From Candidatus Eisenbacteria bacterium (GTDB lineage: Bacteria; Orphanbacterota; Orphanbacteria; Orphanbacterales; Orphanbacteraceae): a stretch of 32,664 nt of DNA. The notes under the pieces were generated by a model. That model had not been told where the DNA came from, did not search any database, and saw nothing but the letters and a program-made list of their open reading frames with translations. Below, piece by piece: positions 1 to 32,664 of the stretch. Location: contig VGIW01000030.1 of the NCBI GenBank assembly GCA_016867715.1, positions 1-32,664 on the forward strand, written 5' to 3'. The position numbers were made by a program, and so were the translations under genes. The stretch's first letter is position 1. Each line of letters starts with the position of its first letter.

Positions 1-1
1 C

Positions 2-2098
2 GCGGACGGGCAGCCCTTCGTTCCGCCCGTGCTCATCGTCGTCTGCGACAACACGGAGCTGTCCGAGGTCTTCTTCCGGAAGATCAGCGGCGAGCACGAG
101 GTGGAGACCGCCGACGATGAGGGGAAGACCGTCAAGGTGAAGCGCTACGAGGCGAGCGCGATCCTTCCCGAGCTCGGCAACACCGAGACGGCGCAGCACA
201 CGATCCGCATCGACACCAAGCTCCTGAAGCAGATCGAGACGGAGGAAGGGGAGAGCAAGGACGAGGCGGCTCTCCGTCTCCGCGAGATCATCGACACCGT
301 CGGGAAGCGCGGGAAGGCCGGCGAGCAAGTGCGCTGCATCGTCTCGGTTTCGATGCTGACCGAGGGGTGGGACGCGAACAACGTGACCCACGTTCTCGGC
401 GTCCGTGCGTTCGGAAGCCAACTGCTGTGCGAGCAGGTCGTCGGGCGGGGCCTCCGAAGGATGAGCTACACGCCGGACCCGGAAACGGGGCTTTTGCATC
501 CGGAGTACGTGGATGTGTACGGGATCCCCTTCTCGCTGATCCCGTTCAAGAAGGTCCCGTCCACGGCCGAGAAACCGACTCCTCCGTATCACGACGTTTA
601 TGCTGTCGAAGAAAAGGCCGCGTTCGAGATCCGGATGCCGAACGTCGAAAGCTACGTCTACGCACTTCGAGATTCCGGTATCCGGTGCGATGTCGAGTCG
701 CTCGAGGATCTCATCATCGACCAGGAGCCCGGTGAGGTCTGGCTCGCTCCGACACGCGGCTACGTCGACAAGACAGAAACGCGGAAGGACGCGAGCGATT
801 TCGTCCGGCAGACGCGGGATGAGTACTACAAATCCATCCGGCCCCAGCAGCTCGTCTTTCGACTCTCGCAGCTCATCCTGGAAGATCTCCTTCTGGGCTC
901 CGAAGCGGAGCAGGAGGAGCGCGGCAAGGTCAAACTCCTCGCGCGTCATCAGCTCTTTCCCGAGATCGTGCGTATCGTGCAGGAGTACATCAAGAAGAAG
1001 GTCCGACTCCTGCCGGGCGTCGACGAGAGAGAGCTCGGGCTGGAACGATACGCGCGCCTCTTGCGAGAGCGGATTCGCGACAACATCCTTCCCGCCGCTG
1101 CATCGGACGAAGGGAAGCTCCTGCCGATTCTGAATTCATGGGAGCCCTATGCTACGACCGCCAACGTCAACTACAAGACCACGCGGCCGATCAAACGGCT
1201 CGTGAAGAGCCATCTCAACGCCGCGGTCCTTCGAAGCGACTGGGAGCGGCTCGCGATCGACGTGATGGAGGATCTGGATTGCGTCGAGTGCTTCACCCCG
1301 AACGACCGGCAGATCGGGCTCATGGTCCCCTACGAGCATGAGGAACATCCGCACGCCTACGAGCCGGACTTCATCGTGCGCCTCCAGAACAACACGCTGG
1401 TCATGCTCGAGATCAAGGGGAGAGCGGGGAGGATCCACGCGGAAGACCAGGTACATGCGAAGAACGCCGCCGCGAGGAAATGGGTCGCGGCGGTCAACAA
1501 CCTCGGGAAGTACGGCCGCTGGGCGTTCGAAATCTGCGAGGACCCGGCGAAGCTCCGATCGATCCTTGAGAAGCACGCCGGGGTTCCCCAGCTCGTGAAG
1601 ATCTTCCGCCACGCGGAGCCGACCCGCGAGACCGCGTGGAAAACGTGTGTCCCCCTCACGACGCTGCAGGCCGCAGCCGGTGCGTTCGGGGAAGAACAGC
1701 TCAGCCTCGACCGTTACGACGAGTGGCATGGCCGGTGGATCACATGGGACGATCCGCCGGAGTTCGAGGAAGGGATGTTCGTGGCGCAGGTCCACGGAAA
1801 GTCGATGGAGCCTCTGATCCCGTCCGGCGCGCACTGCCTCTTCCGCCCGCCGCGGGCCGGCACGCGCCAGGGCAAGATCCTTCTCGTCTGGCACTCCGGC
1901 ATCACCGATCCCCACACCGGCGGCACCTACACGGTGAAAATCTACGAGAGCGAGAAACGCGGCGCCGACGAGGGCGAGTGGGAGCACGTCCGCATCACCC
2001 TCAAACCCAAGAACCCCGACTTCCCTCCGATCGTCCTCGAACCGAAGGACGAGGGCGAGGTGCGGGTGGTGGCGGAGTTCGTGGAGGTGGTGGGGTAG
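2..2098 (+). CDS. Type III restriction-like helicase-nuclease with C-terminal S24 peptidase domain (5' partial)
   Basis: The frame is open from the first bases of the window, so the N-terminus with Walker A and DEAD-type motifs lies upstream. What remains begins in the second RecA-like helicase lobe: a motif V-like stretch (SMLTEGWDANNV) and a clear motif VI, QVVGRGLRR, at nt 434-460. Further on, PDF (about nt 1364) and EIK (nt 1409-1417) form a PD-(D/E)xK nuclease core, as in BPTD_3080-like / type III Res proteins, which cut DNA with an ATP-driven motor. The last ~140 residues are an S24/LexA-type domain: AAAG (near nt 1670), GKSMEP with the nucleophile Ser at nt 1802-1804, and YTVKIY with the general-base Lys at nt 1937-1939. 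No methyltransferase is visible downstream; it may lie upstream. The restriction role is inferred; the domain order is read directly. Confidence 0.85.
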   Translation, partial: ADGQPFVPPVLIVVCDNTELSEVFFRKISGEHEVETADDEGKTVKVKRYEASAILPELGNTETAQHTIRIDTKLLKQIETEEGESKDEAALRLREIIDTVGKRGKAGEQVRCIVSVSMLTEGWDANNVTHVLGVRAFGSQLLCEQVVGRGLRRMSYTPDPETGLLHPEYVDVYGIPFSLIPFKKVPSTAEKPTPPYHDVYAVEEKAAFEIRMPNVESYVYALRDSGIRCDVESLEDLIIDQEPGEVWLAPTRGYVDKTETRKDASDFVRQTRDEYYKSIRPQQLVFRLSQLILEDLLLGSEAEQEERGKVKLLARHQLFPEIVRIVQEYIKKKVRLLPGVDERELGLERYARLLRERIRDNILPAAASDEGKLLPILNSWEPYATTANVNYKTTRPIKRLVKSHLNAAVLRSDWERLAIDVMEDLDCVECFTPNDRQIGLMVPYEHEEHPHAYEPDFIVRLQNNTLVMLEIKGRAGRIHAEDQVHAKNAAARKWVAAVNNLGKYGRWAFEICEDPAKLRSILEKHAGVPQLVKIFRHAEPTRETAWKTCVPLTTLQAAAGAFGEEQLSLDRYDEWHGRWITWDDPPEFEEGMFVAQVHGKSMEPLIPSGAHCLFRPPRAGTRQGKILLVWHSGITDPHTGGTYTVKIYESEKRGADEGEWEHVRITLKPKNPDFPPIVLEPKDEGEVRVVAEFVEVVG

Positions 2099-2501
2099 GC
2101 CCTTCCCGATCCGCGGGGTGAATCGTATGCACTACGGATAGAGCCATCAATCCACAGCGCGCGAGGGACGACCTAACCATATTCTCCACAAGTGGTTGCA
2201 AGCGTTTCCCCTCCCTGTTTCTTTCCGGTCCGGGCGTCATCTTTGGCCTTTCGGAGATGAGTTCGGACAGCTAGCATAAACCTGCTCGACGAGATGTCCA
2301 CGCTCCCGGGGGCAGGTCTTGGTCGAGCGGAGAGGAGGTGACTTCCACGAACACCGGACCGACGTAAGAACGAGAGGACCAACCTCGAAGCAACTATTCG
2401 CCGCATAGAGCATACTACTGACTGCTGTCTTTTGTAGGTATATCGTTTCTACATTAAATGAGAGGGAACATGAAATGACGATTGTTCAGAACCATCTTCA
2501 C

Positions 2502-2522
2502 CCGGTCCTCGCCGAGGACCGG
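2502..2522. repeat. Short palindrome (hairpin)
   Basis: Arms CCGGTCCT and AGGACCGG are perfect reverse complements around a 5-nt centre (CGCCG). No T-run follows on either strand, so it is not a standard intrinsic terminator. Confidence 0.5.
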
Positions 2523-2681
2523 AGAAAGGAAGCATGTCTTGGAAATTCTAATTCGGCGGCGAATTCGGAGTCTTCTTGCCAACGTCCCCTCGGTGTCGAA
2601 CAAGGCGAGGATCTACTCCACAGAGAGTCGATTCGACTTTCGCTTCGCAATGGGGCTCCCACGATGGCTCATCGCCTGGGT

Positions 2682-2690
2682 TGCTATACT
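2682..2690 (+). promoter_or_regulatory. Extended -10 promoter-like site
   Basis: TGC followed directly by TATACT (2685-2690) is a good extended -10 element; no good -35 is present at the usual distance. Initiation would fall near 2697, just ahead of the hairpin at 2722-2763. Confidence 0.35.
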
Positions 2691-2721
2691 TTTCAAACGG
2701 ATGTTCCATTAGGCCGATCGG

Positions 2722-2763
2722 GCACAGGTGGGGGGGCGCTTCGTGCCCCCCCATTTCCTGTGC
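2722..2763. terminator. Strong GC-rich hairpin, possible terminator or small-RNA structure
   Basis: An outer stem GCACAGG/CCTGTGC (2722-2728 with 2757-2763) encloses an inner stem of seven G-C pairs (2730-2736 with 2746-2752) and a TTCG-containing loop. Only a short ATTT follows the inner stem and there is no T-run after the outer one. Structure is certain from sequence; function is not. Confidence 0.45.
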
Positions 2764-3158
2764 AATGCCGGCAATTCTGGCGGAAATCCGGAAACGCCCT
2801 ACCGAATTCACTGAGAACCGCCAGGACCTCCCCGAACCTCCCAGGTCCCGTCAAGAAGGGAACGTTCGCAACTTCGTCCGCATTCCCCCCGTCACTCTCA
2901 AGCTCCCCGTGCACAGCGCCTGGTCGCTCGGGAGCCGGGTCGTGGGCGGCATGGGGCCGCAGAGGAACCCGGCTCTGCTGCACGGGTCGCTGTTGGGAGC
3001 GGGAGTGAGGGGAGCGAGCCTCCAGGAAAGAGCGCCCGGAGCCTGACGATCCACCGGCTCCGCCCCCGGACATTGCCCTTGTCGTCTCCTCCACTCTTCT
3101 TGCGGCACGGTCTTTGCCGGCCCCTCAGCGGGGGGGGCGAGTCCCGGCCGGAGCGAGC

Positions 3159-3791
3159 ATGAACATCGTCGCAGATGATCGGGAAGAGAACGCAGGAGTT
3201 GTCGAGAGCCTGCGGGAGATGAAAGATGTCCACGTCGAAATCCGACGCCTGCGGATTGGAGACTACCTGGTCGCCGGGAGGGTGCTCTTTGAACGGAAGA
3301 CCCTGGCGGACTTCGCCGTCTCTCTCATCGACGGACGCCTCTTCCGGCAGTCCGCCTGGCTCGCCTACCAGATACTGCCGGCCGTCTACATCGTCGAAGG
3401 TGAGGCTTGCGACGCGATGAGGTGTGGGGTGAGTCGGGAGGCGATCCAAGGCGCTCTCGTCACGCTCAGCGTGATCTACGGCTTTCCCGTGATTCGCACA
3501 ACGGATCCGAAAGAAAGCGCTCGGCTGATCTCCTACGCCTGCGACCAGATCGATCGGGCGAGAAGAGAAGCGATCGCCCGTCCGGGCTACCGTCCAAAGG
3601 GCAAACGGAAACGCCAGCTCTTCATCCTTCAAGGATTGCCGCAGGTGGGGCCCGTCCGAGCGCGGCTCCTCCTCGACGCTTTCGGGAGCGTGAGAGGGGT
3701 CTTCCTCGCCGGGCAAGATGAGCTCCGTCGCCTGAAGGGGATCGGCGAAGGGACCGCGGAGGCGATCGAATGGGCGGTCTCTGAGGGTTGA
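3159..3791 (+). CDS. ERCC4-type (XPF/MUS81-like) nuclease with helix-hairpin-helix
   Basis: The 210-aa protein has the ERCC4 nuclease core: ADDRE near residue 5-9, GD at 34-35, then FERKTLAD at 44-51, matching the GDx(n)ERKxxxD signature of XPF, MUS81 and archaeal Hef nucleases, which cut branched or flap DNA. A tandem helix-hairpin-helix follows in the last third (GLPQVGPVRARLLL and LKGIGEGTAEAI), the usual structure-specific DNA-binding partner. No helicase domain is attached, so this is the compact nuclease-HhH form. I chose the ATG at 3159 because GGAG lies 5 nt upstream and the core begins immediately; an in-frame ATG at 3114 would add a poorly conserved leader. The gene stands alone between two non-coding stretches, near the restriction-like gene, so a role in repair or defence is possible. 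Confidence 0.85.
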   Translation: MNIVADDREENAGVVESLREMKDVHVEIRRLRIGDYLVAGRVLFERKTLADFAVSLIDGRLFRQSAWLAYQILPAVYIVEGEACDAMRCGVSREAIQGALVTLSVIYGFPVIRTTDPKESARLISYACDQIDRARREAIARPGYRPKGKRKRQLFILQGLPQVGPVRARLLLDAFGSVRGVFLAGQDELRRLKGIGEGTAEAIEWAVSEG

Positions 3792-3797
3792 GTCGCT

Positions 3798-3826
3798 GTA
3801 GGAGCCGCGACGACAGCTGCCCCTAC
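3798..3826. repeat. REP-like imperfect palindrome
   Basis: GTAGGAGC and GCCCCTAC are reverse complements with one mismatch around a 13-nt centre. The GTAGGAGC core recalls REP elements of other bacteria, but only one copy is visible here, so this is a resemblance rather than an assignment. Confidence 0.35.
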
Positions 3827-4036
3827 GGGGGCTCGTCGGTCACACCGAGGGACGGAGTCCCGCTCGCCGCAACATCCAGGTGAACCACGCGACGGACGCG
3901 ACGACATCTCGAGTTTCATAGCCCGGCACCGGAACTGCTTCGTGAAGGAAGGATGGAGGCGAAGCGGATAGGGCGGCTCGGTGAGATGCTGATGTCTCGA
4001 GGGTGTGGCGGGCCTGAGGCCCTTGCCGATTCGAGC

Positions 4037-4414
4037 CTACAGGCGAAGCAACGCTCGGAGCCGATCCTTCACTTCAGTCCGGAGAGACTCGGGAGCTTTG
4101 CCGAGCTTGTGTTTGATCATCGCCTTGTGGATTGTATAGAGATTCCAGCAGAGGACCGTGAACGACACCTTGAGGCCGGTCTCCTTGAAGTCCGGATGGC
4201 TGTCGAGCACGGGCACGTTGTAGATACCGTGAATGAGTCGGGACGTGATCGGGATGAACACCGCATGTGAACTGGAAGGACTCCCCTCTCCGTCGGTCAG
4301 CGCGAGTAGCGTTCCCTCCAGAGGCTCCGCAATGAACACGGGACGCTTCTTGGCCTCCGGCTTGTCCGTGAAAGGGTACTCGACCAAGCAGATGTCGCCG
4401 GGGGAGAGTGGCAT
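4037..4414 (-). CDS. MazF/PemK-like toxin
   Basis: The 125-aa protein opens with PGDICLVEYPFTD followed by KKRPVFIAE, the N-terminal signature of the MazF/PemK fold, whose members are usually sequence-specific mRNA endoribonucleases. The C-terminus (EVKDRLRALL) is also like the family. The ATG at 4412-4414 lies 8 nt after the stop of the 66-aa gene upstream, so the two are co-transcribed and probably translationally coupled. It is the last gene of a three-gene minus-strand operon. The upstream position of a small acidic partner fits antitoxin-toxin order. Activity is inferred from family; some MazF-fold proteins in such contexts are not proven toxins. Confidence 0.75.
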   Translation of the reverse strand: MPLSPGDICLVEYPFTDKPEAKKRPVFIAEPLEGTLLALTDGEGSPSSSHAVFIPITSRLIHGIYNVPVLDSHPDFKETGLKVSFTVLCWNLYTIHKAMIKHKLGKAPESLRTEVKDRLRALLRL

Positions 4415-4422
4415 GTGCGCGC

Positions 4423-4623
4423 TTACTCGTAGATGTCTTCCGACTTATCCAGCCAGAAGTCGAGGCTACCCGATGCCTCGATCTTTCGCAGGTGAATCCA
4501 ATCTTCCAGCGTTAGAACGCACTCGGGATTGAGAACCAGCGTCCAGTGTTCGGGAATGACCAGGTCAACGGACGGCCCGAGCGCACGATCGCGAGCGTCG
4601 TAGTCGATGGCGATTCCTGTCAT
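4423..4623 (-). CDS. Small acidic protein, candidate antitoxin
   Basis: This 66-aa protein is not one I recognise. It is acidic (many Asp and Glu, ending KSEDIYE) with a region rich in Trp and Leu (EDWIHLRKIE). Its ATG overlaps the stop of the upstream DUF6941-like gene in an ATGA junction, and a strong Shine-Dalgarno (GGAGGGA) lies just upstream, so the frame is very likely translated. Position directly before a MazF-like gene, small size and charge make an antitoxin plausible. There is no recognisable DNA-binding motif such as AbrB/MazE or RHH, so it may be a new antitoxin type or simply an operon partner. Confidence 0.65.
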   Translation of the reverse strand: MTGIAIDYDARDRALGPSVDLVIPEHWTLVLNPECVLTLEDWIHLRKIEASGSLDFWLDKSEDIYE

Positions 4624-5018
4624 TGGGCTCCCTCCTGTCGCACAACTCGAACATCCCGCCCGGCAACGTATTGCCCATCGAGGAAGAACGAAATTCTCAC
4701 TCGTCCTGGACGGGGAACCCGCAGAGGGGGTAACCCGAAGTTGAGTTCGATCACGGACAACTTGTCCGGCGGACCCTTCACGGGACCGGACAGGCGACCG
4801 ATCTCGATGCGGGGTTCGTCAAGATACTCGAGGACCAATTCTCCCTTGTGATCGTCCGAAGAGACTTCCGTAACGGCAACGAACACGTGAAAACCGGGCG
4901 TTTCGTTGCTCGGCCCGAGATTGATCGTGTTGAAGGTTCCGGCTATGTGAATCTTCTTCGAGCCTTCTTCTCGGAAGACCTTGTCCGCGATCAACATGGC
5001 AAGAAGGTACGCCGACAT
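4620..5018 (-). CDS. DUF6941-like family protein
   Basis: The 132-aa product starts MSAYLLAMLIADKVFREEG and continues with HIAGTFNTI; this pattern (an ALIADxxxxE segment, then IxGxFxxI) resembles the DUF6941 family, which has no established function. The rest is beta-rich and soluble, with no signal peptide or membrane span. The start at 5018 is chosen because family similarity begins there; an in-frame ATG at 5111 would add 31 Arg/Gly-rich residues without similarity. Its stop overlaps the ATG of the 66-aa gene, making it the first gene of the operon with the MazF-like toxin. A promoter on the same strand lies about 180 bp upstream. Confidence 0.65.
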   Translation of the reverse strand: MSAYLLAMLIADKVFREEGSKKIHIAGTFNTINLGPSNETPGFHVFVAVTEVSSDDHKGELVLEYLDEPRIEIGRLSGPVKGPPDKLSVIELNFGLPPLRVPRPGRVRISFFLDGQYVAGRDVRVVRQEGAQ

Positions 5019-5198
5019 CTTCGGGCCGCCCCTTCCTCTTTCTCTCGGAAACTCCCGGGAATTCCTCGACGCCGCTTCTTGGTTGCCGACTCGGGCACAG
5101 GGGGCACTCATCTCGCCTGGAGTCCAAGGGCCTCTGCCAGGTTACCGCTCGGGAAGGGCCAGCAGACCCTCGGAGCCCCACCAGAACCCTTTGTGGCA

Positions 5199-5227
5199 AG
5201 TATCGGCCATGCGGATGCCGTCGTCAA
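5199..5227 (-). promoter_or_regulatory. Sigma70-type promoter for the toxin operon
   Basis: On the minus strand TTGACG (5227-5222), a 17-nt spacer and GATACT (5204-5199) form a near-consensus promoter. Transcription would start near 5191 and run into the DUF6941-66aa-MazF operon after a leader of about 170 nt. Confidence 0.65.
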
Positions 5228-5415
5228 GCCGCATCGCGCGGGGGGGCTGGCCAAGTTTGAGAGATCCTAGCGTGCGGGTCTGTTTCTTCTTCATCGCCGC
5301 ACGCTCTAGGGGGACCCGGTCTGCCTCGTCAGCCTCGGGCTCTGAGCGACGGGTCTGAGGGACCAACCGAGCGCGGCGCATTGCGGGGAAGGCACATGCG
5401 AGTCTGCCCGGATAG

Positions 5416-5440
5416 AAAAAAAGGGCCGGCGAACCGGCCC
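5416..5440 (-). terminator. Intrinsic terminator of the RRM gene
   Basis: On the minus strand a perfect 7-bp stem GGGCCGG/CCGGCCC with a TTCG tetraloop is followed by seven T residues, 25 nt after the RRM stop codon. It is the clearest intrinsic terminator in the window. Confidence 0.92.
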
Positions 5441-5464
5441 TCTCTCTGTCGTGTTCGGCGGAGG

Positions 5465-5743
5465 TTACCAGCGACCGCGGCGGCCGCCGCCCCCCTGGTT
5501 CTCCCGGCGCGGCTGGGCCTCGCTCACCTTGAGGTTCCGCCCGCCCATGTCGTGGCCGTTCAGCGCGCGGATCGCGGCGGCCCCTTCCGCATCATCCATC
5601 TCGACAAAGCCGAACCCGCGCGGCCTGCCGGTCTCCCGGTCGGTGATCAGGCTGACCGAGCGGACGTTGCCGTGCTCTGCGAACAGCTCACGGATTTCAT
5701 CCTCGGTCGCGTTGAAGGGAAGGTTGCCGACGTAGATCTTCAT
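5465..5743 (-). CDS. RRM-type RNA-binding protein
   Basis: The 92-aa protein is a single RNA recognition motif: RNP2 IYVGNL at residues 3-8 and RNP1 RGFGFVEM near 42-49, the paired aromatic motifs that stack on RNA bases. A short tail rich in Gly and Arg ends the protein (GGGGRRGRW). This is the layout of bacterial glycine-rich RRM proteins, commonly cold-induced RNA chaperones. The ATG at 5741-5743 has GGAG upstream and begins exactly at the RRM. It is monocistronic: a strong promoter lies 250 bp upstream and a terminator follows at once. The 215-nt leader suggests post-transcriptional control. Confidence 0.93.
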   Translation of the reverse strand: MKIYVGNLPFNATEDEIRELFAEHGNVRSVSLITDRETGRPRGFGFVEMDDAEGAAAIRALNGHDMGGRNLKVSEAQPRRENQGGGGRRGRW

Positions 5744-5962
5744 ACGATCTCCAACTCCGTTCAGCCCCGAAACAAACTCACGCCCGCTCCGTCGAGCGCG
5801 GACCTTCCGCATGTTCGACCGGCGCGGGAACAACCCATCCCGCAGCGAGAAGCCTCGTGCTTTCCTGCGTTCGTGCTTGGGAACCAAACTCCATGACCGA
5901 CCTTCGATTCATCGGGGGCTTACACGGCGAGTCGACTCGGCAGGAGAAACCCCAACACACCA

Positions 5963-5995
5963 GACAGAATATCGGCCTTTCCATGATTCTGTCAA
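5963..5995 (-). promoter_or_regulatory. Promoter of the RRM gene with overlapping inverted repeat
   Basis: On the minus strand a consensus -35 TTGACA (5995-5990), an 18-nt spacer and TATTCT (5971-5966) form a strong promoter. GACAGAAT (5963-5970) and ATTCTGTC (5986-5993) are perfect reverse complements and cover parts of both elements, so a repressor could bind symmetrically across the promoter. Start of transcription near 5958 leaves a leader of about 215 nt. Confidence 0.7.
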
Positions 5996-6106
5996 GCCCC
6001 TTTGTCGGGCGGGGGGACCAGGTATCCGAGCCGAGAATCGCCGGTTGCCTGCCCTGGAGGCCGACGCAGCCGCCATTCGCCCCCCGGGCCATCTCACCGG
6101 GGGCGC

Positions 6107-6135
6107 TCGACGGCCGATAAGACACGTGCTATCCT
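6107..6135 (+). promoter_or_regulatory. Possible promoter of the secreted-protein gene
   Basis: TCGACG (6107-6112), a 17-nt spacer and TATCCT (6130-6135) match sigma70 elements at 4 of 6 positions in the -35, with a reasonable -10. The ATG follows 50 nt later. Confidence 0.4.
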
Positions 6136-6184
6136 GACGTTAGCCGCATCGACGATTCGATCCTCATCCGAAGGGAGGCCTCTC

Positions 6185-6934
6185 ATGCGAGCCCACGGGA
6201 CAGCCCTCGCCCTCGTCGCTCTTCTGGTCTCCACGGCGACGGCCGACATCCCCTTCCAGAGACAGGCCGTGCAGGAGGCGATCGTCCCTCCCGGGCGAGT
6301 CGAGGGAGGAACGGGAACCTGCTCCGTCGTCTACTACAACATCTGCTCCGGATGGTTCTGGCTCTGGTCCCCGTTTACCGATCGGGACGGACGGTGGATG
6401 GACCAAATCGGCGTCGTCTTCGACCTTCCGGAAGACTGCGGGAAAGTACCGGGATCGGAGTGCACCCATCTCGGCTTCTGGTGGTACTGGCGGTACACCC
6501 GTCCCGGGTACGGGTACACGCTCTCCTACCACCTGTGGAACGCGGACGACGGAAACTGCAAGGTGGGACCCGCGATCGGCGCGCTCTATCGACAGGACCC
6601 GGTCGAACGATGGAACTATTACCCTGGGCTCGGATCGACGACTTCCGACTACGTGACGATCACCGCCACGATGGACAAGGGGGCACTGCCCTATTGGGTG
6701 ACCGACAACAACCACAAGAACGCCGCCGCTCCGATCCGGTGTGCGGGATGGCCGGGTCCGATCGAGAAGCATTCGTTCATCTTCGGCGAAGGCTACCAAG
6801 GCACGATCTGCCCGACTTACTACGTCGGCGACCAACTCGGTCCAGTGCAGTTCCTCATGAGAGCATCCTTCTCCTGTCCGGAAACGTCGATCGAACCCGC
6901 TTCCTGGGGGACGATCAAGAGCTTGTTCCGATAG
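6185..6934 (+). CDS. Secreted protein of unknown function with SWGTIKSLFR tail
   Basis: The 249-aa product begins with a Sec signal peptide (MRAHGTALALVALLVSTATA, likely cut after ATA). The mature part is rich in Trp, Tyr and Cys (CSVVYYNICSGWFWLW and several further cysteines), typical of a disulfide-bonded extracellular beta-protein, but I recognise no named domain. It ends SWGTIKSLFR; tails of this W-G-x-I-K-x-L-[FY]-R kind recur, as I recall, at the ends of many exported proteins in Eisenbacteria-like genomes and may be a sorting or processing signal. GGGAGG lies 6 nt before the ATG. The gene is monocistronic and converges on the SDR gene with a 6-bp gap. Confidence 0.85.
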   Translation: MRAHGTALALVALLVSTATADIPFQRQAVQEAIVPPGRVEGGTGTCSVVYYNICSGWFWLWSPFTDRDGRWMDQIGVVFDLPEDCGKVPGSECTHLGFWWYWRYTRPGYGYTLSYHLWNADDGNCKVGPAIGALYRQDPVERWNYYPGLGSTTSDYVTITATMDKGALPYWVTDNNHKNAAAPIRCAGWPGPIEKHSFIFGEGYQGTICPTYYVGDQLGPVQFLMRASFSCPETSIEPASWGTIKSLFR

Positions 6935-6940
6935 ACCGGG

Positions 6941-8410
6941 TCATGCGTGCGCGCGCGACTCCGCGGCGCGGCGGATCCCCTCGAGCATTCCAGCGAACAC
7001 GATTCGATGGAGGGGAAGGACCGCGTACCAGTAGAGAAGCCCGGCGAGACCGCGCGGGAGGAAGCGGGCGGTCTGCGTGAGGCGCGTGCGCGCCGGGTTC
7101 GTTCCATCCGGTTCGATCGCGAAGGAGGGAAGACCCTCTCCCGGAAGCTCCATCTCGGCGCGAAGCTCGAGGAGGCGGCTTCTTTCGATCCCGGTCACGC
7201 GCCAGAAGTCGAGCGCGTCGCCGTAGCCGACGTTCTCCGGGTCGCGCCTTCCGCGGCGGAGACCCGGGCCCCCGGCAAGCCGGTCGAGAAGACCGCGCAA
7301 TCGCCAGAGCGCGTCCGCCGCGTACCAACCGTTTCCCCCTCCGATCCGACAGACCGCGCGAAAGGTCTCCTCAGGGGTCGCGCGGAGAACGATCGCGCGG
7401 CGATCGTCGAAGACGGTTCCTCCCGACCAGTCCGGATCGCCGGGGAGAGGCCCCGCGTCGATCCAAGAGGTCTCGACCGTGCGCGCGGCCGTCCGTCCGA
7501 GGGCCGCCGCGATCGCCTCGCGCACCGACAGGAGCCTTTGAGGCATCAAGCGATGCGCCTCGTCGTTCCGGCAGACGACCCGGTTGCGGAGCCCCTCCGC
7601 GAGCGGCCGCGCGATCCGGTGGCTCACCGGAGTGACGAGATGGATCCATAGCGAGCTGAGGCGCGGCGTGAGAACAGGAACGGGAAGGACGATCCGGCGG
7701 CGAAGCCCTCTCTCTTCTTCCAGAATCCGCATGATCGTCTGGTACGAGAGGATGTCCGGTCCGCCGATGTCGAGCGTCCTTCCCGCGGTCTCCGGCGTCT
7801 CGAGCGCGGCGACGAGATAGTGAAGCACGTTCCGTATCGCGATCGGCTGCGCTTCCGTGCGGACCCAGCGCGGGGTGATCATCACGGGAAGACGCTCGAC
7901 GAGATAGCGGAGGATCTCAAAGGACGCGGACCCGGACCCGATGATCATCGCCGCCCGAAAGACTGTCGTCGGAACTCCGGTGGAAGCGAGCGCCGTCTCG
8001 ACCTCGCGTCTCGAGGCGAGGTGCTCGCTGAGACCCCGGCCCGTCTCCCCGAGACCGCCGAGGTAGAGGATGCGCGCAACCCGCGCGCGGGCGGCGGCGC
8101 GGGCGAAAACCTCCGCGAGCGCGCGATCCCGCGCGGCGTACTCCTCCCCCGCGGCGAGCATCGAGTGGACGAGATGGTAGGCCGCCGCAGAGCCACGCAT
8201 CGAATCGGCGAGGAGATCCTCGTCCGCCGCGTCCCCTTCCACGACCGAGACCCCGGGGCGCCCGGCCCAGACGCGGCTCTCGAGCTTGCGCCGACTCCTC
8301 GCGAGGCACCGGACCTCGTACCCCGCTTCGAGGAGGCGCGGGACGAGACGCCCTCCGACATAGCCGGTCGCGCCGGTAAGAAAGACCGTTCCCCGGTTCG
8401 CGGAGCTCAT
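6941..8410 (-). CDS. SDR-family NAD(P)-binding protein with C-terminal DUF2867 domain
   Basis: The 489-aa protein has an N-terminal extended/atypical SDR Rossmann fold: VFLTGATGYVGGRL (near residues 8-21) is the TGxxGxxG dinucleotide-binding motif, followed by LARSRRK, consistent with NADP preference. Residues beyond about 320 match DUF2867, a lipid- or polyketide-cyclase-like domain found fused to such SDRs. The reaction is unknown. In other bacteria relatives sit near light/B12-controlled MerR regulators and photolyases, which fits the divergent CarH-like gene here. The ATG at 8408-8410 overlaps the stop of a small upstream frame (ATGA), and similarity starts within ten residues of it. Confidence 0.88.
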   Translation of the reverse strand: MSSANRGTVFLTGATGYVGGRLVPRLLEAGYEVRCLARSRRKLESRVWAGRPGVSVVEGDAADEDLLADSMRGSAAAYHLVHSMLAAGEEYAARDRALAEVFARAAARARVARILYLGGLGETGRGLSEHLASRREVETALASTGVPTTVFRAAMIIGSGSASFEILRYLVERLPVMITPRWVRTEAQPIAIRNVLHYLVAALETPETAGRTLDIGGPDILSYQTIMRILEEERGLRRRIVLPVPVLTPRLSSLWIHLVTPVSHRIARPLAEGLRNRVVCRNDEAHRLMPQRLLSVREAIAAALGRTAARTVETSWIDAGPLPGDPDWSGGTVFDDRRAIVLRATPEETFRAVCRIGGGNGWYAADALWRLRGLLDRLAGGPGLRRGRRDPENVGYGDALDFWRVTGIERSRLLELRAEMELPGEGLPSFAIEPDGTNPARTRLTQTARFLPRGLAGLLYWYAVLPLHRIVFAGMLEGIRRAAESRAHA

Positions 8411-8562
8411 CCTCCCATCCTCGCGCCCGCGCGCCGCCGCGCGAGCGATCGCTTGATACGAAAACAAAAGTCGCCGGCCCGGGCTTCGAATCGCGAGTGG
8501 ACCAGGTTGCCGCCCGAACCGACGACGAGAAGAACCGCGGCGAGAACGACCCGCTCTTTCAT
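8407..8562 (-). CDS. Small single-span membrane or secreted peptide
   Basis: A 51-aa frame starting MKERVVLAAVLLVVGSGGN has a charged start and one hydrophobic segment (residues 5-16), followed by an Arg-rich tail. Its stop overlaps the ATG of the SDR gene by 4 nt (ATGA), the usual sign of translational coupling. The ribosome binding site is weak (GAGAGA). I recognise no family. It could be a real small membrane protein or a leader frame for the SDR gene; the overlap is the main support. Confidence 0.4.
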   Translation of the reverse strand: MKERVVLAAVLLVVGSGGNLVHSRFEARAGDFCFRIKRSLARRRAGARMGG

Positions 8563-8940
8563 GGTCTCTCTCGTTCGCTTTCGTTGGCGCGACCGGTGAC
8601 CCGAGGGCAGCCGGCCTGCCGTTGTCTCTCGGACTCCCCGCTCGGCCAACCCGCGCGAAAGAGAACATCTATCGTGAACGCCCACCCCGTGGGTTGGGCG
8701 GAAACGCACTCGGGCGCGCGCGTCCTAGCCGACGTATGGCCATCGGACGCGCGCGACACCGGTCGGGGGGATTCGAAAGATCAGGCGAGCGCCGAGGAGA
8801 GCCTCTCGCCCCTTCGAACGCCCCCGAAGCCAGAGCCGGGAATCCCCGGGCGCTCTTCCTCTCCGAACCGACTGAAAGATCACGTGTTGCATCGACCAAC
8901 CCCCCAACTTAGCCAGGATCATATAACGTTCATATCGTTC

Positions 8941-8968
8941 AATGTAAGCGATCCCTCGATTCTGTCAA
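8941..8968 (-). promoter_or_regulatory. Promoter toward the SDR operon
   Basis: On the minus strand TTGACA (8968-8963), a 16-nt spacer and TACATT (8946-8941). The -35 and next five bases (TTGACAGAATC) are identical to those of the RRM promoter. Two CGTTCA repeats (8927-8932, 8936-8941) abut or overlap the -10 and transcription start. Confidence 0.5.
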
Positions 8969-8993
8969 GAGCGACACCAGGGGAAAAGAGGAC

Positions 8994-9022
8994 TTGCAAC
9001 TTCTTCTTTGGTAAGGCATATT
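8994..9022 (+). promoter_or_regulatory. Promoter of the MerR/CarH-like gene
   Basis: TTGCAA (8994-8999), a 17-nt spacer and CATATT (9017-9022) make a plausible sigma70 promoter about 70 nt before the regulator start codon. Confidence 0.45.
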
Positions 9023-9074
9023 TTCGAAGCGGGCGGGGAATGCGTTCCCGTTCCTGAAGGAATCCTGGGTTCAA

Positions 9075-9105
9075 ATCGTTCAGGAGGAACGATGGAACGA
9101 ACGAT
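9075..9105 (+). promoter_or_regulatory. ATCGTTC/GAACGAT dyad enclosing the Shine-Dalgarno and start codon
   Basis: ATCGTTC (9075-9081) and GAACGAT (9087-9093) are perfect reverse complements separated by AGGAG, which is the core of the ribosome binding site (AGGAGG, 9082-9087) of the regulator whose ATG is 9092-9094. A further GAACGAT lies at 9099-9105, and ATCGTTC recurs at 8934-8940. It may be an autoregulatory operator or an RNA hairpin controlling translation. Confidence 0.45.
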
Positions 9106-9973
9106 CTCACCGAAGGAGATGGCGGACGCGATCGGGGTTTCCGAGTCCTCGGTCAAGCGATGGGTGGACTGCGGCCGCATCGAGGCGGTCCGGACCGCGG
9201 GAGGGCACCGGCGCATCCCGGTCCCCTCGGTCGCGCGCTTCGTCCGCGAGACGCGGGCCTCTCTCGTGAAACCCGAGCTCGTCGGCCTCCACGACCTCCT
9301 GGCGATTCCTTCGCATACGAAGGAATGGGAGAACGAGAGCACCGACCTCTTCCGGTTCCTCGAGAGCGGGCAGGCGGCCGAGGCGAGGGGGCTCATCCTC
9401 TCGGCGTATCTTTCCGGGAGAAGCCTGGCGTCGATCGTCGACGGTCCGATCCGGTCCGCGATGGCGCGTCTCGGCGAGCTCTGGAAGCACGGCGCCGAGG
9501 GGATCCTCATCGAGCATCGGGCGACCGACATCTGCATCCAAGCGCTCGATCAGATCCGTCTTCTCATCTCGATCGGGAAGGACTCGCCGCGCGCGGTCGG
9601 CGGGGCTCCGTCGGGCGACCCGTACCTTCTTCCGTCGATGGCGACCGCGGCGGTGCTCGGCTCCGAGGGATACCAGGCGGTCAACCTCGGCCCGGACACG
9701 CCGGTCGACATTCTGCGAACCGCGGCGCGGTCGATGCGCCCCCGTATCGTTTGGCTCAGCGCGAGCGCGATCGAGAAGCCGCGGGAGCTCGCGGCCGAGG
9801 TCGCCTCGTTGCTCGGGACGCTCGCGGAGCTCGGCGCCGTTCTCGCCTTAGGAGGGACCGCCCGGGAGAAGCTCGCGCTCGACCCGCACCCGGCGCTCTT
9901 CATCGGATCGTCGATGGGGGAGCTCGCCGGATACGCCAGGGGACGAATCGCATCCGGGCCGCCGGCAGAGTAG
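9092..9973 (+). CDS. MerR-family CarH-like regulator with degenerate B12-binding domain
   Basis: The 293-aa protein has the CarA/CarH architecture. Residues 5-50 are a MerR helix-turn-helix (SVKRWVDCGRIEAVRTAGGHRR). Residues 80-160 are the four-helix cap of cobalamin sensors, with W131 and E141-H142 in the same W-x9-EH spacing as the light sensor CarH. Residues 168-290 are a Rossmann-like B12-binding domain (GYQAVNLGPDTP). However, the usual (E/D)xHxxG loop reads GDPYLLP (175-181): the cobalt-binding His is replaced by Tyr178. The residue after W131 is Lys, not the His that forms the second ligand in CarH. The ATG at 9092 is preceded by AGGAGG. It probably regulates the divergent SDR operon and itself; B12 dependence is doubtful. 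Confidence 0.88.
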   Translation: MERTISPKEMADAIGVSESSVKRWVDCGRIEAVRTAGGHRRIPVPSVARFVRETRASLVKPELVGLHDLLAIPSHTKEWENESTDLFRFLESGQAAEARGLILSAYLSGRSLASIVDGPIRSAMARLGELWKHGAEGILIEHRATDICIQALDQIRLLISIGKDSPRAVGGAPSGDPYLLPSMATAAVLGSEGYQAVNLGPDTPVDILRTAARSMRPRIVWLSASAIEKPRELAAEVASLLGTLAELGAVLALGGTAREKLALDPHPALFIGSSMGELAGYARGRIASGPPAE

Positions 9974-10123
9974 GACGATCTTCCCAGAGTGTTCCGCGTC
10001 TTCCCCTCCCCTCTCCCCCCCCACCATCGCCGCCCCTCGTTTCAAGAGGAGACCGCGGACCGCCGATACTCGGTGAGGCGGAGCGCGCGACGCGCCCGCC
10101 GGCCCATCGACGGGGAGGTGGCC

Positions 10124-10651
10124 ATGCGCTGTCCATCGTGCAGAAACACCCTCGCGGCAACGGACGCGGGGGCGGTCCGGCTCGACATCTGCCGCGGAGG
10201 TTGCGGCGGCGTCTGGTTCGATCGTTTCGAGCTCAAGAAACTGGACGAGCCTCACGAACCCGCCGGAGACGACCTCTTCGCAATCGAGCCGAAGGAATCG
10301 ATCCCTGTCGACCCGAACAAGAGGCTCATGTGTGCGAGATGCCAAGAGCTCGTGATGATGCGCCACTACTTCTCCGTGCGGAAAGAGATCGAGATCGACG
10401 AGTGCCCCGGCTGCGGGGGGATCTGGCTCGATCACGGCGAGCTTGGAAAGATCCGGGATCTCTTCGGGTCCGAAGCGGAGAAGACGGAGGCGGCGCGCAC
10501 GCGCTTCGCGGAGCTGTTCGACGAAGGGATGGAGAGGATGAGCGGCGAGACGCGCGAGAAGCGGAGGAAAGCGAGAACCTTCGCGAGGCTCTTCCGCTTC
10601 CTCTGCCCGAGCTATTACATGCCCGGAAAGCAGAGGTGGGGCGCGTTCTAG
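10124..10651 (+). CDS. Zinc-ribbon (zf-TFIIB-like) domain protein
   Basis: The 175-aa protein carries two similar zinc-ribbon units: CPSC...CRGGCGGVWFDRFEL (residues 3-38) and CARC...CPGCGGIWLDHGEL (about 70-107). Each has paired CxxC or CxxxC motifs and the GGxW[FL]D[RH]xEL ending typical of Pfam zf-TFIIB proteins, whose function is mostly unknown. The tail (110-175) is charged and ends in an aromatic segment. The ATG at 10124 has GGAGG 5 nt upstream. The TAG stop lies inside the left arm of a long inverted repeat (10648-10704). It follows the MerR gene on the same strand by 150 bp. Confidence 0.85.
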   Translation: MRCPSCRNTLAATDAGAVRLDICRGGCGGVWFDRFELKKLDEPHEPAGDDLFAIEPKESIPVDPNKRLMCARCQELVMMRHYFSVRKEIEIDECPGCGGIWLDHGELGKIRDLFGSEAEKTEAARTRFAELFDEGMERMSGETREKRRKARTFARLFRFLCPSYYMPGKQRWGAF

Positions 10652-10704
10652 CCTGGATGACGCACGCGTCTTCGTCGCGAAAACGCGTGCATCATCCAGG
10701 CTAG
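10648..10704. repeat. 57-bp near-perfect hairpin overlapping a stop codon
   Basis: Arms 10648-10668 and 10684-10704 are reverse complements at 20 of 21 positions (CTAGCCTGGATGACGCACGCG reads back in the right arm apart from one base). Inside, TTCG (10671-10674) pairs with CGAA (10678-10681), leaving a 3-nt loop. The left arm contains the TAG of the zinc-ribbon gene. No T-run follows. It could act as a transcription-end or RNA-stability structure, or be a mobile palindromic element. Confidence 0.75.
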
Positions 10705-10912
10705 CAAGACACGCCGCGAATCGATCATGACGACCGAGACCGTCGCCGCGCGGCGGTCTTCTTCTTTTCACGCCGGCGTCTCGCGTTTCGACTCCGAACC
10801 GGGGACGTGCTTGGTTGGAAGCTCGTCCTTCCGTTAGGATCGAGGGGGAGAGCCGAGGGACGGCTCTGAACGGCGATTGGATCGCGCACCTGGAAGCGAT
10901 CGCGAGGGGCCT

Positions 10913-12898
10913 GTGGGAACCGCAGTCGAAATCGGCAAGGGAACCTGCTCGGACCCGCTCGTCTCGGGGCGGCTCGAGTGGCTCGCGACGAACGGGATCG
11001 GCGGGTACGCGTCGGGGACGGTGGCGGGGTTCCGCACGCGGCGCTACCACGGGCTTCTCGTCGCCGCCCGAAGACCCCCGCTCGGCCGCGCCCTCCTGGT
11101 TTCGAAGGCGGATGAGACGGTCCGCTACCAAGGTCTCTCCGTTCCTCTGTACGCGGACCACCGCATTCCGGGGGGGATCGGGCCCCCCGGCTTCGAGCGG
11201 ATCGACCGTTTCCGTCTCGAGGGGACGACCCCCGCGTGGACCTTCACCGTCTCGGACGCGCTTCTCGAGAAGCGGATCTGGATGGAGCCGGGGGCGAACA
11301 CGACCTATGTACGCTACGACCTTCTCCGCGCGTACGAGCCGCTGGAGCTCGCGATCGAGGTGTTCATCGATCGGAGGGACCATCACGCGACCACCGGCGC
11401 CGCCGAGCGATCGTTCACGGTCGAACCGATCGCGGGGGGCGCGTGCGCGCGGGAGGACGGGTCTATCCCATTCGTTTACATCACAAGCGATCGGATGACC
11501 GCGCGCGTCGAGACCGAGTGGCGGAAGGGGTTCTTTCTTCCGGCGGAGGGACGCCGGGGGCTCGATGCGACCGAGGATCTCTTTCTCGCCGCCCGATTTC
11601 GGATCGCGCTTCTCGCGGGCGAGTCGGCCGCGCTCGTCTTCTCCGCGAACGAGGGGGCCCAAACGGACGCCGCCGCGGCGCTCGAGCGGCGCCGCTCGCA
11701 CGAGGAGGATGTGCTCGCGCGCGCGGCGGGCCTCCTCGGGCGCGCGGAAGGGCGCGAGAAGGAAGTCGAGCAGCTCGTTCTCGCCGCCGACCAGTTCGTG
11801 GTCGAGCGGACGGACGGCGCGAACGCTTCCGGGCGTTCGGTGATCGCCGGCTATCCCTGGTTCTCCGATTGGGGACGGGACACGATGATCGCGCTCCCGG
11901 GCCTCACGCTCGCCCCCGGGCGTCCCGAGATCGCGCGCACGATCCTCCTCACGTTCGCCCGCTTCATCGACCGCGGGATGCTGCCGAATCGTTTCCCCGA
12001 CGAGGGGGAAGCGCCGGAATACAACACGGTCGACGCGACCCTCTGGTACTTCGAGGCGATCCGCGCCTACCACGAGGCGACCGGCGACGACGATCTTCTC
12101 GCCGAGCTGTTCCCGCGGCTCGTGGACATCCTCGATCGGCACGAGCAAGGAACGAGGTTCGGCATTCGAGTCGATCCAGCGGACGGGCTTCTCGCGGCGG
12201 GAGAGCCGGGCGTGCAGCTCACGTGGATGGACGCGAAGGTCGACGACTTCGTCGTCACGCCGCGGATCGGGAAGCCGGTCGAGGTGAACGCCCTCTGGTA
12301 TCACGCGCTCCGCTCCGCCGCAGAGTTCGCGCGCGCGCTCGACCGGCCGAGCGGACGTTTCGGCGAGGCGGCCGACCGCGCGCGGGCCGGCTTCGAGCGC
12401 TTCTGGAGCGACGATCTCGGGCATTGCTACGACGTGATCGACGGGCCGGAGGGGAACGATCCCTCCCTCCGCCCGAACCAGCTTCTCGCCGCTTCTCTCG
12501 CGCACCGCCTGCTCGACGCCGCGCGCCGGAAGGCGATCGTGGATGCGTGCGCGAAGAAGCTCCTCACGCCGTACGGTCTCCGCTCGCTCGCCCCCGACCA
12601 TCCCTCGTACGTCGGTCGCTATGGAGGGGACCGCCTCCGGCGCGACCAGGCGTACCACCAGGGGACCGTATGGGCGTGGCTCATCGGGCCTTTCGTGTCG
12701 GCCCACTTCCGCGTCTACCGGGACGCGGCTCTCGCCCGCTCCTTCCTCGAGCCGTTCTTCGGCCACCTCACCGAGCACGGCCTCGGATCGGCGAGCGAGA
12801 TCTTCGACGGCGACCCGCCCTTTACGCCTCGAGGATGCATCGCTCAAGCATGGAGCGTGGCGGAGATTCTGCGCGTCTGGGCTGAGATCACGCGGTAG
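10913..12898 (+). CDS. Amylo-alpha-1,6-glucosidase / glycogen debranching enzyme
   Basis: The 661-aa protein matches the bacterial/archaeal debranching enzyme type (GDE N-bis plus GDE_C, an alpha/alpha-barrel) that hydrolyses alpha-1,6 branches in glycogen-like glucans. Visible landmarks are EWLATNGIGGYASGTVAG and TRRYHGLL near the N-terminus, and PWFSDWGRDTMIALPG, YNTVDATLWY, LTWMDAK and RRDQAYHQGTVWAWLIGP in the catalytic part, where acidic residues such as those in SDWGRD and QLTWMD sit. Family members start just before an EIG segment, which favours GTG 10913 (GAGGGG 3 nt upstream); a TTG at 10877 would add 12 residues. There is no signal peptide, so it is cytoplasmic. It converges on the GH172 gene with a 27-bp gap. 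Confidence 0.92.
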   Translation: MGTAVEIGKGTCSDPLVSGRLEWLATNGIGGYASGTVAGFRTRRYHGLLVAARRPPLGRALLVSKADETVRYQGLSVPLYADHRIPGGIGPPGFERIDRFRLEGTTPAWTFTVSDALLEKRIWMEPGANTTYVRYDLLRAYEPLELAIEVFIDRRDHHATTGAAERSFTVEPIAGGACAREDGSIPFVYITSDRMTARVETEWRKGFFLPAEGRRGLDATEDLFLAARFRIALLAGESAALVFSANEGAQTDAAAALERRRSHEEDVLARAAGLLGRAEGREKEVEQLVLAADQFVVERTDGANASGRSVIAGYPWFSDWGRDTMIALPGLTLAPGRPEIARTILLTFARFIDRGMLPNRFPDEGEAPEYNTVDATLWYFEAIRAYHEATGDDDLLAELFPRLVDILDRHEQGTRFGIRVDPADGLLAAGEPGVQLTWMDAKVDDFVVTPRIGKPVEVNALWYHALRSAAEFARALDRPSGRFGEAADRARAGFERFWSDDLGHCYDVIDGPEGNDPSLRPNQLLAASLAHRLLDAARRKAIVDACAKKLLTPYGLRSLAPDHPSYVGRYGGDRLRRDQAYHQGTVWAWLIGPFVSAHFRVYRDAALARSFLEPFFGHLTEHGLGSASEIFDGDPPFTPRGCIAQAWSVAEILRVWAEITR

Positions 12899-12925
12899 GA
12901 GGTCGCTTGCAGCGATCCGAGAGAG

Positions 12926-15643
12926 CTACTCCGGCCGGGTCGAGAAGACGAGCTCCAACCGGGCATCCGAGAGGCGGAGCGAAAACCCCCATCCGGCGAT
13001 CCTCTGCTCGACCTTGACGAGGATCTCGTTCCACCCGGCTTTCAGTTCACCTATGAAGCGGTCCTGGTCGTCGTCCCAGCCGCGGTGAACCGGCCAGCGA
13101 TGAACGCGCTCCCCGTTCAGCCAAACCTGTGCGCCGTCGTCGCTCCCGAACGAGAAGAGGGCGGAACGCGCGCGCGGGCTGAAAACCCAAACGGCGCCGT
13201 ACGCGATGCGATGCGTTCCTTTCCCGATCGCGTCGCGAAGGTCGACGAAGCCGAGGGAGTCGGCGCGCGCCTCCTTCCATCGGACGTCCGCGCCGTCGAT
13301 TCCTCGATAGACCGCGTCCGGGCGGATGCCTCCCGCTTCGTGCTCTCTCTCGGGCGCGTAAACCGTGTCGAACCTCGTGCACGCCGGGTCCTCGAACGGT
13401 CCCGCAACGAGCCATCTATCGATCGTCGGCTCGGTGAGCCTGAGGAGAACGCCCGAGACGATCCCCGAGAGCTTCCGATGCACCCACTCGCGGTTCTCGG
13501 TCATGTCCGGTTCCACCCAGGTCGACGGCCATACGGCGTGCGCACCCTCGAGCGGTTCGAGCGGCGTCGGAACCGTGCGGAACTCGATATCGAGACCGTT
13601 CCCTTCGAGAACCATCCTCACGGGGGGCGAGACGACCGCGGGGATCAGGCTGTCCGCCCCGCAGTCGACCGGATCGAGGAGGCGCTTCCCTTCAAGCCAC
13701 GCTTCGATCCGCCCGAGGAGCGGGGCCTTCGCGTAGACGAGGGAGACGTCGTAGCGCCCCTCGGGGAGACCCTCAACATACCGAGGGCTTTTGTAGTAGA
13801 AGTTCAGGGTGTCGCGGTTCGTGCTCGGCGGGAAAACCCGCGGCGGGACGTGGACGTCCGAACCCGGAGCGTACCCGCTGTAGAGGAGGATGGGCGAGGG
13901 TCGTCCGGCCCATTCCGGCGCGAGCTCGGTCCATGTCGTCCAGCCGGTCTGGTTATCTTTGCCGTTTTCGCTGTACTCGCTGTCCCGGTTCACGATCCCC
14001 GTCATGTGCCTCGGAAAGACGGCGACGCGCCGAAGGAGACGCCCGCCCTCATGGGGGCTCGATCGCTTGCGCGGCTCGTGAGGCTCCGCTTGATACCAAA
14101 GCGCCACGGCCGAGTATCCGGCTTCCGGCTCGATCGCCCCGTCGCCGATCCCGAGCCGGAACAGGAGGGAGTCGGCGAAGGCGATCCGGTCGGAGAAGTG
14201 CCACCGGTACCCCGAAACGCGCGGCGCCGGATCTTCACGCTTGAACGAAACGCCGCTGAAGGGGAGCGGAACGCCGGGCCCGGCGAAGTACCACCCCGAG
14301 TTGAAGTAGTCCTCGGTCCCGGTGCCGCGGAGGGCGGAAGCCGTGTCGCCGTCCACGACCACCGTCTCGTCCCCCTCGAGGAACGAGGCGGTCCACCCAC
14401 CGTGCGCGCTCACGACCGTGCCGATGTACGCTCCCCGTCCGCAGGCGCGAAGAACGGTGAACGAGGGGGTGTCGAGATACGGAACCCCTGCGTCGAACGG
14501 ATCCGGCTGCCGCGCGTTCCATTCACTCCGAGAGGCGTGGAGCCTCATCCCGTCCGGCGAAACGTCCGCGGGCCGGAAGAGGACGCGAAGCCGCGCGCGG
14601 ACTCTCTCACCCGAACCGTTGTGAAGAAGGAGATGCGCCCTCCGGAACGGCATTGGAAGCCGCAGGATCCCAACGTGCCCTCCAGAGAGAACCGCGACCG
14701 AGCGAACCCTCGCGGCCGCGAAGGCGCTCCCGAAGAGCTCGGCGAGAGGAACGTCGACCGATGCGGCTTCCGGGCGAAGAGGCTCGACCTCATCGTCCCA
14801 CCATGCGAGAAGGCGCGTCCCCCTCCACGCGTGATGCGCCCCTTCGAGCGCGACTCGGAGCTCGAGGATCTCCCCCGGACGGTCGATCGCGCAGCCGGGC
14901 TTCCCGTCGGAGCGCGGGAAGGACCATCTCCCCCGACTCCCGAGCGTGTCCTCGACCACCTCGTCCCCTTTCCGCGTCTCCACCGTCCAGGGCATCTCCA
15001 TCGTGACGGTGTCGGGGAGCGCGGCGATCTCCTCGCGCGCCCGCGCGAGACGCTCGCGATCCGAACGACGCGGCGGGAACGCGAAACTCTTTACTTTCGA
15101 ACCTTTCGGGTATGCGTGCGCGTTGATTTGATAGAACCGGATCCCGTCCACGGTCGTGATCCGGATGCTCTTCGCGAAAGGGATCGGAACGTACGAGAAG
15201 TTGATCCCTCCGAATTGCCGGTCGCCTCCGACGAACGGCGCGACGAACGGCTCCCGATCGCCCGAGAAGAACTCGTCGATCGGGAGGTCGAGCGCCGGAG
15301 CTTCTTTCCCGTCGACATAGATCCGGATCCGCGTCGAGCGGCCGGGCCACGTCATCCAGATCCGCTTGACGCACCCGGGGCCGTCCATCTCGGCGAGGAC
15401 ATGCTCCCCGTTCTCGTCGATCCGAAGGCGAGAGAAGAGCCCCGAGAAGCCGTCGTCGTTTCCGCCGGTCCGGTCGTAGCTCGAGAACATCACGCTCTTC
15501 GCGGCGGGCGTCTCGGCGAGCCTCGAGAGATCCCCTCCGAGGAACTCCCACACGTCGACATCGGAGCCGCCTTCGACGCATCCTGCAAACAAGAGAAGAA
15601 CGAGAGCGCCGCAACGAGCGATGAACGATCTCGGTCGGGTCAC
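12926..15643 (-). CDS. GH172 (DUF2961) lipoprotein with appended C-terminal domain
   Basis: The 905-aa protein starts with a lipoprotein signal (ALVLLLFAGC lipobox), so it is exported and probably lipid-anchored. Residues up to about 600 match DUF2961, now glycoside hydrolase family 172, whose characterised members act on D-arabinofuranosyl or fructofuranosyl linkages. The GTGTEDYFNSGWYF motif and the N-terminal SSYDRTGGNDD...G segment are family hallmarks. The last 220 residues form a separate beta-rich module (FSFGSDDGAQVWLNG ... AGWNEILVKVEQ), a PA14- or carbohydrate-binding-like domain often appended to secreted hydrolases. The GTG at 15643 is favoured by GGGAGG 7 nt upstream; ATG 15667 lacks one. 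The substrate is not predictable from sequence. Confidence 0.85.
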   Translation of the reverse strand: MTRPRSFIARCGALVLLLFAGCVEGGSDVDVWEFLGGDLSRLAETPAAKSVMFSSYDRTGGNDDGFSGLFSRLRIDENGEHVLAEMDGPGCVKRIWMTWPGRSTRIRIYVDGKEAPALDLPIDEFFSGDREPFVAPFVGGDRQFGGINFSYVPIPFAKSIRITTVDGIRFYQINAHAYPKGSKVKSFAFPPRRSDRERLARAREEIAALPDTVTMEMPWTVETRKGDEVVEDTLGSRGRWSFPRSDGKPGCAIDRPGEILELRVALEGAHHAWRGTRLLAWWDDEVEPLRPEAASVDVPLAELFGSAFAAARVRSVAVLSGGHVGILRLPMPFRRAHLLLHNGSGERVRARLRVLFRPADVSPDGMRLHASRSEWNARQPDPFDAGVPYLDTPSFTVLRACGRGAYIGTVVSAHGGWTASFLEGDETVVVDGDTASALRGTGTEDYFNSGWYFAGPGVPLPFSGVSFKREDPAPRVSGYRWHFSDRIAFADSLLFRLGIGDGAIEPEAGYSAVALWYQAEPHEPRKRSSPHEGGRLLRRVAVFPRHMTGIVNRDSEYSENGKDNQTGWTTWTELAPEWAGRPSPILLYSGYAPGSDVHVPPRVFPPSTNRDTLNFYYKSPRYVEGLPEGRYDVSLVYAKAPLLGRIEAWLEGKRLLDPVDCGADSLIPAVVSPPVRMVLEGNGLDIEFRTVPTPLEPLEGAHAVWPSTWVEPDMTENREWVHRKLSGIVSGVLLRLTEPTIDRWLVAGPFEDPACTRFDTVYAPEREHEAGGIRPDAVYRGIDGADVRWKEARADSLGFVDLRDAIGKGTHRIAYGAVWVFSPRARSALFSFGSDDGAQVWLNGERVHRWPVHRGWDDDQDRFIGELKAGWNEILVKVEQRIAGWGFSLRLSDARLELVFSTRPE

Positions 15644-15692
15644 GACCGGCCCTCCCACCGCGCCCATTCTACACCACGATGCGCCGCATCGG

Positions 15693-15782
15693 GAATTCGG
15701 TACCTGATACCCTATTTCCGGGCTATGGCTCGACTGTTGGGAATGCTCCCTGCGAGGAAATCAGGTATCACGTACCGAATTC
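15693..15782. repeat. Long inverted repeat with 36-bp centre
   Basis: Arms 15693-15719 and 15756-15782 are reverse complements at 24 of 27 positions, each beginning or ending with GAATTCGGTAC-like sequence. The centre is 36 bp. The size and symmetry resemble REP/REPIN-type or MITE-like palindromic elements; no target-site duplication is evident. Confidence 0.75.
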
Positions 15783-15901
15783 ACCCTGCCCCGTCCCCGT
15801 CTCCGGAAGAAGGTCACTCCCAACGTCCGGCTCTTGCCACCCGAGAGCCTCATCTTGGCATCGTTGACCTGAAAGACAACCTGACGGTGCTCCTTCTTCC
15901 T

Positions 15902-16076
15902 CGCTCGGCGGGCCGACCTCCCCCTCGGGGCCTGATCGACGAGGCCGGGTACCCGCCCCCTCGATGATGGAGCCGAAGGCTCCCGCACCGGGGGGGCAGG
16001 TGGCCGAGCGATTGGAGCCGAGAACGCGCGGGGCGCGTTCGGAGGCGTCCCCGAGGGGGAGGTCGGCCTGCCGAGC
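15902..16076. repeat. 28-bp inverted repeat pair
   Basis: 15902-15929 and 16049-16076 are reverse complements at 27 of 28 positions (core GGGGGAGGTCGGCC), enclosing about 120 bp. The right copy is part of the 40-bp block found again at 25834-25873. Confidence 0.75.
16031..16070. repeat. Dispersed repeat block 1, copy A
   Basis: This 40-bp segment (starting GGGCGCGTTCGGAGGCGTCC) matches 25834-25873 at 38 positions. It is intergenic in both places. Confidence 0.8.
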
Positions 16077-16090
16077 GAGCCGTCCGAGAA

Positions 16091-16134
16091 CGCGCGACGC
16101 GCGGCAACTCGCCGCTGAGCCCCCCCGTCTCCGG
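16091..16134. repeat. Dispersed repeat block 2, copy A (inverted)
   Basis: The reverse complement of this segment matches 25663-25709: 13 identical bases (CCGGAGACGGGGG), a short indel, then AGCGGCGAGTTGCCGCGCG identical and six more bases after one mismatch. Confidence 0.75.
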
Positions 16135-16187
16135 GACAAGACCGCGCCCGCCGTTCGATGACCGAGTTATGCCTGGAACATGCGGGC

Positions 16188-16210
16188 GGGGCGTCCGAAC
16201 CGGACGCCCC
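16188..16210 (-). terminator. Hairpin downstream of the repeat lipoprotein, possible terminator
   Basis: A perfect 10-bp stem (GGGGCGTCCG / CGGACGCCCC) with a 3-nt loop lies about 45 nt after the lipoprotein stop on the minus strand. No T-run follows, so terminator function is uncertain. Confidence 0.5.
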
Positions 16211-16254
16211 GTGCGGGTGAGGATCGCTGAAAGGAGGAAACCGCCAGGCCCGCG

Positions 16255-17352
16255 CTATTCAAGCTCGTCCGTCACCTCGGCCGGGTTGCACGCCTTCGTC
16301 CACCGCCCGTGGAAGAACCCGCGCGGCTCCTCGATCCCATGCTGCGGGCGCGGCCCGCGCCACTCGCTCTTCCACACGCCGTGGAGCGATCCCTGAATCC
16401 CCGCCTCGTCCCGCCACACCCCGCGGAACCAACCGGCGTCCCGCTCGCGCCCCGGTCCCCACTTCCCTCGGAGAAGCCCCAGGAACTCGCCCGCCTCGCC
16501 GATGTACTTCCCGAAGAAGACGCGCATCCCGTCGTCGTCCACGCCCCAATGCCCGCGGAGAAACCCGCGGTTCGAACCATGCTGCGTCGTCCATCGCCCG
16601 CGGAACTCCCCGCCGTCGATCGCGCTTCGGATCCAGTGCCCCGAAACGAAACCGCGGCCGCACGGGTACTCCTCGAGCAGGAACGCGGCGACCGAAAACT
16701 GGTTTCCGATCGCGTCCACGTCGAACACCGTGTCGATCGAGACGAGCTCCTCCATCGCGAACGCCATCTGGAACGGACCGAGATCGATGGCCACTTGGTT
16801 ATCCGAGCCGCCGGGCGAACCCGGGTTCGGATCGAGAACTGTAAGAACGATCCCGTCCCAGTGCGGCGCCGTCTCCGAAACCAGCTCGAGCACCCTGCGA
16901 TCCGTACGCGGCCTCACGATCGAGTCGGTCCGCTCGAAGCGGAGCGCCCTCTCTGCGAAGATCGCGCCGGTGTCGACCGCGATCGATCCGCTCCAATCAG
17001 TGACCACCGTGTTCGACGAGTCGCCGTGGAGCATCCCCCAGGCGATCCGAAGCACATAAACATCCGTTGTCTGAAGCGCTCCGAGCGCGACGACCTCCGG
17101 CATCTCCTCCACCGGATCCTCCGCCGGCTCTCCGTCCTCCGCCTCCGCCTTCAGCTGCACATCGCCGAACGCCTCCGCCTCGTCCGTCATCGTGTACCCG
17201 CCGAACTCCGCGTTCAGATCGCCCCCCTCGTCGCCGCCGGGATCCTGAGTTCTCGTCCCCGAAGGGGAGTTCTCGCCGCATCCCGCAAGAGCGAGCGCGA
17301 GAACGAGCGCGAAAACAACCGCCGCTGGAATCGTACTCTTCATGCGCCTCAT
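16255..17352 (-). CDS. Lipoprotein with seven GxFxGxW-type repeats
   Basis: The 365-aa product has a lipoprotein signal peptide (ALALAGC lipobox at about residues 19-25), then an acidic low-complexity linker, a central beta-rich domain and, at residues 232-351, seven copies of a G-[FWL]-x-G-x-W motif: GFVSGHW, GEFRGRW, GFLRGHW, GLLRGKW, GWFRGVW, GSLHGVW and GFFHGRW. I know no function for this repeat; evenly spaced aromatic-Gly strands suggest a beta-solenoid or propeller-like binding surface. AGGAGG lies 7 nt before the ATG at 17350-17352, which settles the start. It is a single gene on the minus strand, facing the GH172 gene across the repeat-rich spacer. It is surface-exposed or periplasmic by inference. 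Confidence 0.8.
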   Translation of the reverse strand: MRRMKSTIPAAVVFALVLALALAGCGENSPSGTRTQDPGGDEGGDLNAEFGGYTMTDEAEAFGDVQLKAEAEDGEPAEDPVEEMPEVVALGALQTTDVYVLRIAWGMLHGDSSNTVVTDWSGSIAVDTGAIFAERALRFERTDSIVRPRTDRRVLELVSETAPHWDGIVLTVLDPNPGSPGGSDNQVAIDLGPFQMAFAMEELVSIDTVFDVDAIGNQFSVAAFLLEEYPCGRGFVSGHWIRSAIDGGEFRGRWTTQHGSNRGFLRGHWGVDDDGMRVFFGKYIGEAGEFLGLLRGKWGPGRERDAGWFRGVWRDEAGIQGSLHGVWKSEWRGPRPQHGIEEPRGFFHGRWTKACNPAEVTDELE

Positions 17353-17596
17353 CGTGCTGCCTCCTAGCGCGCCGGCTTCGCCGCCGGGTTCGGGTTCGTC
17401 GCGTCCGGTCCGACGGAGAGCAAGCTTCGTTCCCGTCCGAGCTCGTCACGAATAAGCGTGTGTATCTGCTGGTATTACAATGTTTTACAGTGGCGTTCCG
17501 GCGCAGCCGCCGCGAGAGGCGGGTGCCCGAGCGGCGGAGGTCGTACGCACGACCGGCGCGAGCGAACGATCTCGTGCGGGCTATCGCTTGGGACGC

Positions 17597-18022
17597 TCAG
17601 CGATCGAGGAGAGGGAGCCGCACCTCCTTGTCCATCTCGCGGGCGAGCGACCCCTCGAGCCGCTCGATGAAGATCTCCCCGGTCACGCTCACGATCCCGG
17701 AAAAGAGATGCCCCCCGCGGCACTCGAAGCCTGCGTTCCCGAGGATGACATGAACGTGCGGGAGCGGCGATCCGTCCCTCAGGCTGAGGTTCCCTTGGAG
17801 GGAGAGGAGCTCCCAGCTCCCGGGGAGGGTTCCGCGCAAGTATTCCTTTCTCTCGACGTCGAAGAAGCCGATCTCCGCGTCGCGGAGGGCGCCGATTCCG
17901 GAGACGCGCCCCGCCTCGACTTTCTTCTCCGCGGCGACGGTCCGAAGAACCTCCATCACATCCTCGCCCCGATCGACTCGGACGAGGAGCCGCTTCCCCC
18001 CTTCGAACTCCCAGACCTTCAT
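17597..18022 (-). CDS. PPC/DUF296-domain protein
   Basis: The 141-aa protein is a single PPC (DUF296) domain: GEDVMEVLRTVAAE, then SGIGALRDAEIGFFD, LSLQGNLSLRDG, and PHVHVILG with the conserved histidines, followed by GGHLFSG. Bacterial PPC proteins form trimers and their function is unsettled; the plant relatives bind AT-rich DNA through an extra AT-hook that is absent here. The ATG at 18020-18022 has GGAGG 5 nt upstream. It is transcribed away from the glycosyltransferase gene, with 109 bp between them. No partner in the neighbourhood explains its role. Confidence 0.9.
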   Translation of the reverse strand: MKVWEFEGGKRLLVRVDRGEDVMEVLRTVAAEKKVEAGRVSGIGALRDAEIGFFDVERKEYLRGTLPGSWELLSLQGNLSLRDGSPLPHVHVILGNAGFECRGGHLFSGIVSVTGEIFIERLEGSLAREMDKEVRLPLLDR

Positions 18023-18112
18023 CGCGACCTCCGTCCGTGGGTTTCCGCGAGCATACCACGCCCCGAGCGGAGGGCGTCCGCGCGAGATGCGTACTCCTCG
18101 CCACGGTCTTCG

Positions 18113-18121
18113 TGATATAAG
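18113..18121 (+). promoter_or_regulatory. Extended -10 element close to the glycosyltransferase start
   Basis: TGA followed by TATAAG (18116-18121) is an extended -10. Transcription would start near 18128, only a few bases before the ATG at 18132, giving a leaderless or nearly leaderless mRNA. There is no good -35. Confidence 0.35.
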
Positions 18122-18131
18122 AGAAGCCGAG

Positions 18132-20111
18132 ATGCGAGCGAACGACCGTTTCGAATCACGAGCGCTTCCGCTCCTCCTCTTCGTCCTCGCCCTCGCCTTG
18201 AGGCTCGGACATGTCGCCTCGCTTCGCGCGCTTCCCAGCTTCGAGCATCCCTATGAGGGACTCGACGCCGAGCTTTACACCAAGCTCGCCCTCTCGATCG
18301 CGAACGGGAACCTCTTCCCGAGCGGGATCATCGACGCCGCCCCGCTCTACGCCTATTGGCTCGCGGCGTTCGTCCGGATCGCCGGCGATGGGACGCTCGC
18401 CCCGCGACTCGCGCAGGCGGTTCTCGGCGCCCTCGCGGCGCCTCTTCTCTGGTCGGCCGGGAGGCGCTTCTCCGGCGCGGGCGCCGGGCTCTTCGCAGGA
18501 GTCGCCGCCGCCGTCTCCCCTCTCTTCATCCTCTACGAGGGGAGCCTCCAGAGCGCGGCGCTCGTCCCCTTTCTCACCTCTCTCCTTCTCGCTTCTCTTC
18601 TCGCGGTCCGCCCCGGCCCTCTCTCGTCGTCCGCTTCGGGCCTCCTCCTCGGTATTTTAAGTCTCAACCGCCCGGACCTTCTCGCGCTGATCCTTCTCTT
18701 CCCTCTCTGGCTTCTGGTCCGCGCCGGGCGCCGGTGCGCGATCGCCCTACTCGCGGGGGCGCTTCTCCCGGTCGTCCCCTTCGCCGCAGCGGCCTCCGTT
18801 CGCGCGGGCGGCCTCGTACCGCTCACCGCCCACGGCGGCATCCACTTCCTCATCGGGAACCACGAGGGGGCCGATGGAACCCTCTCGCCGGTCGAGGGGA
18901 TCCGGCCGACGCCGGAAGGCTTCGCCCGGGACGCGCGCGCTCTCGCGAGAAAAGAGACAGGGGGCGATCTTTCCCACGCGGAGGCCTCGCGCTTCTTCTT
19001 CCGGAAGGGAGCCGCGTGGATCGTTTCGCACCCAAAGGATTTTCTCGATCTCCTCGGACGGAAGACGATTCTCTTCTGGAACGACTACGAGATCCCGAAC
19101 AACGAGGACCTCTACTTCCTGAGGAAGCACTCGCCGGCTCTCGATCTGCCGATCCCGTTCTTCGGGATCGTCGCGGCGCTCGCGATGTTCGGCCTCCTCT
19201 CGGGAACTCTCCGAGAGGGCTCCCGCCCGCTTCTCGCCCTTCTCGTTCTCGCCGTTTTCGCCGGCGGGCTTCTCTTCTTCGTCACCGGAAGGTATCGCCT
19301 TCCGGCGCTCCCCGCCCTTCTTCTCCTCGCAGGAAGCGGGTGCGCGGCATGGGGGCGCGCGGTTCGCGAGCGTAAGAGGAGCGCGCTCCTTCTTCTTCCT
19401 CTCCTCGCCTTCACGAACCTCCCCGTGCGGCGTTTCGACGCCGCGGCCGCGGAGTCGCGCATGGCGAGCTCGTATCTCGCGGCAGGAGATCTCCGCTCGG
19501 CCGAGGAAGCCTACCGCCGGGCGGAACGGGCGCATCCCGGCTTCCCCGAGGCGCGGCGCGGGCTCGCGCGGATCCTGGCCGAGAGAGGGGAAGCCGACGA
19601 GGCGATCCGTCTTCACCGCGATCTCGCGAGGGACGGGAGAGAGAAAAAACGCGCGCGGGCCGATCTCGCTTCGCTTCTCGCGCGAACCGGCCGCACCGAG
19701 AAGGCGATCGCGCTTCTCGACTCGATCGTCGCCGAGAACCCCTCGGACGCCGTCTCCCTCGCCAACCTCGGAGCCGCGCGCATGAGTCAGGGAGAGGACG
19801 CTCTCGCGGAGGAGCTTCTCCGAAGAGCGATCACGCTCGATCCGGAGTCGCCCGAGGCGCATCTCAACCTCGCGCTCCTCAAGACGCGCCAGGGAAGGCC
19901 GGAGGAGGCGATCCGGCTCTTCGAGCGCCATCTCGAGATCGATCCTCTCTCGGAACGCGGGCTCTTCAACTCCGGCGTCGCGCGCGCGATGAGCGGCGAT
20001 CCGGAGGGGGCGATTCGGGATTGGGAACGGCTTCGCACGATCCGTCCCGAATACCCGAACCTCGAGGCGAACCTCGCGCGGGCGCGGGAGCTTCTCGGCG
20101 GACGGCCGTAG
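18132..20111 (+). CDS. Membrane glycosyltransferase (PMT/ArnT-like) fused to TPR repeats
   Basis: The 659-aa protein has two parts. Residues 1-430 are polytopic membrane sequence with about ten hydrophobic spans; the first periplasmic loop contains GLDAELYTKLA and DAAPLYAYWLA, placed as in GT39/GT83-type lipid-linked sugar transferases (PMT/ArnT superfamily), where an acidic residue is catalytic. Residues 440-655 hold about six TPR units (ASSYLAAGDLRSAEEAYRRAE, LNLALLKTRQGRPEEAIRLFE and others), likely extracytoplasmic and protein-binding. Such fusions occur in several phyla and are thought to glycosylate exported proteins; the substrate here is unknown. The ATG at 18132 has only a weak ribosome binding site. 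It converges on msrC with a 6-bp gap. Confidence 0.85.
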   Translation: MRANDRFESRALPLLLFVLALALRLGHVASLRALPSFEHPYEGLDAELYTKLALSIANGNLFPSGIIDAAPLYAYWLAAFVRIAGDGTLAPRLAQAVLGALAAPLLWSAGRRFSGAGAGLFAGVAAAVSPLFILYEGSLQSAALVPFLTSLLLASLLAVRPGPLSSSASGLLLGILSLNRPDLLALILLFPLWLLVRAGRRCAIALLAGALLPVVPFAAAASVRAGGLVPLTAHGGIHFLIGNHEGADGTLSPVEGIRPTPEGFARDARALARKETGGDLSHAEASRFFFRKGAAWIVSHPKDFLDLLGRKTILFWNDYEIPNNEDLYFLRKHSPALDLPIPFFGIVAALAMFGLLSGTLREGSRPLLALLVLAVFAGGLLFFVTGRYRLPALPALLLLAGSGCAAWGRAVRERKRSALLLLPLLAFTNLPVRRFDAAAAESRMASSYLAAGDLRSAEEAYRRAERAHPGFPEARRGLARILAERGEADEAIRLHRDLARDGREKKRARADLASLLARTGRTEKAIALLDSIVAENPSDAVSLANLGAARMSQGEDALAEELLRRAITLDPESPEAHLNLALLKTRQGRPEEAIRLFERHLEIDPLSERGLFNSGVARAMSGDPEGAIRDWERLRTIRPEYPNLEANLARARELLGGRP

Positions 20112-20117
20112 GTTGGA

Positions 20118-20606
20118 TCAGGCGGAAAGGAAACGCGCATCGCGCGCCGCGGTCTCTTCGAGAAGCCGGGCGATCGGCTCGATCCCCGCGAGATCCTCTT
20201 TATCGAAATCATCGACGTTGCGACTATCGATGTCGAGAACACCCCATACGAAGCCCGAGGGCGCGCGAAGCGGGATCACGATCTCGGAGCGGCTTTCCGG
20301 GTCGCACGCGATGTGTCCGGGGAACGCGTGCACGTCGGGCACGACGAGGGCTTCGTTCTTCTCCCATGCGGTCCCGCAAACGCCCCTTCCCCGGGCGATC
20401 CGCACGCAGGCGGGCCTGCCCTGGAACGGTCCAAGCACGAGCTCATCCCCCGAGACCCGATAGAACCCGACCCACGAGAAGGGAAGCGCCTCGAAGAGAA
20501 TCGCCGCCGCGTTGGCGAGGTTCGCGACGGCGTCGTTCTCCCCATCCGCGACGGAGCGGATCTCCTCGAGCGCCCACCGATACGCTTTCAGTCGGTCCCG
20601 TTCCAT
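20118..20606 (-). CDS. msrC: Free methionine-(R)-sulfoxide reductase (GAF domain)
   Basis: The 162-aa protein is a single GAF domain of the fRMsr type, which reduces free methionine-(R)-sulfoxide in the cytoplasm using thioredoxin. The signature is intact: FSWVGFYR, ELVLGPFQGRPACVRI, the GRGVCGTAW cysteine, HIACDPESRSEIVIPL with the second cysteine, and GVLDIDS. Length and motif spacing equal the family. GGAGGG lies 6 nt before the ATG at 20604-20606. The next gene upstream on the same strand is a peroxiredoxin, 85 bp away, so the two form an oxidative-stress pair and may be co-transcribed. Confidence 0.95.
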   Translation of the reverse strand: MERDRLKAYRWALEEIRSVADGENDAVANLANAAAILFEALPFSWVGFYRVSGDELVLGPFQGRPACVRIARGRGVCGTAWEKNEALVVPDVHAFPGHIACDPESRSEIVIPLRAPSGFVWGVLDIDSRNVDDFDKEDLAGIEPIARLLEETAARDARFLSA

Positions 20607-20691
20607 GCGCGTCCCTCCAAGAGAAAGAGCCGGTGCGGGGCTTTCCCTTCCCCGCGCCGGCCCGCATCGTATCAGGAAGAACCGAACGCCG

Positions 20692-21216
20692 CTACAGCGT
20701 GGCCTCGCCCGGTTGCCATTCGACCGGACAGTTCGCGCCGGTCTGGAGCGCGGCGAGCACGCGGAGGGTCTCCTTGACGCTGCGCCCGACGCCGTCGTCG
20801 TGCACGAGCATGTAGCGCAGAATCCCGTCCGGGTCGATGATGAACGTGCCGCGAAGCGCGTATCCCTTCTCCTCGAGAAGCACGCCGTACGCCCGCGCGG
20901 CCTCCTTCGTGAGATCGGAGAGAAGAGGATACTCGAGCGTTCCGAGCCCGTGATCGCGCCAGGCCTTGTGGGAGAAGAAGCTGTCGATGCTGACCCCGAG
21001 GATCTCCGCGTTCAGCTTCTTGAACTCCTTGTAGGCTCTGTTGAAGCCGGTGATCTCCGTCGGGCAGACGAAGGTAAAGTCGAGCGGATAGAAGTACAAC
21101 ACGATCCATCGGCCGCGATAGTCGGACAAGGCGATCTCTTTCGCGTCCTCTTCCTTCCCGACCAGCCCGGGCAGCTTGAAATCGGGCGCGTGCGATCCGA
21201 CCTGTACTCTCGTCAT
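20692..21216 (-). CDS. 2-Cys peroxiredoxin (AhpC/Prx1 type)
   Basis: The 174-aa protein has the Prx1/AhpC peroxidatic motif FYPLDFTFVCPTEI (Cys near residue 51) and a resolving cysteine in TGANCPVEWQPGEATL near the C-terminus, so it is a typical 2-Cys enzyme reducing H2O2 and organic peroxides. Thioredoxin or AhpF would be the reductant; neither is in the window. AGGAGGGGG precedes the ATG at 21214-21216. A promoter on the minus strand (21321-21349) would drive it and possibly msrC. Confidence 0.95.
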   Translation of the reverse strand: MTRVQVGSHAPDFKLPGLVGKEEDAKEIALSDYRGRWIVLYFYPLDFTFVCPTEITGFNRAYKEFKKLNAEILGVSIDSFFSHKAWRDHGLGTLEYPLLSDLTKEAARAYGVLLEEKGYALRGTFIIDPDGILRYMLVHDDGVGRSVKETLRVLAALQTGANCPVEWQPGEATL

Positions 21217-21320
21217 TCGTATCCCCCTCCTCTTGGGACGGCGGACCGCGGGAACGGAACGGCCGCCGGTTTCGTTCGGGTGAGCGGATTCGGGGTCTCA
21301 GTGGGACCCGGCTGCGGAAA

Positions 21321-21349
21321 AATGTACAAAACTGTCTCATCCGGGGCAA
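21321..21349 (-). promoter_or_regulatory. Promoter of the peroxiredoxin gene
   Basis: On the minus strand TTGCCC (21349-21344), a 17-nt spacer and TACATT (21326-21321), each matching consensus at 4 of 6 positions, about 100 nt before the start codon. Confidence 0.45.
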
Positions 21350-21399
21350 ATCGCGCGCCGGAGGGCCGAGAGGCTTTTTCGCGTAACCCAAAGAGCGGA

Positions 21400-21428
21400 T
21401 TGACATTCCGTGGGCCGTGTGGTAGTCT
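21400..21428 (+). promoter_or_regulatory. Promoter of the protease-cohesin operon
   Basis: A perfect -35 TTGACA (21400-21405), a 17-nt spacer and TAGTCT (21423-21428). Transcription from about 21435 would cover both the dockerin protease and the cohesin-like gene, up to the terminator at 25590-25619. Confidence 0.7.
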
Positions 21429-21581
21429 ACCCTGTGTGTCTTGGTGGCGCTCCCCGTGTTCGAATCGGGGGTTCGTTCCCCAAGGTCTCCCTTTGTTTCG
21501 TACATGAGGTGGTTTGTGTCCGATCGGAAGAGACGTCAGACGCGCGTGGGCTTCCCGGGCACGAGGAAAGGAGAGGAGAGC

Positions 21582-24500
21582 ATGCGCCTTCGGCGAATGT
21601 TGCCGCTCGTCTCCCTCGCCGCGATCCTCGCATGGGCGTCCGTGTCGGTCGCCTTCGTCGAGGTTTCGGAGTGGAACCGGCTTCTGGTTCCGCGGCCGGG
21701 CTGGGAGGATGAGGGCCTCTGGATCCAAGCGACCGAACGGGCGGACGCGGCGAAGACTTCTCCGGTCGCCGACCTCGCCGCTCAGTACGGCGGGAACTGG
21801 CGGTACAACCGGAACTCCGTCACGGGAAGCCTGCATCATGTGTACGGATCCGGCATCGACTTCACATCCGCCCTCTCGAACGAAGCCGACGTCGAGCGGG
21901 CGGCGCGCACGTTCATCGGCGCGAACTCTTCTCTCTTCGGCGCGACGAACGCTGATCTCCGCGCGGCTCAGATGCAGAGCGCCCCGGGCAAGTGGGCCGC
22001 CCACTTCGACCAGGTCGTGGACGGCCTCCGCGTCGTCGGCGGGCGCGTTCACGCGGTCTTCACTGATTCGGGTCGTCTCTTCGCTTTCGGTTCCGATGTC
22101 TATCCGAACGTGAAGGAGAAGCTCGGAAGCACGCGGCCGGTCCTCTCCGAGGCGGAAGCGATCGCGCTCGCCGGAGCGGAAGTCGGCTTCGTGAGCGGGA
22201 GCGATCAGATCACCCATCGCGAGCTCGTGATCCTGCCGATCCGCGAAGCGCGCGACGACGAGATGGTTCTCGACTATCGTCTCGCATGGCGTCTCGACCT
22301 CTTTGCGCAGAACCCCTACGGACATTGGTCGACCTACGTCGACGCGCGGAGCGGCGAGATCCTCTGGCGGGAGAGCCTGATCTACCCGCTCGACTTCACC
22401 GGGCATTCCCGGTCGGACGTGGAGTGGGACGGCTACTGCGACGGCTACACGTACGATTTCCCCGTCGACGGGATGGTGATCAACATCTCCGGCGTCGGGA
22501 CGACGTATTGCGGCGAGAACGGGAACTTCGCGCTTTCCTACGGCGGAACCGACTCGAGAACGATCACGGCGGAGTTCCGCGGTCTCTACATCAACGTGAA
22601 CCGGTACACGGGGACCGACGCCTCGCATACCGGGACGATCACCCCGGGAACGCCGTACACGATCGATTGGTCGAACACGAACTCGCTCGCCAGCGAGCGT
22701 GACTGCTTCTCGTACATCAACAAGCAGCACCGGTGGCTGAAGAACCTCGACCCGACCTTCACCCCGCTGGACTACGTGATGCCCTGCGTGGTGGAGCGAA
22801 CCGACGGGTATTGCCCCGGGAACGCATGGTACGACTACAACGGGATCAACTTCTGCGTGCAGAGCTCCAGCTACGGCAACACGGGGCGGATGGGCGACGT
22901 GGCCTATCACGAGTACGGCCACGGGATCACCCACCGCCTCTACGAGCCGACGAGCCCAAACAGCAGCATCCACGAGGGGAACTCCGATATCGTCGCGAAC
23001 CTCTTGACGAGAGAGAGCATCATCGGGCTCGGGTTCTACCTCAACAACTGCACGTCCGGAATCCGGAACTCTCTCAATACTCTCCGCTACCCGGATGACT
23101 ACGGAGGCTCGGGCCACTTCAACGGGCAGATCATCGCCGGGTTCATCTGGGATTCGTGGGTCCAGCTTCAGGCCGCGTATCCGCAGGCCTACGCGGACAG
23201 CGTGATCATGTACGACTGGTGGTACGGCCGGAAGATGGGGCTTCCGCTCTCGTTCCCCGATCAGGTCTACTGGACCTTCGTTGCGGACGACAACGACGGA
23301 AACCTCGACAACGGAACTCCGCATCACGCGATGCTCTGCGTCGGCGCGGAGAACCACGGGTTCACGTGCCCGGAGATCCTGAGCCCGGTCTCGATCACGC
23401 ACACGCCGGTCGAGTCGCAGCCGAGCACGACGCAGCCGACGGCGATCACGGCGACGATCGTCTCGTCGGCCGCTCCGATCAACGCGGGCGCGTGCCGGGT
23501 GTACTACAAGCTGAACGGCGGATCGTTCTCCAACGTGGGGATGTCGAACGTCGGCGGCGACAGCTACACGGGCTACATCCCCGCGCAGAGCGCCGGGACG
23601 CTCGTGCAGTACTACATCTACGGCCAGGACACCGACGGGAACTCCGCGACTCATCCGTCGAACGCCCCCGCGACCCTTCACGGGTTCTATGTGGGCGAGT
23701 TCCAGACGGTCTTCGAGGATGAGTTCGAGAGCGCCGGCGGTTGGACGGTCGGCATTCCGGGAGACGCCGCCACGACCGGCGTCTGGGAGAGGGGCGATCC
23801 GCAGGGAACGTACTACAACAGCCAGCCGGTCCAGCCGGAAGACGACCATACGCCGGCCCCGGGCGTGAACTGCTACGCCACGCAGCTCGCCGCGGGATCG
23901 AGCGCCGGATCCTACGACGTGGACGGCGGAAGAACGACGCTGGTCTCGCCGGTCATCGATCTTTCGGACGCGGCGATGGCGCTCGTCACCTACTGGCGTT
24001 GGTACACGAACAACCTCGGCAACGCGCCGAACGAGGACTACTGGAGAGTCCAGGTATCGAGCGACGGCGTGAACTGGGTTTATCTCGAGAACACGACCCA
24101 GTCGAACAACAGCTGGCAGCGTTACCAGTTCAACATCGGCAACTACGTGAGCCTCACATCGACCGTGCAGTTCCGCTTCATGGCGGAGGACGCGGGAAGC
24201 GGCTCTCTCGTCGAGGCGGCGGTCGACGACTTCAAGATCGATGCGATCTTGACGCCGGGAATCGATCCGACGCTTTCGACCGTGGCGGTGAACGACGACG
24301 TGATGCTTCGTCCGGACGGTCTTGGGGATTCGGTGCTCGCGATCACGGTGACGGTGCGGGACGGGAGCGGGAACCCGGTCGCGGGGATACCGGCGGGGGA
24401 CGTGGCGGTGACGCTCGACGGGGCATCGTTGAATGGTCGAGCGATGAAGTTCTGCGCGAGCGGGACGGACGAGTTGATTCTGTATTCGACAGAGCCGACG

Positions 24501-24797
24501 AACGCTTCGGGCGAGGTGACGTTCGAGGTGGAGCATGCGGGCGGTTGCGGGGAGGTGACGGTTTCGGCGGTGGTGCAGGCGATCGCTCTTACGAACCCGG
24601 CGTCGGGGACGGTACGGAGCCCGGACCTCAATGGGGACGGGCAGACGAACTTCCAGGACACGATGTTGTACGCGCAGTTGTTGAACGCGGGGACGGGCTA
24701 CTGCGGGAACCTGAACGGGAGCCCGGACGGAGCGGTGAACTTCCAGGACACGATCAAGTACGCGCAGGCTTTGGCGGCCGGAGCGGCGTGTCCGTAA
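21582..24797 (+). CDS. Secreted M4/M36-like metalloprotease with C-terminal dockerin
   Basis: This 1071-aa exported protein has, in order: a signal peptide (residues 1-24), an FTP/PepSY-like propeptide region to about 260, a gluzincin catalytic domain with HEYGH (zinc ligands and Glu) and a downstream HEGNSDIVAN supplying the third ligand, a beta-sandwich near 600-690, a MAM/jelly-roll-like domain (FESAGGWTVG ... to about 890), an Ig-like region, and two dockerin-type repeats at the end (DLNGDGQTNFQD and NLNGSPDGAVNFQD). It probably matures outside the cell and docks onto a cohesin. GGAGAGGAG precedes the ATG at 21582. Codon use changes sharply after about nt 24290. The cohesin-like gene follows after 19 bp in the same operon. 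Confidence 0.9.
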   Translation: MRLRRMLPLVSLAAILAWASVSVAFVEVSEWNRLLVPRPGWEDEGLWIQATERADAAKTSPVADLAAQYGGNWRYNRNSVTGSLHHVYGSGIDFTSALSNEADVERAARTFIGANSSLFGATNADLRAAQMQSAPGKWAAHFDQVVDGLRVVGGRVHAVFTDSGRLFAFGSDVYPNVKEKLGSTRPVLSEAEAIALAGAEVGFVSGSDQITHRELVILPIREARDDEMVLDYRLAWRLDLFAQNPYGHWSTYVDARSGEILWRESLIYPLDFTGHSRSDVEWDGYCDGYTYDFPVDGMVINISGVGTTYCGENGNFALSYGGTDSRTITAEFRGLYINVNRYTGTDASHTGTITPGTPYTIDWSNTNSLASERDCFSYINKQHRWLKNLDPTFTPLDYVMPCVVERTDGYCPGNAWYDYNGINFCVQSSSYGNTGRMGDVAYHEYGHGITHRLYEPTSPNSSIHEGNSDIVANLLTRESIIGLGFYLNNCTSGIRNSLNTLRYPDDYGGSGHFNGQIIAGFIWDSWVQLQAAYPQAYADSVIMYDWWYGRKMGLPLSFPDQVYWTFVADDNDGNLDNGTPHHAMLCVGAENHGFTCPEILSPVSITHTPVESQPSTTQPTAITATIVSSAAPINAGACRVYYKLNGGSFSNVGMSNVGGDSYTGYIPAQSAGTLVQYYIYGQDTDGNSATHPSNAPATLHGFYVGEFQTVFEDEFESAGGWTVGIPGDAATTGVWERGDPQGTYYNSQPVQPEDDHTPAPGVNCYATQLAAGSSAGSYDVDGGRTTLVSPVIDLSDAAMALVTYWRWYTNNLGNAPNEDYWRVQVSSDGVNWVYLENTTQSNNSWQRYQFNIGNYVSLTSTVQFRFMAEDAGSGSLVEAAVDDFKIDAILTPGIDPTLSTVAVNDDVMLRPDGLGDSVLAITVTVRDGSGNPVAGIPAGDVAVTLDGASLNGRAMKFCASGTDELILYSTEPTNASGEVTFEVEHAGGCGEVTVSAVVQAIALTNPASGTVRSPDLNGDGQTNFQDTMLYAQLLNAGTGYCGNLNGSPDGAVNFQDTIKYAQALAAGAACP

Positions 24798-24816
24798 AGA
24801 AGGAGGCGAAGAGAGC

Positions 24817-25563
24817 ATGCGAGTGATGGGGATTCTCGGCGCGCTTCTTCTCGCGAGCGCCGGAGCGGTGTATGGACTGAGCCCGTACGTGGAGGTGGGG
24901 GAGTTGGGAGCGGGGAAGGACGGGGCGTATCTGGAGGTTCGCGTGGGGGCGCGGGGCTGGGAGGGTGTTCAGGCGGTGCACGTGGACGTGGAGTACGATC
25001 GGACAGGATTGGAGCCGGCGGGTTTCACGGCGGGGGATTTGTTCGTGGAGCCGTTGGTGCTCGGGCCGTTCGATCGTTCGGAGCGCGGGGTATCGGACGT
25101 GCAGTTGGCGAGCCTTCGGGGCCCGGTGACGGTGGGGGATGCGGCGGTGGGGGTGTTTCGTTTTCGGGTGTTGGACGAGGGGCGTGCGTCGGTGCGTGTG
25201 GTGTCGTTTGAGACGGCGGGGGAGGATTGGTCGGTGGAGACGCACGTGAGTTATGCGAACGCGTTGGGAACGGGGGTTCTTCCTCGTGCGACGCGTTTGT
25301 TGGGGAATGTTCCGAACCCGTTCAATCCGACGACGGAGGTTCGGTTTGAGTTGGCGTCGCGTGTGGGGGTGAGCGTGGAGGTGTACGACGTGAGCGGTCG
25401 TGTGGTGCGGCGGTTGGTGGAGGGGGTGCGGGACGCGGGATCTCACGCGGTGATGTGGGATGGGCGGAGCGAGAGGGGCGAGGCGGTGTCGTCGGGGGTG
25501 TACTTCGTTCGTTTCCGTGCGGGGTCGCATGCGGAGACGCAGCGGGTGACGCTGATTCGGTAG
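24817..25563 (+). CDS. Cohesin-like protein with FlgD-Ig/T9SS-type C-terminal domain
   Basis: The 248-aa protein has a signal peptide (1-20), then a cohesin-like beta-sandwich at about 22-150: VEVRVGARGWEGVQAVHVDVEYDRTGL-type strands (only partly quoted: VQAVHVDVEYDRTGLEPAGF), the TAGDLF turn and AAVGVFRFRVL strand. The last ~85 residues are a FlgD-Ig or T9SS-like sorting domain: NVPNPFNPTTEVRFEL, VEVYDVSGRVVRRL, HAVMWDGRSERG and SGVYFVRF. It sits 19 bp after the dockerin protease with GGAGG upstream of the ATG, so it is the natural partner that could hold the protease at the cell surface. Most of the gene is G-rich on the coding strand with unusual TTG and GGG codons, while the signal peptide part looks native. 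A terminator follows. Confidence 0.85.
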   Translation: MRVMGILGALLLASAGAVYGLSPYVEVGELGAGKDGAYLEVRVGARGWEGVQAVHVDVEYDRTGLEPAGFTAGDLFVEPLVLGPFDRSERGVSDVQLASLRGPVTVGDAAVGVFRFRVLDEGRASVRVVSFETAGEDWSVETHVSYANALGTGVLPRATRLLGNVPNPFNPTTEVRFELASRVGVSVEVYDVSGRVVRRLVEGVRDAGSHAVMWDGRSERGEAVSSGVYFVRFRAGSHAETQRVTLIR

Positions 25564-25589
25564 TTCCTTTCATATGTGAATGGTTCGTG

Positions 25590-25619
25590 GGGCGGGCTCT
25601 TCTCGGGCCCGCCCTTTCT
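25590..25619 (+). terminator. Terminator of the protease-cohesin operon
   Basis: A 9-bp stem (GGGCGGGCT with GGCCCGCCC, one G-T pair) and 7-nt loop, followed by TTTCT, 26 nt after the cohesin-like stop codon. Confidence 0.8.
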
Positions 25620-25662
25620 GATTCTCGGACGGCGGGTCCCAGGCGCCCAGGTTTGTCTTTCT

Positions 25663-25709
25663 CCGGAGACGGGGGCGGGGCAGAGCGGCGAGTTGCCGCG
25701 CGCCGCGCG
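25663..25709. repeat. Dispersed repeat block 2, copy B
   Basis: Reverse-complement match to 16091-16134, with the 19-bp core AGCGGCGAGTTGCCGCGCG identical. The core itself contains a GCGGC/GCCGC hairpin. Confidence 0.75.
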
Positions 25710-25833
25710 CGGAATGTTTGAGCAAGCGAGCCTCACCCTCGGCTCCGGAGCTTCCCGTCTTCGCTGGATCGGATCCGCCTTTTCCTGCTGCGGTTACCCG
25801 CCGTGGTTGCGTCGTCCCATGCGGAGACGACCT

Positions 25834-25873
25834 GGGCGCGTTCGGAGGCGTCCCCAAGGGGGAGGTCGGCCCG
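25834..25873. repeat. Dispersed repeat block 1, copy B
   Basis: Matches 16031-16070 at 38 of 40 positions in the same orientation. It ends about 20 bp before the -10 element of the transaldolase promoter. Confidence 0.8.
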
Positions 25874-25890
25874 TTGAGCGGGCCCGCCCA

Positions 25891-25899
25891 TGCTAGAAT
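25891..25899 (+). promoter_or_regulatory. Extended -10 promoter of the transaldolase gene
   Basis: TGC followed by TAGAAT (25894-25899). The -35 region is poor. Repeat block 1 abuts this promoter and may influence it. Confidence 0.45.
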
Positions 25900-25945
25900 G
25901 GACGAGCGGCGAGGTGCCGCCCGCGATACGAACAAGGAGACCCTC

Positions 25946-27076
25946 ATGTCGAAGAATCCGCTCCGAGAGCTCTCGAAAGAAGGCGTGAGCGTCTGGCTCG
26001 ACTATCTCGACCGGAAGCTCCTCCGCACGGGCCGATTGGCGCGTCTCATCGAGGAAGACGGCATCCGAGGAGAGACCTCGAACCCGACGATCTTCCAGCA
26101 GGGGATCTCGGCAGGGTCCGAGTACGCGGAAGACATCCGCGGCCTCGCGGCGCGCGGGAGAAGCGCCGAGGAGATCTGCTGGGAGATCATGATCGGCGAC
26201 GTGCAAGCGGCCTGCGATGTCTTCCGTCCGCTATACGATCGAACGAACCGCGAGCACGGATACGTCAGCCTCGAGCTGAACCCGACGCTCGCCCACAAGA
26301 CGGAGGAGAGCATCGCCGAAGGGAGAACGCTCTGGAAGCGGGTCGGCCGCCCGAACCTCATGCTCAAGGTGCCGGGAACCGTGGAAGGGCTTCCGGTCGT
26401 CGAGACCCTTCTCTCCGAAGGGCTCAACATCAACACCACGCTCCTCTTCTCGGTCCGACGCTACGAGGAGGTAATCGACCGCTTCTTCGGAGGTCTCGAG
26501 AAACGTCTCGCCGAGAAGAAGCCGATCGAAGGGATCGGATCCGTCGCCAGCTTCTTCGTGAGCCGCGTCGACACGGAAGCGGACAAGCGCCTCGACGCGA
26601 TCCTCGCGGCGCGTCCCGAGAAGTCCGGAGCGATCGCCGCGCTTCGAGGGCGCGTCGCGGTCGCCAACAGCCGTCTCGCGTACGGCGCGTTCCTCGCCAA
26701 GTTCGGGAGCGAGCGCTGGAAACGTCTCGCGGAGCGGGGGGCGCGCCCGCAGAATCCCCTCTGGGCGAGCACGAGCACCAAGAACAAAGCCTATTCCGAT
26801 ATCCTCTACGTGGCGGAGCTGATCGGACCGCACTGCGTGAACACGATGCCGGAAGAGACGATCGACGCCTTCCGCCATCACGGCGCCGCCCGCCGAACCT
26901 TAACGAATGAAACGATTGCCGAAGCACGGGAGGTCTTCGCGTCTCTCGCCGAGATCGGGGTCGACATCGAGGAGATCACCCTCGGGCACCTCGTGAAGGA
27001 CGGCGTGCGGAAGTTCGAGGTCTCGTATGAGGAACTTCTCGGGACGGTCGCGAAAGCCGCCGCGGGATCGAAGTAG
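25946..27076 (+). CDS. tal: Transaldolase
   Basis: The 376-aa protein is a transaldolase of the longer bacterial type, moving a three-carbon dihydroxyacetone unit between sugar phosphates in the non-oxidative pentose phosphate pathway. Landmarks are GIRGETSNPTIFQQGI near residue 40, the Schiff-base lysine in PNLMLKVPGT, GLNINTTLLFS, FFVSRVDTEADKRL and QNPLWASTSTKNKAYSD. The ATG at 25946 has AAGGAGA upstream and matches the family start. No transketolase or other pathway gene is next to it. The cytoplasmic location follows from the lack of signal or membrane spans. Confidence 0.96.
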   Translation: MSKNPLRELSKEGVSVWLDYLDRKLLRTGRLARLIEEDGIRGETSNPTIFQQGISAGSEYAEDIRGLAARGRSAEEICWEIMIGDVQAACDVFRPLYDRTNREHGYVSLELNPTLAHKTEESIAEGRTLWKRVGRPNLMLKVPGTVEGLPVVETLLSEGLNINTTLLFSVRRYEEVIDRFFGGLEKRLAEKKPIEGIGSVASFFVSRVDTEADKRLDAILAARPEKSGAIAALRGRVAVANSRLAYGAFLAKFGSERWKRLAERGARPQNPLWASTSTKNKAYSDILYVAELIGPHCVNTMPEETIDAFRHHGAARRTLTNETIAEAREVFASLAEIGVDIEEITLGHLVKDGVRKFEVSYEELLGTVAKAAAGSK

Positions 27077-27140
27077 AGCGCGTGTCCCCATAACCAGCGG
27101 CCCCGCGTGAGCCGCGCGGAAAGCTGCGGAGGAGCGCCCG

Positions 27141-28412
27141 CTGGACGAACGCGAAGAGCTCTACCGGAAGCGCGTGAACGCCTGGTGCCTCTACGACTGG
27201 GCGAACTCCGCCTTCGCCACCACGGTGATGGCGGCTCTTCTCCCGATCTACTTCGCCTCGGTCGCCGCCAAGGATCTCCCCGGCCCGCAGGCGACCGCCG
27301 CATGGGGCGTCACGACCGCGGTCTCTCTCGCCCTCGCCGCTCTCCTCTCCCCGATCGCCGGCGCGGCGGCGGATCTTCTCGGACGCCGCAAGGCTCTTCT
27401 CCTTTTCTCCGCGGGGACGGGGATCGCCGCGACCTCCCTCCTCGCGACCGTCGGCGAGAACGAATGGCCGCGCGCGTCCATCTACTACATCCTCGCGCAC
27501 GTTCCGTTCGTGATCTCGTTCGTCGCCTATGATTCCCTTCTCCCCCACATCGCGCGCCCCGGCGATCTCGACCGGATTTCCGTCCGGGGCTACGCCGTCG
27601 GCTACGTCGGCGGCGGACTCCTTCTCGTCCTGAACGCGGCCATGGTCCTCTTCCCCTCGTTCTTCGGGCTCGCGTCCCCCGCCTCCGCAATGCGCGTCTC
27701 CTTCCTCACCGTCGCCCTCTGGTGGGGGCTCTTCACGATCCCGCTCGCGAGGCGCGTGCCGGAACCGCCGGCCGATCCCTCCCGCGCCCGGTCTCCTCTC
27801 GCCGCCGTCCCGATCCAGACCTTCCGCAGGCTCGCGGGAACGCTCCGGGAGATCCGCGCCCACCGGGAAGCATGGAAGTTCCTCCTCGCCTTCTGGCTCT
27901 ACGGGGACGGGATCGGAACGATCATCAAGATGGCAACGATCTATGGATCGGAGGTCGGCATCGGAAGAAACGATCTCATCGGAGCTCTAGTTCTCGTGCA
28001 GTTCGTCGGCGTTCCGTTCTCGCTTCTCTTCGGGAAGGCGGCGAAGAAGATCGGAGCGCGCGCCGGGATCTTCGTCGGCCTCGCGGTCTACACCCTTCTC
28101 TCGCTCGGAGCGTTCTTCCTCTCCGAGGCTTGGCATTTCTGGCTTCTAGCCTTCATCGTGGGCACGGTCCAAGGGGGTACGCAGGCTCTCTCCCGTTCCT
28201 TCTTCGCCTCGCTCACGCCGACCGAGCGGAGCGGCGAGTGGTTCGGCTTCTTCAGCGTGAGCAGCCGCTTCGCCGGAATCGTGGGGCCTCTTCTCTTCGC
28301 GCTGGCCGCGCGTTCGACCGGGTCGAGCCGGCCCGGCGCGCTCGTCATCGTTCTCTTCTTCGTCGCGGGGGCCGCTCTTCTCGCCCGCGTCCGCCCCTCC
28401 CCACCCCGCTGA
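27141..28412 (+). CDS. UMF1-type MFS transporter, probable CTG start
   Basis: The protein is a 12-span major facilitator of the UMF1/Atg22-like family, recognised by WCLYDWANSAFATTVMAALLPIYF near the N-terminus, where family members share an xWxxYDWANSAF motif; the efflux or uptake substrate is unknown. The central loop (PEPPADPSRARSP) and the second half (GNDLIG..., GTVQGGTQALSRSFFASL) also fit. The first standard start is GTG 27174, but it leaves no Shine-Dalgarno. In frame upstream, CTG 27141 has GGAGGAG 6 nt before it and gives LDEREELYRKRVNAW, a reasonable family N-terminus, so I placed the start there. It is 64 bp after transaldolase. Confidence 0.85.
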   Translation: MDEREELYRKRVNAWCLYDWANSAFATTVMAALLPIYFASVAAKDLPGPQATAAWGVTTAVSLALAALLSPIAGAAADLLGRRKALLLFSAGTGIAATSLLATVGENEWPRASIYYILAHVPFVISFVAYDSLLPHIARPGDLDRISVRGYAVGYVGGGLLLVLNAAMVLFPSFFGLASPASAMRVSFLTVALWWGLFTIPLARRVPEPPADPSRARSPLAAVPIQTFRRLAGTLREIRAHREAWKFLLAFWLYGDGIGTIIKMATIYGSEVGIGRNDLIGALVLVQFVGVPFSLLFGKAAKKIGARAGIFVGLAVYTLLSLGAFFLSEAWHFWLLAFIVGTVQGGTQALSRSFFASLTPTERSGEWFGFFSVSSRFAGIVGPLLFALAARSTGSSRPGALVIVLFFVAGAALLARVRPSPPR

Positions 28413-28431
28413 GCGCGCCGCGCCGGTTGCC

Positions 28432-28460
28432 TTGTTCCCCTCCCGGGTCTCTGCTATTCT
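28432..28460 (+). promoter_or_regulatory. Promoter of the PLP enzyme-homoserine dehydrogenase cluster
   Basis: TTGTTC (28432-28437), a 17-nt spacer and TATTCT (28455-28460) preceded by TGC (extended -10). Confidence 0.45.
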
Positions 28461-28515
28461 CTCGTCGTTCCATTTTTCCTCTTCCGCCCCATTCCCATTC
28501 TCGGGGGGAACGCGC

Positions 28516-29706
28516 ATGGCGAAGAGAACCGCGGCACGGAGCTCATTCCGGAAGGAGCCTGCGAAGACGATGCGATTCGAGACGAAGACGGTGCGGGCGG
28601 GCATCGTCCCCGATCCGACGACCGGGGCGATCGTCCCCCCGATCTATCAAACCGCGACGTACGTGTTGGAGGAAGTCGGAAGGAACCGAGGCTTCGACTA
28701 CACCCGCGCCTCGAACCCGACGCGCCAGATGCTCGAGGAGAACTTGGCCGCGATCGAAGGCGGACGCCGCGCGGTCGCCTATGCCTCGGGGCTTTCGGCG
28801 GTCGACGCCATCCTTCGTCTCTTCGAGCCGGGAGACCACATCGTCTCCACCGACGACGTCTACGGCGGCGTCTATCGGCTCTTCGAGCGGATTCTCTCCC
28901 GCTACGGCCTCCGCTTCACGTACGTCGATTCCACCGACCCGAGGAAGGTGGAGCGCGCGATCACGAGAAAGACGCGCATGGTCTGGATCGAGACGCCCAC
29001 GAACCCGCTCCTCAAGGTGACCGATCTCGAGGCGGTCGGCGCGATCTGCCGCAAAAAGAGAGTCCTCTACGGGGTCGATTCGACCTTTGCGACCCCCGCG
29101 CTCCTTCGGCCGTTCGAGTTCGGAGCGGACCTCGTCATGCACTCGACCACGAAGTACCTCTCCGGGCACAACCAGATCATCGGAGGCGCGGTCGTCATGA
29201 ACGACGACGGTCTCTTCGAGCGCCTCAAGTTCGTTCAGAAAGCGGTCGGGGCGGTCCCGAGTCCCTTCGACTGCTGGCTCGTCCTCATGGGCGTGAAGAC
29301 GCTCGCGATCCGGATGGCGCGGCACAGCGAGAACGGAATGACCGTCGCCCGCTTTCTCGAGGCGCATCCGAAGGTGAAGCGCATCTCCTATCCGGGGCTC
29401 GAGAGCCATCCGGAGCATCAGGTCGCGCGACGTCAGATGCGCGCCTTCGGCGGCATGATCTCCTTCGAGCTCAAGGGAGGGATCCCGGCCGGCCGGAAGC
29501 TCATGAACAGCGTGCGCCTCTGCTCGCTCGCCGAGAGCCTCGGCGCCGTGGAGACGATGGTGACGCATCCCGCGACGATGACGCACGCCGAGGTCCCCAA
29601 GAAGGACCGCCTCGCGCGCGGCCTCACCGACGGGCTCGTCCGCATCTCCGTCGGCATCGAGCACCCGGACGACATCATCGACGACTTGAAACAGGCCTTG
29701 CGATAA
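28516..29706 (+). CDS. Cystathionine gamma-synthase/lyase family PLP enzyme
   Basis: The 396-aa protein belongs to the Cys/Met metabolism PLP family (fold type I). Landmarks are ETKTVRAG, PPIYQTATYV, FDYTRASNPTRQMLEE, AYASGLSAVDAI, DDVYGGVYR, WIETPTNPLLKVTD and HSTTKYLSGH with the PLP lysine. Members act as cystathionine gamma-synthase (metB), gamma-lyase or homocysteine-forming enzymes; sequence alone does not separate them here. The next gene is homoserine dehydrogenase, which favours a role in methionine synthesis. Two starts are possible: ATG 28516 and ATG 28570, the latter giving the common MRFETKTVRAG start but with a distant AAGGAG. Confidence 0.93.
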   Translation: MAKRTAARSSFRKEPAKTMRFETKTVRAGIVPDPTTGAIVPPIYQTATYVLEEVGRNRGFDYTRASNPTRQMLEENLAAIEGGRRAVAYASGLSAVDAILRLFEPGDHIVSTDDVYGGVYRLFERILSRYGLRFTYVDSTDPRKVERAITRKTRMVWIETPTNPLLKVTDLEAVGAICRKKRVLYGVDSTFATPALLRPFEFGADLVMHSTTKYLSGHNQIIGGAVVMNDDGLFERLKFVQKAVGAVPSPFDCWLVLMGVKTLAIRMARHSENGMTVARFLEAHPKVKRISYPGLESHPEHQVARRQMRAFGGMISFELKGGIPAGRKLMNSVRLCSLAESLGAVETMVTHPATMTHAEVPKKDRLARGLTDGLVRISVGIEHPDDIIDDLKQALR

Positions 29707-29734
29707 ACGACCACCCGGCTCAAAGGAGCAGACA

Positions 29735-30772
29735 ATGAAGACATGGAAGATCGCGATGATCGGCTTCGGAACGGTCGGACAGGGACTCGCCGAGATCCTC
29801 CTCGCCAAGGAGCAATCCTTGAAGGATGAAGAAGGTTTCGCGTGTTCCGTGGTCGCCGTCTCCGATCTCCGCCTCGGATCGGTGCTCGCGCCGTCGGGCA
29901 TCGACCTTAAGGAAGCGCTCCGGATGGTGAAGGAGGGGAAATCCCTCGACGGGTATCCGGGCGGCAAAGGGGGGCTGGACGCGCTCACCACGATCCGCGA
30001 GACGAACGCCGACGTTCTCGTCGAGATCGGATACACGGACATTCGGACCGGCGAGCCGGCGACGACCCACGTGCGCCAGGCTCTCTCGCGCGGGATGCAC
30101 GTCGTCACGACCAACAAGGGCCCCGTCGCTCTCTTCCTCCCCGACCTTCTCGACCTCGCCCGCTCGAAGGGAGTTCGCTTCCTCTTCGAGGGGACGGTGA
30201 TGAGCGGCACGCCCGTCCTCTCCTTCGCGAAGAAGAACCTCGCCGGGTGCCGCGTCCAATCCTTCTCGGGCATCCTGAACGGCACCACGAACTACATGCT
30301 CACCGAGATGGAAAAGGGGATGGGCTACGACGAGATCCTCAAGAAGGCGCAAGAGCTCGGCTACGCCGAAGCGGTTCCGGACGCGGACGTGAAGGGATGG
30401 GACGCTCTCGGCAAGGTCGTCATCCTTTCAAACTACGTTCTCGGCGCCCGCGTGAAACCGTCCGACATTCCATGCGAGGGGATCACGGAGATCACACCCG
30501 AGAAGATGAAGAAGGCCGCTTCCGAGGGGAAGCGCTACAAGCTGATCGGACGCGCGTCGATCGAAGGCGGCAGGATCCAAGCCTCGGTCGCGCCGGCGGC
30601 GCTCCCGCTAACCGACCCGCTCGCGGGCGTGAGCGGCCCGACGAACGCCGTGACCTTCGAGACGGATCTCCTCGGAAGCGTGACCGTGGTCGGACCCGGG
30701 GCCGGACGCGCGGCGACCGGGTTCGCGGTCCTCGCCGATCTCATCGACATCCACCGCTCGTGCGGCAAGTAG
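29735..30772 (+). CDS. hom: Homoserine dehydrogenase
   Basis: The 345-aa protein reduces aspartate semialdehyde to homoserine, the branch point to threonine and methionine. It has the NAD(P)-binding motif IGFGTVGQGL at residues 9-18, VVTTNKGPVA with the conserved lysine, FEGTVMSGTPV, SGILNGTTNYMLTEME and AEAVPDADVKGWDALGK, the last being the substrate-binding acidic segment. There is no C-terminal ACT domain and no fused aspartokinase, so feedback by threonine through ACT is not expected. AAGGAG precedes the ATG. It lies 28 bp after the PLP enzyme and 16 bp before the aldehyde dehydrogenase, so the cluster is probably one operon. Confidence 0.96.
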   Translation: MKTWKIAMIGFGTVGQGLAEILLAKEQSLKDEEGFACSVVAVSDLRLGSVLAPSGIDLKEALRMVKEGKSLDGYPGGKGGLDALTTIRETNADVLVEIGYTDIRTGEPATTHVRQALSRGMHVVTTNKGPVALFLPDLLDLARSKGVRFLFEGTVMSGTPVLSFAKKNLAGCRVQSFSGILNGTTNYMLTEMEKGMGYDEILKKAQELGYAEAVPDADVKGWDALGKVVILSNYVLGARVKPSDIPCEGITEITPEKMKKAASEGKRYKLIGRASIEGGRIQASVAPAALPLTDPLAGVSGPTNAVTFETDLLGSVTVVGPGAGRAATGFAVLADLIDIHRSCGK

Positions 30773-30788
30773 ATAAGGAGGACGAACC

Positions 30789-32216
30789 ATGAAGATGCTG
30801 ATCGGCGGCCGATGGGTCGATCGAGACGAGAAGATCGAGGTCATCGACCCGTATGACAACTCGGTGGTGGACACAGTCCCCTCCGGAAACGAGAAGGACG
30901 TTCTCGCCGCGATCGAGAGCGCCGTTCGAGGATTCGAGACGATGCGGCGCCTTCCGACGCACGAGAGGGTGGCGATCCTTCGGCGGACGGCCGAGCTTGT
31001 CGCCCGGGACAAAGAGAAGTTCGCGCGCAGGATCGCTCGCGAGGGATCGAAGACGATCCGCGAGGCGCGGAAAGAGGCGTTCCGCTGCTCGAATACGCTT
31101 CAGATCGCGGCGGACGAGGCGAGGAAGATCGTCGGCGAGACGGTGAACTTCGACGCCGCGCCCGGCTCGGAGAATCGGGTCGGCTACTACTATCGATTCC
31201 CCATCGGGATCATCGCGGCGATCACGCCCTTCAACGATCCGCTGAATCTCGTCGCGCACAAGCTCGGTCCCGCCTTCGCCGGCGGGAACGCGGTGGTTCT
31301 GAAGCCAGCGACCGTCACCCCGCTCTCGGCGCTTCTTCTCGCCGAGGCGTTTCTCGAGGCGGGCCTTCCGCCCGAGGCGCTCCAGGTCGTCACCGGACGC
31401 GGCGACCGGATCGGCGACGTCCTCGTGACCGATCCGCGCGTCCGCATGATCTCCTTCACCGGCGGCCCGGAGGCGGGCGAGGCGATCGCGCGCAAGGCGG
31501 GCCTCAAGAAGATCGGCATGGAGCTCGGATCGAACAGCCCGGTGATCGTGATGGCCGACGCCCCCTTCGATCTCGCGGTCGAATGCTCGGTCTCCGGCGC
31601 CTTCTGGGCGGCCGGGCAGAACTGCATCGGCGTGCAGCGGATCTACATCGAGAAACCGATCTACAAGAAGTTCGCGGAGGCGTTCGTCGCGCGCACGAAG
31701 AAGTACAAGATCGGTCCCAAGCTCGAAGAGGATTGCGACATGGGACCGATGATCACCGAGAACGAGGCGAAGCGGATCGAGTCGTGGGTGAACGACGCGG
31801 TGAAGGCGGGCGCGACGCTCCTCGCCGGGGGAAAGAGGCGCGGAGCGGTCTACGATCCGACCGTCCTCGCCGACGTACCGGAAGGAGCGAGGGTCGGATG
31901 CGAAGAGGTGTTCGCGCCGGTCGTTTCGCTCTACCCGGTGATGAACCTCGAGGAGGCGGTCCGTCTTTCGAACGGGACGGACTACGGTCTTCTCGCGGGG
32001 ATCTTCACCTCGTCGATCGAGAACGCGTTTTACGCGATCCGCGAGATGGATGTGGGCGGCATCATCGTGAACGACTCCTCCGACTATCGGGTCGATCAGA
32101 TGCCGTTCGGCGGGGTCAAGCGAAGCGGTCTCGGCCGCGAGGGGATCCAGTTCGCGCTCCTCGAGATGACGGAGCCGAAGGTGGTTTGCTTCAACCTTCA
32201 AGGGATCGGCCGGTGA
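30789..32216 (+). CDS. Aldehyde dehydrogenase family protein
   Basis: The 475-aa protein is a full-length NAD(P)-dependent aldehyde dehydrogenase: TPFNDPLNLVAHKLGPAFAGG, ELGSNSPVIV with the catalytic glutamate, AGQNCIGVQR with the catalytic cysteine, and MPFGGVKRSGLGREG near the end. It resembles lactaldehyde or non-phosphorylating glyceraldehyde-3-phosphate types more than betaine or succinate-semialdehyde types, but the substrate cannot be fixed by eye. AAGGAGG lies before the ATG. It is 16 bp after hom, and its TGA overlaps the GTG start of thyX (GTGA), so the genes are translationally coupled. Confidence 0.93.
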   Translation: MKMLIGGRWVDRDEKIEVIDPYDNSVVDTVPSGNEKDVLAAIESAVRGFETMRRLPTHERVAILRRTAELVARDKEKFARRIAREGSKTIREARKEAFRCSNTLQIAADEARKIVGETVNFDAAPGSENRVGYYYRFPIGIIAAITPFNDPLNLVAHKLGPAFAGGNAVVLKPATVTPLSALLLAEAFLEAGLPPEALQVVTGRGDRIGDVLVTDPRVRMISFTGGPEAGEAIARKAGLKKIGMELGSNSPVIVMADAPFDLAVECSVSGAFWAAGQNCIGVQRIYIEKPIYKKFAEAFVARTKKYKIGPKLEEDCDMGPMITENEAKRIESWVNDAVKAGATLLAGGKRRGAVYDPTVLADVPEGARVGCEEVFAPVVSLYPVMNLEEAVRLSNGTDYGLLAGIFTSSIENAFYAIREMDVGGIIVNDSSDYRVDQMPFGGVKRSGLGREGIQFALLEMTEPKVVCFNLQGIGR

Positions 32217-32664
32217 ACCTCCCAGTCCTCGACCGGGGCTTCATCCGCCTCGCCGACTTCATGGGAGGGGACCTCACCGTCGTCCGAACGGCGCGGGTTT
32301 CCTTCGGGCAGGGGGCGAAGGGGGAGGAACAGGACCGGAAGCTGATCCGGTACCTCCTCGTCCACGGGCACGAAACCCCCTTCGAGCAGTCGGTCTTTCA
32401 GTTCCACGTGAAGTGCCCGATCTTCGTCGCCCGCCAGTGGTTTCGGCATCGATGGTCGAGCTTTAACGAGATCTCCGGACGCTATACGGTCTTCGCCGAG
32501 GATGAGTACTACGTCCCGGACCGGAAGCGCGTGCAAGAGGAGAAGAATAAGCAAGGGTCCGTGCTCGCGGACCTTCCGGAAGAGGAGCACCGCGCGTTCG
32601 GAGAGCGGGTCCGCGACGCCTCGGAGCGTGCGATCGCGGCGTACCGCGCCCTTCTCGAAGAGGG
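32213..32664 (+). CDS. thyX: Flavin-dependent thymidylate synthase ThyX (3' partial)
   Basis: The frame opens with GTG 32213, overlapping the stop of the aldehyde dehydrogenase by 4 nt, and stays open to the window end (about 150 residues). The ThyX signature RHRWSSFNEISGRY matches RHRxxSxNExSxRY, and TARVSFGQG and HETPFEQS are also typical. The enzyme makes dTMP from dUMP using FAD, NADPH and methylenetetrahydrofolate without the classical ThyA. The C-terminal part lies beyond the window. Coupling to an aldehyde dehydrogenase has no obvious metabolic reason. Confidence 0.95.
   Translation, partial: MNLPVLDRGFIRLADFMGGDLTVVRTARVSFGQGAKGEEQDRKLIRYLLVHGHETPFEQSVFQFHVKCPIFVARQWFRHRWSSFNEISGRYTVFAEDEYYVPDRKRVQEEKNKQGSVLADLPEEEHRAFGERVRDASERAIAAYRALLEE

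Follow-up and report, generated by a model that had tools for sequence, protein, structure and literature searches.

Two adjacent genes in a 32,664-nucleotide stretch of DNA from Candidatus Eisenbacteria (the window) encode a secreted protease ending in a dockerin and a small secreted protein in which a cohesin is followed by a sorting domain of the type IX secretion system (T9SS). We consider it probable, at roughly two chances in three, that they belong to a plug-and-socket system for the surface display of proteases, in which a T9SS-tagged cohesin adaptor holds dockerin proteases. Both open reading frames were confirmed at the positions previously assigned to them (Table 1), with the adaptor gene starting 19 bp 3' of the protease gene, and each has a ribosome-binding site and a signal peptide by inspection.

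Table 1. Features of the protease-adaptor locus, given as window positions or as residues of the gene 1 protein.
Feature	Position	Strand	Remarks
Gene 1, M36-like gluzincin protease with C-terminal dockerin	21582..24797	+	1071 aa
Gene 1 signal peptide	residues ~1-24
Gene 1 FTP/PepSY-type propeptide	residues ~134-276
Gene 1 catalytic domain	around HEYGH 443 / E465
Gene 1 Ig-like domain	residues 610-690
Gene 1 MAM/choice-anchor-J-like jelly roll	residues ~715-890
Big_1/invasin-like Ig domain	24255..24590	+	PF02369 in 9/14 modules
GC-type dockerin, two calcium-loop/helix repeats	24609..24794	+	NF041540, PF00404, PDB profile
Gene 2, cohesin adaptor	24817..25563	+	248 aa, 25 kDa; signal peptide, one cohesin, T9SS type A sorting domain
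Cohesin domain	24880..25260	+	PF00963, family profile against PDB, Foldseek
FlgD_ig / T9SS type A C-terminal sorting domain	25300..25560	+	NVPNPFNP ... SSGVYFVRF ... TLIR
Intrinsic terminator-like hairpin	25589..25615	+	3' of cohesin gene
Segment of dockerin module, cohesin gene and 3' flank	24257..25894	+	duplicated or homogenised in window genome

The initial annotation had read gene 1 as a zinc protease, and both of the motifs on which it relied were located within the frame: HEYGH spans residues 443-447, and Glu 465 belongs to the third-ligand motif, HEGNSD. The window copy reaches 18.0 bits against the M36 profile PF02128, under the cut-off of 23.3, with HExxH and the downstream Glu present, and its paralogue on contig C84 clears this cut-off with 25.7 bits. 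Orthologues in four genera keep HE[YF]GHG, nearly all of them also HEGNSD, and BLAST comparisons separate two M36 paralogue groups, with the C84 copy in group a and the window copy in group b.

The two dockerin-type repeats described before were both recovered at the C-terminus of gene 1. Loop 1, DLNGDGQTNFQD, is canonical and loop 2 contains a 2-residue insertion, the Asp being invariant; a Cys pair lies at the C-terminal end, where ..CP forms the final residues of the protein. Scores of 18-23 bits against the GC-type profile NF041540 and of 17.7 bits against PF00404 are under the curated cut-offs of 29 and 22.9, respectively, which, together with a similarly low score of the window cohesin, counts against the display system. 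The top PDB profile match of the dockerin is a cellulosomal dockerin, 2y3n_B, and two dockerin helices are present in the AlphaFold model of a homologous fusion protein. Upstream of the dockerin there is always the Big_1-like Ig domain, in a position like that of an X-module and with two near-invariant Cys. Further PF00404 matches found in the genome search on contigs C63, C46 and C87 were set aside as a module other than the Ig-dockerin: their dockerin is internal and of type I, and after it come a beta-sandwich, which the cohesin profile does not recognise, and a C-terminal sorting domain (CTD). Large proteins that combine an internal type I dockerin, a beta-rich stretch of about 120 aa and a CTD in one chain are encoded in the window genome at L040:4851-8825, L041:7141-12060 and L042:2122-9432.

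As for gene 2, the predicted structure agrees with the cohesin fold proposed earlier for its N-terminal sandwich. The AlphaFold model (mean pLDDT 79) was compared with solved folds by Foldseek, and cohesins dominated the matches, with a best E-value of 5e-7, a probability of 1.0, TM scores (target) of 0.5-0.63 and single-domain rmsd values of 3-4 Å; the solved cohesins matched come from cellulosomes, Clostridium perfringens and Archaeoglobus, the best of them being type II cohesins. The window domain itself scores 17.7-19.9 bits against PF00963, under the cut-off of 24.1, and eight of the nine members of the cohesin family match this profile (best E-value 6.4e-9). It could be argued from the sub-threshold Pfam scores of the window copies, and from two genomes with dockerins and no cohesin (see below), that the beta-sandwich is a generic spacer which binds no dockerin and that the gene neighbourhood reflects hitch-hiking. 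We hold this to be improbable, since the relatives match PF00963 strongly, the family profile picks out nine PDB sequences up to E = 10, every one of them a cohesin, and all adaptors adjoin dockerin genes, with one of them fused. The remainder of gene 2 was correctly described as a sorting-type domain, scoring 34.5 bits against TIGR04183 (cut-off 23) and 45.2 bits against PF13860 (cut-off 27). With this Por_Secre_tail domain and its signal peptide, the protein fits T9SS type A cargo, and about 130 matches to the sorting domain were obtained genome-wide.

The machinery that handles such cargo is present. In the window genome, the T9SS pore SprA was found with 539 bits over neighbouring pieces (cut-off 200) and the sortase PorU with 555 bits (cut-off 420), so that the bacterium does bear a T9SS; both proteins are above cut-off in all seven genomes of the order.

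Conservation of the gene pair was followed in seven genomes of the phylum and order, the window genome included, and the resulting statistics are small because of this sample size. A cohesin protein was found in five of them. In G001, G002, G004 and G005, all seven stand-alone cohesin genes are directly downstream of a dockerin gene whose product has about 900-1465 aa, and over the five genomes each of the nine cohesin domains detected is either directly downstream of a dockerin module or fused to one, which argues that the adjacency is not due to chance. The pairs occupy two separate conserved loci, type a after GAPDH and type b near M16-like peptidase genes. An eighth copy in G005 is a single open reading frame comprising FG-GAP/ASPIC, Ig, dockerin, cohesin and CTD, without a protease domain, and provides a Rosetta-stone link from dockerin to cohesin. 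This fusion also bears on the idea that the cohesin protein acts in the periplasm as a chaperone or inhibitor, escorting the protease, and is not its final anchor. The direct adjacency of the adaptor and protease genes would suit such a role. Against it, the cohesin protein has a T9SS sorting domain of the kind matched about 130 times elsewhere in the genome, and in the fusion cohesin and CTD stand behind a dockerin in a chain that has no protease domain; we judge the idea very improbable.

The search for the gene pair in relatives, which had been suggested as a check, gave a divided answer: the pair recurs in four further genomes, but in G003 and G006 dockerin C25 proteases are present and a cohesin gene was not detected. 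The latter finding corresponds to one part of the refuting condition set beforehand, one gene occurring without the other, and speaks against the display system, as do short secreted Ig-dockerin proteins without a cohesin neighbour. Assembly gaps could explain the absence, and in G003 it is not decisive because the contig breaks off within the tandem C25 locus. The short Ig-dockerin proteins, of 230-340 aa and without an enzyme domain, occur several to a genome, and many of them lie close to recA-alaS or form tandems (L070:6812-7639, L071:9371-10204, L136, L138 and others). Outside the phylum, only weak cohesin-like matches were obtained, with no dockerin seen near any of them, and plasmids and viral contigs gave matches to the CTD only. 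In a mirror-tree comparison the dockerins group by genome and not by locus, whereas the cohesins outside G000 do not, so that co-variation cannot count as clean evidence of binding. Nor can an interface be read from the AlphaFold model of the natural fusion, which has a pTM of 0.46 and unspecific fold matches and was discarded as evidence.

The initial annotation had described a two-gene system, which proved too narrow. The window genome encodes at least five dockerin peptidases, and the same Ig-dockerin module is found on three unrelated families: M36 (in the window and on C84), C25 (on C84 and C42) and S8 (on C41, cut by the contig end). In addition, C84 terminates 12 nt into a second cohesin gene, and the first base of C42 is the one immediately preceding a cohesin stop codon, which is followed by 336 bp; at least one further cohesin gene has therefore dropped out of the assembly, being a repeat, and a join of C84, cohesin and C42 is likely on the sequence at the contig ends. 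Judging from these ends, the genome must hold at least two cohesin genes, although none beyond gene 2 was found when it was searched for further cohesins, and a PF00963 match at C87:11827-12000 was dropped for lying on the opposite strand of a predicted open reading frame. Dockerins on three peptidase families and an implied second cohesin gene point to a plug-and-socket set for proteases that is genome-wide. The description of the system as non-cellulosomal was upheld: the genomes examined yielded single-cohesin proteins only, with no multi-cohesin scaffoldin, and the annotated dockerin enzymes are peptidases, without a glycoside hydrolase among them. For the same reasons, a scaffold of the cellulosome kind, on which a polycohesin protein would gather many enzymes, is extremely improbable, even if the several dockerin proteins per genome would be in keeping with it.

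The long dockerin proteins identified (M36, C25 and S8 peptidases) show no CTD of their own, the fusion excepted, whereas other C25 proteins of the window genome, on C15, C28 and C64, have CTD matches in cis. The simplest reading is that the sorting domain is supplied in trans by the cohesin adaptor, which thereby displays the protease. The protease would cross the inner membrane by Sec, bearing at its C-terminus an Ig-dockerin plug in place of the T9SS sorting domain found on related enzymes. The 25-kDa cohesin protein from the adjacent gene would bind the dockerin and supply the missing type A sorting domain, SprA and PorU would export and attach the adaptor, and the attached adaptor would hold the protease at the cell surface; since C25 and S8 peptidases carry this dockerin too, one adaptor could serve several enzymes. 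We infer the binding and its calcium dependence from the families concerned, and likewise infer the surface location and the order of assembly and export. The earlier casting of the cohesin protein as the anchor holds in so far as it carries the T9SS tag; it is more specifically T9SS cargo, whose attachment to the surface would follow from the T9SS.

Two orders of events are conceivable. Cohesin-dockerin assembly is classically extracellular, and it is possible, if tentative, that docking takes place outside the cell, the protease being exported alone, for instance by a type II system, and then caught by the surface adaptor as in cellulosomes. This version of the display system would agree with the protease having its own signal peptide; against it, the protease itself lacks a recognised signal for export across the outer membrane. 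Alternatively, the dockerin may serve as a T9SS export signal in trans, with the adaptor binding folded proteases in the periplasm and the complex being pulled through SprA. We regard this as rather unlikely; if true, enzymes without a sorting domain would hitch-hike through the T9SS, and many cargos would share one tag.

Signals flanking the pair were also checked. The single terminator placed earlier at 25590-25619 was matched by a terminator-like hairpin, and its sequence recurs at the start of C42, after the inferred second cohesin copy. By contrast, the promoter claimed at 21400-21428 could not be upheld: the consensus scan returned no promoter-like site, with 0.4 expected by chance, and although TTGACA is perfect, the -10 box TAGTCT agrees at only three of six positions. 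From the dockerin module onwards, the locus has been duplicated or homogenised within the genome. The 5' part of this segment is 98% identical on C84, and its 3' flank on C42 (L068:1-336 against window 25560-25894, containing the terminator) is also 98% identical, with a further dockerin C25 gene downstream of it. Between M36a and M36b of the window genome, identity amounts to 96-98% in the dockerin modules and to 46% in the catalytic cores, and the ends of the cohesin copies are near-identical. Dockerin module and cohesin look as though they had been homogenised together, which speaks for the display system. The duplicated 336-bp flank resembles the end of a duplicated cassette. Over window positions 24255-25563, from the dockerin module to the cohesin stop, third codon positions turn from C3 0.51/G3 0.37 to G3 0.58-0.65/C3 0.14-0.27; these G-rich third positions are also seen in the C84 modules and are absent from the relatives and from C42.

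Cohesin-dockerin complexes for proteases have been proposed before, with large scaffoldins; what is new is a single-cohesin T9SS adaptor encoded beside its protease. In Ca. Stygibacter (Cloacimonadota), also of a Gram-negative phylum, a cellulosome-like complex with dockerin S8 and C25 peptidases was proposed, and the C-terminal domain of its cohesin protein was read as a T9SS-type attachment domain (PMC8542988). That system is built on a scaffoldin of 3,755 aa that bears tandem cohesins and CBMs, and it includes glycoside hydrolases (PMC8542988), whereas in Eisenbacteria a 25-kDa single-cohesin adaptor is encoded beside its protease, and only peptidases are involved. The 'planctosome' of freshwater Planctomycetes (Nemodlikiaceae) is likewise a proposed non-cellulosomal cohesin-dockerin complex for peptidases; it differs in having M12B and M14 peptidases, a dockerin and cohesin adaptor and a 2,210-aa lamin-tail anchor, and the parts consulted describe no T9SS sorting domain (PMC6461901). 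Clostridial single-cohesin anchoring scaffoldins share the joining of one cohesin to a surface-attachment domain, and clostridial type II cohesin/X-dockerin dyads share the Ig-like module before the dockerin (PMC11557425; PDB 2b59, 3kcp, 3l8q), but these systems use Gram-positive anchors (SLH, LPxTG, TM) and cellulases in the place of a T9SS tag and proteases (PMC11557425). With the T9SS-dependent M36 and C25 peptidases (NF038113; gingipains/PorU) the enzyme families and the machinery are held in common, except that the sorting domain, in cis there, is here on a separate protein reached through dockerin and cohesin. Our literature search found no paper in which dockerins or type IX secretion are linked to Eisenbacteria. 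The pair, which is conserved across genera, is a very small cohesin-dockerin display unit and connects a cohesin with type IX secretion. It raises the testable question of whether the T9SS can export a protein when the sorting signal is carried by its binding partner, and would offer a small Gram-negative plug-and-socket module for displaying enzymes on cells.

A different C-terminal tail, W[GS]x[VIL]KxLFR, is shared by small secreted Eisenbacteria proteins in several genomes (window 6002-6934, L070:2579-4101, L133:2791-4194, L141:5792-6340 and L064:15105-15677). Four of these have no NCBIfam match, and the tail is possibly an undescribed sorting signal.
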